From: Nostoc sp. B(2019)
GTDB lineage: Bacteria > Cyanobacteriota > Cyanobacteriia > Cyanobacteriales > Nostocaceae
NCBI RefSeq assembly: GCF_010091925.1
Contig: NZ_WVID01000011.1
Coordinates: forward strand, 62,001 to 126,000
Reading direction: 5' to 3'
DNA: 64,000 bases
Shown: piece after piece, positions 1-64,000 of the stretch
How positions within the stretch are numbered: the first letter of the stretch is position 1
How the letters are laid out: each line of letters starts with the position of its first letter
The notes under the pieces: model-generated
What the model saw: the letters and a program-made list of their open reading frames with translations, nothing else
Database searches by the model: none
Told to the model about the DNA's origin: nothing
Program-made: the position numbers and the translations under genes

Positions 1-716
1 GACCCACTAGAGAACAGTCCCATTGTCACCGCTAGAAAATTATTCAATGCATGGCAAGCGATCGGTACAATCAGCGTGCGGGTTTTGATGTATAACACCC
101 CCATGATTATCCCAAATATGGACAATCCCAAAACATTGGCGTGTAAAATTCCAAATAAAAGCGACGAAATGACCAAGGCAGATCGAATACCCCACTTAGC
201 CGCCCAGCGCTGTAAAATAATACCCCGGAAGAGAAATTCCTCTGCGATCGGGCCAATCACCACATAAACGATCGCTGCTAGCAAGTTGTCAAACAAAGGT
301 GCAGTACTTCTAGGAGTTGGATTAGTAGCAACCTGGCGGAGAACTCCCTCCACAAAGGAAGGTGCGACTAATAACAGTAGGTAAAATGATACAAGGAATG
401 CACTGAGTGAAAACAGGATGGTGAGAATTACCAAGCCTACTGTCTGTAACCACTTGTGATTTTTTGGCACTCTACCTAATACGTACTTAAGATTAATTCC
501 AAAGCGTTTGAAATCTGCCAGTTCCCAGAGGCAAAGCAACCCAAATATTAAGATGTAGAGGATCAACGGTACAACTTGATTGTTGAATTTAAGACCACTG
601 ATTCCTTGTACAAAGCCTAGTGCAAAGCCAAGACTCAACGAGATCAACAAACCCCGCAATAGCAAATTGCGAACCTTGAGCTTACGGAATGGATTATCGA
701 GATTTTGATCTGTCAT
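1..716 (-). CDS. CPBP-family intramembrane metalloprotease (partial)
   Basis: This gene starts with ATG at 716 and runs off the left edge of the window, so its C-terminus is missing. Translating the minus strand gives a strongly hydrophobic protein with several membrane segments. It carries the motifs of the CPBP (CAAX protease / bacteriocin-processing) family: EEFLFRG (coded near 227-247), then LLFGILHANVLG, then HALNNFLA near the window edge. The glutamate pair and the two histidines are the expected metal and catalytic residues. Family members are integral membrane proteases whose substrates are mostly unknown in cyanobacteria. The start follows a short charged N-terminus (MTDQNLDNPFRKLK) typical of a cytoplasmic leader. 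The family call is firm; the substrate is not predictable. Confidence 0.85.
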   Translation of the reverse strand, partial: MTDQNLDNPFRKLKVRNLLLRGLLISLSLGFALGFVQGISGLKFNNQVVPLILYILIFGLLCLWELADFKRFGINLKYVLGRVPKNHKWLQTVGLVILTILFSLSAFLVSFYLLLLVAPSFVEGVLRQVATNPTPRSTAPLFDNLLAAIVYVVIGPIAEEFLFRGIILQRWAAKWGIRSALVISSLLFGILHANVLGLSIFGIIMGVLYIKTRTLIVPIACHALNNFLAVTMGLFSSG

Positions 717-762
717 AGATGGATGATAGGCGATCGCCTATAATTTCTTTACTTTCACTTAA

Positions 763-2721
763 CTAAGGCGATTGATTCAACACCCACTTCAACCATTGCC
801 CATAGGAACTTACAGTATTCAAATATTGGACTCCAGGCGCACGGGCGGCGACGAGTCCATCAACGGCAACTAATGCGGCGTACTGCAAGCCCAAAAAACT
901 ATCAACTGCTGCATAAGGGCCACCGAGGGTAATCGCTCCAGCTGCATACATCTGACCTCTGCCACTTCGCATTTCTATCAACTCAAAATTGTTCGCCACA
1001 ACCAAGCGCCCCAAGTGATTCAGCGGCAGATTGTAATGTTTTACCAAATCGTCTAATAAAGGATTTGTTTCTACCTTGGCATCTAGTCCAGTAGCATCAA
1101 CAATAAAATCAGCTGCCAGATTCATTTCCCCAAAGCCTTTTTCCCGGATACGGGTAATAGTGCGGTTTTGGGCATCTCGTTCTACACCCAGTACTTCACC
1201 GAAGGTAATTTGATACCAGCCTTCGCTTAGCCCTTGTTCAGTGATGCGTTGCCAGTCATGGCGGTCAGCTGTAGTCGTACCGCCCCAATCCGCTAGTAGG
1301 CGCTTGCGTTCATCAGGACTAGCTTTTTCTAACATAACGCGGAGTTCACCACCCCAACAGGCTTTAGGCCAGTTAAATGGTTGAAATTCGTAATGATTTT
1401 TGACTAAACGCTGGGCAGTTTGAAATTTATTACCTTGGGGTTTAGGCGATCGCATCAAATGCAAAACTGTAATATTCTGATTTTGCTTTCTTGCCTCATA
1501 AATGCGCTGGACGACACGCGAAGCGACAATTCCCCGCCCCCGAATCAACACCGTACCACCCTGTTGCTCTAGTTGTTGGTAAACATGATCGTGTGCTTCA
1601 TAAGCATTCACGACCGACTTAAAATCTTGATATTTTTCTCTATAAGCTTGCAAATCTGGAAGAAACTGAATGGCTGGGTAGCCAGTAGCTAAATGTAAAT
1701 AACGACTAACTAAAAAAGCATAATTTCCTGGGCCGCGAGAATAGGCTACGCAATACCTGCCATCATCAGTTTTGCGAATTCCCCTAACTCGCCCATAGCG
1801 ATAAATTTGATTCCAGCCAATGCGCTTCGCTTCTCGGTCAATGGAATTAAAGACATTACCTGCACGAGGTGTATAAGTTTCAGCGAATGTTGGTTCAGCA
1901 AATACCTGCCACAGATATCTGAATGCTGAGTTGATCTTACCTTGGGTGAAATCATACCAAGATTCTCGCAGAGCATAGCTAGGCCAGCCCCAAATATTAT
2001 CGGGACAAGAGTCAGAATTAGATCGTAGTCTTTCGTGTAAAGGAATTTGCGAATTCATACAGAGGCGCTTATAACGAGCATACGGCTCACCCTCTAATCC
2101 CAAAGCCACAATCTTGTCAGGGCGGACACCACTAATTCGCAACAAATCGACCCAGACAAAGCTACCCAACCCCGCCCCAATTGCTAGATAGTCAGATTCA
2201 TCTACTGGTAAGCCTGTAGCATGAAGTACTTGTACAACGACATTTTCCGCTTGAAATGCTGATGGTGGAAAATTGCTTCTTGAGGGCGTAACAGGTTGCG
2301 CTAGAGGTAAGCTGGGGTCTGGAAGATTGGTATTTGGATTGAACTGAATTGTTGAAGGAGGGCTAGTGATTTGTGCGGTTGCATTGGTGGCAAATGTCAC
2401 CGTCATCATGTAGGGGCCAATTTGCAGTACATCCCCATTAGTCAAAATACTGCGTGTTTGTTGTTGACCGTTGACAAATATACCGTTTACACTACCTTGG
2501 TCAATCACTACCAATTGGTTTTGTTCCCAATCAATTAGGGCATGGTAGCGAGAAACTTCGTTACTGTTAAGCAGCATTCTGGAGACGCGTTGTCCTCCAA
2601 TTTCGGCAGGTAAGCGGGCGAATTCTCGACCAAAAGCGATGGGTACATTTAACTTTGGTTCTCGCCGTTCTCCCGTTGCTGGATCTTCCCAACTCAATTG
2701 AATTTGTAAGTCATTTGTCAT
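763..2721 (-). CDS. FHA domain fused to FAD/NAD(P)-binding oxidoreductase-like domain
   Basis: This is a 652-residue two-part protein. Residues about 20-110 form an FHA phosphothreonine-binding domain, with the GR pair at 31-32, SRYH at 58-61 and the NG turns near 79-85. A proline-rich linker (about 118-158) leads to a flavoprotein-like region. The dinucleotide-binding glycine motif GAGLGS is at 182-187, a second Rossmann-like stretch (VLIRGRGIVASRVV) is near 390, and FIVDATG and a GGPYAAVDSFLGLQYAA segment lie near the C-terminus. This resembles flavin-dependent monooxygenases and FAD/NAD(P) oxidoreductases, but I cannot name a substrate. The next gene downstream in sequence, 58 bp upstream in transcription, is another FHA protein, so the pair probably works with a Ser/Thr kinase. 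The fusion is visible; the enzymatic activity is inferred. Confidence 0.8.
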   Translation of the reverse strand: MTNDLQIQLSWEDPATGERREPKLNVPIAFGREFARLPAEIGGQRVSRMLLNSNEVSRYHALIDWEQNQLVVIDQGSVNGIFVNGQQQTRSILTNGDVLQIGPYMMTVTFATNATAQITSPPSTIQFNPNTNLPDPSLPLAQPVTPSRSNFPPSAFQAENVVVQVLHATGLPVDESDYLAIGAGLGSFVWVDLLRISGVRPDKIVALGLEGEPYARYKRLCMNSQIPLHERLRSNSDSCPDNIWGWPSYALRESWYDFTQGKINSAFRYLWQVFAEPTFAETYTPRAGNVFNSIDREAKRIGWNQIYRYGRVRGIRKTDDGRYCVAYSRGPGNYAFLVSRYLHLATGYPAIQFLPDLQAYREKYQDFKSVVNAYEAHDHVYQQLEQQGGTVLIRGRGIVASRVVQRIYEARKQNQNITVLHLMRSPKPQGNKFQTAQRLVKNHYEFQPFNWPKACWGGELRVMLEKASPDERKRLLADWGGTTTADRHDWQRITEQGLSEGWYQITFGEVLGVERDAQNRTITRIREKGFGEMNLAADFIVDATGLDAKVETNPLLDDLVKHYNLPLNHLGRLVVANNFELIEMRSGRGQMYAAGAITLGGPYAAVDSFLGLQYAALVAVDGLVAARAPGVQYLNTVSSYGQWLKWVLNQSP

Positions 2722-2779
2722 TTGTCATTGGTCATTAGTTATTCTTCCTCTGCCCCTCTGCTCCCCTTCTCCCCTGTTT

Positions 2780-3376
2780 CTAACTACCGGGTGCTACTAG
2801 CACACTTACGGCCGCAGCTAAAGATGTGCCGCACCAACGACAGCCAACTTGCAAATTCTCTGCGGGGGAAACTTTATGACATTTGGGACACTCTAAGCCA
2901 TAAATTCCTTGGGGTGGTGCTGAAGGTTTGGGTTGATGATGGTGATGTCCTAGTTGCACTTGTGGCTGCTGATATGCCAGAGGTGTAGGTGGATGGTGTG
3001 CCGCTTGTGCTTGCGGTGGTGTCAAAATTGTTACTGGAATACTGTTGATTGAAACGCTGATGACTTGAAGTTTCGTTTGCCCTAAATAGATAACTGTGCC
3101 TTGAGTTAAAGGTTTTTCACCCTGGACTAGTTGCTGTCCATCTATCAGGGGGGGATTCTGCGATCGCAAATTTCTGATATAAAAACGTTGTTGCTGGTTA
3201 TGAAAAAAGATTTCAACGTGCAAACCAGATACGGTAGGGTTACTCAGAACAATGTCGCACCGGAGTGGATCGCGGCCTATGCGGATAGTGCCAGGATTTT
3301 TGCTTAGCTGTTGTTCGTAAATATTCTGAGTCTTATCTTGACCTGCATCATGCCACTGTAAAGTTAGTGCGTTCAT
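2780..3376 (-). CDS. FHA domain protein with C-terminal zinc ribbon
   Basis: The product has 198 residues. An FHA domain occupies about residues 20-110, with IRIGRDPLRCDIVLSNPTVS and SGLHVE containing the conserved Gly-Arg and Ser-x-x-His positions. A histidine/proline/glutamine-rich linker (GHHHHQPKP) follows. The C-terminus has two CxxC knuckles (CPKCHK and CRWCG), a probable zinc ribbon. FHA domains bind phosphothreonine peptides, so a scaffold or sensor role next to Ser/Thr kinase signalling is likely. It is transcribed just ahead of the FHA-oxidoreductase gene with a 58-bp gap, consistent with a two-gene operon. No enzymatic domain is seen. Confidence 0.8.
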   Translation of the reverse strand: MNALTLQWHDAGQDKTQNIYEQQLSKNPGTIRIGRDPLRCDIVLSNPTVSGLHVEIFFHNQQQRFYIRNLRSQNPPLIDGQQLVQGEKPLTQGTVIYLGQTKLQVISVSINSIPVTILTPPQAQAAHHPPTPLAYQQPQVQLGHHHHQPKPSAPPQGIYGLECPKCHKVSPAENLQVGCRWCGTSLAAAVSVLVAPGS

Positions 3377-3503
3377 TGTTCTAACTTGGGTAACTCATAT
3401 TTAGCTACTTCAACTCTTTCCTGTGCGATTCCTAACACGATTGAGCAGATGCAAGCAAGTATTTAGAACAAACTTCAACAAAATGATCTAGAGAATCTAC
3501 GCT

Positions 3504-4169
3504 TTATCTTGCAGATGCTAATTTATCTGCAACGCGTGTGGTTTCTGGCAAGCGATACTTTGGTGTGCAGCGTAATACATAGTCAATTGCTGTTGATAAG
3601 CTGACTCTATGACCACTGGAGATATACAGAGGTTTTACTCCTGTACGTGTTCGTAAAACTGCCCCAATTGTTTCACCCCGATGTATTAGTGGTTGCAAAC
3701 TTCCTTTAGTTTCTGGTAAATCTTCATGCTTGCCGATCAACAACGATTTTGCTACACCAATCGTCGGTATATCTATAATTACTCCTAAATGGCTAGCTAT
3801 ACCTAATCTGCGGGGATGAGCAATTCCCTGACCATCACACAGGATGATATCTGGTATTATTTGAATCTTTTCTAGGGCATCAAGTACAGCGGGGATTTCC
3901 CGAAATGAGAGGAAACCAGGAATGTAGGGAAACGTAGTAGGACGACGTGCTAAGCTCGTTTCGACTACTTGCAAATCGGGAAAACTCAGCACCGCCACCG
4001 CTGCACGGCTAATAGTTCCATCGGCTTCAAAACCCATATCCACGCCAGCAACGTACCGGATAGGTTCTTTGAATTGATCTTCAGTAATTACCTGACTTCG
4101 TAACTTTTCTTGGATAGCGATCGCTTCTTCTACTGTTAGGGGCCAAGCATGAGGTTGATCAATCTTCAT
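3504..4169 (-). CDS. nfi: Endonuclease V (deoxyinosine 3' endonuclease)
   Basis: The product is 221 residues, the usual size for endonuclease V. This enzyme cleaves the second phosphodiester bond 3' of deoxyinosine and starts repair of deaminated adenine. Family motifs are clear: YVAGVDMGF with the first metal-binding aspartate, RRPTTFPYIPGFLSFREIP (the PYIPG wedge motif that recognises the base), CDGQGIAHPRRLGIASHLG with the next aspartate and histidine, and IGVAKSLLIG. The lysine of GAVLRTRTGVKPLYISSGH also matches the family. It is transcribed alone; its neighbours do not suggest a shared pathway. Confidence 0.95.
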   Translation of the reverse strand: MKIDQPHAWPLTVEEAIAIQEKLRSQVITEDQFKEPIRYVAGVDMGFEADGTISRAAVAVLSFPDLQVVETSLARRPTTFPYIPGFLSFREIPAVLDALEKIQIIPDIILCDGQGIAHPRRLGIASHLGVIIDIPTIGVAKSLLIGKHEDLPETKGSLQPLIHRGETIGAVLRTRTGVKPLYISSGHRVSLSTAIDYVLRCTPKYRLPETTRVADKLASAR

Positions 4170-4263
4170 ATTTAAAGTTGGAATTATAAAATGTTGCTTG
4201 TACCTGTAAACCGGGAATCCTGAGATAGAAGATTATTTTCTCAGATTTTCTCTTTTACTGGTT

Positions 4264-4785
4264 ATGACACAGCCTAATACTTTGGAACTTGCTAAACAAG
4301 GAGATACACAGGCGATCGCATCTCTAATGAATCGCCACTTACAACCCAAAGGCATTACTGCAACAGTTGCGCTTCATGATGCTTGCTTACAGGTAATGCT
4401 GGAATCTGCTCAATTAATGAATCAGCAAGCTTTAATTACATTTGTCCACAAAGGGATAACTGGTTTAGGTGCTGCATCTATAGAAAGAGTAGAAGTTTAC
4501 GCATACCAAACAGGTGAGGAGTTTCCTGTTTGGAGTCAAGAATTTAATCTAGGTGTAACAAAAGCAGAATTAGAAGCAGTAATTCATGAACAGCCTTCCA
4601 CTAATTCTCAAATTGTCTCTATTTCTATTAATTTAAGTGGTGATACTGTACGCGGATTAACAACCCAAAATTTTGAAAGTCTGGCAAATAAAATGACAAA
4701 TGATATTTTTTCATCATGTAAGAATATGTTTATTCAAAAGGTGAGTATTAGTAACGGTATATCTGTGATTACAATTGAACGCTAG
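4264..4785 (+). CDS. Conserved cyanobacterial protein, paralogue of the next gene's N-terminus
   Basis: I do not recognise a characterised function. The 173-residue product begins MTQPNTLELAKQGDTQAIASLMN and continues with a segment that predicts ferroxidase-unrelated, soluble alpha/beta structure (HKGITGLGAASIERVEVYAYQTGEEFPVW). The same opening, with about 60 percent identity over some 90 residues, begins the next gene. Similar N-terminal modules occur in many Nostoc proteins with varied C-termini. The upstream flanks of the two genes are also similar (GGGAATCCTGAGATAG at 4211 and 4901), which points to local duplication. No signal peptide or membrane segment is visible. The ATG at 4264 fits the paralogue alignment. 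Confidence 0.7.
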   Translation: MTQPNTLELAKQGDTQAIASLMNRHLQPKGITATVALHDACLQVMLESAQLMNQQALITFVHKGITGLGAASIERVEVYAYQTGEEFPVWSQEFNLGVTKAELEAVIHEQPSTNSQIVSISINLSGDTVRGLTTQNFESLANKMTNDIFSSCKNMFIQKVSISNGISVITIER

Positions 4786-4950
4786 TGTTTTACTATTTTG
4801 TAGATAATGTTTGACACTATCATGACTTTGTTTCTGAGATTGAGCGATTATGCTAATTTCAATATATCTATATAAATAATGTTGCTTTTGCTTATAAATA
4901 GGGAATCCTGAGATAGACAATGTTTTCTCAGGTTTTTACATTTATTGGTT

Positions 4951-6459
4951 ATGACACAGCCAAATATTTTGGAACTTGCTAAACAGGGAGATGTACAGGC
5001 GATCGCCTCAACTATTAATTACCTTTTGCAACACAAAGACATTACGGCAAAAGCAGTTTTGAAAGACGTTTGCTTACACGTGATACTGGAATCGGCTCAA
5101 ATTCCAGAAAAAGAGTCATCAGTTGAACTCATTCGTAAACTGATGATGAATTTGCAAGTTAAATCTATCAAATCAGTTAAAATTTATGGGAAAAAGACTG
5201 GACAAGACTCAGCAGTCTGGATAGATTATTTAACTTTGCTTTATCATGCCAAAAACTTGCAAAATGACTTCAGCAATTTTGAAAATCATCAGGCTAATCA
5301 AAAAGCGAACGCTGAGCTATGGCCCGCATGGATACCTTACCCTTCCTCATGGTTTAAGACATTTATTTTAATCACATTTATAGCTTTTATTGTCATAATA
5401 ATTTTTAGATTTACAGGATTTTGGGGGTTTATTTTATCATTGATCACCAACGATTTTAAAATATTAATTATATTTGTGGTATTAGGAATATTATTATCAA
5501 TATTCTTAGTTGCTTATATTCACAGTTTTTTCGTGTCTTTGTGGAAAAAGCAATCAACATTACCTTACTGGCCTCGCTGGTTCCTCAATCCAAATAGTTT
5601 ATGGGAAGCTTTTTATTCTGAAATAGTGATGTTCTTGTCTTTGTTAATGTCTCTGGTCATTATATTACCATTTATCCCACTGAGTCACTGTCAGTATCAG
5701 GAAATATTAACTTATTGCTCTGCAATAAGCGAGGCAGTTTTTGATGAGTATGTTGAAAAGTACTATATTGAGAAAATTGCAGTATCAATTTGGATTATAA
5801 CTGCTGCATATCTTTATCAAGCAGAGTATCTATTTAGGCAACGCTTCATACCAAAAGTAAAATTAATACTCAAAAAGTATCAGTCCAATCGCCAGTCTCC
5901 TATTATTGATAGCACAGGCATAGATGTAGATAGATTACGAGGTTATATGGGCGTAATCCAGATGAGAAAGGGAAGAAAACAGCAGTCTCAGATAACTTCG
6001 TTGTCTCAACACTATAATCAAAAACTTAAAAAATTAAGTAAGCAACTGCTAATATTGTTTTTGATTCCTTTGGTCACTATAGGAATATATTTGTTTTTCA
6101 AAATCCAAGAAATAAAAGAAAAGATTCCTCTTTCCATAACCTCTACAACTCAAACGCCATTGCCATCAGAAACTATAGCAGTTATACCTTCACCAATAGC
6201 TTCTGAATTGCCTAATATTACGCCTAAGCATGATAATTTCCGAGAGGCTGTTAATCAAGCGATTAGTGCGGCTAACTTAACCCAATCAGCGAAATCCCAA
6301 GATGATTGGAAGATAGTTGTGAGTAAGTGGCAAGCCGCGATCGCACTTATGAAAATAGTGCCATTTTCCAGCCCCAATTATGTAATATCACAGCAAAAAA
6401 TTATAGAGTATCAGCGTAATCTCAGCTACGCTGAAAAAAATGTCGTAAGTAGAAAGTAA
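4951..6459 (+). CDS. Multi-pass membrane protein with duplicated cyanobacterial N-terminal module
   Basis: This 502-residue protein has three parts. Residues 1-90 match the preceding gene (MTQPNILELAKQGDVQAIAS...). The middle has about five hydrophobic segments (for example FILITFIAFIVIIIF, ILIIFVVLGILLSIFLVAYI, IVMFLSLLMSLVIILPFI and LLILFLIPLVTIGIYLFF). The C-terminal 70 residues (NFREAVNQAISAANLTQSAKSQDDWKIVVSKWQAAIALMKIVP) resemble a periplasmic or lumenal helical segment that I recall from other cyanobacterial proteins. I chose the ATG at 4951 rather than the TTG at 4945 because it aligns exactly with the paralogue's start. Function is unknown. The strip between the two genes (4786-4950) is AT-rich and contains the duplicated leader. 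Confidence 0.7.
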   Translation: MTQPNILELAKQGDVQAIASTINYLLQHKDITAKAVLKDVCLHVILESAQIPEKESSVELIRKLMMNLQVKSIKSVKIYGKKTGQDSAVWIDYLTLLYHAKNLQNDFSNFENHQANQKANAELWPAWIPYPSSWFKTFILITFIAFIVIIIFRFTGFWGFILSLITNDFKILIIFVVLGILLSIFLVAYIHSFFVSLWKKQSTLPYWPRWFLNPNSLWEAFYSEIVMFLSLLMSLVIILPFIPLSHCQYQEILTYCSAISEAVFDEYVEKYYIEKIAVSIWIITAAYLYQAEYLFRQRFIPKVKLILKKYQSNRQSPIIDSTGIDVDRLRGYMGVIQMRKGRKQQSQITSLSQHYNQKLKKLSKQLLILFLIPLVTIGIYLFFKIQEIKEKIPLSITSTTQTPLPSETIAVIPSPIASELPNITPKHDNFREAVNQAISAANLTQSAKSQDDWKIVVSKWQAAIALMKIVPFSSPNYVISQQKIIEYQRNLSYAEKNVVSRK

Positions 6460-6556
6460 GGCAATAGTCTATAAAAGCTAAACTAGAAAAAGCAGTGCGA
6501 TCGCATATCTTTATGAATGAAAGGCGATATTGCTACGTTAATGAGGATAAATTATC

Positions 6557-6790
6557 ATGCTGAATGGACTCAGGCAAAAGGCGATAGTCAAGCCTGGTGG
6601 TGTAGTAGAAATCTGCTTTCCAGAACTTCCAGCAGGCGCAACCGTAGAGGTGATAGTACTTATGGAATCACCTCTGAAGCAATCTGAACAGCCTCTAACT
6701 AGCTTTCTCGGATCTGCTAGAGGGAGTTTTGCAACTCCAGAAGAAGTCGATAAGTTTATTCGCCAAGAACGAGATGCATGGGAATCCTAG
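6557..6790 (+). CDS. Antitoxin of a VapBC-like pair
   Basis: The product is 77 residues. The N-terminal half (KAIVKPGGVVEICFPELPAGATVEVIVLME) has the short beta-strand pattern of AbrB/MazE-like antitoxins. The C-terminal half (TSFLGSARGSFATPEEVDKFIRQERDAW) is a charged helix of the kind that wraps the toxin. It overlaps the start of the PIN-domain gene by 13 bp, the classic antitoxin-first arrangement. Antitoxin binding to its own promoter is normal for such pairs, but I identified no operator. The family assignment rests on the pairing and composition. Confidence 0.75.
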   Translation: MLNGLRQKAIVKPGGVVEICFPELPAGATVEVIVLMESPLKQSEQPLTSFLGSARGSFATPEEVDKFIRQERDAWES

Positions 6791-7224
6791 ATGCTATTCA
6801 AGGCACACGAGTCTACCTCGATACCAATATTTGGATCTATGCTTTAGAAGGATATCCAGCATTCGTCCAAAATTTAACTCAGTTATTCCAAAATATTGAG
6901 CAGGGTAACTTGAGTGTAGTAACTAGTGAACTTTCACTTGCTGAAGCATTAGTAAAACCGTTTCAAAATCAGGACTTAGCTCAACAGAAAACTTACAAAC
7001 AGTTCATTAGCAATTCGCGGAATTTAACAGTGATTCCTGTCAGCCGTCAGGTCTTAATTGAAGCTGCTCAACTTCGTGCCAGTGTCAATATTAAGTTACC
7101 CGATGCTATTCACGCAGCGACAGCGCTGTTGTCTCAATGCTCTACCTTTCTCACCAATGACCAGCGCTTTCAGGGTGTCCCTAGTTTATCGGTGGTTTTA
7201 CTGTCTCAGATTAATTCTCCCTAG
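6778..7224 (+). CDS. PIN-domain ribonuclease toxin (VapC-like)
   Basis: The product is 148 residues, the normal size for VapC. PIN acidic residues are present: YLDTNIWIYALEG with the first aspartate, a glutamate in SELSLAEALVKP, and DAIHAATALL plus LTNDQRF with the later aspartates. Such proteins are Mg-dependent endoribonucleases, held inactive by their antitoxin. The ATG at 6778 lies inside the end of the antitoxin gene, so the two are translationally coupled. The active site looks complete, so the pair is probably functional. Confidence 0.85.
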   Translation: MGILDAIQGTRVYLDTNIWIYALEGYPAFVQNLTQLFQNIEQGNLSVVTSELSLAEALVKPFQNQDLAQQKTYKQFISNSRNLTVIPVSRQVLIEAAQLRASVNIKLPDAIHAATALLSQCSTFLTNDQRFQGVPSLSVVLLSQINSP

Positions 7225-7264
7225 CTAACATAGAAGAAAAGCAATTTCGCTCTTGAAGCCAGCC

Positions 7265-8230
7265 ATGACACAAAGACAGACGCGGCGCAATTTCTTAATG
7301 ACCACCGCTGCTGTGACAGGTGGTATTGTGGCAACTACTGCCTTGCAACAAAACGCCACAAACACTGCTACACCACCAGCAAAAATGCCAGAAAGAGTAC
7401 TGGGACGCACGGAAGTAAAAGTACCTATCTTCGGATTGGGTGGAGCGGGACAAACGCCGCTATCTTGGGAAGGAAAAGAGGGTGATGCTGTGGCAATTAT
7501 TCAAAGAGCATTAGAACTTGGCATTCGCTACTTTGATACTGCGGCTAGTTATGGGCCAAGTGAAGATTATTTAGGCAAAGTGCTACCACCCCATCGCTCA
7601 AAGCTGTTTTTAACAAGCAAGACTGATAAAAGAGACAGGGATGGTGCATGGCGAGAATTGGAGCGATCGCTTAAACGTCTCAACACTGATTATCTTGATT
7701 TGTGGCAGTTGCATCACGTCTCTTTTTCTGAAGAATTGGACACCATCTTTAGTGCATCTGGTGCAATTAAAGCTATGGAAGAGGCAATACAGCAGAAACT
7801 TGTACGCTTTGCAGGTATTACCGGACATCATGATCCTGAAGTGATTGCTGAATCACTGCGTCGCTATCCTTTCCACACTACACTGATTCCTGTTAACGCC
7901 GCCGACAAACACCACCCGCGTCCGTTTATCCCCGTAGTTCTACCAGTAGCTCAAGAAAAGAATGTCGGTGTGATTGCAATGAAAGTCCCGGCTTATGGAC
8001 GGCTGTTTAAACCAGGTGGGTTGACAGGTATGCAGCAAGCTTTGGGATACGCAATGTCTCAGCCTGGAGTTCATTGTTGCGTGATTGCGGCAGAAACAAT
8101 TGCACAATTAGAAGCTAATGTCAAGATAGCGCGGGCTTTTCAACCTCTCAAGGAGCAAGAACTGACTGCGATCGCTCAACAAACTGCTGGTATTTGGGAA
8201 GATGGTACATTTTTCCGTGCTTGGACTTAA
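7265..8230 (+). CDS. Tat-exported aldo/keto reductase family protein
   Basis: The product is 321 residues from the ATG at 7265; an upstream in-frame TTG at 7253 is less likely. The N-terminus MTQRQTRRNFLMTTAAVTGGIVA is a twin-arginine signal with RRNFLM followed by a hydrophobic stretch. The rest is an aldo/keto reductase barrel: FGLGGAG, RALELGIRYFDTAASYGPSEDYLG (catalytic Asp and Tyr), LFLTSKTDKRD (catalytic Lys), DYLDLWQLHHV (His region) and KLVRFAGITGHHD. These enzymes use NADPH to reduce carbonyls. Export of a folded, cofactor-loaded protein fits the Tat signal. The substrate is unknown. Confidence 0.88.
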   Translation: MTQRQTRRNFLMTTAAVTGGIVATTALQQNATNTATPPAKMPERVLGRTEVKVPIFGLGGAGQTPLSWEGKEGDAVAIIQRALELGIRYFDTAASYGPSEDYLGKVLPPHRSKLFLTSKTDKRDRDGAWRELERSLKRLNTDYLDLWQLHHVSFSEELDTIFSASGAIKAMEEAIQQKLVRFAGITGHHDPEVIAESLRRYPFHTTLIPVNAADKHHPRPFIPVVLPVAQEKNVGVIAMKVPAYGRLFKPGGLTGMQQALGYAMSQPGVHCCVIAAETIAQLEANVKIARAFQPLKEQELTAIAQQTAGIWEDGTFFRAWT

Positions 8231-8267
8231 GGCAATCTAGCAGATATTACAAGGCGATCGCTCAGCC

Positions 8268-9536
8268 TTAACAATGTCTTTGATAATATTGGGTTGCTTG
8301 CGACATATTCAGTTGCAAAAGCTTCTGCGCTCCTAACTCATATCGAAAACTAGGTTTATAAGGTAAGATATTCAAACTGCGAATAATCTCCGCTGCTACA
8401 GCCTTTGCTAGTAGGGGTGGTACAGAGTTACCAACTTGCCGGAATCCGTGCCATTTTGTCACATGAAATCTAAACCAGTCAGGGTATGAATGCAGCCTCG
8501 CCGCTTCCCTGACTGTGATACAACGAGGTGTAAATGGATGAATCGGTCTAGGAGAAGTGAAAGAACCTTTATACATATCTGTGCCTGCTCTCAGGGTGTT
8601 GCAGACACCAGCAGGATGCAGTTTATGGAAACGACTAATCGGCTCTCTTTCTCCCTGAGTTGTCTCAGCAAAGCGTTTAATAGTTTCTATCGAGTGTTTT
8701 GTGCGGAAACTTGAAGAGAGAATTCGGGAATCAAATTCACGTTCGTAGGAATAATCATCTGCTAAAGTGCTAATGCGGCGAAGTGTAAGAGCATAATTGC
8801 TAGGCTTGCCGTACTCTGCGATTACCCAATCTTTTTCTAGTAATTCTGAATATTTTTCTACTTCTGGTAAATCTCCAATTGCCTCCCATACTGTTGGGCC
8901 ATCTGGAAGAACAGATAAACTTTTGGATGTAGAATTATTTGGTAACGCTTGTTTGGTAATCGGCTGAGGATATTTCGGTAACTCGACATCTTCCCTTGCG
9001 CCAATGAGGAATAATCTCTCACGGGACTGTGGTACGCCGTAGTAGGCAGCATTTAGAACTTGATAATTTTCCTCAACTTGATAGCCACAAATTTTAAATT
9101 CTTCAATCAAGGTATTGAGGATTTGTTTATGTTCACCGACTGTGATCCCCCGAACATTTTCCATTACAAAAAATTTCGGTTTTAACTGCAAAACCAGCCG
9201 ATGAAAGTGAAATACAAGTGAGTTTCGCGGATCATCGAAAGCCCGTTTACCAATTAGTGAAAATCCTTGACATGGTGAGCCGCAAATTACGGCATCAATC
9301 TCACGATCGCCAATTTCAGATCTATATCTAATTTCTTCCCCTGTTGTGTCCACAACGCTTTTGCATAACACTGAGCAGAAGGGAAAGTTAAACTCATGTG
9401 TTGCACAATGGATGGGGTCTATTTCTACAGATGCCAACACATCAAATCCAGCCTGTTCAAAGCCGAGGGTCATACCGCCTGCACCTGCGAACAAGTCAAC
9501 TGCTATCGGTCGTTGTTTTCTCACTTCATGAGCCAT
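8268..9536 (-). CDS. Cytosine-C5 DNA methyltransferase (solitary)
   Basis: The 422-residue product has the ordered C5-methyltransferase motifs. Motif I is DLFAGAGGMTLGFEQAGF (residues 14-31). Motif IV is GSPCQGFSLIGKR with the catalytic cysteine at 89. Motif VI is MENVRG with the glutamate at 126. Motif VIII is QSRERLFLIG, and motif X is RQVGNSVPPLLAKAVA near the C-terminus. Between VIII and X lies a target-recognition region of ordinary length. No restriction endonuclease gene flanks it: aldo/keto reductase is on one side and lpxB on the other. It therefore looks like an orphan methylase acting in genome protection or regulation. The recognition sequence cannot be read from the protein. Confidence 0.92.
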   Translation of the reverse strand: MAHEVRKQRPIAVDLFAGAGGMTLGFEQAGFDVLASVEIDPIHCATHEFNFPFCSVLCKSVVDTTGEEIRYRSEIGDREIDAVICGSPCQGFSLIGKRAFDDPRNSLVFHFHRLVLQLKPKFFVMENVRGITVGEHKQILNTLIEEFKICGYQVEENYQVLNAAYYGVPQSRERLFLIGAREDVELPKYPQPITKQALPNNSTSKSLSVLPDGPTVWEAIGDLPEVEKYSELLEKDWVIAEYGKPSNYALTLRRISTLADDYSYEREFDSRILSSSFRTKHSIETIKRFAETTQGEREPISRFHKLHPAGVCNTLRAGTDMYKGSFTSPRPIHPFTPRCITVREAARLHSYPDWFRFHVTKWHGFRQVGNSVPPLLAKAVAAEIIRSLNILPYKPSFRYELGAQKLLQLNMSQATQYYQRHC

Positions 9537-9588
9537 GACACCTCAACATAATTTGCAATTGATAATGACGCTTCTACGTCGCTACGAA

Positions 9589-10755
9589 TTACGAATTATT
9601 TGGTAGAATTTGCAAGATTTCTTGAGCAGCGCGATCGCACACTCCAACTTCTCCCAAACACTGCCGCATTTGGGTGTAATCTGCCAAAGTTTGCTGTATT
9701 CGTTCAGGATTTAATAGTAATTCCATCACTGCTTGGGTAATATTCTCCGGTGTGGCTTGCTCTTGTAAAAACTCTGGTACAATCGGCTTCATTACCACTA
9801 AATTGGGTGGCGAGGCAAAAGGTATAGAACCTTTGAGGATTTTCCGAGCAATCCAAACAGTAATCGGATTCAAGCGATACACCACAACTTGCGGCACATT
9901 TAACAGGGCAAGTTCTAGGTTAACAGTGCCAGATTTAGTAATGGCGAAATCAGCAGCGGCAAATACTTCTTTTTGTTGATTTGATACAACTGTAGCCCGC
10001 AGACCGTAACGCTCAATTGCTTGCTCAATTGGCTGTCTATAAATTTCTAGAGACAGAGGAATCCAAAAATGAACTTCTGGTAATTTAGCCTGAACAGTTT
10101 GAGCAGCTTGGAAAATAACTGGTAAAAGATATTTTAGTTCTTGGCGGCGAGAAGCGGGGAGGAGGGCGATCGCAGTTTGTTCCGGTGTAATTTCCAATTT
10201 TGCCCGCGCCTCTTGGCGACTAGGGGCGTTTTGTATCCTGTCAACTAAAGGATGCCCTACCCAGCTCACTTTTGCGCCTTTTTCACGAAAGTAACGGGCT
10301 TCTTCTGGGAAAATTGCCAACAGCTTGTCTGTAAAGCTGACAATCCGGGCAGTATTACGTACATTAACTGCCCAAACCCACTCTTGAGGAGCTATGTAAT
10401 ACACTATGGGAACTTGTGGCAAATGCTGTTGCAGATAAGTACCAATACCGAGGTTTGGCCCCATGTAGTCAATCAGCACCACTAAGTCAGGTGGATTTTG
10501 CTTAAGGTAGGCGATCGCCTGTCGTTGTACCTTCAGAGTGGGCAAAATATAAGGCAGGCTTTCTAGAATACCCATTGAGCCAATACTACTGGTATTACCC
10601 AGCAAGGTTGCCCCTGCCTCCAGCATTTTTTCGCCGCCTAGTGCCACAATTTCTAATTCCAAACTAGCAGCAGCAGCTTGACGCTTCAGCGCTGCAATTA
10701 GCAGCGAACCTTGCAAATCGCCAGACACTTCGCCAGTGCTGATAAATATCCGCAT
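9589..10755 (-). CDS. lpxB: Lipid-A-disaccharide synthase
   Basis: LpxB joins 2,3-diacyl-GlcN-1-P with UDP-2,3-diacyl-GlcN to make the lipid A disaccharide at the inner face of the cytoplasmic membrane. The 388-residue length matches the family. GEVSGDLQGS at the N-terminus, YIAPQEWVWA in the middle and ITKSGTVNLELALLNVPQVVVYR toward the C-terminus are characteristic. It is the last gene of the lpxC-fabZ-lpxA-lpxB series, 92 bp after lpxA. That spacer holds an inverted AT-rich repeat (about 10785-10845). Confidence 0.96.
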   Translation of the reverse strand: MRIFISTGEVSGDLQGSLLIAALKRQAAAASLELEIVALGGEKMLEAGATLLGNTSSIGSMGILESLPYILPTLKVQRQAIAYLKQNPPDLVVLIDYMGPNLGIGTYLQQHLPQVPIVYYIAPQEWVWAVNVRNTARIVSFTDKLLAIFPEEARYFREKGAKVSWVGHPLVDRIQNAPSRQEARAKLEITPEQTAIALLPASRRQELKYLLPVIFQAAQTVQAKLPEVHFWIPLSLEIYRQPIEQAIERYGLRATVVSNQQKEVFAAADFAITKSGTVNLELALLNVPQVVVYRLNPITVWIARKILKGSIPFASPPNLVVMKPIVPEFLQEQATPENITQAVMELLLNPERIQQTLADYTQMRQCLGEVGVCDRAAQEILQILPNNS

Positions 10756-10847
10756 TTGATAATTAGTAAAAATTAGAAGTTCAGATTTAAAAATTCAGAA
10801 GTTAGGAATTAGGAATGAAATTTCACTTCTAACTCCTAACAGATAAC

Positions 10848-11666
10848 CTACGATTCATCGCTTACGCCCGGTTTACTCTTTCCGGGAACCAAACCACGTC
10901 TTCCTGGCATCTGAGAAAGTAGCAGGAAGCGACGTAAGTATTGTAGTTGTTCAGTTTCCCCTAGCAGTTCCAACTGTTCCAAAGCATCCTTAAAGGTAAA
11001 ATTAGAACGGTAGAGAATGCGGAAAGCTTTTTTCAAAATTTGTAATTCGCTTGAGTCCATACCAGAGCGTTTGAGTCCAACAAGATTGAGAGTTCTCACC
11101 CGCGCTGGATTTCCCTCCACTAGCATATATGGGGGTACATCCCGGTCAATACGTGTCATACCACCCACCATTGCGTGTCTGCCAATACGCACAAATTGAT
11201 GGACACCCAAAACCCCACTCAGCCTAGCGCGTGATTCTATGTGAACGTGTCCCGCCAAAGCTACAGAGTTGGCAATCACTACCTGGTCTTCAATAATGCA
11301 ATTATGGGCTACATGAACGTAAGCCATCAGCAAGTTACCGTCGCCAATCACTGTTGCTTCACCAGCACCGGTAGCGCGGTTGATAGTAACGTACTCACGA
11401 ATCAAGTTGTTATCGCCAATTTTTACCCAGGTTGGTTCTCCCACAAATTTGAGATCCTGGGGTTCCATACCGATAGCTGCACCAGTAAAAATCTGATTTC
11501 GCGCCCCAATTTCACAAGGCCCTTCTAGCACTACATGAGCGCCAATTATAGTTTCAGGGCCTACTTTTACATGTGCGCCAATCACAGCATAAGCACCGAC
11601 TTGCACTGTTGAGTGTAGTTCCGAGTTAGGATGAACTACAGCAGTTGGATGAATAAGCGTCTTCAA
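10848..11666 (-). CDS. lpxA: UDP-N-acetylglucosamine acyltransferase
   Basis: LpxA transfers the hydroxyacyl chain from acyl-ACP to UDP-GlcNAc, the first step of lipid A synthesis. The 272-residue product is built of hexapeptide repeats (IHPTAVVHPNSEL, VQVGAYAVIGAHVKVGPETIIGAHV) that make the left-handed beta helix. HVAHNCIIEDQVVIANSVALAGHV contains the catalytic histidine, and HQFVRIGRHAMVGGMTRIDRDVPPYMLVEGNPA is a family signature. The C-terminal helical domain is present. It lies between fabZ and lpxB in a conserved cyanobacterial outer-membrane block. Confidence 0.96.
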   Translation of the reverse strand: MKTLIHPTAVVHPNSELHSTVQVGAYAVIGAHVKVGPETIIGAHVVLEGPCEIGARNQIFTGAAIGMEPQDLKFVGEPTWVKIGDNNLIREYVTINRATGAGEATVIGDGNLLMAYVHVAHNCIIEDQVVIANSVALAGHVHIESRARLSGVLGVHQFVRIGRHAMVGGMTRIDRDVPPYMLVEGNPARVRTLNLVGLKRSGMDSSELQILKKAFRILYRSNFTFKDALEQLELLGETEQLQYLRRFLLLSQMPGRRGLVPGKSKPGVSDES

Positions 11667-11691
11667 GGGTGAATCTCCAGAACTGTCTTAG

Positions 11692-11803
11692 GTAGCCAGC
11701 GCCATTCTTTTAGGGAACGACTTCGCCAGTTTACAAAGTTTGGGAAACCCTTCTCTAGGAATGGCTCACCGTACTTTGGTTGCCATTGAGGCGACTGGCG
11801 TTG
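11692..11803. repeat. MITE-like repeat, GCCAGC...ACTGGC family
   Basis: This spacer between lpxA and fabZ (11667-12005) holds no gene. Most of it is a 112-bp element starting TAGCCAGCGCC and ending GAGGCGACTGGCGTTGC. Read on the minus strand, its end (GCAACGCCAGTCGCCTC) matches the left end of the element at 43884, and its other end matches that element's right end. It lies inside the lpx operon, so it is probably transcribed as a structured RNA spacer. A second small repeat with TCTCCGTCAGGAGA lies near 11866-11885. Confidence 0.6.
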
Positions 11804-12005
11804 CTGAGCTTTAAAGTATTGAGTAAACGAAAGTGTCGGGCAAAGCAAGTTAAGTGTGTTCGCGCAGCATCTCCGTCAGGAGAAGAGAGGGCGTCGAAAA
11901 TCAAGAAATTATAAGATGCTTTTGTGGCTTATTTTTTACTGCTATCCTCATTTAGGTTTCAGTAAGGGCACTTCACGGCTGTACTCACACCACAACAGCA
12001 AGTTT

Positions 12006-12533
12006 TTAGTTAATTAGAGAAAACATCAATTCGCCTTCAGTAGCGATCTGACCGTCAACCTCAGCAATAGCTCGCATCTTACTGAAACGACGTTGTTTTA
12101 CCCATAGCAGTTCCACTGTCATTACTAGCTGATCCCCTGGTACTACTTGGCGGCGGAAGCGGACTTTATCGATACCAGCAAAAACGAACAGTCCATCTTC
12201 AAACCCTGGCAGTTGCTTTAAGACAATGCCCCCAACCTGTGCCATTGCTTCTACAATTAGCACTCCTGGCATTAGTGGTCTTCCTGGGAAATGCCCTTGA
12301 AAATGGGGTTCGTTGACGGTGACGTTTTTAACGCCCACAGCTCGTTTACTTGGCACGTAGTCAATAATCCGATCTACAAGTAAAAATGGGTAGCGGTGGG
12401 GTAGTAGTTTCTGAATTTCTTCAGAGACGAGAGTCGTTTTAATCTCAGGTGTAATTTTAGTCTCATTAGCTTCTTGTTCGGTAGATGCCGGTGTTGTCGT
12501 ATCGGTGCTGTTCACTTCGGTAAGAACTGACAT
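12006..12533 (-). CDS. fabZ: 3-hydroxyacyl-ACP dehydratase
   Basis: FabZ removes water from 3-hydroxyacyl-ACP in type II fatty acid elongation. The core is typical: [14 protein letters not shown] and [26 protein letters not shown] with the catalytic histidine (81) and glutamate (95). The product has 175 residues, about 30 more than E. coli FabZ, because of an N-terminal Thr/Glu-rich extension before [18 protein letters not shown]. It may instead start further in, but no better-placed start is obvious. Its position between lpxC and lpxA ties hydroxyacyl-ACP use for lipid A to that for fatty acids. Confidence 0.95.
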
Positions 12534-12611
12534 TGGCAGTATGGTTAATTTTTAATCGGGGAACTAAGTAGGCGAAAGTTAAAACCCCTTAAGGTTTTTA
12601 TTGCCCAGAAT

Positions 12612-13463
12612 TTAGCTTTGAGAAGCTAAAATTCTTTGCGCCAGCTGAATGTGTAAATTATGGCTGGCTTTATACGCTAAGAAATGAGCACGGGGAAAAG
12701 TTCCTAGTAAACTCAAATCTCCTACTAGATCCAAGATTTTATGACGTACTGGCTCATTTGCAAATCTTAATGGTGGATTTAACCAACCTTCAGCTCCACA
12801 AACAAGTGCATTATCCAAACTGCCACCTTTGATTAAGCCAGACTGCTGTAAATGCTCAATTTGATACAGCAATCCAAAGGTGCGGGCCGGAGCAATTTCC
12901 ACAGCAAAGCTGGCAGAAGGGTTTCCGATATCAGCAGTTGGCGACCAGCTGTGCCATTGATTACCAATAGCGGGCAGGTCGAAGTCAATACCGTAACTAA
13001 AGCGGGTTTCCAGTGCAGGTAGAGCACAAGCAAAAGCATCGTCTTGATAGACCCATATTGGCTCTTGAACAACCAAAGGAATTTGATTGTTAGTGGTTGG
13101 TTGTGATATTAAGCCAACTTGGGCGATGTTGGCTGTCCACACTTGAGCCGAACCATCTAAAAGCGGTACTTCCGGGCCATCAATTTCAATGCAGGCGTTA
13201 TCCACGCCCATACTCGCAAGTGCTGCTAGCAAATGCTCTACTGTACTAACGACTACCTCACCTTTACCCAACTGAGTTGAGAGAACAGTTTGACTAACCG
13301 CCGCAACTTGGGCTGGAATAATCGGTAAATCCGGTAAATCCACGCGCACAAAGTAGCGCCCACTTCCTGCCTCAGTTGGTAGTATCCGCACATGGGTACT
13401 GACACCACTATGCAGCCCCACTCCTGTTTGGGTGATTTCCGCAGCTAAAGTGTGCTTTTGCAT
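12612..13463 (-). CDS. lpxC: UDP-3-O-acyl-N-acetylglucosamine deacetylase
   Basis: LpxC is the zinc hydrolase that commits UDP-3-acyl-GlcNAc to lipid A synthesis. The 283-residue product has [35 protein letters not shown], with the zinc histidine in the VEHLLAAL helix, and [17 protein letters not shown] with the second zinc histidine and the aspartate. It is the first lpx gene after omp85 and is followed by fabZ after 78 bp. Cyanobacterial LpxC is a little shorter than the enterobacterial enzyme, as here. Confidence 0.96.
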
Positions 13464-13611
13464 AGACGAAAATTTAATATATTTCGTTTGCTAGTGTTCA
13501 TAGTCAGTTTTAGCCAAACCCTGATATGTGACTAAAAATGTCACTAATACCTGTATCGAAATAGTATTGAGGCAAATGTAAAAATTAGCAAGCTAATACA
13601 AAACAGATTGG

Positions 13612-13712
13612 TCAAGGGTCAAGGGTCAAGGGTCAATATTTTGACTTTGGACTCTTGACTTTGGAACGCCAGTTCACTCAATGGGGAGAATCCTCACACG
13701 TGACTGGCTCCT
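13612..13712. repeat. Short tandem repeats plus short MITE-like element
   Basis: The lpxC-omp85 spacer contains a tract of GGTCAAGGGTCAAGGGTCAA and TGACTTTGGACTCTTGACTT (13612-13662), the heptamer-type tandem repeats of Nostoc spacers. It is followed by a 49-bp element at 13664-13712 starting GAACGCCAGTTCACTCAATG and ending CACGTGACTGGCTCCTC. The same ends occur inverted at 59853-59944, there with an extra hairpin in the middle. There is no coding potential. Confidence 0.65.
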
Positions 13713-13722
13713 CTTGACTAAC

Positions 13723-16299
13723 TTAAAACCTTTCGCCAATACCAAAGTTGATGCGACTATCACCGTCATCGTTGATACCGTAGTCAATGCGAATTGGCCC
13801 TAGTGGGGACTGCACGCGCACGCCAAGACCATAGCCGTAACCGCTGCCGTTTTTGTTTAACACCTCAGCTGTTCTGGTACTAGTTCCCAGATCAGTGCCA
13901 AGATCGAAAAATAATGCGCCGCTGACTACTGAGAAAACTGGGAAGCGATACTCAACAGATGCCTGCACATAGCTGCGTCCACTGCCTAATGCTCCTTCCT
14001 CATAACCACGGACGGAGTTGCTACCACCAAGGGTAAAGGCTTCGTAGGGTGGTAAGTCACCAAGGATAGTTCCTGCTTGCAAGTTAAACGCCAGGGTTTG
14101 TGGCCCTTTGGTGAAGTTAGTAAAGCTGACGGGTAAATATTGGCTGTAGCTACCTCTTAATCTGGTGAGAAAAATGCTACCTAGTCCTATTGGTACTGAC
14201 TGATCGACCCCAAAACGCAGATAAGAACCGCTGGTGGGTTGTAAGGGGTTATTACGGCGATCGCGCTGTGCCCCTAATTGAACTAACACTAAATCGTCTT
14301 CACCTTCCCCAGAGAAGCTAAGAGGAACTGTTGTACCAGGGCGGAGGGTTCCATCATCATTGAATATTGCTCCTTGTCTTCTCAGGTCGCCATCACGATC
14401 GCGAGTGGAAACTCGTTGATACTGTAAACCTGCTGAAGCCGTCCATTCTGAAGGTCTGTAGGGATTGGCGCTCAAAGGACGGGTAAAGGTGATACCGCCA
14501 CCTAGACGGAGAACACGGGGGCGATCGCCTTCATCTGTTTGCCCTTCTTGAAAAGTCCTAATGTCGTCATCTTTGCCATCAAAAATCAACGAAATGGAAC
14601 TGCGGCGAAAAATATTGGCAGTATAAGAAGTTCGGTAAGGATCTCCCGCAATCCAGGGGTCTGTAAATCGCAGGTCAAACAGCAGTTCTCGCTGTCCCAC
14701 TTGCACCTCTGCTCCCAATTTTTGGTTCCTGCCGTTCAGGTTTTGCTGCTGATAGCTAACAGTACCAAACAGCCCACTGGCAGAACTAAACCCAGCCCCA
14801 GCGGCAATAGAACCACTGCTACGCTCAGCCACATTCACTACTACATCGACTTTGCTGGGGTCAGTACCAGGGTCAAGAGAGACATTCACATCTTCAAACA
14901 GTCCCAGTCCGTATATCCGCTGTAAGTCTCTTTGCACTGTGTTGCGGTTGAATACTTGTCCGGGCTTCAACTCCACTTCTCGCGTAATAATATACTCTTG
15001 TGTCCGGCCCCGAATCGGTTGTCCCTTCTCGTCTGTCTCCTGGCCTTCTTTATTACGGAACCGGACTCTAATGTTCTCAACTACCCCTTCTGCTACTTGT
15101 AGTGTCACAACTCCGTTTTCAGCGACTTGCGGCGCTCCAATTACGTTGGCTAGCACGTAACCTTGGTCTTGATATCGCTTGGTTAACTGCTTGATGCCTT
15201 CCTGCAAGTCACGCAAGTTGAGAATTCTGCCGTACTGTTCGCGAAAGATTTCATCCACTGTGTTAGCGGGGATTACAGATGCTACCCCAGTGCCAGGATT
15301 GGCTTGCACTTGCACTTTAGACAAAACGGGGTTTGGCTGTACGATAAAGCTCACGCGCACTCCTAAAGGGGTATCTTCTGGAGTCGCCTGGACGTTGGAG
15401 AAGAAGCCAGTACCAAAGATGGCGTTAATATCTTCTTGCAGTTGGGAACGGGTTGTGGTTCGTCCTGGTTGGGTGCGAATGACTCTGTAAACTTGACTTT
15501 CTAATTCCGGTGATAATTGCCCTGTCTGAGATCTGATTGCTACCTCCGACACCAGCACACGGGGTTCAGTGGCTTCAGGAGCAGCAGATGGCTGTTGAGT
15601 ATTTCCTGGTGTTGTAGGGAATGCAGGCGGATTGACGTTCTCCTGACTAGGAGTGGTTTCAGGTGTTGAGAAAGGTGTTTGTTGTTGAGTTCCTGGGGCT
15701 GGGGCTGGAATTCCTGGAGTGGGAGACGGCTGTTGAGTATTTCCTGGTGTTGTGGGGACTACAGGTGTTGCTGCTGGCGGGTCAAGATTTTCTTGACCAG
15801 GAGTGATGCCAGGCGTTAAGAAAGGCGTTTGCTGTTGAGTCTCTGGGGATACAGGTGTAGGCGCAGGCGGGTTGCCATTGTCCAGATTTGGAGTGCTACT
15901 AGGGGTTGAGGAAGGTGTTTGTTGTTGAGTTCCTGGAGGTGGAATTTCTGGAGTAGGATTCGGGTTTATTTGAGGAGTTTGTGCAGTTGTTGGCGTCGTG
16001 GCGGCTGGCACTATTATCTTTGATGTCGCCAGTGATGCTGAGTTGACTGTTAATGCTTTAACAGATGGAGACTGGAGAGAATCTATCCTTGAAACCTCTT
16101 TTGGTTTGAGGCGAGATTTTAGCTTTTCAATAGAATGAACCCGACGATCGCTGTCCTTTTCTAGTTGCTGATTTGTTTCTGGGGTAGAAACCTCTGTTGT
16201 CTGTTTTAAACTGTCAGCGGTTTGTGCATTTGCACTTAATGAGCCGCCCAAAGGGGCTGCAATTGCCACCGCTGCCACCAATACGGGGGATAAACGCAT
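13723..16299 (-). CDS. Omp85/BamA outer-membrane assembly protein
   Basis: This is the cyanobacterial Omp85 (BamA/Toc75-related) protein that inserts beta-barrels into the outer membrane. I chose the ATG at 16299 (858 residues) because AAGAGGA lies about 8-14 bases upstream and a signal peptide (MRLSPVLVAAVAIAAPLGGSLSANAQT) follows. A GTG at 16326 is less likely. Residues about 110-245 are a Pro/Thr/Gln-rich linker with three diverged copies of a TQQQTPxxTP unit. Three POTRA domains follow from RVLVSEVAIR. The C-terminal barrel ends RINFGIGERF with the terminal phenylalanine typical of outer-membrane proteins. It precedes lpxC, as in other cyanobacteria. Confidence 0.95.
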   Translation of the reverse strand: MRLSPVLVAAVAIAAPLGGSLSANAQTADSLKQTTEVSTPETNQQLEKDSDRRVHSIEKLKSRLKPKEVSRIDSLQSPSVKALTVNSASLATSKIIVPAATTPTTAQTPQINPNPTPEIPPPGTQQQTPSSTPSSTPNLDNGNPPAPTPVSPETQQQTPFLTPGITPGQENLDPPAATPVVPTTPGNTQQPSPTPGIPAPAPGTQQQTPFSTPETTPSQENVNPPAFPTTPGNTQQPSAAPEATEPRVLVSEVAIRSQTGQLSPELESQVYRVIRTQPGRTTTRSQLQEDINAIFGTGFFSNVQATPEDTPLGVRVSFIVQPNPVLSKVQVQANPGTGVASVIPANTVDEIFREQYGRILNLRDLQEGIKQLTKRYQDQGYVLANVIGAPQVAENGVVTLQVAEGVVENIRVRFRNKEGQETDEKGQPIRGRTQEYIITREVELKPGQVFNRNTVQRDLQRIYGLGLFEDVNVSLDPGTDPSKVDVVVNVAERSSGSIAAGAGFSSASGLFGTVSYQQQNLNGRNQKLGAEVQVGQRELLFDLRFTDPWIAGDPYRTSYTANIFRRSSISLIFDGKDDDIRTFQEGQTDEGDRPRVLRLGGGITFTRPLSANPYRPSEWTASAGLQYQRVSTRDRDGDLRRQGAIFNDDGTLRPGTTVPLSFSGEGEDDLVLVQLGAQRDRRNNPLQPTSGSYLRFGVDQSVPIGLGSIFLTRLRGSYSQYLPVSFTNFTKGPQTLAFNLQAGTILGDLPPYEAFTLGGSNSVRGYEEGALGSGRSYVQASVEYRFPVFSVVSGALFFDLGTDLGTSTRTAEVLNKNGSGYGYGLGVRVQSPLGPIRIDYGINDDGDSRINFGIGERF

Positions 16300-16338
16300 T
16301 TTATTTACATTCCTCTTCACGACCACACACCATTACGG

Positions 16339-16490
16339 ACTAGTCATTAGTCATTAGTCACTTGTCATCTCTTACAAAGTTGAGGCAGTCCGTTGGCGGG
16401 GTTCCCCCGCTTAAAGGAACTGCCGTCTGTACGCCGGAAGCCGGCGCACCCTGCGTGATATTGCTACAGACTTTGCGCTTTGTCATTTGC
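16339..16490. repeat. Repeat-filled spacer between purC and omp85
   Basis: This 246-bp spacer (16300-16545) contains AGTCATTAGTCATTAGTCA short tandem repeats at about 16342-16365. Two hairpins follow: GGCGGGGTTCCCCCGC near 16395-16410 and GCCGGAAGCCGGC near 16433-16445. The second hairpin belongs to the interspersed GCGTACGCCGGAAGCCGG-like repeats of Nostoc genomes. No open reading frame or terminator with a T-tract is evident. Confidence 0.5.
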
Positions 16491-16545
16491 CATTAGTTAC
16501 AAAGGACAATGGGCAATCCACACGAGTTTAGTTTATTTTTGCCCA

Positions 16546-17283
16546 CTAATTATTACTTTCTACTGCTTTTAGGACTCGTTGTAAGACCTCCTGGTAGGCA
16601 TTCTCTACATTCCCTAAGTCTCGGCGGAAACGGTCTTTGTCCATTACTCGGCGGTTAGAGTCACCTTCTGCTGTATCCCACAAACGGCAGGTGTCGGGGC
16701 TAATTTCATCTGCCAAGAGCAACTGCTGTTGTGAGTCCAAACCAAACTCTAGTTTGAAGTCTACTAGGGTAATGCCGCACCGCTGCCAAAAGTCTCTGAG
16801 AAACTCGTTGATTTGTAGTGCTAGATGTATAATCGCGTCCACTTGTTCCGGGGTGGCTAGTTCCATTAGGTACAGGCGATCGCGTGTCAGCAAAGGATCT
16901 CCCAATTGATCGTTTTTATAATAAAACTCTACCAAAGGCTGTTTTAGAAAAGTGCCTAGCGGCAACCCTGTTTGCTGGCATAGGCTTCCAGCAGCAATAT
17001 TTCTGACAACCACTTCTAATGGCAAAATCTTAACTGCTCTGACTCGCATCTGATTTGGAGCAGGGCTGTCAATAAAGTGAGTTTTAATGCCATACGTCTC
17101 CAACTGCTGGAATAGCTGGCTGGAAATACTACAGTTAATTTTTCCCTTTCCTTGGATGCTGCCACGCTTTTGGGCATTAAACGCAGTGGCATCGTCTTTA
17201 AAATCAGCCAACAAGACTTCTGGATCGTCCGTTGTGTAGAGAATTTTTGCTTTGCCTTCGTATAGCTTGGAATTAACAGACAT
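16546..17283 (-). CDS. purC: Phosphoribosylaminoimidazole-succinocarboxamide synthase
   Basis: PurC (SAICAR synthetase) joins CAIR and aspartate with ATP in purine synthesis. The 245-residue product opens with KLYEGKAKILYTTDDPEVLLADFKDDATAFN, containing the YEGKAK nucleotide-binding stretch. LPLEVVVRNIAAGSLCQQTGL and GITLVDFKLEFG follow, then LLADEISPDTCRLWD. All are diagnostic of the family. It is upstream of omp85 on the same strand. Confidence 0.97.
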   Translation of the reverse strand: MSVNSKLYEGKAKILYTTDDPEVLLADFKDDATAFNAQKRGSIQGKGKINCSISSQLFQQLETYGIKTHFIDSPAPNQMRVRAVKILPLEVVVRNIAAGSLCQQTGLPLGTFLKQPLVEFYYKNDQLGDPLLTRDRLYLMELATPEQVDAIIHLALQINEFLRDFWQRCGITLVDFKLEFGLDSQQQLLLADEISPDTCRLWDTAEGDSNRRVMDKDRFRRDLGNVENAYQEVLQRVLKAVESNN

Positions 17284-17855
17284 GGTGGCAGATAAAATTT
17301 TAGGCGATTAGCAGCTTTTGTCCTTTCAGGCTTCACCATTTTATCTTTAGTTATTAGCCATTAACCATTTAGTCAATTAACACTGTTTGGTATCCAGGGA
17401 CACAAAACTCCCAGATGACATCTAACTTTCAACAGACGACAATTATCTTTGGTACGTGATATGTTCTGTATGCGTCTTTCTATATACTTAGTTGTAATTA
17501 TTTTTGCAGAAATAAAATTATAATAGATATACAAGTATTTATTAATACTTAGTAAGTAGTAGTTTCAAGTGAAGTTAATTACAATCCGAGTTCTCATAAT
17601 TAATAATGAAATAGATTGGCAATTTACAAAAGGATAAACTATCCTATGTTGTCAGTGTTGGAAATATTTTCTTTGTAAACTCGGATGAAAGTATTTTAGC
17701 TTTGATCCTCTAGCATCCAAGCCAAAATTGACCGACTCCCGCACAACCTTTCTGAAAGAGGGATTTGATGATTTAATTTCTCCTAGTCTGACAAACAGAA
17801 GAAGAGATAGCTAGGGATTATGCTTTAAATATTAAAACAGGAGGGAGTTGAATAA
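17284..17855. other. Long spacer upstream of a small conserved gene
   Basis: This 572-bp AT-rich spacer separates divergently read purC and the small gene at 17856. I see no convincing gene or RNA. A perfect TATAAT lies at 17519-17524, but no matching -35 sits at normal spacing (TTGTAA at 17492 leaves 21 bp), so a promoter is possible but unproven. The plus-strand gene is preceded by AGGAGGGAG at about 17840-17848, a strong ribosome-binding site. Confidence 0.4.
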
Positions 17856-18131
17856 ATGGAGAGAAAAATAGTGAACAAAGATGATTTTCTCTATCCTCGT
17901 GGTCGTTATTATGGTCAGGTAAAGCCAGAAAACTTGGTTTTTAATGCAAATTTACAGGAGTTTGCCCAACGAGTTAGCTATATCTGCAATTTAGAAACAG
18001 GTGGAAAACTACCTCCAGGTGAAGCTTACGAACAAATCAAAGGTTTGTGGAAACAGTTGAAACGCACAAAAAAACAACTAAAAATTGGCGAAGAACCGTT
18101 TCAGAGTGACCAAGAAGATATTGAAGATTGA
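17856..18131 (+). CDS. Small conserved cyanobacterial protein of unknown function
   Basis: The product is 91 residues, hydrophilic, without a signal peptide or membrane segment. The core KDDFLYPRGRYYGQVKPENLVFNANLQEFAQRVSYICNLETGGKLPPGEAYEQIKGLWKQLKRTKK resembles a small family I remember from many cyanobacteria, probably the one catalogued as DUF7219. It has an excellent ribosome-binding site (AGGAGGGAG) 8 bases before the ATG, so it should be well translated. Its end is 9 bp from the convergent adenylate cyclase gene. Function is unknown. Confidence 0.82.
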   Translation: MERKIVNKDDFLYPRGRYYGQVKPENLVFNANLQEFAQRVSYICNLETGGKLPPGEAYEQIKGLWKQLKRTKKQLKIGEEPFQSDQEDIED

Positions 18132-18140
18132 GAAATTTGA

Positions 18141-21100
18141 TTATTTGACAATCATTGTCCAGACACCATCCCAAGATTTAGGAGGTGGCGTTTGTTGGTA
18201 ATTACGAGCGCGTTCTAGGTGGATATCAACAGCTTGGTCTGTGGGTCGGATGTATTTAGCAGCATCAAAACAGGCGATCGCCTGGTCAAAATTGCGCGAT
18301 AAATAAGCTGCACGTCCAGTTTGGTAATGGAATAAAAATTCTTGAGTGTTGGCGTCTAGAGAGGTACTGCGATCGCCAATTAACTCGTAGATGTTCACTG
18401 CTTGGTGTTTACCCTTGACCCGAATTTTATCTAACTGGCGAACCCAAATGCGATCGCTGCACAGTTGGTAAGTAAATTCACTCAAAAGAATGTCACAACC
18501 ATATTCTTTAGTGACTGCTTCTAAGCGAGAACTCAAATTCACACTATCCCCAATAACGGTATAATCCATCCGTTTGCGGGAACCGATATTCCCTGAAACA
18601 ACTTCACCAGAACTAATTCCAATACCAATATGGATTTGTGGTTGCGCCTGGATAATTCGTCGCTGATTAAATTCCTCTAGGCGATATCGCATATCTAACG
18701 CCGATTGCACCGCCCTCCAAGCATGATTTTCTGTAAGTGGTAGTGGCGCACCAAATACCGCCATTAAGGCATCACCAATAAACTTGTCTAAAGTACCTTC
18801 GTAATTAAAAACTGCCTCCACCATCGTTTCAAAATACTGATTGAGCAGTGATACCACCTCAGCCGCACCAATATTTTCTGTAAGCGTTGTGTAGCCACGA
18901 ATATCAGAAAATAAGATAGTTACTTCTTTGCGCTCGCCCACCATTAAGGCATCTTCTCCCAATGCCATAACTTGCTCAGCTACGTGTGGTGTCAGGTAAC
19001 GAGACATAGTAGTTTTCATCCGTTTTTCCTGGCTGATATCTTCCAAAACCACTAAACCACCCCTTGCTCCGCCTTCTGGGTTAGTTAAGGGATTGACAGT
19101 AAGATTGATGCTGCGTTCTAATTTTTGTACCTGGTTAGAGGTGAGCAACTCAGATTGTGGAGTCAGGGGTTGATTCCAGGGAATGAAAGTATCTGGATTA
19201 GTGCGATCGCGCACTGCCAAAATGTAACAACCTTGTTGATTATTGGGTAATACAGAGTTAGCGTTATGGTGAGCCAGCTTTGTAGGATGGTTTCCCGAAT
19301 CATAGGACTGGCGAAAAGGTTCTCCAATCTGGGAAGCAGATGCGTTGGGAAATCCAGATGTTGTAGCGGTTCTAGAGGCAGTAAGTGGGTGATGGCGAGG
19401 ATCACCTTGAGGAACCAGCCCCACTGGCTTGTCTCCTGACTGAAACGGCTGCTCTGTGACAATAACTGTCGTCAGTTCTGACGATTTATGGACACCTTCT
19501 GGGCGGCTTCCCGGAGAGTAGGTACTAATATCTAACTCATGTTCTTGAGTTTCACTCGTTACCTGGCACTCACCAACGTCAGTTGCTATAACAGGGGGAA
19601 CCTCGCGATCGCTCTTGGCATCGTCTCCCAAAGGAAGAAGTTCTGATAATTGAAAGTCTCCGTTCTGACAACTCTCTTGCACGCACTGGTTCCTCAGTAC
19701 TTGGTAAACTCCCACCGTCAAACTTTGCTCTGGCACATAATGTTTGGCCCCAGTTTTTAAACTATCTACCAGCCGCATTTGGAGATTTTCAATCGGTACA
19801 ACCTCCCAAACTAGGCGACCAATCAAATTTTGTTCCCATAAAAGCTTGTTATTTTTGGTATGAACCTCCCCTAGAGGACAACCCAGTAACTCTAGTGCCG
19901 CGTCATTGATTGTGACAATCCGACCTGCCATATCTGTAGAAATCACAGCATCCGACAGACTTTGCAAAATATCTTTTTGATATTGTCTTTCTAAAAGTAC
20001 ATTTTCAAACAGGCGGGCATTTTCCAGAGCAATTCCCGCTTGAATATTAAAGGCCCGCATAAACTCTTCATCAGAAGCGGTAAAACTGCCTTGTTGCTTA
20101 TTAATTAATTGCGTGACGCCAATCAACTCATTTGCCGAATTAAATACTGGCAAACACAAAATATTGCGAGTTACATACCCAGTCTTTCTATCTGTAGTTG
20201 GATCAAAGCGGGGGTCTTTGTAGGCATCGGGAATGTTTAATGCTTCACCAGTGGAAGCCACATAGCCGGCAATGCCACGGCTGGCAGAAATGCGGATTTC
20301 TACCAAGTTTGTACCATCCGCTGCTACTGCCACCTTCGTCCAGAGTTCACTCATCTCTTTGCGATACAAAAATAGCGTGCTGCGGTCTGCTTGCATTAAA
20401 ATCCGAGCCTGCTCCATAACTATCTGCAAAGTTGCTTCTAAATCCAGACTTTGCCCTAGTGTTTGAGTTGCCCGCAATAGAGCCGTTGCCCCCCGCTGAT
20501 TGCGAGCTGCTACGTAAAAGGATTGGCAGCTTTCCAGAATAATGCCAATAGAAGAGGCAAAGTCTCGAAAACGCTCCTCATCATCCTGATTAAAAGGAAT
20601 ATCCCCAGTTTTATTAGCTAGTTGTACTACTGCTACAGTTTGATTTTTGCTACTCACAACTGGCATACACAAAATATTGTGAATCTTGTAGCCCATCTGT
20701 TTTTCTAATTCTGGGCTAAATAAAGGATGAGTAGAAGTTTCAGATATATTCAAATATTGACCTGTACTGGCAACATGACCTGGGATACCAACTGTAATTG
20801 GAGTACGAATTTCTAAAAATTTTTGGGTATTACTTTGAGGAACTTTTGACCATAACTGACCTTTGTCATAGTCAACTAAAAAAATCGCTGTGTGTTCTGC
20901 CTGGAGAATTTGACCAATTTTGAGTGTGATGGCTTCTAACACTTTCTCCAACATTGTTTCGAGAGCTTCATTATTAATCAGTTCAATGGCTCTTAGAAAT
21001 TGCTGGAATTCAGCAGTGATGAAGTCTAGTAAGCAAACAAATTCGTTAACAGATAGGTCTTTGACGCGACGCAGTAGAGCGTGAGTACGATTAACTTGAG

Positions 21101-21149
21101 TAAGTTCAGTTAATGTAGCCAGGACGCTACCAGGGTTGGGGAGTGTCAT
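18141..21149 (-). CDS. GAF-GAF-PAS class III adenylate cyclase (CyaB1/CyaB2-like)
   Basis: The product is 1002 residues. GAF-A (about 65-210) and GAF-B (about 235-385) each carry the NK...F...DE signature of cyclic-nucleotide-binding GAF domains (N179/K180...D190/E191 and N350/K351...D360/E361). A PAS domain starts near 388. The class III catalytic domain (740-925) is complete: metal aspartates D749 and D793, adenine-selecting K789 and T864, and N871 and R875. A TPR-like C-terminus follows. The layout is that of Anabaena CyaB1/CyaB2, cyclases activated by cAMP binding to GAF-B. The protein is roughly 140 residues longer than those because of a low-complexity stretch at about 500-635 inside the PAS region. 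Confidence 0.93.
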   Translation of the reverse strand: MTLPNPGSVLATLTELTQVNRTHALLRRVKDLSVNEFVCLLDFITAEFQQFLRAIELINNEALETMLEKVLEAITLKIGQILQAEHTAIFLVDYDKGQLWSKVPQSNTQKFLEIRTPITVGIPGHVASTGQYLNISETSTHPLFSPELEKQMGYKIHNILCMPVVSSKNQTVAVVQLANKTGDIPFNQDDEERFRDFASSIGIILESCQSFYVAARNQRGATALLRATQTLGQSLDLEATLQIVMEQARILMQADRSTLFLYRKEMSELWTKVAVAADGTNLVEIRISASRGIAGYVASTGEALNIPDAYKDPRFDPTTDRKTGYVTRNILCLPVFNSANELIGVTQLINKQQGSFTASDEEFMRAFNIQAGIALENARLFENVLLERQYQKDILQSLSDAVISTDMAGRIVTINDAALELLGCPLGEVHTKNNKLLWEQNLIGRLVWEVVPIENLQMRLVDSLKTGAKHYVPEQSLTVGVYQVLRNQCVQESCQNGDFQLSELLPLGDDAKSDREVPPVIATDVGECQVTSETQEHELDISTYSPGSRPEGVHKSSELTTVIVTEQPFQSGDKPVGLVPQGDPRHHPLTASRTATTSGFPNASASQIGEPFRQSYDSGNHPTKLAHHNANSVLPNNQQGCYILAVRDRTNPDTFIPWNQPLTPQSELLTSNQVQKLERSINLTVNPLTNPEGGARGGLVVLEDISQEKRMKTTMSRYLTPHVAEQVMALGEDALMVGERKEVTILFSDIRGYTTLTENIGAAEVVSLLNQYFETMVEAVFNYEGTLDKFIGDALMAVFGAPLPLTENHAWRAVQSALDMRYRLEEFNQRRIIQAQPQIHIGIGISSGEVVSGNIGSRKRMDYTVIGDSVNLSSRLEAVTKEYGCDILLSEFTYQLCSDRIWVRQLDKIRVKGKHQAVNIYELIGDRSTSLDANTQEFLFHYQTGRAAYLSRNFDQAIACFDAAKYIRPTDQAVDIHLERARNYQQTPPPKSWDGVWTMIVK

Positions 21150-21229
21150 GGTAATTTTAAATTTGAGTTTTTAGATACTAGTTTTTTATTTCTGCATATT
21201 AATTCTAAAATCAACATTTCCAAAAATTT

Positions 21230-21249
21230 AGGGCGGGAAACCCCGCCCT
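21230..21249 (-). terminator. Rho-independent terminator after sqdX
   Basis: On the minus strand the sequence reads AGGGCGGGGTTTCCCGCCCT followed by AAATTTTT. This is an 8-bp GC-rich stem with a short loop and a T-tract. It sits 18 bp past the sqdX stop and before the cyclase start, so it should separate the two transcripts. Confidence 0.8.
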
Positions 21250-21266
21250 AGAAGTCAAAATTCTAC

Positions 21267-22403
21267 TTAAACAGTTTTGTTTAACTGTTGCGAAAATATT
21301 ACTTTTTGATAGTAGTTTTGTAGCTGGCGCGTGGCAGATCCCCAACCCCAACTCTCTGCTTCTTGGCGAGCATTTTGACGAATGATGTCTCGCTGTTGTT
21401 TTTGTTGTAAGAGGCGAACGGTAGCAGCGATCGCCTCTTGAATATCTGCTGTTGGCTCAAAAAGATATCCATTTACCCCGTCTGTCACAATATCAGGAAT
21501 TCCTCCAGAACGAGCTGCAACCACTGGACACCCAGCGGCCATTGCTTCTAGTAACACTAAACCTAGTGTTTCTGTACGCGAGGGAAAGATAAATGCATCA
21601 GCGCTAGCAAAGGCAGAGCCTAACTCTTGTCCCATAAGATATCCGACAAAATGAGTGTTTGTGCCAGCAAAGTGTTTTTGCAGTGCTTGACGGTGCGGGC
21701 CATCCCCTACCAATGCCAATCGAGCTTCAGGAATTGCCTCTAAAATTGGTTTGATGCGCTCAATTTCTTTTTCAGCAGAAAGACGCCCAACATAAAGTAG
21801 CAAAGGACTTTCGGGATGATTCTGCGACAAGCGCGATCGCATTTCGACACTAGCCAAATCGGGATGAAATAATTCTGTATCCACTCCCCGTTGCCATAAA
21901 TCCACCCTTTCAATACCATGTGCCGTCAGTTCCCCCATCATTGCTGTGGAGGTACACAGATTTAATGCTGCTTGATTATGAGCGTTTTTGAGCAATTCCC
22001 AAAGAAACCCTTCTAGCATCCCCAAGCCATAATGCTGGAGATACTGGGGTAAATGCGTATGATAAGACGCTACTAGGGGAATCTTGAGCATCTTGCTATA
22101 AAATATCCCAGATAAACCTAAAACTGCTGGATTTACCACATGGATGATATCTGGCTTAAATTGTTCTAAGACGTAACCAATGGCTGGACGAGGAAGTGCC
22201 ATCTTCAATTCTGGATACAATGGGAGGGGAAAGCCAGTAACGCCGTAAACTTTAGCTCCTTTGTGTTCAGTAATGCCTCCATCAGGGGCAATCACTAACA
22301 CTTGGTCACTATTGCGCTGTAGATGATCAACGGTGTGACGCAAGCGCGTTACAATACCGTCAACCTTGGGCAAAAAGGTTTCGGTGAATAGGGCAATTCT
22401 CAT
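21267..22403 (-). CDS. sqdX: Sulfoquinovosyl diacylglycerol synthase
   Basis: SqdX transfers sulfoquinovose from UDP-sulfoquinovose to diacylglycerol, making the thylakoid lipid SQDG. The 378-residue product is a GT-B glycosyltransferase: MRIALFTETFLPKVDGIVTRL at the N-terminus, IIHVVNPAVLGLSG, ASYHTHLPQYLQHYGLG, LLYVGRLSAEKEIERIKPIL, and the donor-site motif FPSRTETLGLVLLEAMAAGCPVVAARSGGIPDIV. It lies downstream of sqdB on the same strand, the typical cyanobacterial pairing. That context makes SqdX far more likely than a generic mannosyltransferase. Confidence 0.94.
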   Translation of the reverse strand: MRIALFTETFLPKVDGIVTRLRHTVDHLQRNSDQVLVIAPDGGITEHKGAKVYGVTGFPLPLYPELKMALPRPAIGYVLEQFKPDIIHVVNPAVLGLSGIFYSKMLKIPLVASYHTHLPQYLQHYGLGMLEGFLWELLKNAHNQAALNLCTSTAMMGELTAHGIERVDLWQRGVDTELFHPDLASVEMRSRLSQNHPESPLLLYVGRLSAEKEIERIKPILEAIPEARLALVGDGPHRQALQKHFAGTNTHFVGYLMGQELGSAFASADAFIFPSRTETLGLVLLEAMAAGCPVVAARSGGIPDIVTDGVNGYLFEPTADIQEAIAATVRLLQQKQQRDIIRQNARQEAESWGWGSATRQLQNYYQKVIFSQQLNKTV

Positions 22404-22409
22404 AAAAAA

Positions 22410-22592
22410 CTATTCAGTCCAGGCAGATAATCTCAGCTTTTGTTGCATTTCGCTATTAAACACAGAGTAAACTGTCTCGCGTGCTGTAATCAATTCTGCA
22501 CAGTCAGACTTAATGTTTTGCCGCTGCTTTCGTACAAAATCCGAGATGTCCTCAATGTTCACAATCCAGTTTTTAGCGTAAGCACCTAGCAT
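22410..22592 (-). CDS. Possible small protein between sqdB and sqdX
   Basis: A 60-codon frame (MLGAYAKNWIVNIEDISDFVRKQRQNIKSDCAELITARETVYSVF...) starts with ATG at 22592 and ends 6 bp before sqdX. Its position in the sqd operon and ordinary amino-acid composition favour a real gene. Against it are the absence of a Shine-Dalgarno sequence and of any recognisable family. It may instead be leader sequence of sqdX. Function unknown. Confidence 0.35.
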   Translation of the reverse strand: MLGAYAKNWIVNIEDISDFVRKQRQNIKSDCAELITARETVYSVFNSEMQQKLRLSAWTE

Positions 22593-22635
22593 TTTACTAG
22601 TAGCTGGATGATACGTTTAATAAGTAATAATTAAT

Positions 22636-22668
22636 TGGTCGTCATACTGTGTTAAGGCATGACGACCA
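22636..22668. other. Hairpin between sqdB and sqdX
   Basis: TGGTCGTCAT (22636-22645) and ATGACGACCA (22659-22668) form a perfect 10-bp inverted repeat with a 13-base loop. No T-run follows on either strand, so it is not a standard terminator. It could act as a processing or stabilising element between sqdB and the downstream genes, or be an interspersed repeat. Confidence 0.5.
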
Positions 22669-22728
22669 GTTTGAGTTTAGCTGCTCACTTGAGTTAAACA
22701 GGTGTTACCATCTGTACCCAGGTTTACC

Positions 22729-23895
<1,167 letters not shown>

Positions 23896-24083
23896 TTACT
23901 CGCTGATAGCTAAATCTATCAGGTTTATGTCCCCTCTTTATCATCATTCTGAAAGAGATGTGGAAATGAGGACAGGAGAAGCGAGGAAAGCAGTGGCAGC
24001 AGGGCTAGCTAAAATAACGAAATTCCGTTCCATTGTCTCTGTAAAAACCCAGTATGAAGAGATTTAGAGAGATGAAGTAATAC

Positions 24084-24229
24084 CAAGTTGCCAAAATATA
24101 TTATTTTGTCATACTGTTCGCCTTGGTTCCGAGGAAAGTATCTCTGAGCTTCTTTGCTACGGAACGCTGCTTTGTAGCTTGCTTCCCGCAGGGTACTCTT
24201 TGCTCAGAATGACAAGCAATGACAACTTG
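24084..24229. repeat. Interspersed repeat in the spacer upstream of sqdB
   Basis: The 23884-24338 spacer has no gene. A 146-bp segment is bounded by CAAGTTG (24084-24090) and CAACTTG (24223-24229). Inside it has nested inverted pieces (TTTGTCAT near 24106 and ATGACAA near 24210; CTCTGAGC and GCTCAGAATG). Such GTCATTCTGAGC-type palindromes are repeated in many Nostoc spacers. Short tandem repeats of TGACTCTTAACCCTTGACCC follow at about 24283-24313. Confidence 0.55.
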
Positions 24230-24338
24230 CAGGGGAGTGTGGGGAGGAAGTTGCAGCAAGTCTTTACCCTCTACCTCCTGACTGTTGACCCTTGACTCTT
24301 AACCCTTGACCCCTGTCTCCTAACTAATGAATAATGAG

Positions 24339-24866
24339 TCAGGACTTTGGAATGCGATACTGCTGGGCAATGTAATAAAACAAACGGTAGTAATCTTGAA
24401 ATTCTTGGCTCTCACTTTGCCCTTGCCAGTAGTATTGCACTTGCCCTTGAGTTAGGGTCAGTGTCATCGAACTTACTTGTTGATTAACTTCTACGACCAG
24501 CACTCCAGATATTCCTTGGGTAGTCCGAAAGTTGGAATTTATTTTTCCCTTCCGGTCTGTAATAGTAGATTCTGGTATCTGATGACTCGCCCAACCCCGA
24601 ATTACTACAGAGTGATGATGAGGTGAAACAAAAGCAATGCCATCATCATTTTCTGGGGCTGCTAAAGAAGTCCAGTTACTAGGATATGGAAACTCAAAAC
24701 CATAACGGTAATTGTTATAAGTCTTCCATGTAATAGCTCCAGCTTTAAAACCAGCTGTAGTACACCCGCATAGCATGATGAACAAGCTTAGAACTTTGCT
24801 AACGCCAGAGGCAAACGCATACCTTCTTCGCTTTAAACAACAGGTTTTAACCGCAGCAGTGGTCAT
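24339..24866 (-). CDS. Probable lipoprotein with PsbP/Mog1-like fold
   Basis: The product is 175 residues from the ATG at 24866; a GTG at 24890 would add eight. A hydrophobic N-terminal segment ends in FIMLCGC, a plausible lipobox, so it is likely anchored in a membrane on the periplasmic or lumenal side. The mature part (YNNYRYGFEFPYPSNWTSLAAPENDDGIAFVSPHHHSVVIRGWAS) has the pattern of PsbP-like and Mog1-like domains, with an opening GFEFPYPSNW motif. I cannot name a partner. The fold call is an inference from this motif. Confidence 0.65.
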   Translation of the reverse strand: MTTAAVKTCCLKRRRYAFASGVSKVLSLFIMLCGCTTAGFKAGAITWKTYNNYRYGFEFPYPSNWTSLAAPENDDGIAFVSPHHHSVVIRGWASHQIPESTITDRKGKINSNFRTTQGISGVLVVEVNQQVSSMTLTLTQGQVQYYWQGQSESQEFQDYYRLFYYIAQQYRIPKS

Positions 24867-25097
24867 TATTACACTTTTTACCAAAGTCACTGATTTTGCA
24901 AAATTATCAGAAACACAAATCTCTATGGGCAGGTAAGAGGAACGCTACTACTGTTTGAATTAAATTTAGTAGAAACCTGCATAACCGTTTTATAGATAAC
25001 TTAGGTCAGTGAGAATGTCACTACTGAGAACAATAGAACAGAATAAGTCTTATTGTAAACAAATGTAACGAAATAGCTGTCAAAACGCTTTGCCATC

Positions 25098-25126
25098 TTG
25101 ACAATGATTGGAGGAGCCGATAACGT
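25098..25126 (+). promoter_or_regulatory. Candidate sigma70-type promoter for the RHH gene
   Basis: A perfect TTGACA at 25098-25103 is followed after 17 bp by TAACGT at 25121-25126, which keeps the conserved first two and last bases of a -10 box. The ATG of the next gene lies 28 bp further on. The match is good in the -35 and weak in the -10. Confidence 0.4.
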
Positions 25127-25153
25127 GATATACATACCCGGGTAAGACCGTTA

Positions 25154-25510
25154 ATGAGTTATATGCAAGCTAAGCAAAAGGTTACTTTGTATCTATCGCC
25201 AGAATTACACAAAAGGCTGAAGATTCGTTCAGCAGTTGATTCTGAATCAATGTCAGAACTTGCCGAACGGGCCCTTGGTTTTTACCTGTCGAATTCAGAA
25301 ATAGTTGAAGAGGTAGAAGCTTCTTCTTACGGGCGAACCCATAAATTATATTCCTGTCCAAATTGTGAAAGTTCACTAGTATTACGTGATGGGGAACTGG
25401 TTACATTGGGCAATCAACCAGGAATCATTGGTCAAGAACATCTTCCCATTGATGAGATGGCTGAAGATGAAACCCATCCAAAGGGTGAGGAAGAGTTAGT
25501 TCCTTGCTAG
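25154..25510 (+). CDS. Ribbon-helix-helix protein with zinc-knuckle-like C-terminal part
   Basis: The product is 118 residues. Residues 7-48 (KQKVTLYLSPELHKRLKIRSAVDSESMSELAERALGFYL) match the MetJ/Arc/CopG ribbon-helix-helix fold used by small DNA-binding regulators. A CPNCESS knuckle and a lone C-terminal cysteine follow, with an acidic tail (MAEDETHPKGEEELVPC). No toxin gene is next to it; ycf46 begins 93 bp downstream. It may regulate ycf46/ycf35 or itself. The fold is a confident call; the target is unknown. Confidence 0.75.
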   Translation: MSYMQAKQKVTLYLSPELHKRLKIRSAVDSESMSELAERALGFYLSNSEIVEEVEASSYGRTHKLYSCPNCESSLVLRDGELVTLGNQPGIIGQEHLPIDEMAEDETHPKGEEELVPC

Positions 25511-25603
25511 ATAGGAATTATGGATAAAGGATTCATAATCTGGTTGTCTTTGCCAAAACCAATGTCTGTACTGTCTCTATAAGGTCTCAAGTAGGTCGAT
25601 TGT

Positions 25604-27115
25604 ATGAAAGAAGAGCTCAATATACTAATTCAAGCTCAATACCCTCTAATCTACCTTGTGACCTCCGAGGAAGAGCGGGCTGAGCAAGCAATTTCCACAA
25701 TCGCCCAAGTGTTAAAGCCCCAACGCCGAGTATATGTTTGGACAGTAACGCACGGCATTGTGGAGTATGGTCAACCCCGGAATGTTACTCAGCACAATAC
25801 CGTTTCTCCAGAGGCGGCCATTGAGTGGATAATCCGGCAAAGAGAACCCGGTATATTTATTCTTAAAGATTTACATCCATTTATTGATGCGCCTGCGACA
25901 ACTCGATCGTTGCGAGATGCGATCGCCAGCTTCAAAGGTATGCAGAAGAACATCATCTTGATGTCACCAATGCAACAAGTTCCTATTGAACTAGAAAAAG
26001 AAGTTGTCGTTCTGGACTTTCGACTGCCGGATATGACCGAGTTGAATAAAGTCTTGACTCACCATATAGAGCAAAATCGTGGGCGACGGCTGACAACAGA
26101 AGCCAGAGAAAAACTTCTTAGAGCAGCTTTGGGCTTAACTAAAGATGAAGCTGAGAAAGTATACCGTAAGGCGCAGGTCACTACAGGGCGTTTGACGGAA
26201 GATGAAGTAGATATAGTTCTATCTGAGAAAAAGCAACTGATCCGGCGTAATGGTATATTAGAGTACATCGAAGAAGATGAAACCATTGATGCTGTAGGTG
26301 GTTTAGAAGAACTAAAAAAATGGCTTAAGCAACGCTCTAACGCCTTTACAGAAAGAGCGAGAGAGTATGGTTTACCTCAACCAAAGGGAATGTTAATTCT
26401 GGGTGTTCCCGGTTGTGGTAAGTCGCTGATTGCTAAGACCACTTCTCGACTGTGGGGTTTACCAATTTTACGCCTGGATATGGGAAGAGTCTACGACGGC
26501 TCAATGGTGGGTCGAAGTGAGGCAAATCTACGTAATGCGCTAAAAACAGCAGAATCAATTTCCCCAACCATTTTGTTTATCGATGAATTAGATAAATCCT
26601 TTGCTGGTAGTGCTGGTTCTGGTGATTCTGATGGTGGGACTTCCAGCCGGATTTTTGGTTCTTTCCTCACATGGATGCAGGAAAAGAAATCTCCAGTGTT
26701 TGTGATGGCAACCGCCAATAGAGTTGAACGCTTACCTGGAGAATTTTTGAGGAAAGGTCGCTTTGATGAAATTTTCTTTGTAGATCTGCCAACTCCCGAA
26801 GAACGTCAGGATATTTACAACATCCACCTGACCAAACGCCGTGAGGACATCACTCGATTTGATCTTGAGCAACTAGCCAAGATGTCCGATGGCTTTTCTG
26901 GGGCAGAAATTGAACAAGCGATCGTTGCGGCAATGTACGAAGCTTTTGCCCAAGATCGGGAGTTCACCCAGTTAGATATTATTGCTGCACTAAAGGCTAC
27001 TTTGCCGCTGTCTCGCACGATGCAAGAACAGGTAACGGCCCTAAGAGACTGGGCCAGACAGCGAGCACGACCCGCAGCATCCTCCGTTGCTGAATATCAG
27101 CGAATGGAGTTTTAA
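25604..27115 (+). CDS. ycf46: AAA+ ATPase of the Ycf46 family
   Basis: The 503-residue product has an N-terminal degenerate P-loop-like domain (about 1-200; YPLIYLVTSEEERAEQAI) and a C-terminal AAA+ domain. The Walker A motif GVPGCGKS is at 267-274, the Walker B motif LFIDELD at 324-330, and the second-region-of-homology arginines are in PGEFLRKGRFDEIFF. This matches Ycf46, encoded in red-algal plastids and cyanobacteria and implicated in photosynthesis or carbon-uptake regulation. It lacks the FtsH protease domain. The neighbouring ycf35, 141 bp downstream, is also plastid-conserved and the pair may be cotranscribed. Confidence 0.92.
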   Translation: MKEELNILIQAQYPLIYLVTSEEERAEQAISTIAQVLKPQRRVYVWTVTHGIVEYGQPRNVTQHNTVSPEAAIEWIIRQREPGIFILKDLHPFIDAPATTRSLRDAIASFKGMQKNIILMSPMQQVPIELEKEVVVLDFRLPDMTELNKVLTHHIEQNRGRRLTTEAREKLLRAALGLTKDEAEKVYRKAQVTTGRLTEDEVDIVLSEKKQLIRRNGILEYIEEDETIDAVGGLEELKKWLKQRSNAFTERAREYGLPQPKGMLILGVPGCGKSLIAKTTSRLWGLPILRLDMGRVYDGSMVGRSEANLRNALKTAESISPTILFIDELDKSFAGSAGSGDSDGGTSSRIFGSFLTWMQEKKSPVFVMATANRVERLPGEFLRKGRFDEIFFVDLPTPEERQDIYNIHLTKRREDITRFDLEQLAKMSDGFSGAEIEQAIVAAMYEAFAQDREFTQLDIIAALKATLPLSRTMQEQVTALRDWARQRARPAASSVAEYQRMEF

Positions 27116-27256
27116 AAGCTTTCCCTTGCTAACCCAGGGGGAAAGGCTAGCTGAAAATGCTAGCAGTTACGAAAAAAGCCGCATCAACCTAAGCGCGGCT
27201 TCGCCCAAAGCAAATCGTTGTCGTTTTTCTCAATCTTCTCACTGGAGGAAACCCAA

Positions 27257-27607
27257 ATGTCTCACTTTAGCACTCTGCGTACCAAGATCACCGATGCCGA
27301 AATCCTCAAAGCTTCCTTGCGCGACCTCGGTATCAGCGTAAAGACTGAAGCTGATGTCCGTGGCTACAACGGTCAGCGCGTGCGTTCTGACATCGTTGCC
27401 GTGTTGGAAGGCGAATATGACCTAGGTTGGTCTCGCAACAGCGATGGTTCTTTTGACCTAATCGCTGACCTGTGGGGCGTTGCTAAAAAGCACAACCAAA
27501 CCGAGTTGATCAACTCGATCAACCAAAAGTATGCTGTTAACAAAACCTTGGCTGAAGTAAAACAGCGCGGTCTACAAAACGCAAATGTGAAATTGGTATT
27601 GCAATAA
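27257..27607 (+). CDS. ycf35: Ycf35 (DUF1257) protein
   Basis: The product is 116 residues from the ATG at 27257, chosen because a perfect GGAGGA ribosome site lies 8 bases upstream. The family signature is MSHFSTLRTKITDAEILKASLRDLG at the start and VRGYNGQRVRSDIVAVLEGEYDLGWSRNSDGSFDLIADLWG in the middle. Ycf35 is conserved in cyanobacteria and algal plastids; its biochemical role is not established to my knowledge. A terminator follows 47 bp after the stop, closing a ycf46-ycf35 unit. Confidence 0.93.
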   Translation: MSHFSTLRTKITDAEILKASLRDLGISVKTEADVRGYNGQRVRSDIVAVLEGEYDLGWSRNSDGSFDLIADLWGVAKKHNQTELINSINQKYAVNKTLAEVKQRGLQNANVKLVLQ

Positions 27608-27654
27608 CTATTTCTCTGCGCGTTCCCAAAGCTGCACGGGTTAACCAAGTTAAT

Positions 27655-27674
27655 AGCGGTTAGCCCGCTTTTTT
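27655..27674 (+). terminator. Rho-independent terminator after ycf35
   Basis: AGCGG, loop TTAGC, CCGCT, then TTTTTT. The stem is 5 bp with strong pairs and is directly followed by a T-run 47 bp past the ycf35 stop codon. Confidence 0.7.
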
Positions 27675-27918
27675 ATCGGGGCTGAGATGTATTTCTCAGT
27701 CCCTATTTTGTATGCAGTAAGCTAGCTCTATAAATATATATTATGTATGGAAGGTAATCCTGATAAACAATCGGGTACGAAATGAAGCAATAAAGCAGAC
27801 CTTTGCAATTTCCTAACCTAGAATTTAAATATTATCAAGCTTTTTTTATATTGATTTTATGTCTCGCGCAAAGACGCAAGTTTATCGTAGTTTGGGTTGA
27901 GAGATAGCGAAACCCAAC
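27675..27918. other. AT-rich spacer, no gene seen
   Basis: This spacer between convergent ycf35 and the acyl-carrier-like gene is AT-rich. It contains a diffuse repeat-like stretch (GTCTCGCGCAAAGACGCAAG near 27859) of the interspersed kind, and I see no open reading frame or RNA gene in it. Confidence 0.4.
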
Positions 27919-28680
27919 CTATAATGTCTGTTTTTGCTTTAGTTTGAATGAAATCAAGTTAACAAGTTCTTGAACTGTCCGTATGGTCTCGGCTTCTGCA
28001 TCAGAAATTTCGATCTCAAACTCTTCTTCTATAGCCAGTAATAATTCTATTCCATCTAGGTTATCCATACCTAAGTCATTGGGTGAAAGATCATAGTTAT
28101 TCGATGATGATAAAAAAAATCTAAAAGATTCTCCTAATACAAGAGAGTCAACTAGACTTATATTTTCAACTTCTACCGATTTTTGTTCTGAAATTACTTT
28201 TTTAGCTCTTTCAACAAGAATATTTTCAGATGATAGCTCTTTATTATCTAAATCTTGGTCAAACTTTTCACCAAATGAGGATGGAACTAACGATTGGGTG
28301 TTTTCATTCTGAATTGGTTTGTTTTCAAAACATTTTTCCAATGCAATCTTTACTTCAATCAAAGCTGCTAAGTTATTATTTAGAAGTTCAATAACTCCCA
28401 CTTGTCCTTTGATTTGGCACTGGAGTAAATTGGCAAATTTTTCTTGAACTACCTCTTGAAGTAAAGCCTGCATTGCTGATTGCTGGTCACTTTCAAAAGC
28501 AGCTTTTAAAGCATCTTCATGTGCAGATTGAGATTCTTCCTTAGCTTTGATATATTGATTTTGAATTAGATTTTGCTGTGCTGTTGCCTTAGCAATTGCA
28601 TCACGACTATTACTGATAGCTTTTTGTATATCAGCTAAAATATTTATCATAGGTTGCATAGTGTGCTTAAACTGCTTCAA
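27919..28680 (-). CDS. Coiled-coil protein with acyl-carrier-like domain lacking the carrier serine
   Basis: The 253-residue product has an alpha-helical N-terminal half (about 1-125) rich in Ala, Gln, Glu and Lys, predicted to form coiled coils. A Ser/Glu-rich linker follows. The C-terminal 60 residues look like an acyl carrier protein: SPNDLGMDNLDGIELLLAIEEEFEIEISDAEAETIRTVQELVNLI. In true carriers this reads D-S-L and the serine carries phosphopantetheine; here the codon is AAC for asparagine (near 28053). It therefore cannot be charged by the usual route and may act as a binding module only. It has no lipid-synthesis neighbours. Function is unknown. Confidence 0.72.
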   Translation of the reverse strand: MKQFKHTMQPMINILADIQKAISNSRDAIAKATAQQNLIQNQYIKAKEESQSAHEDALKAAFESDQQSAMQALLQEVVQEKFANLLQCQIKGQVGVIELLNNNLAALIEVKIALEKCFENKPIQNENTQSLVPSSFGEKFDQDLDNKELSSENILVERAKKVISEQKSVEVENISLVDSLVLGESFRFFLSSSNNYDLSPNDLGMDNLDGIELLLAIEEEFEIEISDAEAETIRTVQELVNLISFKLKQKQTL

Positions 28681-28727
28681 TTACTTGGAACTTATTTTAA
28701 GTTATCATGTATATTTTTATTCATTCC

Positions 28728-29332
28728 CTACCAACTCTGACTTAAATTTAAAACAAACCCAGGTAGTAACGGTTCACCGCTCAGTGTTTTAGGGTTATCT
28801 AATACCTCAACCGCATTATTAGGACGATAAATAAAAACTGGGCGTTGTTTTCTATCAATTAACCAACCAAGTTGTGTTCCATTATCAATATACTCTTGCA
28901 TCTTGTCTTGCAAAAGTCGCAAGTTATCGCTACCAGAACACAATTCAATCACAAACTCAGGACAAATCGGTGCAAATTTTTTTCGCAGTTCCGCTGGTAT
29001 GGCTTCCCAGTGATCGCGTTTTATCCACGCTGCATCTGGCGATCGCACCGCACCATTAGGTAAAGTAAACCCACCACTAGAACCAAATCTCACACCTGTA
29101 CCATTGTGCTGTGTCCACGTCCACAACTGCCCAATTAAGTTAAAATTGCGTTCATCAGTTTCGGAACCAGTAGGGCCATAATCACTAATTCTCCAGCAGC
29201 ATTACGTTCGATACGAAAGTCGCGATTTAGCTGACAAAAATCATAAAACTGGTCGTCAGTTAGTGCGATCGCAGGTTGCATTTGCAAGACTATTGGTACA
29301 ATTTCTGTAGCTACAGGTAAGTTGCTGTTCAT
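28728..29332 (-). pseudogene. Uma2-family (DUF820) nuclease gene with a frameshift
   Basis: Two adjoining frames together make one Uma2-family protein. The first (29332-29135) starts MNSNLPVATEIVPIVLQMQPAIALTDDQFYDFCQLNRDFRIERNAAGELVIM and then stops. The second (28728-29126) has WTQHNGTGVRFGSSGGFTLPNGAVRSPDAAWIKRDHW and ICPEFVIELCSGSDNL, the PD-(D/E)XK core. Reading from ATGGCCCTACTGG with one extra base restores PTGSETDERNFNLIGQLWTWTQ, so one base has been lost within the C-run near 29174-29177. Either the gene is dead or the base was miscalled. The family is highly expanded in cyanobacteria. Confidence 0.8.
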
Positions 29333-29386
29333 AATTGCTCTTTGAATACTTCACCTATCTTCAAAATATCTCTTTATAAAAAATTT

Positions 29387-29410
29387 AGGGGTGATTTCAT
29401 AATCACCCCT
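29387..29410 (-). terminator. Terminator after the first ndhD
   Basis: AGGGGTGATT and AATCACCCCT form a perfect 10-bp stem around a 4-base loop. On the minus strand it is followed by AAATTTTTTAT. It lies about 53 bp past the ndhD stop codon and so ends that transcript before the Uma2 gene. Confidence 0.85.
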
Positions 29411-29462
29411 TTATTCCCCTCATATTAGAATTTAATTCCAGCACCCTTTACGGGAAGCATAT

Positions 29463-31076
29463 TTACTCTGAAATATTAACTAAACTCTCAACCTGAGCAT
29501 TAGCCAAGGTTGGCGCTGTAAAAATACGCGAGTACAAACTTGAAGGTTGCTGGTGAGCAACAACTGGTAAAACTTGGCGAGCATGAGTAGCTAATTCTAC
29601 TGCCTTCACATCATAAGTCTGCGTTGCCAACTTGGGATAAAAACCGATACCGACAATTGGAAGCAGCAGACAAGCGGTAATAAATAGTTCACGAGGTTTA
29701 ACATCAGATATTACAGCATCTAGATGTAACTCTTCACTTTGGTTGCCGTAGAAAACTTGGCGCAGCATCGACAGTAAATAGATCGGTGTCAGAATCACGC
29801 CAACCGCTGACAGCAGTACGACTACAACTTTGAAACTGGAACTATAAACATCACTGGTGGCGATACCGAGAAATACCATCAATTCACCAACAAAGCCGCT
29901 CATTCCTGGTAAAGCGAGAGAAGCCATTGAGCCAACGGTGAACAGAGCAAAGGTTTTGGGCATTACCTTAGCCATACCGCCCATTTTATCCATTATCAAG
30001 GTGTGGGTGCGTTCGTAAGTCACCCCGGATAGGAAGAACAAGCTAGCAGCAATCAAACCGTGGGAAACCATTTGTAACACCGCACCGCTGATGCCCAGTT
30101 CTGTATAAGAAGCAATCCCAATCAGTACAAACCCCATGTGGGCAATTGAAGAGTAAGCCAAGCGTCGTTTGAGATTGGTTTGAGCAAAGGCACAGCAAGC
30201 ACCATAGACAATGTTCACTACACCCAAAATGGCTAACACTGGAGCAAAGTACACATGGGCATTAGGCAGCATCTCAACGTTGATGCGGATGAGAGCATAA
30301 CCACCCATTTTTAACAATACACCAGCCAAAATCATTGAACCTGGTGCCGAGGCTTCACCATGAGCATCAGGTAGCCAAGTGTGTAAGGGAAAAATCGGCA
30401 GCTTCACGCCGAAGGCAATCAAGAAACCTGCATAAACTAATAATTCAAAGGCTTTGGGATATTGTTTCATTCCCAGAGTTGCCATGTCGAAGGTGACAGT
30501 ATCTCCAGAGAATGCCATTGCAAAACCCGCTACCAAGATAAATATTGATGCAGCGGCGGTGTAGAGAATGAACTTAGTAGCTGCATAACGGCGGTTTTGT
30601 CCTCCCCAGATGGAAATCAGCAGGTAAACTGGCACTAACTCGATTTCCCACATCAGGAAGAACAACAGCATATCCTGGGCGACAAATACGCCAAGCTGGG
30701 CGCTGTACATCACCAGCATCAAGCCATAAAATAATCGCGGCTTGGTGGTAACTTTCCAAGCCGCGAAGATTGCGAGTGTGTTAATTAATCCTGTTAGCAG
30801 CACTAGGGGCATCGACAAACCATCAACCCCCACCGCCCAATGCAAACCCAACTGCGGAACCCAAGGGTAGTTTTCTACAAGTTGAAATGTTGAATTGTGG
30901 AAGTCGTATTTATACCAAAAAGTATAAATCATCAATGCAAAGTCGGCGATCGCTACTCCTAAACCGTACCACCGCACAGTTCTGCCCTCTTTATCTGGGA
31001 TTAGGGGGATGGCTAAGGCAGCCACCAAAGGCAAGAAAATTATGGCTGTTAGCCAGGGAAGTTCAATATCATTCAT
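29463..31076 (-). CDS. ndhD: NAD(P)H-quinone oxidoreductase subunit 4 (NdhD)
   Basis: NdhD is a proton-pumping membrane subunit of NDH-1, a homologue of complex I subunit ND4. I chose the ATG at 31076 (537 residues; [14 protein letters not shown]) because it matches the start of the second ndhD, whereas the TTG at 31088 is weaker. Conserved features include [22 protein letters not shown] with the key glutamate, and [29 protein letters not shown] with the histidine/lysine channel residues. It resembles the NdhD1/NdhD2 type of respiratory and cyclic NDH-1 rather than the CO2-uptake D3/D4 type, and no ndhF or cup gene is adjacent. Confidence 0.93.
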
Positions 31077-31248
31077 CACTGCTGACAATCGGTTTAGAAT
31101 TTCGCTTTTGATTACATTATATTAAGGAGTTTTTAGTTTTGTAAACAATATTTCTCCTTAGAAGATTAAAATTTGGATGTAGATAGTAATAAATACTCAT
31201 TGCTATCTCTTGGCAATCTATTCTAAATGTAAACTTTTGCTAAGTCAA

Positions 31249-31274
31249 CAAAAAAACGGTGACTAATGCCACCG
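31249..31274 (-). terminator. Terminator after the thrB unit
   Basis: On the minus strand CGGTGGCATTAGTCACCG is followed by seven T residues. The stem is CGGTG/CACCG with an 8-base loop. It lies 64 bp past the end of the gene at 31338, marking the end of the thrB transcript and separating it from ndhD. Confidence 0.8.
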
Positions 31275-31337
31275 CCTCAAGATATGACTGCTTTTTAAGA
31301 TGCAGACAACTGCTAAATAAGACTTGAAACTACACTT

Positions 31338-31847
31338 TTAAACGATACGATTGACAATTGTCCATACTTCCCCATCTGAGCGAACATAAGGAACTGATAT
31401 GGTTTTGAACCCGGTAATGAAAGGCTTGTAATATACCTGCCAATACATTGGACTTAGATAATCGGCGCAAGCTTTCAGAAGACGGATTTCTGTGGATAGT
31501 TCTCCCGCAAGTTGATTAACGCGTTGAGCATGAACCTGAGCTACTCTTTTGGCCTCATCTAGCTGCTGCTGTTGAGTAAGTTGTTTTGATTCAATTTGGC
31601 AACATGCTAATTCAGCTTGTTTATGATGTAGCTGCATTTCCAAGGCGGCGATCGCATCATCTATGCCTTTAAGTTCAGCAGATAATTGAGGATTTTCTCT
31701 AGCATGGCGACGGTACGCCTCAACTGTGGCTAGGGGTGAATCATTTCCACCAGATATTGCTTTATTAATATTGAGAGCTGCACGTTCTTGCTGGAGAACT
31801 TGAATTTGAGAGTTAAGTGCTGCTATTTCTGCCTGAATTTGCTGCAT
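31338..31847 (-). CDS. Coiled-coil protein of unknown function
   Basis: The 169-residue product begins MQQIQAEIAALNSQIQVLQQERAALNI, a long coiled coil, and has a second helical stretch (DAIAALEMQLHHKQAELACCQIESKQLTQQQQLDEAKRVAQVHAQRVNQLAGEL). The last 50 residues (LSPMYWQVYYKPFITGFKTISVPYVRSDGEVWTIVNRIV) form a distinct hydrophobic and aromatic tail. It starts 9 bp after the thrB stop, so the two are probably cotranscribed. I recognise no family. Confidence 0.6.
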   Translation of the reverse strand: MQQIQAEIAALNSQIQVLQQERAALNINKAISGGNDSPLATVEAYRRHARENPQLSAELKGIDDAIAALEMQLHHKQAELACCQIESKQLTQQQQLDEAKRVAQVHAQRVNQLAGELSTEIRLLKACADYLSPMYWQVYYKPFITGFKTISVPYVRSDGEVWTIVNRIV

Positions 31848-31856
31848 AATTCTTGT

Positions 31857-32780
31857 TTATCCTTCGTGAAAGCTGCTTGCGCCTTGGGTATCTAGAGAAA
31901 GCGATCGCACAACAGCTGTAATTCCTGCTTCTTGCCAAGCGGTTAACATCGCCATTTCTACAGCCTGTGACTGTGTTGTATCTGCCAAAGCTAACAGTGT
32001 CGGCCCCGCACCACTAATTACCATGCCGTAAGCACCAGCAGCCACAGCTGCTATGTTGACAGCATCGTAACCAGGAATCAAGGCTTTGCGATAGGGTTGA
32101 TGTAACTTATCTTGCAAAGCCGTCCTTAACCATTCTCCCTTACCAGTTTCCAAACCACGCAACAACAACCCCAGATGTGCCGTATTAAAAATTGCGTCTG
32201 CACGACTCACCTCAGTTGGTAGAACGCGCCGCGCTGTTGAAGTAGAAAGTTCAAAATCAGGAATAGCCAGCACAGGCACAACATTCTCATGCCAGGGAAT
32301 CTCGCAGATTTCCCAACCTGTGCTGCTGGTTGCAGCCAGACGACATCCCCCCAACAAAGCTGGAACTACATTATCAGGATGTCCCTCCATTGCGATCGCT
32401 AATTCCATCACTTGCAACTGGCTCAGAGGCGTACCCGCCAATTCATTAGCACCAACCAACCCACCAACAATTGCTGTAGCTGAACTACCCAAACCCCGTG
32501 CTAGTGGGACACCCAGCCGAATCTCCATTTTCATTGATGGCGGCGTCTGCTCTATATATTGATATAACTTTGCAAACGCTTGGTAGAGAAGATTGCTCTC
32601 ATCAGTTTGTACTCGTTCTGCTTCCGCACCTGTGACATGAATAGTTAACCCTCCCTCTTGTAGGCGAGTGAACTTAAACTCGTTATGCAGCGTTAAAGCT
32701 GCGCCGATGCAATCAAAACCAGGTCCCAAATTAGCAGTTGTGGCAGGAACGGTAACAGTGACACTAGAAACAACAGACAT
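31857..32780 (-). CDS. thrB: Homoserine kinase
   Basis: ThrB phosphorylates homoserine in threonine synthesis. The 307-residue product (ATG at 32780 preferred over TTG at 32786) is a GHMP-superfamily kinase. [23 protein letters not shown] is the N-terminal motif, [21 protein letters not shown] is the ATP-binding glycine-rich loop, and [15 protein letters not shown] is the C-terminal glycine motif. No other threonine-pathway gene is nearby. Confidence 0.96.
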
Positions 32781-33052
32781 CTGCAAATACTCACTAATCG
32801 ATCAACAAGCATCTCATGTATTCATGGCAATTTGGGTGAGTTTTTGCTCGGTGTTGGGGATACTTTGATCACACCCTACTTTAATCTATACATCAAACCT
32901 CAATTTGCAGTGATTGATGGCTCTAGCAAAATTAGCTTGTTGTAATTTAGATATTTGGATTGTGCGATCGCTCTACTCAATCTACAAATATCAGTCTCAA
33001 AAATAATTTCGGATACACAGAGAATAAGTTAGTTTGCTGAAACGCAACGCTT

Positions 33053-33610
33053 TTAGTAACTTTTATTCGTAACTCTAATCAGAAAACGTAGAGCTTCATT
33101 TACTGCTTGAGCGTTGGGAAACATTTCTATAACGTCTGCTTCTAAATGAACTGTTAACCCTTCAGAATTTTTGCCATTATGTTGTTCAAATTTTCCTATA
33201 ATATTATTTTCCAAAACTTGATATGACTGAGGTTGAGTTTCAGGTATAAGCTTTTGGGAAGATGAATCATTTAGTTTCTTAGCAAGGGATTCCCAACTAG
33301 TTGCTTTCAGCTTAAAGTGATCCTTTGCTTCACGTAATGTTTTAAACTGTTGCTTTAGAATATCAATCGTATGAATATCCTTTTGATAAGTCTGGGTTTG
33401 TTTATTAAGGTCTTCCTCAACCATATCAACTACCTCATTAATGAGTCGGTCATGATTTTCGGAAATTTGAGCCGCAGCCCCTAAAATACGGGAGGTTGCT
33501 TTGATCTGCACTTCGGTCTCTTGTTTAAGTCTATCGGCAATATTACGAATTTGCTCCCCCAACTTAGCTTTACTTTGAGTTCCTATGGTTGATGCTGATT
33601 TTTTGCTCAT
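33053..33610 (-). CDS. Helical protein paired with a repeat coiled-coil protein
   Basis: The 185-residue product is helical and charged (GEQIRNIADRLKQETEVQIKATSRILGAAAQISENHDRLINEVVDMVEEDL...). The last 35 residues (LTVHLEADVIEMFPNAQAVNEALRFLIRVTNKS) have the strand-helix-helix look of ribbon-helix-helix antitoxin-like modules common in cyanobacteria. It begins 12 bp after the preceding coiled-coil gene, so the two form an operon. No known family is recognised; a role with its partner is inferred from spacing only. Confidence 0.6.
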   Translation of the reverse strand: MSKKSASTIGTQSKAKLGEQIRNIADRLKQETEVQIKATSRILGAAAQISENHDRLINEVVDMVEEDLNKQTQTYQKDIHTIDILKQQFKTLREAKDHFKLKATSWESLAKKLNDSSSQKLIPETQPQSYQVLENNIIGKFEQHNGKNSEGLTVHLEADVIEMFPNAQAVNEALRFLIRVTNKSY

Positions 33611-33622
33611 AAAGATGCTTAT

Positions 33623-34756
33623 TTATTCCGAAAGTATCTCTTTAATAGCAAGCCAGATACGTTTAAACTTTTGTACCAGACCTACAGGATTACCTGTTGT
33701 TTCCTCTTCCACCGAATCTACTAGGGATTGAATTCTATCCATGCGCTCTGCTACAACGTAGAGGTTATTTATAGCTTCATCCTTACTTGCCAGGGATTCG
33801 CGCAGTATAACAACCATCTCAGCAATTTCCCGTTTTAGCCTTTCGTTCTCAGCTTTACGACGAGTTTCCCATCCCTTAATACCAGCCTTGGAACGTCGCT
33901 CAAATTTAAGTTGTGTTTGTGCCTCATTATATAGAGTTAAATAGTTATCTCGCTCAGACTTTATTTCTTCATATTGGGCAAGTAATTCAGCCGCTCTAGC
34001 TTTTTCTTCATTGTAACGATGTAGAGTCTGCTGATAATTTTTTTGCTCATCAAGATATATTTGGTAATTGTGTACTGCACGTTCTCTTAACTCATTAACC
34101 TCAATTTGGTAAGTTTGAATATTTTGCTGAATTTGAGTGAGTTGGGATACTGCATCTTGATTTTCTTTTGCACGTTGTTGCCATTCATCACGTTGAGCAA
34201 TTAATTCAGTTGCTTTCGCTTTTGCTTCATTGTAACGATTTAGAGCCTGCTGATAATTTTCTTTTTCATCAACATAGATTAAATAATTGTGTGCTGCACG
34301 TTTTTCTAACTCGTTAACCTTAACTTGGTAAGTTTGGATATCTTGCTGAATTTGAGTCAGTTGAGATACTGCATCTTGATTTTCTTTTGCACGTTGTTGC
34401 CATTCATCACGTTGGGCAATTAATTCAGTTGCTCTCGTTTTTTCTCCGTTGTAGAGGCATAAAGCCTGTTGATAATTTTTTTGTTCATTAAGATATATCT
34501 GGTAATTGTGTGCTGCACGTTCTTCTAATTCGTTAACCTCAACTTGGTAAGTTTGGATATCTTGCTGAACTTGAGTCAGTTGAGATGCAGCTTCCTGATT
34601 TTCTTTTGCACGTTGCTGCCATTCATCACGTTGGGCACGAACAGTCATCAATAACTGTTTAAGTTCAGGATAAGAAAGTGGTTCTTTCGCAGGTGGATGA
34701 GGATTATTGACAGAGCGATTTTTGCGACGATCCTTGTCTGCGTCTCGCATAGCCAT
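33623..34756 (-). CDS. Coiled-coil protein with three 73-residue tandem repeats
   Basis: The 377-residue product is almost entirely helical. Three near-identical 73-residue units begin at residues 41, 114 and 187 with AQRDEWQQRAKENQ and include LTQ(V/I)QQ(D/N)IQTYQ and AHNY(Q/L)IY. A fourth partial copy starts at 260. The C-terminal third (AGIKGWETRRKAENERLKREIAEMVVILRESLASKDEAINNLYVVAERMDRIQSLV) is a separate helical region. No signal peptide or membrane segment is seen. It precedes the 185-residue gene by 12 bp. Function is unknown; a filament or scaffold role is a guess. Confidence 0.65.
   Translation of the reverse strand: MAMRDADKDRRKNRSVNNPHPPAKEPLSYPELKQLLMTVRAQRDEWQQRAKENQEAASQLTQVQQDIQTYQVEVNELEERAAHNYQIYLNEQKNYQQALCLYNGEKTRATELIAQRDEWQQRAKENQDAVSQLTQIQQDIQTYQVKVNELEKRAAHNYLIYVDEKENYQQALNRYNEAKAKATELIAQRDEWQQRAKENQDAVSQLTQIQQNIQTYQIEVNELRERAVHNYQIYLDEQKNYQQTLHRYNEEKARAAELLAQYEEIKSERDNYLTLYNEAQTQLKFERRSKAGIKGWETRRKAENERLKREIAEMVVILRESLASKDEAINNLYVVAERMDRIQSLVDSVEEETTGNPVGLVQKFKRIWLAIKEILSE
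33980..34636 (-). repeat. Three 219-bp in-gene tandem repeats
   Basis: Units at 34636-34418, 34417-34199 and 34198-33980 each encode one 73-residue repeat. The nucleotide copies are very similar: the stretch CATCACGTTG...CACGTTGTTGCCATTC recurs at unit boundaries. The spacing is exactly 219 bp without indels, which fits recent unequal duplication. Confidence 0.8.
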
Positions 34757-34812
34757 AATAAATGTTATAAATATTACTTTAATTCCTATGTTAATACAAT
34801 CTTTTGACGTGT

Positions 34813-34849
34813 AAAAGCGATCACCTCAACATTAGGAGCGATCGCTTTT
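34813..34849. terminator. Hairpin with T-run upstream of the coiled-coil unit
   Basis: AAAAGCGATC and GATCGCTTTT are perfect 10-bp inverted arms separated by 17 bases, with flanking T or A runs on both sides. It lies 42 bp past the second ndhD stop on the minus strand, so on that strand it can end ndhD transcription (stem then TTTTACAC). The arms contain HIP1-like GCGATC, so a repeat origin is also possible. Confidence 0.5.
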
Positions 34850-34890
34850 TTCCCTTAACTGTCTAAAAAGTTCCTAAAACGTTTGTTACC

Positions 34891-36549
34891 TCAGTCTCTA
34901 ACGATTTGCGGAACTAAAAATCTATTGGCATATATCCGAGGTTTTGTTTGCGAGACTATGGCATAAGACTGACGAAGATGAGTATTCACTGCGACAGTCT
35001 TCACGTCGTACATCTGCATCGCCATTTTGGGATAAAAACCAATACCAATAATCATCAGTAGAAAACAGGCAGCGATAAACACCTCACGGGGTCTAGCATC
35101 GTCGTAGACTGCATCTTCTGGTACTAAGCAATCTGTACCAAAACAAACTGTTCCCTCATCTTCTTGATTTTCCAAGCCTGCATTATTGATGTCGCAGATG
35201 AGTGCTGCACCCTTACCATAAAATACCTGTCGCAGCATAGAAAGGAGATAGATAGGTGTAAGGATGACTCCAACTGCTGCGAGAAAAACCGTCACAGTGC
35301 AGAAAGCCGAACTGTAAACATCACTGGTTGTCAAACCAACGAATACCGAAAGTTCACCAGCAAAGCCGCTCATACCAGGAAGGGCTAAGGATGCCATCGC
35401 TCCGATTGTAAACAGGGCGAATACTTTGGGCATAGCTTGACCAATACCGCCCATATCTTTCATTACCATTGTGTGGGTGCGATCGTAAGTAACACCTGCC
35501 AAGAAGAACAGTACTGAGGCGATCAAACCATGCGAGATCATCTGCAACATCGCGCCGTTGATTCCTAAATCAGTGAAGGACGCAATCCCAAGCAGTACAA
35601 ACCCCATGTGAGATATCGACGAATAAGCTAAACGCCGTTTCATGTTGGTCTGAGCAAAGGAGTTTAATGCACCATAAATAATATTGACAACACCCAGAAT
35701 GGCTAGAACTGGCGCAAAGTAAATGTGTGCATCGGGAAGTAGCTCAAGATTCAGGCGAATCAGTCCGTATCCGCCCATCTTCAACAACACACCAGCCAGA
35801 ATCATCGACACAGGAGAGGATGCTTCGCCGTGAGCATCAGGCAACCAGGTATGCATGGGGAAAACAGCAAGCTTGACGCCAAATGCAATCAACAATCCTG
35901 CATAAAGTAGCAGTTGTAGACCAAGCGGATATTCCTTCATGCCGAGTGCGGTTATATCAAATGTCATATTACCGCCGCCATATAGCCCCATTGCCAAGGC
36001 TGCCACCAAAATAAATATAGAAGCCGCTGCTGTATATAGCAAGAATTTTGTAGCTGCGTAGCGACGCTTCTGCCCACCCCAAATACAGATTAGTAGGTAT
36101 ACAGGAATTAGCTCTACTTCCCACATAATGAAAAATAGCAGCAAGTCTTTGGCAACGAACACACCTACCTGTGCGGAATACAGCACAAGCATTAGGAAAT
36201 AGAAGAGACGGGGGCGGTGATCAACTTGCCAGGCTGAAAAAATTGAAAGTGTGGTGACAAATCCTGCCAGCAGCACAAGCGGTACTGAAAGTCCATCGAC
36301 CGATAATGACCAGTTCAGACCTAACTGAGGTACCCAGGCATAATTCTCCACGAGTTGAAAACTAGCACTGCTCGCATCGTAATGCTTCCAAAAGGCATAG
36401 CACATCAAGGCAAAGTCTGCAATACCTACACCCAGTGCATACCATCGCAGGCGCTTGCCGTCTTTATCAGGCAGCACAGGAATCAGCAGCGAAGCAACGA
36501 GTGGCAGCAAGACGATCGCAGTAAGCCAGGGAAATCGATCCGCTATCAT
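34891..36549 (-). CDS. ndhD: NAD(P)H-quinone oxidoreductase subunit 4 (NdhD), second paralogue
   Basis: This 552-residue protein aligns with the other NdhD along its whole length ([49 protein letters not shown]). It keeps [26 protein letters not shown] and [33 protein letters not shown]. It differs by a longer acidic, cysteine-containing loop before the last membrane helices ([40 protein letters not shown]). Cyanobacteria carry several NdhD forms that define NDH-1 subtypes; this pair looks like NdhD1/NdhD2-type. Which one is which cannot be told here. Confidence 0.92.
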
Positions 36550-36931
36550 GTCAATAAGAAAAAATACTTATTTGTGAATGAAGTCATTCTACTAAACTTT
36601 GTAACAATTTCTTCATAAGTCTTTTCCCTAGGTATGTATAGACGGAACTCTGTTCCTTAACTCACTGACTTTCTAGTGAACAGTCAAATACCCGTTATGA
36701 ATGCTGAAGTTATCGTTACTAAATATTGAAAGCTTTCCCCTACGTCGTACACCCAGTTCTCAGATGTGCAACTCGTCATACTGTTTGCGTTCGTCTTCGT
36801 CTCGTAGAGAAGCGTTTCCGCAGAGGATCTTACTAACAAACAAAAATGCGATCGCTAGCTAACACATGATTTGCATCAGCGTAATTTTACACTTGTCTTT
36901 ACAAGATTAAGAATATTAAATCACTTCATCA
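36550..36931. other. Spacer upstream of ndhD, no gene seen
   Basis: This 382-bp spacer contains an interspersed-repeat fragment near 36775-36830 (GTCTTCGTCTCGTAGAGAAG, GTTTCCGCAGAGG). The proximal 150 bp upstream of the ndhD start must hold its promoter, but no clear -35/-10 pair stands out. No gene or RNA is visible. Confidence 0.4.
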
Positions 36932-37366
36932 CTAACGCACGGTAACGGCTTGTAATTGTTGTACATGAGATTTAAAAACAAACCAGGTTTGCCTACCGTC
37001 ACCCTGCTGATTGCAAGGAAGTGGCTTCTCAAATGTGACTTCCCAGTAATCCCTGAGACGTTCACCATTACCAGTAGGACTCACTACCTGACTATTGTTA
37101 CTACTTAGAATAGACGAGACAAAAAATTTATCACCTGATCTAACGGCGCACTTTTGATCTGGCTGTGTTATGTTACGTGCTTGTAGATACCAGCTTTCTT
37201 CCCGCTTGAAAGTAGTACCTCCAGGAGCAGTAACCCTTAAAACGCGTATTACAGGAGTAGTTTGAGAAGACACAGTATTGGGAATTATCACACCCAACAC
37301 TCCAAACGCCAAACCCAGACACAAAAGTAATTTCTTGGAATGCAACTTAGTATTACCAATACTCAT
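36932..37366 (-). CDS. Secreted protein of unknown function
   Basis: The 144-residue product has a signal peptide (KKLLLCLGLAFGVLGVIIPNTVSSQ, cleavage likely after VSSQ or SSQT). The mature part (TPVIRVLRVTAPGGTTFKREESWYLQARNITQPDQKCAVRSGDKFFVSSI...DYWEVTFEKPLPCNQQGDGRQTWFVFKSHVQ) is compact and has two cysteines that could form a disulphide. It is monocistronic. I recognise no family. Confidence 0.65.
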   Translation of the reverse strand: MSIGNTKLHSKKLLLCLGLAFGVLGVIIPNTVSSQTTPVIRVLRVTAPGGTTFKREESWYLQARNITQPDQKCAVRSGDKFFVSSILSSNNSQVVSPTGNGERLRDYWEVTFEKPLPCNQQGDGRQTWFVFKSHVQQLQAVTVR

Positions 37367-37578
37367 ATTGGATTTCCTCAGTATTAAGTATAACTTTCAA
37401 CCCGAATTTCATTATTGTCACATGAATCTTAGTCCTAAGTAAATCAGGCATTCTAAATTGTTACCAAATTTACGCTTGGCAAATTTTACTAACTAGAGTT
37501 AAGCGTTCTTACTTCAGAAGCAATTCAGAAGAGAAAGAGTAGCGTGTTAGCGTAGTTTCCCGTAGGTATAGCTCTTTA

Positions 37579-39255
37579 TCAAAAATTACTTCTACGCTTT
37601 TTAATCAAATCAGATGCTTTTTCTCCAATCATGATCGTGGGTGCATTCGTGTTTCCCGTAGTAATGATTGGCATAATTGATGCATCCACAACTCGTAAAC
37701 CATCAATCCCCCTGACCCTAAGTTGGGAATCAACAACCGCCATCTGGTCAAAGCCCATTTTGCATGTCCCGACGGGGTGGTTCACTGTATCGCACGCTTG
37801 GCGAATGTAGGCTCGAATCGCTTTGTCAGTAGACACGTCAGCACCGGGGGCGATTTCTTCACCCCGAAACTCAGCAAGCACCGCAGAATCGGCGAGTTGA
37901 CGCGCAATTTTAACTCCTTCAACAATTACTTGCATATCAGATTTATTCTGGAGATAGTTCGCCCGGATGAGTGGCGGGTCTTTGGGGTTCGCAGAACGCA
38001 AACTGACACTGCCACGGCTCTTAGGGTGGTTGTTAATCACAAGGATGGTGAATGCCGGGCCTTCGCGGGCAAAGGCAGGATTGACAAATAAGATTGGAGC
38101 ACAGGTAAACTGCACGTTGGGTGCAGCATGTAAACTCTTTTTGGTACGCAGGAACAACCCACCTTCTCCGATATTGCTGGTTGGCGCAGGTTGAATATCT
38201 TGAGTTGCTTGGTAAGCTACAGAGACAAGCGTGTGATCTTGGAGATTTTGACCGACACCCGGCAAATCAACGACTACAGGAATATCTAACGCCCGCAGAT
38301 GTTCTGCTGAACCAATCCCAGAAAGCATCAGCAGCTTGGGGGAATCAAACACACCAGCACTCAGAATCACTTCCTCGTTGACCATAACCTTGTGTTCCGT
38401 CCCGTTCCGAATATACGCAACTCCCACCGTACGCGTTCCCTCAAAGAGTAAACGAGTGACCAATGCTCCTGTTTGAATGGTCAAATTGGGGCGATTCAGA
38501 ATCGGACGCAGGAACGCGACTGCCGTACTTTGTCGCTTACCATCTTTCACCGTGAGTTGATAAAGTCCCGCGCCTTCTTGGTGTACACCATTAAAGTCGG
38601 GATTGCGTTCATAGCCTATTGCGATGGCGGCTTCCACAAAACTTTGCGATACAATGCTCGGAGCTATTGGATCGGTGATGCCAAGCGGCCCTGAGACTGC
38701 GTGGAATTCCGAAACAATGCGCTGCTGGTTTTCCGATTTCTTGAAGTAAGGCAAGACATCTTGGTAACTCCAACCCCAATTGCCTAAAGCTTGCCAGCGA
38801 TCGTAATCGCGGGAATTGCCTCGAATGTAAATCATGGCATTGATTGAACTGCTGCCACCCAGAACTTTGCCGCGCGGAGAGAAGATTTTGCGGTTATTCA
38901 AGTAGGGTTCTTTTTCAGTGAAGTATGCCCAGTCCATCTCAGAGTTTAGTAGTGTAGGCCATGCTACGGGAATCTGGATTTCTGGTTTAGTATCGGGACT
39001 ACCCGCTTCGAGCAGCAATGCTGTAGTTTCCGGGTCTTCTGTAAGACGGTTGGCGACGACACTGCCCGCCGATCCGGCACCAATCACTACATAATCGTAT
39101 TTAGCGATCGCGTTTGGATAATCTTTAGACAATCCCTTATCGCTCTGAGCATTAGCGGTGAGAATGTCAATCAGAGGCGCACTTCCTGCTGCTGCGGCTC
39201 CAGTGACAAAACCACCTGTGACTTTTACAAATTGACGTCGGGGAAGGCTATTCAT
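37579..39255 (-). CDS. Tat-exported GMC-family FAD oxidoreductase
   Basis: The product is 558 residues from the ATG at 39255; the longer frame from a TTG at 39294 is unlikely. MNSLPRRQFVKVTGGFVTGAAAAG is a twin-arginine signal. The mature enzyme has the GMC signatures: DYVVIGAGSAGSVVANRLTEDPETTALLLEAG binds FAD, GKVLGGSSSINAMIYIRGN is GMC signature 1, and GVFDSPKLLMLSGIG is signature 2. NHPVGTCKMG and GLRVVDASIMPIITTGNTNAPTIMIGEKASD hold the active-site histidine and end. It is most like choline/alcohol dehydrogenases; the substrate is unknown. Confidence 0.9.
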   Translation of the reverse strand: MNSLPRRQFVKVTGGFVTGAAAAGSAPLIDILTANAQSDKGLSKDYPNAIAKYDYVVIGAGSAGSVVANRLTEDPETTALLLEAGSPDTKPEIQIPVAWPTLLNSEMDWAYFTEKEPYLNNRKIFSPRGKVLGGSSSINAMIYIRGNSRDYDRWQALGNWGWSYQDVLPYFKKSENQQRIVSEFHAVSGPLGITDPIAPSIVSQSFVEAAIAIGYERNPDFNGVHQEGAGLYQLTVKDGKRQSTAVAFLRPILNRPNLTIQTGALVTRLLFEGTRTVGVAYIRNGTEHKVMVNEEVILSAGVFDSPKLLMLSGIGSAEHLRALDIPVVVDLPGVGQNLQDHTLVSVAYQATQDIQPAPTSNIGEGGLFLRTKKSLHAAPNVQFTCAPILFVNPAFAREGPAFTILVINNHPKSRGSVSLRSANPKDPPLIRANYLQNKSDMQVIVEGVKIARQLADSAVLAEFRGEEIAPGADVSTDKAIRAYIRQACDTVNHPVGTCKMGFDQMAVVDSQLRVRGIDGLRVVDASIMPIITTGNTNAPTIMIGEKASDLIKKRRSNF

Positions 39256-39653
39256 ATTTGATATATTGCACACCTTACATGAATAAATAGTCAAAAATTA
39301 GATATTTTAAGTTAGTATCATTGAGGCTAATTTTTTCAGAAAATCTTTTTTTTGGAAACAGTATATCTAGATTATTTATTAAACTAAAATTTTAGCTTGA
39401 ATTGTATATCTGCCAGACCTTAAAACTCATATAACTTCCACATCGACCTAAATAATCGAGTGTGCAAGTAGGTATAATCAAACATAAAATAAAATCCTAG
39501 TTCGTAGTGTTCGCGTAGCGTCTCGAAGAGAGCGATTCATCGCTCAAAATAAGATAAGGATGATCAGGACTAAAGTCCTTACCCTCCGGGTGACGCTCCT
39601 ACGTCGCTAACGCTGCGAAGACAGTTAGTCGCTCATGGGGGAAACCCCCAAGA

Positions 39654-39710
39654 CCCTTCGGGTTCGCCAGTTGCCTGCGGAGGGAAACCCTCCCGCAGCA
39701 CTGGACTCAC
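39654..39710. repeat. 57-bp hairpin repeat, copy 1
   Basis: CCCTTCGGGTTCGCCAGTTG, then a CTGCGGAGGG-AAA-CCCTCCCGCAG hairpin, then CACTGG. It matches copy 2 at 40047-40103 at 56 of 57 positions (A at 39705, T at 40098). The internal arms pair with one bulge. The outer GCCAGT/CACTGG ends recall the longer elements at 11692, 13664, 43884 and 59853. Confidence 0.8.
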
Positions 39711-39967
39711 CGCGCTAACTCACTACAAACTTTAATTTATTTACGCCTAGCTACTCAGTAGCTCTTTTCAGGCATTAAAGTTTGATTTTTATCAAATATA
39801 AGCAAATACTCAATTACCTGTCTGTTGGATGGTTGTCATCTGTCTGAAACAACGGAATTTTATTGATGTACAATTGTACTTAAAAAGATAGATGATATTT
39901 TAGTATAAAAAAATACGCTTTTTTTAGCGAGTAACGAGCGTCACCGGATGGCTTGTCCTTAGACATT

Positions 39968-40144
39968 AGACTTCTTGCAAAAGTCTGGGAAAAGGTTAAG
40001 GGGAAAAGGGAAAAGGGACTTACAAACCTTACCCTTTAACCTTTCCCCCTTCGGGTTCGCCAGTTGCCTGCGGAGGGAAACCCTCCCGCAGCACTGGTCT
40101 CACCTTTTCCCCAAGGTGCAAAAATATATTTTTGCAAGAGGTCT
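39968..40144. mobile_element. MITE-like element with terminal inverted repeats
   Basis: The left end AGACTTCTTGCAAAA (from 39968) and right end TTTTTGCAAGAGGTCT (to 40144) are inverted copies with about two mismatches. The 177-bp element has no open reading frame of its own. It has a second inverted pair inside (GGAAAAGGTTAAGGGG near 39987 and CCTTTAACCTTTCCCCC near 40032) and contains copy 2 of the 57-bp repeat. ATT flanks both ends and may be a short target duplication. No transposase is nearby. Confidence 0.6.
40047..40103. repeat. 57-bp hairpin repeat, copy 2, inside the inverted-repeat element
   Basis: This copy differs from copy 1 at a single base. It sits within the 39968-40144 element, so one repeat has inserted into, or been carried by, another. 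Confidence 0.8.
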
Positions 40145-40273
40145 ATTGCCTTCAGGATGCACCGCAACCACGTTAAGCTGGATTAAAGTAGCAATTTATT
40201 GCACTGTCTATATTAAATTGGCTAAATTAGCTAATCCTGTTAATTTTTAATTTTCGCTGCTTGAGAACCCGGA

Positions 40274-40996
40274 ATGTTAGACCGAATTTTTGATTACCTG
40301 AACTTTCATTTCAGCGTTGAAGCCTCTATAGTGCTGCTGATTCTGATTTTTTTAGAGGCAGTGCTATCCGCTGACAATGCGATCGCCCTCGCTGCGATCG
40401 CCCAAGGACTGGAGGACAAAAAACTTGAGCGTCAGGCACTCAACTTTGGTTTGGTCGTCGCATATATTCTGCGAATCTCCCTGATTCTAACTGCAACTTG
40501 GGTGCAAAAATTCTGGCAATTTGAATTTTTGGGTGCTGCATACTTGTTATGGCTGGTATTCCAACACTTTACCTCTCAAGAAACAGAGGACGATCATCAT
40601 CACGGCCCCCGCTTCAACTCACTATGGCAAGCGATCCCCGTGATTGCGTTTACAGATTTAGCATTTTCTTTGGATAGCGTGACAACTGCGATCGCTGTTT
40701 CTCAAGAAAAGTGGCTAGTACTGACGGGTGCAACAATTGGTATTATCACGCTGCGATTTATGGCGGGATTGTTTATCCGTTGGTTAGACGAATTTGAAAA
40801 TTTAGAAGATGCAGGCTATGTCACCGTGGCGTTGGTGGGCTTGCGACTGTTGTTAAAAGTGGTTAATGATGCTTTAGTACCACCAGAATGGTTCATGATT
40901 ACTGCGATCGGCCTTATCTTAGCCTGGGGATTTACGAAGCGTTCTGTCATCGAATTACCCCAAGAGGAACCGGAAAAAACTGAAGTGTCGAAGTAA
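40274..40996 (+). CDS. TerC-family integral membrane protein
   Basis: The 240-residue product has about seven hydrophobic helices. TerC signatures are the paired acidic motifs FLEAVLSADNAIALAAIA in the first helix and FTDLAFSLDSVTTAIAVS in the middle; the aspartates are thought to bind metal. TerC proteins are linked to tellurite resistance, Mn/Ca efflux and, in plants and cyanobacteria, thylakoid biogenesis. The start ATG at 40274 gives a normal N-terminus. The gene converges on ndk with a shared terminator. Confidence 0.92.
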   Translation: MLDRIFDYLNFHFSVEASIVLLILIFLEAVLSADNAIALAAIAQGLEDKKLERQALNFGLVVAYILRISLILTATWVQKFWQFEFLGAAYLLWLVFQHFTSQETEDDHHHGPRFNSLWQAIPVIAFTDLAFSLDSVTTAIAVSQEKWLVLTGATIGIITLRFMAGLFIRWLDEFENLEDAGYVTVALVGLRLLLKVVNDALVPPEWFMITAIGLILAWGFTKRSVIELPQEEPEKTEVSK

Positions 40997-41003
40997 CAAA
41001 ATA

Positions 41004-41059
41004 AGGGGAGAGGGGGGATTAAGTACATAAATTATTCTTGTTTCCCCCTTCTCTCCCCT
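41004..41059. terminator. Bidirectional terminator between terC and ndk
   Basis: AGGGGAGAGGGGGG on the left and CCCCCTTCTCTCCCCT on the right pair almost fully around an AT-rich loop of about 25 bases. It lies exactly between two convergent genes (8 bp after the terC stop, 9 bp after the ndk stop), so it can serve both strands. Confidence 0.65.
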
Positions 41060-41067
41060 CCTCTTTA

Positions 41068-41517
41068 CTACTCGTGCAACCAAGGGGTTATGTGAGGTTG
41101 CCAACTGACCAATTCTTCATCATTAAACCACAGAGCAATTTCTCGTTGTGCGGTTTCTTGAGCATCAGAACCGTGGATTAAGTTGCGACCAATATTCAGG
41201 CCAAAGTCGCCCCGAATTGTTCCCGGTTCTGCTGTTAGGGGATTCGTTGCACCAATAATTTTTCTAGCAGAAGCAACTACGCCATCTCCTTCCCACACCA
41301 TCGCTACGACTGGGCTAGAAGTGATAAATTCGACTAAACCACCAAAAAAAGGTCTTTCGCGGTGAACATCATAGTGCTGTTCAGCTAATTCCCGGCTGAC
41401 TTTCAGGAACTTCAAACCAACGAGGGTAAAACCTTTAGTTTCAAAGCGACGGATAATTTCACCCACCAATCCACGCTGTACGCCATCAGGCTTAATTGCT
41501 AAGAATGTGCGTTCCAA
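41068..41517 (-). CDS. ndk: Nucleoside diphosphate kinase
   Basis: Ndk transfers the gamma phosphate between nucleoside tri- and diphosphates through a phosphohistidine. The 149-residue product has [37 protein letters not shown] and [20 protein letters not shown], where NxxHGSD contains the catalytic histidine. Length and motifs are standard. It is monocistronic. Confidence 0.98.
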
Positions 41518-41587
41518 AGCTAACTCCCAAAACTTAATAAGTTTTTTATCTGGTCAATTGTCAGGTGTCTAACGCATTGTTTTGTCA

Positions 41588-41712
41588 AGAGTCTAAAGTC
41601 CAAAGTCAAAAGATTTTTCACTCTTGACAGACGCGATTAATCGCGTCTTTACTCTTGACTCTTGTACAGACGTGATTAATCGTGTCTGTGCTCTTGACTC
41701 CTGACTCTTGAC
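41588..41712. repeat. Short tandem repeats and two palindromes before speA
   Basis: The 297-bp ndk-speA spacer carries TCTAAAGTCCAAAGTCAAAAG and CTCTTGACTC heptamer-type repeats. Between them lie a perfect 20-bp palindrome AGACGCGATTAATCGCGTCT (41629-41648) and a near copy ACAGACGTGATTAATCGTGTCTGT in two pieces (41666-41689). The second differs by changes that keep G-U pairing in RNA. Confidence 0.75.
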
Positions 41713-41814
41713 CAATCAGAGTTTATCTCAGAAATTATCTTTAGGTGCATATCCGTTCGCAAATGAATGCGCTAAATTGTTAATTCGTGGGTGAAACACA
41801 GAGGTCAGGAAGAA

Positions 41815-43833
41815 ATGGGTGTTGAGTCAACTGCTACATCTGACGAGGTGGTAAAAGTACCGTCCAATGGACACAAATCTGAAGTGAAAAATCACAAGCA
41901 AAAAAAGCTGTTACCACCTAGTACTACCACAGGAGATACGCCTCGCTCCTGGAAAATAGAGGATAGCGAAGCCCTGTACCGCATTGAAGGTTGGGGACAG
42001 CCTTATTTTTCGATTAACGCTGCTGGTCATGTCACTGTATCCCCCAAGGGCGATCGCGGGGGTTCTCTAGACTTGTTTGAACTAGTCAATTCCTTGAAGC
42101 AGCGTAATTTGGGACTTCCCATATTGATTCGATTTTCCGATATTTTGGAAAACCGGATTGAGCGGTTGAATGCTTGTTTTGCAAAGGCGATCGCCCGCTA
42201 CAACTATCCTGGCGTCTATCGTGGCGTGTTTCCCGTCAAGTGTAACCAGGAGAGGCACTTGATTGAAGATTTAGTGAAATTTGGCAAGCCACATCAATTT
42301 GGTCTCGAAGCTGGTTCCAAGCCAGAATTAATGATTGCTCTGGCTACTCTGGATACCCCAGGAGCATTGCTAGTTTGCAATGGCTACAAAGACCAGGAAT
42401 ACATCGAAACGGCAATGTTAGCCCAAAGACTAGGGCAAACACCGATTATCGTTTTAGAACAGATTGAAGAGGTCGATCTGGTAATTGCCGCTAACCGCCA
42501 GTTAGGTATTAAGCCGATTTTGGGAGTTCGCGCTAAACTCAGTACTCAAGGCATGGGACGTTGGGGAACCTCTAGCGGCGATCGCGCTAAATTTGGTTTG
42601 ACAATGCCTGAAGTAATGGAGGCGGTTGATAGGTTACGCGAAGCTGACTTGCTCGATTCTTTGCAGTTGATGCACTTCCACATTGGCTCACAAATTTCTG
42701 CCATTAATGTAATTAAAGATGCCATCCAAGAAGCTAGCCGCATCTACGTAGAGTTGGCGATGCTGGGGGCAGATATGAAATATCTCGATGTTGGCGGTGG
42801 CTTGGGTGTAGATTATGACGGTTCCCAAACCAACTTTTACACCTCGAAAAATTACAATATGCAGAACTATGCCAATGATATCGTGGCAGAGTTAAAAGAT
42901 ACCTGTGCTGAGCGGCAAATTTCCGTACCAACACTGATTAGTGAAAGTGGACGAGCGATCGCTTCCCATCAGTCGGTACTGATTTTTGATGTTCTCAGCA
43001 CTAGCGATGTCCCCCTTGATCCGCCAGAACCTCCGCAAGAGGGCGAATCCCCAGTTATTAATTACCTTTGGGAAACCTACCAATCAATCAACATAGAGAA
43101 TTATCAGGAGTTCTATCACGACGCCACTCAATTCAAAGAAGAAGCTATCAGCCGCTTCAATTTGGGAATTTTACGCCTCAAAGAAAGAGCCAAAGCTGAG
43201 CGACTCTACTGGGCTTGTTGTAAAAAAATCCTTGACATCACCAGACAGCAAGAATACGTACCCGATGAATTGGAAGACCTAGAAAAAATCATGGCTTCCA
43301 TCTACTACGTAAATATGTCTGTGTTTCAATCAGCACCAGATTGCTGGGCGATCGACCAGTTATTCCCAATCCTGCCCATACACCGCCTAGATGAAGAACC
43401 GACGCGGCGCGGCATTTTAGCAGACCTGACGTGTGATAGTGATGGTAAAATAGACCGTTTTATTGACCTGCGTGATGTCAAATCGGTTTTAGAACTGCAC
43501 CCCTACAAGCCAGGAGAACCCTATTATTTGGGGATGTTCCTGAATGGAGCTTACCAAGAAATTATGGGCAATTTGCACAACCTCTTTGGCGATACCAATG
43601 CAGTTCATATCCAGTTGACTCCCAAAGGCTACCAGATTGAACACGTTGTCAAGGGTGACACCATGAGCGAAGTCGTGAGCTACGTGCAGTATGACTCCGA
43701 AGATATGGTGGAAAATATCCGCCAGCGTTGTGAGAAAGCTTTGGAGGAAAAACGCATTACTCTAGCAGAATCTCAGCGATTACTGCAAACCTACGAGCAG
43801 AGTCTCAGACGATATACGTATCTAAATAGCTAA
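41815..43833 (+). CDS. speA: Biosynthetic arginine decarboxylase
   Basis: SpeA makes agmatine from arginine, the first step of polyamine synthesis from arginine. I chose the ATG at 41815 (672 residues) because AGGAAG lies 6-11 bases upstream; a GTG at 41791 is weaker. The N-terminal 50 residues are a charged extension. The enzyme proper has YRGVFPVKCNQERHLIEDLV with the PLP lysine, QFGLEAGSKPEL, LQLMHFHIGSQI and LDVGGGLGVDYDGS. The C-terminal half contains the second PLP-face region (DCWAIDQLFPILPIHRLDEEPTRRGILADLTCDSDG). Fold type III, family length normal. Confidence 0.95.
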   Translation: MGVESTATSDEVVKVPSNGHKSEVKNHKQKKLLPPSTTTGDTPRSWKIEDSEALYRIEGWGQPYFSINAAGHVTVSPKGDRGGSLDLFELVNSLKQRNLGLPILIRFSDILENRIERLNACFAKAIARYNYPGVYRGVFPVKCNQERHLIEDLVKFGKPHQFGLEAGSKPELMIALATLDTPGALLVCNGYKDQEYIETAMLAQRLGQTPIIVLEQIEEVDLVIAANRQLGIKPILGVRAKLSTQGMGRWGTSSGDRAKFGLTMPEVMEAVDRLREADLLDSLQLMHFHIGSQISAINVIKDAIQEASRIYVELAMLGADMKYLDVGGGLGVDYDGSQTNFYTSKNYNMQNYANDIVAELKDTCAERQISVPTLISESGRAIASHQSVLIFDVLSTSDVPLDPPEPPQEGESPVINYLWETYQSINIENYQEFYHDATQFKEEAISRFNLGILRLKERAKAERLYWACCKKILDITRQQEYVPDELEDLEKIMASIYYVNMSVFQSAPDCWAIDQLFPILPIHRLDEEPTRRGILADLTCDSDGKIDRFIDLRDVKSVLELHPYKPGEPYYLGMFLNGAYQEIMGNLHNLFGDTNAVHIQLTPKGYQIEHVVKGDTMSEVVSYVQYDSEDMVENIRQRCEKALEEKRITLAESQRLLQTYEQSLRRYTYLNS

Positions 43834-43883
43834 TGGTCAAGAGTCAAAAAGTCAAGAGTCAAAAATTCAAAACATTCACTCTT

Positions 43884-44028
43884 GAACGCCAGTCGCCTCA
43901 AGTCGGGAAACCCTTTCGGCAGTTCCTCCTGGGGGAAACCCCCTTGGCGCAGCCTCTCGTAGAGAAGACCGGACTGCCGACGCTCCTACGTCGCTACCGC
44001 TACGCTAACACCACAGCGCTGGCTCCCC
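43884..44028. repeat. MITE-like repeat, GAACGCCAGT...CTGGCTCCCC family
   Basis: A 145-bp element begins GAACGCCAGTCGCCTCAAG and ends CAGCGCTGGCTCCCC. Inside are CTGGGGGAAACCCCC and CTCGTAGAGAAG hairpin motifs, seen elsewhere in the window. It is flanked by GTCAAGAGTCAAAA and TGACTCTTGATTCTTGAC tandem repeats on both sides. An open frame at 43833-44039 runs through it but is repeat DNA. Confidence 0.65.
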
Positions 44029-44046
44029 TTGACTCTTGATTCTTGA

Positions 44047-45216
44047 CTAATTTGTATTTGTCCCCAGCAATTCCGCGATCGCTTGTCGCTCAACAGGTGT
44101 CTGAGATGGTGGTGTCTGACGGGCATCGGTAATCAGCCAGTCTAAAGCAGCAGCTTGGACATCGATCGCAGCTCCAGTCTTATCCACGCAATAACGCCCA
44201 AACACTAACTTATCAACCAAGCGGACTCCTGGCCCCAGGCGTGACCATTCAAAAATCACGCTGTTTTCTACTGTTGCACCGCTGCATATCCAGCAATTGG
44301 GGCCAATCATGGCTGGGCCAACGATTTTAGCTCCGTCTTCTATTCTGGTCATGCCACCAATGTAAACTGGGCCTGTGATATCTACTTTGTCCCAATTCAC
44401 GGCAACATTTAAGCCAGTGTAGATTCCAGGAGCGACTTCATGACCTGGGATTTGCACGTTTTTGATTTCGCGCAGTAGCACACCACGAATCGCCCGCCAG
44501 TAGTCTGGTACTTTACCAATATCTACCCATTCAAAGTCCATAGGGATGGCATAAAATGGGGCTTTGATTTCCACTAGTTTGGGAAATAATTGGCTACCGA
44601 TGTCGTACTCTATTCCAGAGGGAATGTAATTAAATACCTCTGGTTCAAAGATATAAATACCTGTGTTGATGTTAGTGCTCAGAGCCTCTTCGGTTGAAGG
44701 TTTTTCTTGGAAAGCTTGAACACGACAATCTTCATCGGTGACGACCACACCGTAACTAGACACTTCTTCTTGTGGGACAGATTTCGTAATGATAGTGGCG
44801 ATTGAGCCTTTAGATTTATGCCACTTTACCGCGGCAGTCAAATCTAGATCAATCAAAGCATCACCGCATAACACCACAAAGGTATCATCAAAAAACGGTG
44901 AGAAATCTTGGATGCGGCGCATTCCTCCAGCAGAACCGATTGCTTCCCCCACCAGTTTACCGTCGTCATCAATTTTCCCTTCAAAAGAATAGGCAATCTG
45001 TACACCAAACCGCTGCCCATCACGAAAATAGTTTTCTATTTCCTCAGCCAAGTGACTAACATTGACCATAATCTGGTCAAAACCGTGTTGGCGTAACAGT
45101 TCCAGTAAAAATTCCATCACTGGTTTTTGCAGGATAGGAATCATCGGTTTGGGAGTTGTATAGGTAATCGGACGAACACGAGTACCCTTGCCCGCCGCGA
45201 GAATCATCGCTTTCAT
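44047..45216 (-). CDS. NDP-sugar pyrophosphorylase (sugar-1-phosphate nucleotidyltransferase)
   Basis: The 389-residue product opens MKAMILAAGKGTRVRPITYTTPKPMIPILQKPVMEFLLELL, the nucleotidyltransferase motif, and has VVLCGDALIDLD and VQAFQEKPS, both family features. After the catalytic domain (about 1-240) a left-handed beta-helix follows (VDITGPVYIGGMTRIEDGAKIVGPAMIGPNCWICSGATVENSVIFEWSRLG). It resembles mannose-1-phosphate guanylyltransferase or glucose-1-phosphate uridylyl/thymidylyltransferase-like proteins. Sequence alone does not settle the sugar; it probably supplies an activated sugar for glycan synthesis. Confidence 0.85.
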   Translation of the reverse strand: MKAMILAAGKGTRVRPITYTTPKPMIPILQKPVMEFLLELLRQHGFDQIMVNVSHLAEEIENYFRDGQRFGVQIAYSFEGKIDDDGKLVGEAIGSAGGMRRIQDFSPFFDDTFVVLCGDALIDLDLTAAVKWHKSKGSIATIITKSVPQEEVSSYGVVVTDEDCRVQAFQEKPSTEEALSTNINTGIYIFEPEVFNYIPSGIEYDIGSQLFPKLVEIKAPFYAIPMDFEWVDIGKVPDYWRAIRGVLLREIKNVQIPGHEVAPGIYTGLNVAVNWDKVDITGPVYIGGMTRIEDGAKIVGPAMIGPNCWICSGATVENSVIFEWSRLGPGVRLVDKLVFGRYCVDKTGAAIDVQAAALDWLITDARQTPPSQTPVERQAIAELLGTNTN

Positions 45217-45449
45217 AAAAGTTTATTCCTCAACCACAAGCCAGTTTACTTTCATCGAGTGATACTTAATCATCAGTTTTTATTTCTGCTCTAAGTTATC
45301 CCTAAACACAGGAATAACGGGAATTTGCTGGTTATTGCAACCATTAGATATGGCTAGATGACAAGCGATCAGTTATCTTTTCAATTTACTCGGATTTTGG
45401 GGCTGAAGCAAAAATCTGTAAATTATCTGTAGGGCTGCTTTTGACTTAC

Positions 45450-46280
45450 TTAGTTCATTGTTTGCTCGAAGGGCTTGTAGGTGTTAGCTGTATCTGTAAG
45501 TAAGCGAATTTTAATCTCATGATAAAACTCCTCTTGAAATAGCTCTACTTTGGATTGAGCCGAAAGTAGTAGTAGTGCCCAGAAAACACTAACAAGGTGA
45601 CTGTGTTTTGACTCATGGCCAGACCCATTTTGATATGATTGCTTTGTCTTTGACCACAACTCTACAAGTTGTTCCAGATTCAGCCAATTTTGTTCTAAAT
45701 GTAACTCTCTTGCTGAAAGATACAACACCTGCTCTAGTTCCCTAGCTACTTCCGTCAGATTTTCTTGGTGAGCTAACTCTAGTGCCTCCCGCATCGTTTG
45801 AACACTAGGCTGACGCTTGGGGCGAATAGGTTTACTGGCTTTCTGTACAAGTTTTAGCTGGTTCGCCATGATCTGCAATTGCTCAATTAACTCTTGCAGA
45901 GTGACGCGGCGCTTTGGTGGTGGCATTGCCGCTGGGCGACGACGCAATTGTCGTTCTAATGGTAGACGGTGAGCCTGATGTAATATCCCGTCTTCACTTT
46001 CTAAGATTGCATCATCTGCTATACCTTCTTGGGTATCTGCTCCTAAAGACAATTGCATCAAGGTGTTTGCTTTGAATAAAACTAGCATTGATGCTGACAA
46101 AAAAGCCTGTCCAGATTGGGACAAGTCGGCTTCATAGCCCCTTTCTGTTGCCTCTGGTGCCATTAGTTCTAAATAACGGTCAATCACCTCGATCACTTGG
46201 ACATCCCAGGGATCAATTTCCCCCTGTTCAGCTTGCTCAATCAGGAGTGTAATTGTTTCTAATAGCTCGGAAGCATCCAT
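45450..46280 (-). CDS. scpA: Segregation and condensation protein A
   Basis: ScpA is the kleisin subunit that bridges SMC heads. The 276-residue product starts ELLETITLLIEQAEQGEIDPWDVQVIEVIDRYLELM, which matches the N-terminal SMC-neck-binding helix and the IDPWDV motif. LSQSGQAFLSASMLVLFKANTLMQL and the long helical middle follow, and the C-terminal part holds a winged-helix-like stretch. scpB and smc are not adjacent in this window. Typical lengths are 240-280 residues. Confidence 0.88.
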   Translation of the reverse strand: MDASELLETITLLIEQAEQGEIDPWDVQVIEVIDRYLELMAPEATERGYEADLSQSGQAFLSASMLVLFKANTLMQLSLGADTQEGIADDAILESEDGILHQAHRLPLERQLRRRPAAMPPPKRRVTLQELIEQLQIMANQLKLVQKASKPIRPKRQPSVQTMREALELAHQENLTEVARELEQVLYLSARELHLEQNWLNLEQLVELWSKTKQSYQNGSGHESKHSHLVSVFWALLLLSAQSKVELFQEEFYHEIKIRLLTDTANTYKPFEQTMN

Positions 46281-46514
46281 CAGCTAGTTATAAGTTAAGT
46301 AATAAGATTCCAAAAACGATAAATTCAACAGTAAATTATTGAGCGTATGCTCATATACTCTGCACATTCGCTTGTGCTGCTTCTATTTAAGAATTAGCTA
46401 GATGGCGATCGCGCAAGTTTCAACAATTAAACTAGACAACCAGATGGTATTACAAAGTTAAAAATTAAAAGAAAGAATTTTGGCTTTGTTACCTTTAATT
46501 TTTGGACTTGTGTC

Positions 46515-47600
46515 TCAATTTCTGGGCGGGTCATGGGCAATAGTGACAGTTGATACAAAATTATCGGATTTACCACTCTTGATAGCATCGAAAGTACCTT
46601 TGATAGTACCGGCAATCGGAACAGCAACCAATGTTCCCAAAAACCCAGCAATCTCGAACCCCATCAAAATAGCTACAAAAATCCAGATGGGATTTAGTCC
46701 GATAAAATTACCCAATAACTTGGGAGCTAACAGGTTGTCTTTGAGTTGCTGCATCAAAACTGCTGCCAAGGCCACTTGAACTGCTAACCACCAATTCTGC
46801 AATAGCACCAAAATTGTCACTAAACCAATGCCTAGAGTTGCCCCGATAAAAGGAATGAGTTCGGAAATGCCGATGAGTATAGCAAATAACAGGGCAAATG
46901 GCACTCTCATAACCAAGAAAATTGGGGTGAGAGTCACCATCATAAATAGCCCCAGCAACAACTGGCTGAGGAAAAAGTTCTGGAAATTTAGCTGCAAGGA
47001 TTTGGTCAAGGGGACGCTAATATTAGACGGCAAAAGGTTGATTAGACCATACCACACGCGATCGCCATACAGGAGCATATAAAATGCCAGCACTACCACT
47101 AACACTATGTTCAGTAATCCTGACAGCAGTGTCCCCGCAAATCCTACAGCACCAGAAGCTAGCTGTTGCACCAAATTCTGAATATTGGCATTGATTTGAT
47201 TGCTCACAACGCTCAAATCAAGAGGCAAACGTCTTTGCTTTGCGAATTTCTCAAACTGTTCTAGGTTTGCTTGGCTAGCGCTTAACCAATCAGGAATATT
47301 ATTTAACAGTTGGATAGTTTGCTCAATTACCAACGGCACTAATGTAACACCCAGAATGACCAAAAGGGTTAATGTTGCCAGTAAAACAATAATTACTGCC
47401 TGAGTGCGAGTGATTTGAGCGCGTTCAAAGAACTTGACGAGGTAATTTAGTAAAAAAGCCAGAATTGCCGCAGCGCTCAAAATAGTGATGGGATGCTGGA
47501 AATAGCGAAAAAGTACAGACAGCAGCCAGACATTGAGAGCAATAACCGGGCCGCTCAGACCATAGATTAACAAACGTTGAAGGGAGGCCGAACGGCGCAT
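46515..47600 (-). CDS. AI-2E family (PerM-like) transporter
   Basis: The product is 361 residues from the ATG at 47600 (TTG at 47609 less likely). About eight hydrophobic helices are present (LLIYGLSGPVIALNVWLLSVLFRYF, ITILSAAAILAFLLNYLVKFF, ...). The C-terminal half has FALLFAILIGISELIPFIGATLGIGLVTILVLL and GNFIGLNPIWIFVAILMGFEIAGFLGTLVAVPIAGTIK, the family signature. It lies upstream of scpA on the same strand but 234 bp away. Members export autoinducer-2 or act as ion antiporters, so the substrate is uncertain. Confidence 0.88.
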   Translation of the reverse strand: MRRSASLQRLLIYGLSGPVIALNVWLLSVLFRYFQHPITILSAAAILAFLLNYLVKFFERAQITRTQAVIIVLLATLTLLVILGVTLVPLVIEQTIQLLNNIPDWLSASQANLEQFEKFAKQRRLPLDLSVVSNQINANIQNLVQQLASGAVGFAGTLLSGLLNIVLVVVLAFYMLLYGDRVWYGLINLLPSNISVPLTKSLQLNFQNFFLSQLLLGLFMMVTLTPIFLVMRVPFALLFAILIGISELIPFIGATLGIGLVTILVLLQNWWLAVQVALAAVLMQQLKDNLLAPKLLGNFIGLNPIWIFVAILMGFEIAGFLGTLVAVPIAGTIKGTFDAIKSGKSDNFVSTVTIAHDPPRN

Positions 47601-47726
47601 CTGATGCAACCTATTTTAGATATTCTTCGACAGAATTTGTAAAACTGGTGTTGGCGCTGGTCATGATCATAGATATTTTATCAAAGACGTGTATAAGAGT
47701 TTCTGAGAATAAGGAAGCAAATCACG

Positions 47727-48371
47727 ATGGACAAAACCATAGCTGACCTTCGCAAAGACTACACCTTGGAAGGTTTGAGCAAAACTGAAATTGACCCTAA
47801 TCCTTTTATACAATTTAAAAAATGGTTCGATCAGGCACTAGCAGCGCAACTCCCGGAACCCAATGCCATGACTATTGCCACCGCCACACCAGAAGGTACA
47901 CCTTCAGCCAGAATGGTGCTACTAAAAGATTTTGATGAACGGGGCTTTGTCTTCTTCACCAACTACAACAGTCATAAAGGGCAAGAGCTAGCAGAAAATC
48001 CCCAAGCGGCCTTGGTTTTTTGGTGGGCAGAACTGGAACGCCAAGTGCGGATTTCTGGTTATGTAGAGAAAGTTTCGGAAACCGAGTCGGATCAGTATTT
48101 TCATAGCCGCCCTGCCAACAGTCGTCTGGGTGCGTGGGTATCGAATCAAAGCGAGGTGATTGAAAGCCGAGAAGTTCTAGAGCAACGCTTACAGGAGTTC
48201 CAGAGCAAATATGAAAATCAGGAGATTCCTAGACCGTCTCATTGGGGAGGCTTACGAGTGATCCCCTCAGAAATTGAGTTTTGGCAAGGACGCTCTAGCC
48301 GCCTGCACGATCGCTTGCTCTATACTCGCTTGGATGACGGTAGTTGGAAGATAGAGCGGTTGTCACCATAA
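47727..48371 (+). CDS. pdxH: Pyridoxamine 5'-phosphate oxidase
   Basis: PdxH is the FMN enzyme that oxidises PNP or PMP to pyridoxal 5'-phosphate. The 214-residue product starts [38 protein letters not shown] and has [33 protein letters not shown], then [18 protein letters not shown] and [22 protein letters not shown], all diagnostic. AAGGAAG lies a few bases upstream of the ATG. It is transcribed divergently from the AI-2E permease. Confidence 0.97.
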
Positions 48372-48454
48372 AGTTTAGTTGAATAAATAGTTTTTGTGAT
48401 TAGACAAGGAGAATATTTTGCTCTCCTTGTCTATCTTAGGTTTCAACCATTCCG

Positions 48455-49291
48455 CTATTCAGCAACGGTACTTTCGGTAGCTGGTGCTTTGGGAGCAAAC
48501 TGAATCCTGGGATCTGGCATGAAAGTGTATCTTAAATACAATCCTCCCCAGATAAATAGGATAATCAACAACGTCCCAATACCAAGGGGACTAGGAAGCC
48601 AGAAAACCGTTTCTATGTGGTTGAGTTCACCAGGCTGGAGTTTCCACACTAGTTGCTTGCCATTCTTTTCTGGCTCAATAGCAGTTTCAGTTTTTTGAAT
48701 GTTCCTAGCTCCCCAAGGGGTCTTTAAACTAAATTCCAAATCCAGAATTGAACCTGCATTAGCCAGGACGTTACCTTTGCTGGAAATTAACGAAAGCGAT
48801 CGCAAATCCAAATCGTAAATCAGCCGATTCCGTACTAAAAGTAGAAAAAAGTTCTGCTGCAAAAGTAAGTTTGATTCAATTTTTGGCAATTCTGAGTCAG
48901 ATTCGCTCTGCACAGACTCAGGAGGTTGATTAGCACGAGAGTTAAAAAATTCGTTGAATTTCTCTTGCAATTCCTGACCATTACTGAAGGGAATTGTCAC
49001 AATAATTTCTTCTTTGGAAAGCCGCCGGATTTTGCCTTCCATTTTACGGGCGCGACGCTCTATGCTATTTAACCATTCGTACACATAATCGCTATTAAAA
49101 CTGGTTAGCCGCTCTCCTAACTTAATATGCTGTACCAGTTCACCGCTATTTGAGTTATCAAAGTTAACGCCCATGTCGTACTGGACACACCCAGACAACA
49201 GCAGAGATATTAACAGCACTAGAGACAAAATAGGTTTTGGGATTTTTACTCTGTCTCTTTTTGCAGCCGTAGAAGCGAGCAGATTTTGCAT
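48455..49291 (-). CDS. DUF3153-type lipoprotein
   Basis: The product is 278 residues from the ATG at 49291, chosen because a hydrophobic segment with a lipobox (LVLLISLLLSGC) follows closely; the frame from 49432 adds about 47 unlikely residues. The mature part (VQYDMGVNFDNSNSGELVQHIKLGERLTSFNSDYVYEWLNSIERRARKMEGKIRRLSKEEIIVTIPF) matches a cyanobacterial family of unknown function. A C-terminal hydrophobic segment (GIGTLLIILFIWGGLYLRYTF) could be a second membrane anchor. It follows a TPR gene on the same strand. Confidence 0.8.
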   Translation of the reverse strand: MQNLLASTAAKRDRVKIPKPILSLVLLISLLLSGCVQYDMGVNFDNSNSGELVQHIKLGERLTSFNSDYVYEWLNSIERRARKMEGKIRRLSKEEIIVTIPFSNGQELQEKFNEFFNSRANQPPESVQSESDSELPKIESNLLLQQNFFLLLVRNRLIYDLDLRSLSLISSKGNVLANAGSILDLEFSLKTPWGARNIQKTETAIEPEKNGKQLVWKLQPGELNHIETVFWLPSPLGIGTLLIILFIWGGLYLRYTFMPDPRIQFAPKAPATESTVAE

Positions 49292-49498
49292 GGAAAAGAC
49301 GTGATTAATTGCATTTCTAGAAGTCAGTTTTGTGAGCAAATTCCATTTTGCTCGTACAAAACTAAATGGTTTAATTAACCACACGAAAATCTTTTCTAAA
49401 GTAGAAAAATTCAACACTATAAATCTCCCCAAAAGTCAAACATCTTAACCAATCTTGACTTCTATCTCTGGGCGACGCGATACTCGAAGATCTGCCTA

Positions 49499-49518
49499 AC
49501 CCTCTTTAAAAAGAGGGT
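49499..49518. other. Small hairpin in spacer
   Basis: ACCCTCTTTAAAAAGAGGGT is a perfect hairpin between the TPR gene and the DUF3153 gene. No T-run follows on the minus strand beyond the loop, so it is at most a weak terminator or processing element. Confidence 0.4.
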
Positions 49519-49553
49519 CGCCGCAGGTAAAGAGAAGTGTCCTAATGTTGGTG

Positions 49554-50111
49554 TTAGACAGGGGTTCCTGAAAAACTCAACCAAATTAAATACGAAATGG
49601 TTAAACCAATGATAATTAGCGCCACCCAGATAAAGCGATTATCTCTGGTATTGACCTGACTAAGATCAATGAATTCTGGCTCAGCACGCTTTTGAGGCTG
49701 AGAAGATTTGGAAGGTTTGCCAGCTGCACGGATTTTGAGGTCATTGTCAGAGAGTGTGCCTAAATCAGGAATTTCGGTCATCCACTCGCTAGGTCTTACC
49801 AACTTCGGTGCTTTTAAGATGTAAAGCAACCGCCGCGCTTGTTTACTAGTTTCTGAATAAGGATGGCGTTTGAGTCTTTCGCAAAGGGCGATCGCATCAT
49901 CTGTACGTCCGGCTGCTTCATAAGCTGTCACCAGCCAAATTTCTACTTCACCCCCAAGGCGAGAATTGCGAGCCAATAGGGCACTGGCTTTTTCCAAATT
50001 TTCCACGGCTTCGCGGTATTGCCCACTTTCAAAGGCAACTCTACCAGTCTGGTAGCGAGTTTTGGCAATTTCTAAACTTTCTGCACTCACGTTTTGCACA
50101 CAAATCAGCAC
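49554..50111 (-). CDS. TPR-containing membrane protein of unknown function
   Basis: The 185-residue frame has TPR-like helices (AKTRYQTGRVAFESGQYREAVENLEKASALLARNSRLGGEVEIWLVTAYEAAGRTDDAIALCERLKRH) followed by a linker and one C-terminal membrane helix (FIWVALIIIGLTISYLIWLSF). The start is uncertain: no ATG is available, and GTG at 50111 or at 50090 is possible (the latter begins VSAESLEIAK). It precedes the DUF3153 lipoprotein gene and they may share a transcript. Function unknown. Confidence 0.75.
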   Translation of the reverse strand: MLICVQNVSAESLEIAKTRYQTGRVAFESGQYREAVENLEKASALLARNSRLGGEVEIWLVTAYEAAGRTDDAIALCERLKRHPYSETSKQARRLLYILKAPKLVRPSEWMTEIPDLGTLSDNDLKIRAAGKPSKSSQPQKRAEPEFIDLSQVNTRDNRFIWVALIIIGLTISYLIWLSFSGTPV

Positions 50112-50271
50112 TGCTTTAATTTTGCCAATGCCAGCAATCTTTTTGGAATCTTCTCAGAAGCCGGCAATCTTAACGTTGATAAACTTTTAAAATTTTAACC
50201 AAGTAGTCGCAGCTATTTTCTAAGTCTTTGGTGTTAATTATTCCAATTTATCAAATGCAGGTGAACAAAAT

Positions 50272-50706
50272 ATGCTGAAAATCAAGCATTCGCAACTTAA
50301 TTTGTTGGGAGCTGGCATAACTTTGGCAATGATCAGCACTATAATCGCCCCAGCTTTTGCCCAGCCTGTGATCGTGATTGATGGCGCTTCTGGAATCAGC
50401 CGTAGCTGCGGAGCAGCTTGTCGTCAGACATCGCCTGCTGTTGGTTCATTTATTTATGGTAGTCCGATTCCCACTCCTATGCCTGTAGATCCAGCAACGG
50501 GGCTAATGCCTAGACGCATTAATCACCCCAATTTCTACCCCCATTTAAGGCAGAATGTGGACAATTCCACGCTGATTAATCCAACTTTGATTAATCCGAC
50601 AATTCGAGACTCAACGCTAGTTAATCCAGTGATTATAAATAATTCCTGGCGTCGGACACCATTTAATCGGGGGCGATCGCGCGTTATCATTACCTATCCG
50701 CGGTAG
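50272..50706 (+). CDS. Secreted protein with Asn/Thr/Pro repeats
   Basis: The 144-residue product has a signal peptide (LLGAGITLAMISTIIAPAFAQP, cleavage after AFA). The mature part has one pair of cysteines (SCGAACRQ), then a short repeat run NSTLINPTLINPTIRDSTLVNPVIINNS and a basic tail (NRGRSRVIITYPR). I recognise no family. It is monocistronic and divergent from the TPR gene. Confidence 0.65.
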   Translation: MLKIKHSQLNLLGAGITLAMISTIIAPAFAQPVIVIDGASGISRSCGAACRQTSPAVGSFIYGSPIPTPMPVDPATGLMPRRINHPNFYPHLRQNVDNSTLINPTLINPTIRDSTLVNPVIINNSWRRTPFNRGRSRVIITYPR

Positions 50707-50991
50707 GAGGGACTGGGGAGCTGACATCTGTAGGTATTTTACAGCTAGGAAGAGTTGGAATAGTAAAAGCCATTAACAGGGGTTTGAGGGAATGAACTCT
50801 AGCAATGAATTTGATACTATGCACGACCACTGTGGATGGTACTCATTTTTCAGCATTTGAGTTACCTATCTCACTTAACTTCTATGCTTTATTTTCCGAG
50901 CGCTTCTAATGACTACTCACTCTTGTGCAACAAACCTACACCTGTCAGGCTCCCCCGCTTCCCTACCCTCTGCCTCTTGACTCTGGCAAAA

Positions 50992-51756
50992 TCACCAATC
51001 TACTGGCAAACCCAACTGGTCTAAAGTATCCCCGTCTTGCAAAAGTGACTGAATGTTGCCGTCTATTTGAATGCGACCAGCAGATAGTACTAAAGCACGC
51101 TGAGTCACTCTGCCTAACCAATTTAGGTCATGGGAGGCAATTAACATCACCTGCACAGGCAACTTTAACAATACTTGCGCCAGGTGACGCCGCCATGATG
51201 GATCAAGACCGTTGGTCGGCTCATCCAAAATTAGAATTGTCGGTTCTAGGGATAAAATCGCAGCTAAAGCAGCAAGGCGTCTTTGTCCACCAGAGAGTTC
51301 GTGGGCGGAACGGTTGGCGTAGGCTTCTAAACCGAAATCAGCTAATAACTGCCGGGCGCGATCAATTGCCACGGCTGGTGGTACGCCATAGTTGCGTGGC
51401 CCAAAGGTTACATCTTCTAAGATGGTTGGCATAAATAGTTGGTCGTTGGCATCTTGGAAACTAAAGCCAATTTGACGACGCACTTGAGGCAGAGTTGTAG
51501 GTTCTACTGGGATGCCATTAATCCAAATTTTGCCAGTTCGTGGTTGTTTTAAACCGATCAGGTTTTCCAGCAAGGTGCTTTTTCCAGAACCAGTAGCTCC
51601 CATTAATGCGACGCGATCGCCTCTATTCAAGGTAAAAGAAATTTCTTGTAATACTGGTTCTTGCTGGGAATAGGCATATCCCAAGTTTTGAACTTCGACC
51701 ACAGCATGGTGGGAGTTACCGATTGGCGTTTGGGGATTAGATGTCAAAGATTTCAA
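50992..51756 (-). CDS. cbiO: ECF transporter ATPase (CbiO-like), first cluster
   Basis: The 254-residue product is an ABC ATPase: GATGSGKSTLLENLIGL is Walker A, LSGGQRRLAALAAIL the signature, and ILILDEPTNGLD Walker B. VTFGPRNYG is typical of CbiO/NikO. It is third in the order cbiM-cbiQ-cbiO, 28 bp after cbiQ. No ATG lies near its start; TTG at 51756 is used here, and the exact start is uncertain. It powers uptake of nickel or cobalt with its partners. Confidence 0.92.
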   Translation of the reverse strand: MKSLTSNPQTPIGNSHHAVVEVQNLGYAYSQQEPVLQEISFTLNRGDRVALMGATGSGKSTLLENLIGLKQPRTGKIWINGIPVEPTTLPQVRRQIGFSFQDANDQLFMPTILEDVTFGPRNYGVPPAVAIDRARQLLADFGLEAYANRSAHELSGGQRRLAALAAILSLEPTILILDEPTNGLDPSWRRHLAQVLLKLPVQVMLIASHDLNWLGRVTQRALVLSAGRIQIDGNIQSLLQDGDTLDQLGLPVDW

Positions 51757-51784
51757 GATTCACAACTCAAAATTCACAACTGAG

Positions 51785-52438
51785 CTAAATTCTGTAAGAA
51801 GTTAAGGTCAAACAAGCAGCGATCGTCCAGGCTACTAGCAATATAAGACGCTCTTTTGGTCTGAAGCTGGAATCTATGGGCAGTTGTCCATTGTAACCAC
51901 GAGTTACCATTGCCGCGTAGACTCGCTCTGCTCTATCTAGAGTACGGAGATACAAGGCTCCAATCATGGCAGCACTGGCGTAACGCAGCCATCCCGCAGT
52001 TCCATTCAAACCGCGTAATTGAGCGCTGCGCTGCATTCGCGTTACTTCTGAGAGCAGAATTTCCATATATTGCCCAGTTAATAGCAAGTTTTCCTTTAAA
52101 GGTGCTGGTACTGGTAAGCTTTTGAGAGCGATGCCGAAACTGTGCGGTGGTAAGGTTAGCAAAAAACTATTCATGGTGATTAGACAAACAAGGGAACGTA
52201 CCAGCAAAAAACTGGCTCGCTCCCATCCCAAGGGTAACGCCAGTAATGACAGGAAAATCAATTCTGTACCGAGTAATCCGCCCATGCGGCGAATTGGTAC
52301 GCGTAATAATGCTACCCATGAAAGAGCGATCGCCCCATATACGCACAAGCTAGACCAAGCATGATACTTTAACAAAGCTGCCCCCACCACAATCACTAGA
52401 GATAGTTGCAACCTTAACGGCAAAGAAAGTTTAAGCAT
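51785..52438 (-). CDS. cbiQ: ECF transporter transmembrane subunit (CbiQ-like), first cluster
   Basis: The 217-residue product is a membrane protein with about four to five helices and the coupling motif AQLRGLNG and ERVYAAMVTRGYNGQLP, which contains the conserved Ala-Arg-Gly patches that contact the ATPase. It overlaps the cbiM end by 8 bp, showing tight translational coupling. CbiQ is the T component of ECF transporters. Confidence 0.93.
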   Translation of the reverse strand: MLKLSLPLRLQLSLVIVVGAALLKYHAWSSLCVYGAIALSWVALLRVPIRRMGGLLGTELIFLSLLALPLGWERASFLLVRSLVCLITMNSFLLTLPPHSFGIALKSLPVPAPLKENLLLTGQYMEILLSEVTRMQRSAQLRGLNGTAGWLRYASAAMIGALYLRTLDRAERVYAAMVTRGYNGQLPIDSSFRPKERLILLVAWTIAACLTLTSYRI

Positions 52439-53354
52439 TATTCGGTTTCACAACCTTGGCAATTCCAAAGGCGACAGCAAAGCAAACCGCAGCTCCCACA
52501 AGTCCAGCAATACTAGTGCCAATAGGCCCCAAACCCTCAATACCATAGTCAGCTAATGGTGTCGGCACAGTTACCCGCACTTGCTCAGCTAAGTCGATGA
52601 AGCCTAAATTCTCCGCAACTCTCTCCAAACCATCGGGCCATGCTGAGGCAAACAGTGACAGCACACCTGCAATCAGAAAAATGCTGACAATTGGCACTGA
52701 CCATCCGCGAAACTCTTGCTGTTCCCCTGGTAACAAATCTGGTCGTGCTGTGGATAGGTAAGTTAGCACACCACCAGTAATCAACCCTTCGCCAATGCCA
52801 ATTAGAATATGCACACCAGTCATGGCTGGTAAAACTATGGCTACGGGTGCAGTTCCAGATAGAACTAACTCAATGGCACAAGCTAAAGCCGCTGCCACTA
52901 CACTCACACCAGCTGCTATGCCAGCAGCCAAGGGTAAGCGCCCTTTAGAACCCCCAAACAGCCGTTGTAAAGTTTGGGTTAATCCCCAGCCAACCCAAAC
53001 ACCAATTACTGCCATGTTTAAAATATTCGCCCCTAAAGCTGTAATACCACCGTCGGCAAACAGCACAGCTTGAATAATTAAAACCGTGGCAATGCACAAC
53101 GTCCCCGCCCAAGGGCTACCTAAGACGATCGCGGCTAAAGTTCCTCCTAATAAATGACCACTAGTACCCCCTGCTACAGGAAAATTGATCATCTGGGCGG
53201 CAAAAATAAAGGCTGTGGTTAGACCCAGTATGGGAGCACGACGGACACCAAAGGCCTGTTGCGATCGCCCAAAAGAAATGAAAAGTGCTGCCGCACTCAA
53301 CAAACCAGTAGCCGCTGCCACTGGTGGAGAAACAAACCCATCAGGTATATGCAT
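52431..53354 (-). CDS. cbiM: Ni/Co ECF substrate-binding subunit, CbiM fused to a PDGLE domain
   Basis: The 307-residue product starts MHIPDGFVSPPVAAATG; the N-terminal Met-His binds the metal in this family. A CbiM/NikM core of about six helices follows (GGTSGHLLGGTLAAIVLGSPWAGTLCIATVLIIQAVLFADGGITALGANILNMAVIG). The C-terminal 90 residues are a PDGLE (CbiN-like) domain with ASAWPDGLERVAENLGF. M and N parts are thus fused, as in NikMN-type proteins. Nickel is the more likely substrate for this fused form, but I cannot prove it. Confidence 0.92.
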   Translation of the reverse strand: MHIPDGFVSPPVAAATGLLSAAALFISFGRSQQAFGVRRAPILGLTTAFIFAAQMINFPVAGGTSGHLLGGTLAAIVLGSPWAGTLCIATVLIIQAVLFADGGITALGANILNMAVIGVWVGWGLTQTLQRLFGGSKGRLPLAAGIAAGVSVVAAALACAIELVLSGTAPVAIVLPAMTGVHILIGIGEGLITGGVLTYLSTARPDLLPGEQQEFRGWSVPIVSIFLIAGVLSLFASAWPDGLERVAENLGFIDLAEQVRVTVPTPLADYGIEGLGPIGTSIAGLVGAAVCFAVAFGIAKVVKPNNA

Positions 53355-53829
53355 AATTCGTCACGTATTTAATATGTCTATTTAGGCAAAATAATACCAA
53401 TTCTCTGTAAACTTGCACTTAATGATTACTCTTCTATCTTGGCGTACTTGGCGTCCTTCTCTGCGAGACGCTGCGCGTTGGCGGAAGCCTCTCGTAGAGA
53501 AGGCGGTTCGTTAAATAAATATTAAGTGCATCCTCATAGCAAATTGGTCTAAGTAATATAACTACGGTATCAAATTAATAACAAACAAGATTTTCCCTCC
53601 TTTTGCAATGCCCTACTGGGGGATTTCTATAGTGTTACTTAAGATAGATAGACAATAAAATCTGCGTCAAATAAGATACTTGTCTTTTTTAAAATAAATT
53701 TTTATTCATCATATTTTTTGATTGAGCATTAAGCGCTAGAAAATTCAAAAAATAGAAAAAATTGATATTTTACTAATTACTTTAAAATTTGCCTACACTT
53801 AATTAAATTGAGTATTTCAGACTTTCGAC
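53355..53829. other. Spacer between two transporter operons
   Basis: This 475-bp spacer holds the 117-bp inverted-repeat element (53414-53530) and an AT-rich tail. I looked for a cobalamin riboswitch (GCCACTG box with the long conserved core) and a NikR-like GTATGA/TCATAC pair and saw neither. The spacer must contain the promoter of the first cluster. Confidence 0.45.
53414..53530. mobile_element. MITE-like element with perfect 10-bp inverted ends
   Basis: TGCACTTAAT (53414-53423) and ATTAAGTGCA (53521-53530) are perfect inverted copies 117 bp apart end to end. Inside lie GGCGTACTTGGCGTCC, TTCTCTGCGAGACGC and CTCGTAGAGAAG, also palindromic. No coding capacity and no transposase nearby. Elements of this look are common in Nostoc genomes. 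Confidence 0.6.
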
Positions 53830-54660
53830 TCAAAAGTAACGGAACAGACTTAATATTCTCTGCCGCAACCGTTCTAAAACTGGCCCTTCTTCAGCTACTC
53901 CTTCAGCAAATAACATCTCATATATCAACGGTACTCCTAGCTGTAAATCTTCAAGAACACCACGTTGAGTAAAAACATCCTGCGGTTTCCCCTCAATCAC
54001 AAGTTGTCCTCGATCCATAACCAAAACCCAGTCTGCCCAGCGATAAACTAAATCAAGGTCATGAGTTGCCATTAATATTGTTGTGCCAGCTGCATGAATC
54101 TTTTTCAAGGTTGCCATTAAGTTACGAGTATGTAACCTATCTAAATACGCCGTTGGTTCATCTAGTAATAGCAGTTGCGGTCTTAGCACCATCACATCAG
54201 CTATAGAGACTCGCTTTTTTTGTCCTAAGCTGAGATGATGTACAGGTCTTTCTGCTAGTTCAGTCAGTCCAAATTCAACTAAGGCTTGCTCAACTCGCTG
54301 CTTAATTTCTCCTGTAGGCAATCCTAAATTACACAAGCCATAAGAAATATCTTCTTCAACAGTAGAGGCTACTAATTGTTGCTCTGGATCTTGAAAAACT
54401 AGCCCGACTTGTTGACGTAATTTCATCAAAGATTGACGGTCGTATTGTAGAGGCTTATCTTGCCATCTCACACTACCTTTATGTGGTTTATATAGACCAT
54501 TAGCTAATAAAAAAAGTGTGGTTTTACCACAACCATTTTGACCGATTAATGCACATCTTTTATTAGCAGGAATTTTCAGAGTTAAACCATTCAACGCTGA
54601 TTGCTTTGCACCGGGATAAGTGTAATGTACCTGCTCAAATGCGAGTAAAGATTGCTGCAT
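53830..54660 (-). CDS. cbiO: ECF transporter ATPase (CbiO), second cluster
   Basis: The 276-residue product has GQNGCGKTTLFLLANGL (Walker A), LSLGQKKRVSIADVMV (signature), and LLLLDEPTAYLD (Walker B). YTYPGAKQSALNGLTLKIP at the N-terminus is typical of CbiO. It ends the operon cbiM-cbiN-cbiQ-cbiO and overlaps cbiQ by 26 bp. It hydrolyses ATP to drive cobalt or nickel uptake. Confidence 0.94.
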   Translation of the reverse strand: MQQSLLAFEQVHYTYPGAKQSALNGLTLKIPANKRCALIGQNGCGKTTLFLLANGLYKPHKGSVRWQDKPLQYDRQSLMKLRQQVGLVFQDPEQQLVASTVEEDISYGLCNLGLPTGEIKQRVEQALVEFGLTELAERPVHHLSLGQKKRVSIADVMVLRPQLLLLDEPTAYLDRLHTRNLMATLKKIHAAGTTILMATHDLDLVYRWADWVLVMDRGQLVIEGKPQDVFTQRGVLEDLQLGVPLIYEMLFAEGVAEEGPVLERLRQRILSLFRYF

Positions 54661-55444
54661 TATACCAATCCACTGCTATTAATACTGCACATCCGATAAT
54701 TGCTTCTATTGCATACCGCTTGGATAAATGATAGCGATGAGGATGCCAAACCTTAAATTCTCCATTAAAGCCTCGTGATGCCAAACTCAAGGAGACTTGA
54801 CGGTAGTTTTCTAGAGTGCGCTTGAGTAATTGACTAATCAACAAAGCTAAACTTTTCATCGCAATATCAAAAGTGCGGTAGCCACCACGAGCTTGTTGAG
54901 CAGTCCACAACTCTGCGGCTGTATTTAATAGAACGAAAATAAAACGGTACATCAGTAATAACAGGTCTGTTAAAAGTATAGGTAAACCGACGCGACGTAA
55001 AATTTGTAAAAGTTCGGTAAAGGGGATAGTTAGTATGATGAAGTATAAGCAAGAAAGAGAAGCGATCGCTCGTGTTAAAATTGTCAATCCCTGTTCAATT
55101 CCGTGAACGCTGATATATACATAATAAGAACCTACAGTCAGCCCAATTACTGAGTCATGTTGTACTAAATGCAGATGAGCAATATCTATGCCATTGATAA
55201 TTAAAGCTGGTAAACTTGTTAACCAGAAAAGAGTAGCAATGTAGACTAATTTTAGATAAGTTTTAGCAGGAATTCCTGCATAGATGACTGTCCAAGTACT
55301 AATCCAGATTGCAATCAAAATTTGAGCCAGAGGATGAGTAAAGGCAGTGATGATTAGCAGAGCGATCGCAAATAGCAATTTCTGCTCAGGCGCTAACCAC
55401 CGCAACCGATTAGTATAAGCTAGCGTATCTATTTGCAGAGTCAT
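54635..55444 (-). CDS. cbiQ: ECF transporter transmembrane subunit (CbiQ), second cluster
   Basis: The 269-residue protein is a CbiQ: several hydrophobic helices (LLFAIALLIITAFTHPLAQILIAIWISTWTVIYAG, ...), then QQARGGYRTFDIAMKSLALLISQLLKRTLENYRQVSLSLASRGFNGEF with the Arg-Gly coupling motifs. It overlaps cbiN by 4 bp and cbiO by 26 bp, so translation is tightly coupled. It is distinct in sequence from the CbiQ of the first cluster. Confidence 0.93.
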   Translation of the reverse strand: MTLQIDTLAYTNRLRWLAPEQKLLFAIALLIITAFTHPLAQILIAIWISTWTVIYAGIPAKTYLKLVYIATLFWLTSLPALIINGIDIAHLHLVQHDSVIGLTVGSYYVYISVHGIEQGLTILTRAIASLSCLYFIILTIPFTELLQILRRVGLPILLTDLLLLMYRFIFVLLNTAAELWTAQQARGGYRTFDIAMKSLALLISQLLKRTLENYRQVSLSLASRGFNGEFKVWHPHRYHLSKRYAIEAIIGCAVLIAVDWYNAAIFTRI

Positions 55445-55743
55445 TCCTTCTTCCTTTGCTGCTGGGAACGCCCCTTGTATAATCCAATCACATAACCAAT
55501 AACTCCAGCACCTAAAGCAGCTTGAGAGGTAAATAATAAACTTTCCACTTCACCACTAGGTGGTTCAAACAGTGGCTTAAACCAGGGTTGATATCCGGGT
55601 TGTACTTCACTAATTGCTTTTTCAGCTTCGCCATCCGAACCAGTAAATTCCGCCCCACGCACAAATATTAAGGGCACGACTGCTAAAGTTATCACTGCCA
55701 ATATCAATAGCCAGTTACTCAATCCCTTTTTAGACTGATTCAT
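55441..55743 (-). CDS. cbiN: CbiN-type small subunit, second cluster
   Basis: The 100-residue product has an N-terminal membrane helix ([17 protein letters not shown]), a periplasmic loop with [50 protein letters not shown], and a second helix. The [12 protein letters not shown] stretch is the CbiN signature. CbiN helps load cobalt onto CbiM. It overlaps cbiM by 14 bp and cbiQ by 4 bp. Confidence 0.93.
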
Positions 55744-56515
55744 TGTGTTGAGGTTCCCGTTTGATTAATTTCAAAAGTTCCAGTTCTTGAGGAGTGTAGG
55801 ATTGTAGCCAGTTCCACACCAGCACAGTCAACAACCCTTCACTAATTGCTAGAGGGACTTGGGTAATTGCAAAAATCCCAGCAAATTTGATGAATGAGGC
55901 AATAAACCCACCCACGGGCGAGGGGAAAGCCAAGGCGAGTTGCACCGAAGTAATGAGGTAAGTAAGTAAATCTGCTAAAGCGGCTGCTAAAAATATGGCG
56001 ATTTTCTGCTTACCAGTTAGTCTCATCATCAGATGATATATCCAGTAAGCGGCAAATGGCCCAGCGATCGCCATCGAAAAAGCATTTGCCCCTAATGTTG
56101 TCAAACCACCATGCGCTAGAAGCAACGCTTGAAACAGCAGAACTAAACTACCTAGCACCGACATCGCTAAAGGGCCAAATAGCACTGCGCCTAATCCTGT
56201 GCCTGTGGGATGAGAGGAACTACCTGTGACTGAAGGCAGTTTTAACGCCGACAACACAAAAGTAAAAGCTCCCGCCAAAGCCAAGAGTAATTTTAGTTCT
56301 GGGTTAGCTTGGGTGATGCGAGTTAGCGATCGCAATCCTAAAACAAAAAATGGTAACGCCACTACCCACCAAAAAAGCGCCCAACTTCCCGGTAAATAGC
56401 CTTCCATAATATGCATAGCATAGGCTGGAGCAGATGCTCCAACGATCAAATAAAAGCTTAGCAGCCCGATCAGAATTAGCGATACGCTTTTTGACTTGAG
56501 AACAATTCTTGACAC
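55730..56515 (-). CDS. cbiM: Cobalt ECF substrate-binding subunit CbiM, second cluster
   Basis: The 261-residue product has a signal peptide ([24 protein letters not shown]) just before [22 protein letters not shown]. Cleavage would expose the N-terminal Met-His used for metal binding, which is the classical CbiM arrangement. The start is GTG at 56515. A six-helix core follows with [17 protein letters not shown] and [23 protein letters not shown]. With separate cbiN, this cluster looks like the cobalt type. It is divergent from the multicopper oxidase gene. Confidence 0.94.
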
Positions 56516-56808
56516 GCTTTATACCTTGCAGATGCATTTCAACGACTTAGTTTAAATCGGCGGACGCCCTGACAAACAATTCAAAATTAAAAATTAAAAA
56601 TTCAGACATATCCAAACTGCTCTCACTCCCAATACCTTTCGGTTAAGGGGGAAAGAGAAAAGGGGCTGGGGGATGAGGGTTGATACTTTTGAAACATTTT
56701 CTGATGCCATCTCTATGCAAACAAAATGCATCACAGCTTACCAATAGTGTCTTGCTTTCGTCCAGATCCGAGGTTGTCATACTCCTTAAGTAGCGGGTTT
56801 GAAGTATT

Positions 56809-56823
56809 TGAGAATTATTGACA
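56809..56823 (+). promoter_or_regulatory. Putative Fur operator upstream of multicopper oxidase
   Basis: TGAGAATTATTGACA matches the 7-1-7 Fur consensus TGATAATNATTATCA at 11 of 14 fixed positions. A wider inverted repeat GAATTATTG-A-CAATAGTTC overlaps it. It covers the -35 box of the promoter listed next, an ideal site for repression by Fe-loaded FurA. Consensus match only. Confidence 0.5.
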
Positions 56824-56846
56824 ATAGTTCTGGCTCCTTATAATAT
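56818..56846 (+). promoter_or_regulatory. Promoter of the multicopper oxidase gene
   Basis: TTGACA (56818-56823) is a perfect -35. A TATAAT follows at 56839-56844 (15-bp spacing), or TAATAT at 56841-56846 with 17-bp spacing. The ATG lies about 60 bp further on at 56906. Strong match to a sigma70-type promoter. Confidence 0.6.
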
Positions 56847-56905
56847 ACACAGAAGTAATTGCAAATATTTTGCAACTTTTTTTGCGCTAAGCGTAATTGA
56901 ATGTT

Positions 56906-57934
56906 ATGCCCAATAACTTCGCTCTGGGTAAGGAAAAACTTTGGAGCCGCCGTCAACTAATGAAGCTGGGCTTAGCGGGCACTGGTATGATTGGTGCAGC
57001 AGCACTGTGGCAAGTGCTAAGTAATTCACAAACTAAGTCAATAGTCAAAGTGCCACCAATGGAAATGAGCACATCAGAAGGCGTTGCTAAACCCATGACG
57101 ATGCTCAGAAATTTTGATTATGGGACACTCAAACAAGAAAATGGGCGCACCATCCGAGAATTTGAATTAACTGCTGGTACTTCGATAATTAAACTCAATA
57201 GCGCTGTATCCTATAATATCTGGGATTTAAACGGTCGCATACCAGGGCCAACACTACGGGCAAAACAAGGCGATCGCGTGCGAATATTGTTTCTTAATCG
57301 GGCGGGACATTCTCACTCTTTACATTTCCACGGCGTTCATCCAGCTGAAATGGACGGTATTCGCCCAGTCAGCAACAACAACGCCACAATTTATGAATTT
57401 GATGCTGAACCCTACGGCGTTCACTTGTACCACTGCCATATTGAACCAGTCACTCGTCATATTGCCAAGGGGCTGTACGGAATGTTTATCATCGATCCAC
57501 CCACTCCCCGTCCCCCGGCTGATGAGATAGTACTAGTCATGGCTGGTTATGACGTGAATGACGATAGCCACAATGATTATTACGCCTTCAACGGTCTGCC
57601 TCATTACTACATGGATCATCCCGTTCGGATTTATCAAGATCAGTTGATTCGGCTATATGTCCTCAATATTATTGAATATGATCCAGCAGTAACGTTTCAC
57701 CTGCACGCCAACTTCTTCGATGTCTATCGCTATGGCATGAGCATGACTGCTAGCGAGAAAACTGATGTAATTACGATGGGTATAGCTGAGAGGCACATCT
57801 TAGAATTTGCTTTCCGCTATCCGGGTAAGTATATGTTTCATCCTCATCAAGATGCGATCGCTGAAAACGGTTGCATGGGTCAATTTGAAGTAGTTGCTAA
57901 CAACGACTCTAAAAATCCTTTGAAAAATTCTTGA
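56906..57934 (+). CDS. Tat-exported two-domain multicopper oxidase (probable ferroxidase)
   Basis: The product is 342 residues from the ATG at 56906 (TTG at 56897 less likely). RRQLMKLGLAGTGMIGAAALW is a twin-arginine signal. Four HxH pairs of the trinuclear copper centre are present: H140/H142, H176/H178, H265/H267 and H312/H314. Type 1 copper ligands occur only in domain 1 (C177, H185, M193); the domain 2 HPH motif lacks a cysteine. That is a two-domain oxidase with the blue copper in domain 1, a length well below three-domain laccases. Next to an FTR1 permease gene it most probably oxidises Fe(II). Laccase or Mn oxidase activity is possible. Confidence 0.88.
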   Translation: MPNNFALGKEKLWSRRQLMKLGLAGTGMIGAAALWQVLSNSQTKSIVKVPPMEMSTSEGVAKPMTMLRNFDYGTLKQENGRTIREFELTAGTSIIKLNSAVSYNIWDLNGRIPGPTLRAKQGDRVRILFLNRAGHSHSLHFHGVHPAEMDGIRPVSNNNATIYEFDAEPYGVHLYHCHIEPVTRHIAKGLYGMFIIDPPTPRPPADEIVLVMAGYDVNDDSHNDYYAFNGLPHYYMDHPVRIYQDQLIRLYVLNIIEYDPAVTFHLHANFFDVYRYGMSMTASEKTDVITMGIAERHILEFAFRYPGKYMFHPHQDAIAENGCMGQFEVVANNDSKNPLKNS

Positions 57935-58067
57935 ACTAACTTTTAGTAGTGCTGAGTAACCTTAGCATGGCAGGGTATAGGGTTGATTAGTTTGCAGCTA
58001 ACAACTCATAACGCTGGCTTTGTAAATTCAAAAATTATTAAATCATAACAATTTTTTCTCAGCTAGT

Positions 58068-58082
58068 TGATAAAAAGTGTCA
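58068..58082 (+). promoter_or_regulatory. Second putative Fur operator
   Basis: TGATAAAAAGTGTCA matches the 7-1-7 Fur consensus at 11 of 14 positions. It lies 104 bp upstream of the lipoprotein ATG in the 252-bp spacer after the oxidase. I could not assign -35/-10 boxes beside it with confidence. Confidence 0.35.
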
Positions 58083-58186
58083 TTATATGCAACAGTAAAA
58101 TCTATGACACAGGGTTAAACCTAACTGCTGTTAGTAGTTTGAGATGTTTCAATTACTACTTATTAATTAAGTATCTGGGAGTAAAA

Positions 58187-59224
58187 ATGATAAAATTTCG
58201 CTATATCTGTTTAACTGTTGCAACTGCGGCAATAGTGAGCCTCAGCGCTTGTAACAGTACGCCTACAGCAGAAAATCCATCTGCACCAGCCGCTAACTCC
58301 AACCCCCAGGCTAAAGAGGCAGTAAGTCAGAATAATCACAGCGGTCATGGTGGCAAAGCGATTAACATTAATACTGCTATTTTGTCAGAGTTAGATAAGT
58401 TTGAAGCCAAGTTAGGTATCCCAGCTTTATCGAACAAAATTCAGGCGAATCGTCCCTACGCGAATCCAGAAGATTTAGTTACAAAAAAAGTCGTTACTCA
58501 AGAGCAATTCGACCAAATAAAAGACCAGGTTACTATTCAAGAAGTAGTACTTACAGGTGAGGCGAAAGATGTTGACTACATGACCAAATTGGGATTAATG
58601 AAAGGGCATCTTTTTGTAGCACAAGAACTGCTAGATCAGAATCAGCCAAAACAAGCAGAACCCCATATTGGGCATCCAGTTGAAGAGATTTATGTTGATG
58701 TAGAAGATCAACTAAATGAGCGCAAAGTCAAAGAATTTAAAACAACTTTGGTAAGTTTGCAAGATTTAGTAAAATCCAAGCCCAAGGATGCCAAAGTAAA
58801 AACTGATTTTACCTCTTCAATGCAAGCAGTAGATTCTGCGATCGCAGCTTTACCAGCAGATCAACGCTCGAAACCGGGATTTGTGCTACAGACAATTAAC
58901 GGATTGTTAGATGCAGCCAACTCAGAATATGGCGCAGCGATCGCAGATGGCAAAGTAGCCGCACCAATTGAGTATCAAGACTCGCGTGGCTTTGTCGTCT
59001 ATGCTGATGAATTATACAAAGGGATTTCTAGCCAAGTAGCTCAACAAAATCCCGAAGCACACAAAGCGATCGAGGTCAGTTTGGCTGAATTAATAAAAGT
59101 TTGGCCCTCTGCCATCCCACCCGCTCAAGCAGTCAAGACTCCTAATGATGTTACCAAACTAGTGAAAACCATTGAGCAAAACTCTCAAAAAGTAATCGAC
59201 TCTACTACCCAAGCCCAACAATAG
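58187..59224 (+). CDS. Lipoprotein with helix-hairpin-helix and EfeO/imelysin-like parts
   Basis: The product is 345 residues from the ATG at 58187, supported by GGGAG upstream and by the signal peptide that follows; the longer frame from 58067 has no sense as an N-terminus. VSLSAC (C22) is a lipobox. A His-rich patch (NNHSGHGG, 49-56) precedes a ComEA-like helix-hairpin-helix (ININTAILSELDKFEAKLGIPALSNKIQANRPYANPEDLV, 59-98). The rest is helical with EPHIGHPVEEIY (HxxE at 163-166), recalling EfeO/imelysin metal sites. It sits between a ferroxidase-like enzyme and an iron permease gene, so periplasmic iron delivery is inferred. Confidence 0.75.
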   Translation: MIKFRYICLTVATAAIVSLSACNSTPTAENPSAPAANSNPQAKEAVSQNNHSGHGGKAININTAILSELDKFEAKLGIPALSNKIQANRPYANPEDLVTKKVVTQEQFDQIKDQVTIQEVVLTGEAKDVDYMTKLGLMKGHLFVAQELLDQNQPKQAEPHIGHPVEEIYVDVEDQLNERKVKEFKTTLVSLQDLVKSKPKDAKVKTDFTSSMQAVDSAIAALPADQRSKPGFVLQTINGLLDAANSEYGAAIADGKVAAPIEYQDSRGFVVYADELYKGISSQVAQQNPEAHKAIEVSLAELIKVWPSAIPPAQAVKTPNDVTKLVKTIEQNSQKVIDSTTQAQQ

Positions 59225-59310
59225 TAGCCCAACTTAATGGGAAGCTCAGAATAAGAAGTTTAAAATGAGTGATAAGTGAGGAAATAATTAGGAGTTAAAA
59301 GTGAGAATAT

Positions 59311-59335
59311 CGCCTAGATTTTTAACACCTAGGCG
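59311..59335. other. Hairpin in the spacer upstream of the ferritin-like gene
   Basis: CGCCTAG and CTAGGCG make a 7-bp stem around an 11-base loop, inside a wider imperfect inverted repeat (TTAGGAGTTAAAAG and CCTAACTCTTAACTT, about 59288-59360). Without a T-run it is not a clear terminator. Confidence 0.4.
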
Positions 59336-59402
59336 GAGTATAACACCTAACTCTTAACTTAATTGCTCATGACGCTCCATTCGTAAATTGAATTAACAAC
59401 CA

Positions 59403-59837
59403 ATGCAAGAGCTTGACCAGAAAAAAACCATTGACCTGCTGAACGCGATTATGGAATTTGAACTAGCGGGAGTAGTGCGATATACACATTATTCTCTGAT
59501 GGTGACTGGTCCCAACCGCATTCCAATTGTAGGTTTCTTTAAAGCGCAGGCGAGTGAATCTTTACTTCATGCCCAACAAGTAGGAGAAATTCTTACAGGT
59601 TTAGATGGGCATCCCTCACTGAAAATCGCCCAAATGGAAGAGACTTATAAGCACACAGTCAAAGATATCTTGGCAGAAAGCTTATCTCATGAAAAGAAAG
59701 CATTGGATCTGTATAAAAGCCTGCTTGAAACTGTCACCAATGCCAGCATTTATCTTGAAGAATTCGCGCGGGGCATGATTGGACAAGAAGAGATGCATAA
59801 TCTCGAATTGAAAAAGATGTTACGCGATTTTGGCTAA
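59403..59837 (+). CDS. Ferritin-like (bacterioferritin-type) protein
   Basis: The 144-residue product is a four-helix bundle of the ferritin-like family. Metal ligands by position are the glutamate of IMEFELAGVVRYTHY, ESLLHAQQ (E and H, spaced four apart), LAESLSHEKKALDLY, and GQEEMHNLEL (the ExxH of the last helix). A recurring cyanobacterial form has the same pattern. It could store iron or detoxify peroxide with iron. It is in line with the oxidase, lipoprotein and permease genes. Confidence 0.82.
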   Translation: MQELDQKKTIDLLNAIMEFELAGVVRYTHYSLMVTGPNRIPIVGFFKAQASESLLHAQQVGEILTGLDGHPSLKIAQMEETYKHTVKDILAESLSHEKKALDLYKSLLETVTNASIYLEEFARGMIGQEEMHNLELKKMLRDFG

Positions 59838-59852
59838 TAGCTAAATAGTCAA

Positions 59853-60027
59853 GGGGAGCCAGTCACGTGCGAAGAGAAGTTGGAGCGGAGGCTTCCTCCG
59901 CTCCAAACTTCGGGAGGTTCCCGCCGTTGAGTGAACTGGCGTTCAAGGGTCAAGAGTCAAATATAGATTGACTTTGAACTCTTGACTTTGAACTCTTGAC
60001 TTTGGACTCTTGACTTTGGACTTTGGA
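59853..60027. repeat. MITE-like repeat plus short tandem repeats before ftr1
   Basis: The element at 59853-59944 starts GGGGAGCCAGTCACGTGC and ends GTGAACTGGCGTTC. It is the inverted form of the element at 13664-13712, with an added TTGGAGCGGAGG-CTTC-CTCCGCTCCAA hairpin. Tandem GACTTTGAACTCTTGACTTT-type repeats (about 59970-60026) run right up to the ftr1 start, so this gene has a repeat-made leader. Confidence 0.7.
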
Positions 60028-60029
60028 CA

Positions 60030-60998
60030 ATGAATTTTAGTACAGCCTTACCTACTTTTGTAATTACACTCCGAGAAGGAGTAGAAGCTGCCCTTGTTGT
60101 TGGCATTGTGCTAGCTTTGCTGAAAAAAGCCAAACAATCCCGATTCAATTCTTGGGTATATGCTGGTGTCGGCGTTGGCATTATTGTTAGTGCATTTATC
60201 GGTGTGCTATTTGGTTGGGTAACTCAAGCTTTAGGCAAAGCTTATCCGCAATACGCGGGAGTGATTGAGCCAGCACTAGAAGGTGTATTTAGTGTGTTGG
60301 CAATCATAATGCTCAGCTGGATGCTAATCTGGATGACCAAACAAGCCAGATTCATGAAAGCTACTGTTGAAGGATCTGTTACCAACGCCTTGGCACAAAA
60401 CGCTAACGCTGGATGGGGTATTTTTAGTTTAATTTTTGTTGCCGTTCTACGTGAAGGTTTTGAAACTGTTCTGTTTATTGCTGGTAGTTTTCAGCAGGGA
60501 TTAATGCCTACTATTGGCGCTCTTAGCGGTCTTATAGTAGCAGTAGCAATAGGTGTGCTTTTATTTAAATGGGGTATTAAAATTAATATTCGCTTGTTTT
60601 TTCAAGCAATGGGCGTTTTATTAGTGTTGATTGTCGCTGGTTTAGTAGTGACAGCGCTGCAACGATTTGATGAAGCTGTTGCTAGCGTTGCTCTCAGCAG
60701 TCGCGCTTCAGAAAACCTTTGTTTTTACTACGAACGCTTTACCAGAATTCACTCTTGCATTCTAGGCCCAATGGTTTGGAATACTTCCAAAATCTTGCCT
60801 GACGAACAGTTTCCTGGCATTATTTTCAAAGCTTTGTTTGGCTATAGGGAGAATCTCTATATTGTGCAAGCAGTGGGATATGTAGTATTTTTATTCACCG
60901 TCGGCGGACTTTATTTCCGCAGCCTTATTCCTGCTTCCCCCAAAGGTAGAAAGAATATTTCTGTTGCTAGAAAAACGATTGGTTCTGCAAAAGATTAA
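60030..60998 (+). CDS. FTR1-family high-affinity iron permease
   Basis: The 322-residue product has about seven membrane helices and both REGxE iron-binding motifs: LREGVEAALVVGIVLALL (R15-E16-G17-V18-E19) and VLREGFETVLFIAGSF (R141-E142-G143-F144-E145). FTR1/EfeU family members move Fe(III) made by a partner ferroxidase, or Fe(II) oxidised in place. The multicopper oxidase and lipoprotein genes upstream supply such partners. The ATG at 60030 follows the repeat tract directly, and I see no strong ribosome site. Confidence 0.92.
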   Translation: MNFSTALPTFVITLREGVEAALVVGIVLALLKKAKQSRFNSWVYAGVGVGIIVSAFIGVLFGWVTQALGKAYPQYAGVIEPALEGVFSVLAIIMLSWMLIWMTKQARFMKATVEGSVTNALAQNANAGWGIFSLIFVAVLREGFETVLFIAGSFQQGLMPTIGALSGLIVAVAIGVLLFKWGIKINIRLFFQAMGVLLVLIVAGLVVTALQRFDEAVASVALSSRASENLCFYYERFTRIHSCILGPMVWNTSKILPDEQFPGIIFKALFGYRENLYIVQAVGYVVFLFTVGGLYFRSLIPASPKGRKNISVARKTIGSAKD

Positions 60999-61015
60999 GG
61001 AATTTTCAATTAAGA

Positions 61016-61939
61016 TTATACCTTTGACAAAGCTTGTTTAAGCTGCTGACAAGCCTTTTCGATTGCATCTATACTACCTGGATTTACCAAACCGAAATAA
61101 TCAAACACATAGACTCGGTTGTTTTTAGTCGCTTGCAGTTGTTGCCAAAAAGCTTCTTTTTTTAAGGAATCCAAAAGCGCTGCTTCTGAGTTTCCTTGTG
61201 GAGGATTCACTAAAATTATTACCTCTGGATTTGCTTCGAGAACTTTCTCAGCCGAAAGCGTTACATATCCACTAATAGGGCTTTTTCCTTGTAATTCTGC
61301 TGCTAGATTTTTTACTTGAAATTTTGCAAGTAAATCCCCTGCCCAACTGTTTTTATTCGGCGCTAGAATTGGTTGACGGCTAACCAGCACTAAAGCAGAA
61401 GTCTGAGTTGGTTTTTCTGGTAAAAAATTTTTATAACGATTTAATAAAGGTTGAGGATTAGCATCAATTAACTGAGCCAGTCTTTTGGTAAGTTGTTCTA
61501 GAGATTCCCAGCTGTTCACCTTGGTGAGAAAGGTCGGAATTCCTAACTGTTTGAGTTTTTGAATTGGTACGTTAGAAAAACCTTCAGCACCAATAACTAA
61601 ATCTGGTTTCAGCGCTACAATTTTTTCTAAATTTGGAGGGCTTTGACCTTCACTAACGCGAGGAATATCTTTAAATTGTGGGTCATTATTAAATAATCTG
61701 CTGCCAGTGATTCCTACAATTTTGGTTTGATCAAGTTGAGAAATAATATCAGCCGATAGTGAGGAAAGAGCAACAACTCTTTTTGCCGAGCCTTTTGGTA
61801 ATTGTTCAGAGTTCGTGTTAGTCGTTTCAGTAATATTTGCCACTTTTGCTTGTGGCTGTTGAGTAGTTGCAGTAGTGCAAGCAGCTAAAACTATGCTCAA
61901 CAAAATCGCTAAAGTTGATAGAATCCAACGACGATACAT
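61016..61939 (-). CDS. ABC substrate-binding lipoprotein, siderophore/cobalamin type
   Basis: The 307-residue product has a lipobox (SIVLAACTT) and the two-lobed type III binding-protein pattern: RVVALSSLSADIISQLDQTKIVGITGSR, then VALKPDLVIGAEGF, and KLAQLIDANPQPLLNRYKNF as the connecting helix. This is the BtuF/FhuD-type family for cobalamin, iron-siderophores or haem. No permease or ATPase genes are next to it in this window. It converges on ftr1 with a 17-bp gap. Its place beside the iron and cobalt genes suggests metal or corrinoid uptake. Confidence 0.82.
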   Translation of the reverse strand: MYRRWILSTLAILLSIVLAACTTATTQQPQAKVANITETTNTNSEQLPKGSAKRVVALSSLSADIISQLDQTKIVGITGSRLFNNDPQFKDIPRVSEGQSPPNLEKIVALKPDLVIGAEGFSNVPIQKLKQLGIPTFLTKVNSWESLEQLTKRLAQLIDANPQPLLNRYKNFLPEKPTQTSALVLVSRQPILAPNKNSWAGDLLAKFQVKNLAAELQGKSPISGYVTLSAEKVLEANPEVIILVNPPQGNSEAALLDSLKKEAFWQQLQATKNNRVYVFDYFGLVNPGSIDAIEKACQQLKQALSKV

Positions 61940-61975
61940 AATTTAATTAAACCTTAAGGTAATGCCTCAAATGCT

Positions 61976-62626
61976 TTAATCCAGCCTGTGGCTATTGTCA
62001 AACGCTAAGTCCTCTGGTGTATTACAGTTAAACAACATTTCTGGTTCTGGTAAGGGCAAAACTTCTACAGGATTTTGCTCAAGCCATTGCTGAAACGATC
62101 GCCCCCCTTGGTTGATAAACTCTAAGAGTTGTGGCAAACAGCGACGGCGATAAAAACCACACAGAGGTTCCCAGCCTTTAGGATGATGAGCCAAAGCTGC
62201 GATCGCTTCATCCCCTACCTTATCAAGTCTAGTTGCCCAATCTTGCAAAACTTCAACCCGCAACTTCGGCAAGTCGCAAGCTAACAGTATCACCCAATCT
62301 GTTTTTACTTGCGCCAGTCCTTGGGCAAAACCGACTAATGGCCCATGAGTTTGAGGAGAGGAAGAGATGTTCTGTATTCCCAACTCTTCATCTGCTGAGG
62401 GTAAAGCCACTTCTTGGATAAATTGGCAACTAGAACCAAGTAAGTCTTGATAGCGTTCTGGCCAAGGAGTGACTACATAAACAGTATTGGCACAGGTTTG
62501 AGCAATGCCATAAACCATTTGTAACAAAGGCACGCCTTGAATAGGAATCAGGGCTTTATCCTGACCCATGCGAGAACTCTTACCACCTGCTAACACAATA
62601 GCGGTTAACTTACTGGATTCGTCCAT
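61976..62626 (-). CDS. mobA: Molybdenum cofactor guanylyltransferase
   Basis: MobA links GMP to molybdopterin to make the bis-MGD cofactor. The 216-residue product starts LTAIVLAGGKSSRMGQDKALIPIQGVPLL, the nucleotidyltransferase signature, and has VILLACDLPKLR for metal binding and EPLCGFYRRRCLPQLLEFI. FNCNTPEDL ends the domain as usual. It is 24 bp after the YyaL-like gene on the same strand, so they may be cotranscribed. Confidence 0.9.
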   Translation of the reverse strand: MDESSKLTAIVLAGGKSSRMGQDKALIPIQGVPLLQMVYGIAQTCANTVYVVTPWPERYQDLLGSSCQFIQEVALPSADEELGIQNISSSPQTHGPLVGFAQGLAQVKTDWVILLACDLPKLRVEVLQDWATRLDKVGDEAIAALAHHPKGWEPLCGFYRRRCLPQLLEFINQGGRSFQQWLEQNPVEVLPLPEPEMLFNCNTPEDLAFDNSHRLD

Positions 62627-62650
62627 CAGTCCCCCTTATCTTCCGTCTTG

Positions 62651-64000
62651 TTACGCCCTAGTCTGACTTTGCTGTACTTGCTGCCACAACTGCTCTACAC
62701 TTTCTGCTGGTGCAAGGCACTGCAAACCTTGGCAAACTAACCCAACGCTCCCCTCTGGTAAATCAGAGATGACGCTGAACACAGCCGTTGGCAGATACGT
62801 AGGGATAAGAGAGTTGATTTGCTCTGTTGTGCTGCGAATCAAGGTAGAGTTACGATACCAATCTAAAGCTGTAAACAAGCTGGGACAAGCTTGGGGAGCA
62901 GAATGCATCACACTCCTAAAAGCTTTTAAGCCTTGCTCAGCTAAATCCAAATAATCTAAATTATCGGTGAGTAAGGCGAGACGGACAAGGTTAGCGATCG
63001 CTACTCCGTTGGCTGATGGTGTAGCATTATCTGCGTAACTCCGCTCACGCACAATTAAATCTTGACTGGAATCTCTTGATGTGTTATTGTAACCACCTAA
63101 TTCGACACTCCAGAGAAACTCATCAAATTCACTTTGGATAGCGATCGCCTTTTCTAACCACAAAGAGTCCTGATGGCTCAATTGTTTTTCATCTGGTGTC
63201 AATGAAACCTGATGTAAATCCAGCAGCGCTTTGATAAACAAAGCGTAGTCTTCAGATTGCGCTAAAACTGATGGTTCACCTTGATAGTTGAGTCGATGAA
63301 AACGCCCATCTACAAACTGATGGTTCAGGATAAAATTTGCTGCCTGCTTTGCTAGTTCTAGGTATAACGGTTGTTTGAATACCCCAGCAGCTCTTGCCAA
63401 CCCGGAAATCATCAAGCTATTCCAAGCGACAATCATCTTTGTATCTGTCACAGAGGGAATACGACCTGGCCAATTGTGAGTTTTTGCCTCTTGATTATTG
63501 CGTGCAGGCGGAAAAGTCTCCAATGAGTCAGGTACAACACCATAACGAGCAGTAAACAGCTTGCTCAGTGCAGTTTCTAGCGTTGCACTTAATTGCCCTT
63601 GATGACGCCTTTGCAAAACATTCTGTCCTTCAAAGTTACCGTTAGGGGTCACTGTAAACTGCTGTTGTAATTCCGTTAGTTCATCACGTGTTAACAGTTG
63701 TTCTAGTTCGCTGTAACTCCAGACGTAAAAGGCTCCTTCCTCTGGTTCCACTGCGGTAGAGTTAATGAAGCTGTCAGCATCTTGAGCCGCATAAAAGTAA
63801 CCTTCAGGCGCAGTCATTTCCCGCTTTAGCCATTGCACAGTCCTAGCTACCGCTCGTTCAAAAGCTGGTTCTTGTATTTCTGCACTCCACAAATTTGCTA
63901 GATACTCGACAATCTGTCCATTGTCATAGAGCATCTTTTCAAAGTGAGGCACAGTCCATGTAGGGTCAACAGTGTAGCGATGAAAGCCACCGCCCAGATG
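62651..64000 (-). CDS. Thioredoxin-domain YyaL/DUF255 protein (partial)
   Basis: The gene enters from the right edge, so its N-terminal thioredoxin-like domain lies outside the window. The visible C-terminal 449 residues begin HLGGGFHRYTVDPTWTVPHFEKMLYDNGQIVEYLANLW, a strong DUF255 (YyaL, spermatogenesis-associated 20-like) signature. They continue through an (alpha/alpha)6-type barrel (FYAAQDADSFINST, KMIVAWNSLMISGLARAAGVF, NATPSANGVAIANLVRLALL). It ends at 62651. The family is widespread but poorly characterised. Confidence 0.9.
   Translation of the reverse strand, partial: HLGGGFHRYTVDPTWTVPHFEKMLYDNGQIVEYLANLWSAEIQEPAFERAVARTVQWLKREMTAPEGYFYAAQDADSFINSTAVEPEEGAFYVWSYSELEQLLTRDELTELQQQFTVTPNGNFEGQNVLQRRHQGQLSATLETALSKLFTARYGVVPDSLETFPPARNNQEAKTHNWPGRIPSVTDTKMIVAWNSLMISGLARAAGVFKQPLYLELAKQAANFILNHQFVDGRFHRLNYQGEPSVLAQSEDYALFIKALLDLHQVSLTPDEKQLSHQDSLWLEKAIAIQSEFDEFLWSVELGGYNNTSRDSSQDLIVRERSYADNATPSANGVAIANLVRLALLTDNLDYLDLAEQGLKAFRSVMHSAPQACPSLFTALDWYRNSTLIRSTTEQINSLIPTYLPTAVFSVISDLPEGSVGLVCQGLQCLAPAESVEQLWQQVQQSQTRA

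Follow-up and report, generated by a model that had tools for sequence, protein, structure and literature searches.

A multicopper oxidase (MCO) and a lipoprotein (LIPO) form the core of a conserved cyanobacterial gene system, in which MCO is tied to LIPO and not to the FTR1 permease. We consider it reasonably probable that the two act in the periplasm as a ferroxidase pair that is coupled to FTR1 and probably repressed by iron. The genes lie in the window, a 64,000-nucleotide stretch of DNA from Nostoc sp. B(2019), where the four plus-strand genes in a row reported in the preliminary description are all present and match their families (Table 1).

Table 1. Positions of genes, protein domains, motifs and putative control sites of the MCO/LIPO/FTR1 cluster in the window.
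Feature	Position	Strand	Remarks
Fur-box-like site TGAGAATTATTGACA	56809..56823	+	upstream of MCO; 11/14 match to TGATAATNATTATCA
sigma-70-like promoter TTGACA-17-TAATAT	56818..56846	+	consensus match only
MCO, type C multicopper oxidase (two domains); twin-Arg signal motif	56906..57934	+	Pfam Cu-oxidase_3, Cu-oxidase_2
second Fur-box-like palindrome TGATAAAAAGTGTCA	58068..58082	+	upstream of LIPO
LIPO, lipoprotein, 345 residues	58187..59224	+	signal peptide with lipobox Cys22, HhH domain, helical C-domain
LIPO HhH domain (HHH_3, ComEA/PsbU-like), residues 58-116	58358..58534	+	exceeds Pfam cut-off
LIPO helical C-domain, residues 121-342	58547..59212	+	widely shared part; model pLDDT 96.1
LIPO conserved motif HIGHPVEE (H160, H163, E166, E167)	58664..58687	+	
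LIPO conserved motif EYQDSRGF (E262, Y263, D265, R267)	58970..58993	+	
ferritin-like protein, 144 residues	59403..59837	+	presumed cytosolic
FTR1 permease	60030..60998	+	two REGxE motifs, seven hydrophobic segments

The MCO open reading frame opens at a TTG (56897), with the ATG at 56906 as the likely start and 57934 as the end; position 56809 is a promoter/operator position upstream of the coding start. A twin-Arg motif close to the N-terminus suggests Tat export. As described earlier, the two-domain protein carries all eight trinuclear-centre histidines (HFH, HCH, HLH and HPH), which are invariant in alignments of 20 rows (19 MCO loci and the window sequence) and 17 rows. Two Pfam Cu-oxidase matches fall within about 342 residues, and the blue-copper (T1) site is confined to domain 1 (Cys177 of HCH), the HPH of domain 2 having no Cys. 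Two cupredoxin domains, four HxH pairs and an exclusively N-terminal T1 site place MCO among the type C two-domain oxidases, whose T1 site is restricted to the N-terminal domain according to the available text of PMC13151041. The closest solved MCOs carry only the names multicopper oxidase or nitrite reductase, so structure does not fix the substrate. The nearest solved chain, 3gdc (E 2.8e-85), which we take to be an Arthrobacter protein, shares the two domains, the copper ligands and the domain 1 T1 site; 3gdc was compared by protein alone, whereas for MCO a linkage to LIPO and iron-related genes was seen. In the alignment, Leu occupies the T1 axial position, presumably marking a high-potential site, as in Fet3p.

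LIPO starts at an ATG (58187), and its lipobox Cys22 is invariant in 38 rows, drawn from the window sequence and 37 of the 80 loci that were fetched by LIPO similarity. The C-domain has no Pfam match above cut-off. The HxxE motif that was reported earlier is present (H163-P-V-E166), but E166 is not invariant, being Asp in four and Lys in two of 112 loci. The full set of H141, H160, H163, E167, E262, Y263 and D265 occurs in 112 of 114 LIPO loci; the 112 include L025 and L034, which lie outside the MCO-presence check, and one conservation alignment was made with L115 and L128 left out. Both exceptions are homologues from genomes lacking MCO: G118 has lost H141, H163 and E167 while keeping H160, E262, Y263 and D265, and G054 has lost all three histidines, E262 and D265. 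This motif-loss comparison consists of two sequences, one retaining four of the seven residues and the other just 23% identical.

The preliminary description called LIPO EfeO-like and had the oxidase and the lipoprotein replace EfeB and EfeO. Homology to EfeO by sequence was rejected: Pfam and profile searches gave no match, and when the LIPO profile was aligned with E. coli EfeO by hhalign the probability was 0.4. EfeO, EfeM, imelysin and Algp7 entries appeared in the fold list of a first LIPO model (pLDDT 68.7); among the best 50 fold entries of the better model (pLDDT 96.1) they are absent, the list being headed by a designed zinc protein and by helical bundles of a generic kind, and no relationship was concluded from the folds. 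Profile matches of LIPO to designed repeat proteins were read as helical composition. What stands of the replacement is the absence from this Nostoc genome of an M75 match at E<=10 and of a Dyp_perox_N (DyP) match, searches that were positive in seven and three of 14 control genomes, respectively. Judged by sequence, LIPO can only be in place of EfeO in a functional sense at most. The EfeUOB/EfeM systems nevertheless resemble this cluster in joining an FTR1 permease with extracytoplasmic partners, and EfeO, a cupredoxin plus a helical domain in the available part of PMC9174327, has a domain pairing somewhat like that of MCO plus LIPO.

MCO and LIPO occur together in 65 of 386 cyanobacterial genomes (MCO in 68, LIPO in 69), with MCO presence set at E<=1e-60; weaker MCO matches were dropped, as was a LIPO match of only E 8.7e-4 in G016. 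The genomes with MCO only are G193, where it lies at a contig edge, and G296 and G374, which hold divergent oxidases on a long branch. The four LIPO-only genomes contain LIPO fragments, or homologues missing part of the conserved His/Glu set; among MCO-less genomes, fragments are found in G051 and G121 and two LIPO pieces in G394. These sequences indicate that LIPO decays where MCO is gone. The pair is present in eight genomes with no FTR1 at E<=1e-10, and three genomes (G019, G174 and G251) keep a cluster-type FTR1 without the pair. At 80 loci fetched by LIPO similarity, by record title nearly all from heterocystous cyanobacteria, FTR1 is found at 80, the ferritin-like gene at 77 and MCO at 70, bearing out the expected conservation of gene order. 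Ten Nostocales loci lack MCO in the fetched stretch, and each of the eight genomes searched has one MCO elsewhere; MCO thus sits away from LIPO in several genomes. The Fet3/Ftr1-like unit proposed earlier is supported in part: the gene order is conserved, but the oxidase follows LIPO, with or without FTR1.

The LIPO HhH domain is present at 95/95 loci with FTR1 and at 0/19 loci without it. On the LIPO tree, HhH and FTR1 together represent one change with moderate support (94/61), so the association counts once and is probably a single evolutionary event. The MCO tree requires at least three changes of the HhH/FTR1 label, and six in its best version; part of this stems from some MCO loci not being close to LIPO. 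L128 and short rows were left out of the trees. Iron-related genes lie within 5 kb at 12 of the 19 loci without FTR1 (two of the 12, L116 and L123, supplied marker queries) versus one of the 95 with FTR1; at the other seven of the 19, none of the iron genes tested for lies within that distance. The neighbour names FutA, PiuC and iron porin are presumptive assignments from broad Pfam families.

The upstream Fur-box-like site was scored against TGATAATNATTATCA, which we take to be the Fur-box consensus, and the predicted MCO promoter -35 sits within it; consensus promoter matches in the region number 14, versus 9.3 expected. With upstream starts approximated by tblastn hit ends, scores of at least 11 were obtained for MCO upstreams at 59 of 67 Nostocales loci versus 5.1% of 608 other ORF upstreams, at 10 of 30 loci outside Nostocales versus 6.1% of 263, and for 71 of 94 LIPO upstreams versus about 6% of shuffles. 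We infer that these conserved sites, together with the iron-related neighbours, fit iron control. A riboswitch search of 50000-64000 found none at gathering score.

By analogy, the pathway is best read as Fet3/Ftr1-like in logic. Fe(II) that arrives in the envelope would be oxidised by MCO, with O2 reduced to water, and the conserved His, Glu and Asp residues of LIPO may bind iron beside the oxidase and pass Fe(III) onward. Many other cyanobacteria would use the pair with whatever ferric importer they have, FutABC being a candidate. In the lineage to which this Nostoc belongs, the HhH domain on LIPO and the adjacent FTR1 may reflect a change in docking by which oxidised iron is channelled into FTR1, and inside the cell the ferritin-like protein would act as an iron buffer. 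Fe(II) as the substrate, iron binding by LIPO, docking and the direction of flow are all predicted. More tentatively, LIPO could be the founder of a new protein family that relays iron in the envelope, partnering a type C copper ferroxidase and any importer, in which one HhH gain created an FTR1-docked complex; this would be a bacterial re-invention of Fet3/Ftr1 coupling, supplying the missing FTR1 re-oxidation step in the lineage.

An unlikely alternative is a protective role, in which MCO would oxidise Fe(II) in the envelope and LIPO would sequester iron, limiting Fenton chemistry without feeding a permease. The eight genomes with the pair and no detectable FTR1, the Bfd and ferritin genes that adjoin the pair in L122, L123 and L144, and the ferritin-like gene, which fits storage, are in keeping with this; however, Fur-box-like sites suggest expression at low iron, and binding-protein, FeoA, porin and FTR1 genes next to the pair indicate uptake. 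It is distinctly improbable that LIPO binds copper and metallates MCO, or joins it in Cu(I) oxidation. Such copper handling would suit the decay of LIPO where MCO is gone and its company with MCO even when the latter is distant, and one LIPO homologue has a sub-threshold CueP match (E 0.013, 15.6 bits versus a cut-off of 27), but the conserved LIPO set consists of His and carboxylates, none of the candidate residues being an invariant Met, and iron-related genes are present nearby; no copper transport gene was recognised by eye among the neighbour ORFs listed. We give very little credence to MCO acting outside iron metabolism, as a laccase or an oxidase of Mn(II), with a historical FTR1 linkage in Nostocales: few substrates of type C two-domain oxidases are known and MCO sits apart from LIPO in several genomes, but iron-related neighbours in several families and the conserved Fur-box-like sites argue against it.

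Cyanobacteria have a high iron demand. The FTR1 reduction/re-oxidation route proposed for them names no ferroxidase in the available portions of PMC7676907 and PMC11221513, which place cFTR1 (slr0964) of Synechocystis, likewise a cyanobacterial FTR1, in that route; the review among them ascribes re-oxidation to oxygen. An oxidase that is conserved and probably under Fur control, together with a partner of unknown family, is a specific, deletable ferroxidase candidate, and the HhH/FTR1 association offers a rule, open to test, by which an oxidation module independent of permeases turns permease-coupled. The favoured ferroxidase pathway shares with yeast Fet3p/Ftr1p a REGxE permease of the FTR1 family, a multicopper oxidase and iron-responsive logic, and Chlamydomonas FOX1/FTR1 appears in the accessible text of PMC7247011 as another FTR1 and multicopper oxidase system. 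Fet3p, however, is a three-domain oxidase (PMC9174327, same portion), whereas the oxidase described here has two domains, is also found without FTR1 and is accompanied by an extra lipoprotein. FtrABCD of Brucella and Bordetella also combines an FTR1 permease with a copper protein, for which the available part of PMC11966278 proposes a role as ferrous oxidase; there FtrB is a single-domain cupredoxin with other partners, whereas the present cluster has a four-copper oxidase and LIPO.

Among the ORFs adjoining FTR1 in the window, no FtrA, FtrB cupredoxin or FtrD was recognised by eye. The longer loop of the cluster FTR1 (CFYYE..HSC) was dropped as a docking mark, similar loops occurring in some non-cluster FTR1s. 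FTR1 matches NCBIfam TIGR00145 and EfeU, both below their cut-offs, and Pfam FTR1 at 1.4e-56, and with both of the REGxE motifs noted earlier (REGVE at 15, REGFE at 141) it is an EfeU-type permease.

The window carries, consecutively and on the plus strand, genes for a two-domain multicopper oxidase (MCO), a lipoprotein with an HhH domain and a helical C-domain (LIPO), a ferritin-like protein and the iron permease FTR1. Pfam and PDB sequence searches back these families, as the preliminary description had proposed. The assembly that holds the window (7.43 Mb) is cyanobacterial. The MCO protein combines a twin-arginine motif at its N-terminus with two copper-oxidase domains and eight HxH histidines. 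Its T1-type Cys177 and His185 are confined to domain 1, with Leu190 aligned to the axial position, an assignment read by alignment to what we take to be the nitrite reductase ligands. By these features, MCO is type C in the classification of two-domain oxidases set out in PMC13151041.

Features of the cluster and its flanks (window positions)
Feature	Position	Strand	Remarks
Cobalt ECF transporter genes	52431-56515		divergent from MCO
cbiM (cobalt transporter) and neighbours	cbiM 55730-56515	minus	flank on MCO side
MCO	56906-57934 (from ATG)	plus	family confirmed by Pfam and PDB sequence searches
LIPO	58187-59224	plus	second in row, after MCO
Ferritin-like gene	59403-59837	plus	third in row; family backed by Pfam and PDB sequence searches
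Hairpin of 12 pairs and run of short direct repeats	59880-60030		between ferritin-like and FTR1 genes
FTR1	60030-60998	plus	last in row; Pfam family
Periplasmic binding protein, BtuF/IsdE-like	61016-61939	minus	flank on FTR1 side; convergent to FTR1

The LIPO profile, built on its C-domain, the MCO profile and the Pfam FTR1 model were each searched against 386 cyanobacterial genomes, and the positions of the matches were compared. LIPO was found in 69 genomes (one weak match dropped), MCO in 68 (E<=1e-60) and both together in 65. In 24/27 genomes from families other than f1, to which the window belongs, the pair shares a strand and is no more than 1.5 kb apart; in two others the genes are convergent neighbours and in one they are on separate contigs. 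Within f1 the distance is at most 1.5 kb in 23/38 genomes and at most 7 kb in 34/38. Of the 108 genomes with FTR1, 49 lack LIPO; LIPO lies on the same strand within 2 kb of FTR1 in 37/39 f1 genomes versus 10/30 others. Ten LIPO genomes gave no FTR1 match at E<=1e-10; in two of these (G054 and G121) MCO is missing and LIPO is degraded, and the other eight have an apparently intact MCO-LIPO pair. MCO and LIPO together therefore make up the unit, with FTR1 added to it.

LIPO also seems to depend on MCO. H141, H160, H163, E167, E262, Y263 and D265 are complete in 112/114 aligned loci (MCO presence was tested in these apart from L025 and L034), and the two exceptions are longer homologues from MCO-less genomes. 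One, from G118, has lost H141, H163 and E167 and kept H160, E262, Y263 and D265; the other, from G054, is only 23% identical and has lost the three histidines, E262 and D265. Two further MCO-less genomes, G051 and G121, hold LIPO fragments only. In G118's family of 14 genomes, G396 has MCO, LIPO with the motif and a PiuC-like gene consecutively, and G394 has no MCO and a LIPO in two pieces about 1.9 kb apart. Because G118 has FTR1 and a partly lost motif, the motif appears to follow MCO rather than FTR1, on a small number of cases. An ExbD-like small ORF (L124:6547-6954, labelled by eye) lies upstream of the G118 homologue.

The HhH domain of LIPO was present in 95/95 FTR1 loci versus 0/19 FTR1-less loci, and in 15/15 versus 0/19 once the 80 loci that full-length LIPO had retrieved were excluded (L113-L152, from the same data). 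By eye, LIPO without HhH has a short, often Gly/Glu-rich linker, and in L121, L125 and L127 the lipobox Cys is also absent. In the LIPO tree all 25 HhH/FTR1 rows lie on one side of a branch (support 94/61), and the label changes once in 94% of bootstrap trees; the association of HhH with FTR1 therefore probably goes back to a single event and was retained afterwards. No single event is seen in the MCO tree, where the label changes six times (at least three of them forced), partly because some MCO loci sit at contig ends or apart from LIPO. Coupling to FTR1 seems to be derived, with the HhH domain as its mark.

In the FTR1 tree, 22 sampled cluster FTR1s form a group (82/92) with L190, L191 and L192, from G019, G174 and G251, in which genome profile searches found no MCO and no intact LIPO. 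Since these genomes keep a cluster-type FTR1, the permease can outlast the pair. G019 retains short adjoining MCO and LIPO remnants (L190:3017-3148), a deletion scar, beside intact ferritin-like and FTR1 genes. A further FTR1 of the window's genome, 54% identical, stands alone close to a groL-like gene (L132:7821-8741).

Where FTR1 is absent, other iron-related genes often adjoin the pair. L116 and L120 have a FutA-like binding protein, an OprB/SLH porin and FeoA before it; a PiuC-like 2OG oxygenase is nearby in L119, L121-L123, L127, L139 and L144, with Bfd and two ferritins as well in L122, L123 and L144. The Pfam families are SBP, 2OG-FeII_Oxy_3/PKHD_C and OprB/SLH; the names FutA and PiuC, and the iron role of the porin, are our assumption. 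Iron markers lay within 5 kb in 12/19 FTR1-less versus 1/95 FTR1 loci, the queries having come from L116 and L123, both among the 12; the other seven had none of the tested markers within 5 kb.

Closer to the window, the best 80 of 169 relatives from a scan with LIPO have FTR1 in 80/80 loci, the ferritin-like gene in 77/80 and MCO in 70/80, and in 59 of the 70 loci carrying both, no more than 501 nt separate the end of MCO from LIPO; being close kin chosen by LIPO similarity, these loci show conservation and are not independent. Eight genomes of the ten loci whose fetched stretch lacks MCO were searched, and each has one MCO elsewhere. CbiM accompanies 21/80 loci and the BtuF/IsdE-like protein 51/80, some loci being incomplete. 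Small membrane-protein genes, in some loci between MCO and LIPO, occur in L049 (8055-9510), L033, L066, L075, L076, L150 and L152: M1 (205 aa, with conserved histidines, matched in 13 loci), M2 (157 aa) and a third of 79 aa, none with a Pfam match over the cut-off. In L152, where LIPO is absent from the locus, M1 and M2 still accompany MCO. Our guess is a membrane heme or reductase partner.

The preliminary description had read the cluster as Fet3/Ftr1-like iron uptake. That reading is half right: context gives good support to an iron-uptake assembly that includes a copper oxidase, but it is LIPO, and not FTR1, with which the oxidase is conserved as a partner. The substrate of MCO, and binding and docking by LIPO, we infer. 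Among known routes, published sources describe iron possibly re-oxidised by oxygen and then imported via cFTR1 (PMC7676907), slr0964 as FTR1 (PMC11221513), features of EfeO/EfeM, imelysin and FtrABCD (PMC9174327, PMC3143127, PMC11966278) and the Chlamydomonas FOX1/FTR1 route (PMC7247011); PMC4144903 matched in its reference list only. Titles and abstract openings in the literature searched mention no MCO-LIPO or MCO-FTR1 cluster in cyanobacteria, and the cluster is novel relative to that literature only.

Upstream regions were scored against what we take to be the Fur-box consensus. The best site before the window's MCO matches 11 of 14 positions and overlaps the predicted -35 hexamer. Scores of at least 11 occur upstream of MCO in 59/67 Nostocales loci versus 5.1% of 608 other ORF upstreams, with start points approximate and the Nostocales count inflated by kinship, and in 10/30 other loci versus 6.1% of 263. 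LIPO upstreams are enriched too (71/94 versus about 6% of shuffles), and those of the ferritin-like gene (3/84) and FTR1 (1/96) show no such enrichment, as if control acted at two starts, those of MCO and LIPO. Upstream of the L116 porin gene the match to this presumed consensus is 14/14.

When the ferritin-like protein is aligned with the nearest ferritin-like chain of solved structure, Ser53 takes the place of the expected Glu of ExxH, with Glu52 adjacent. As ESLLH is kept throughout a 78-row set, the ferroxidase site of the window's protein may be atypical.
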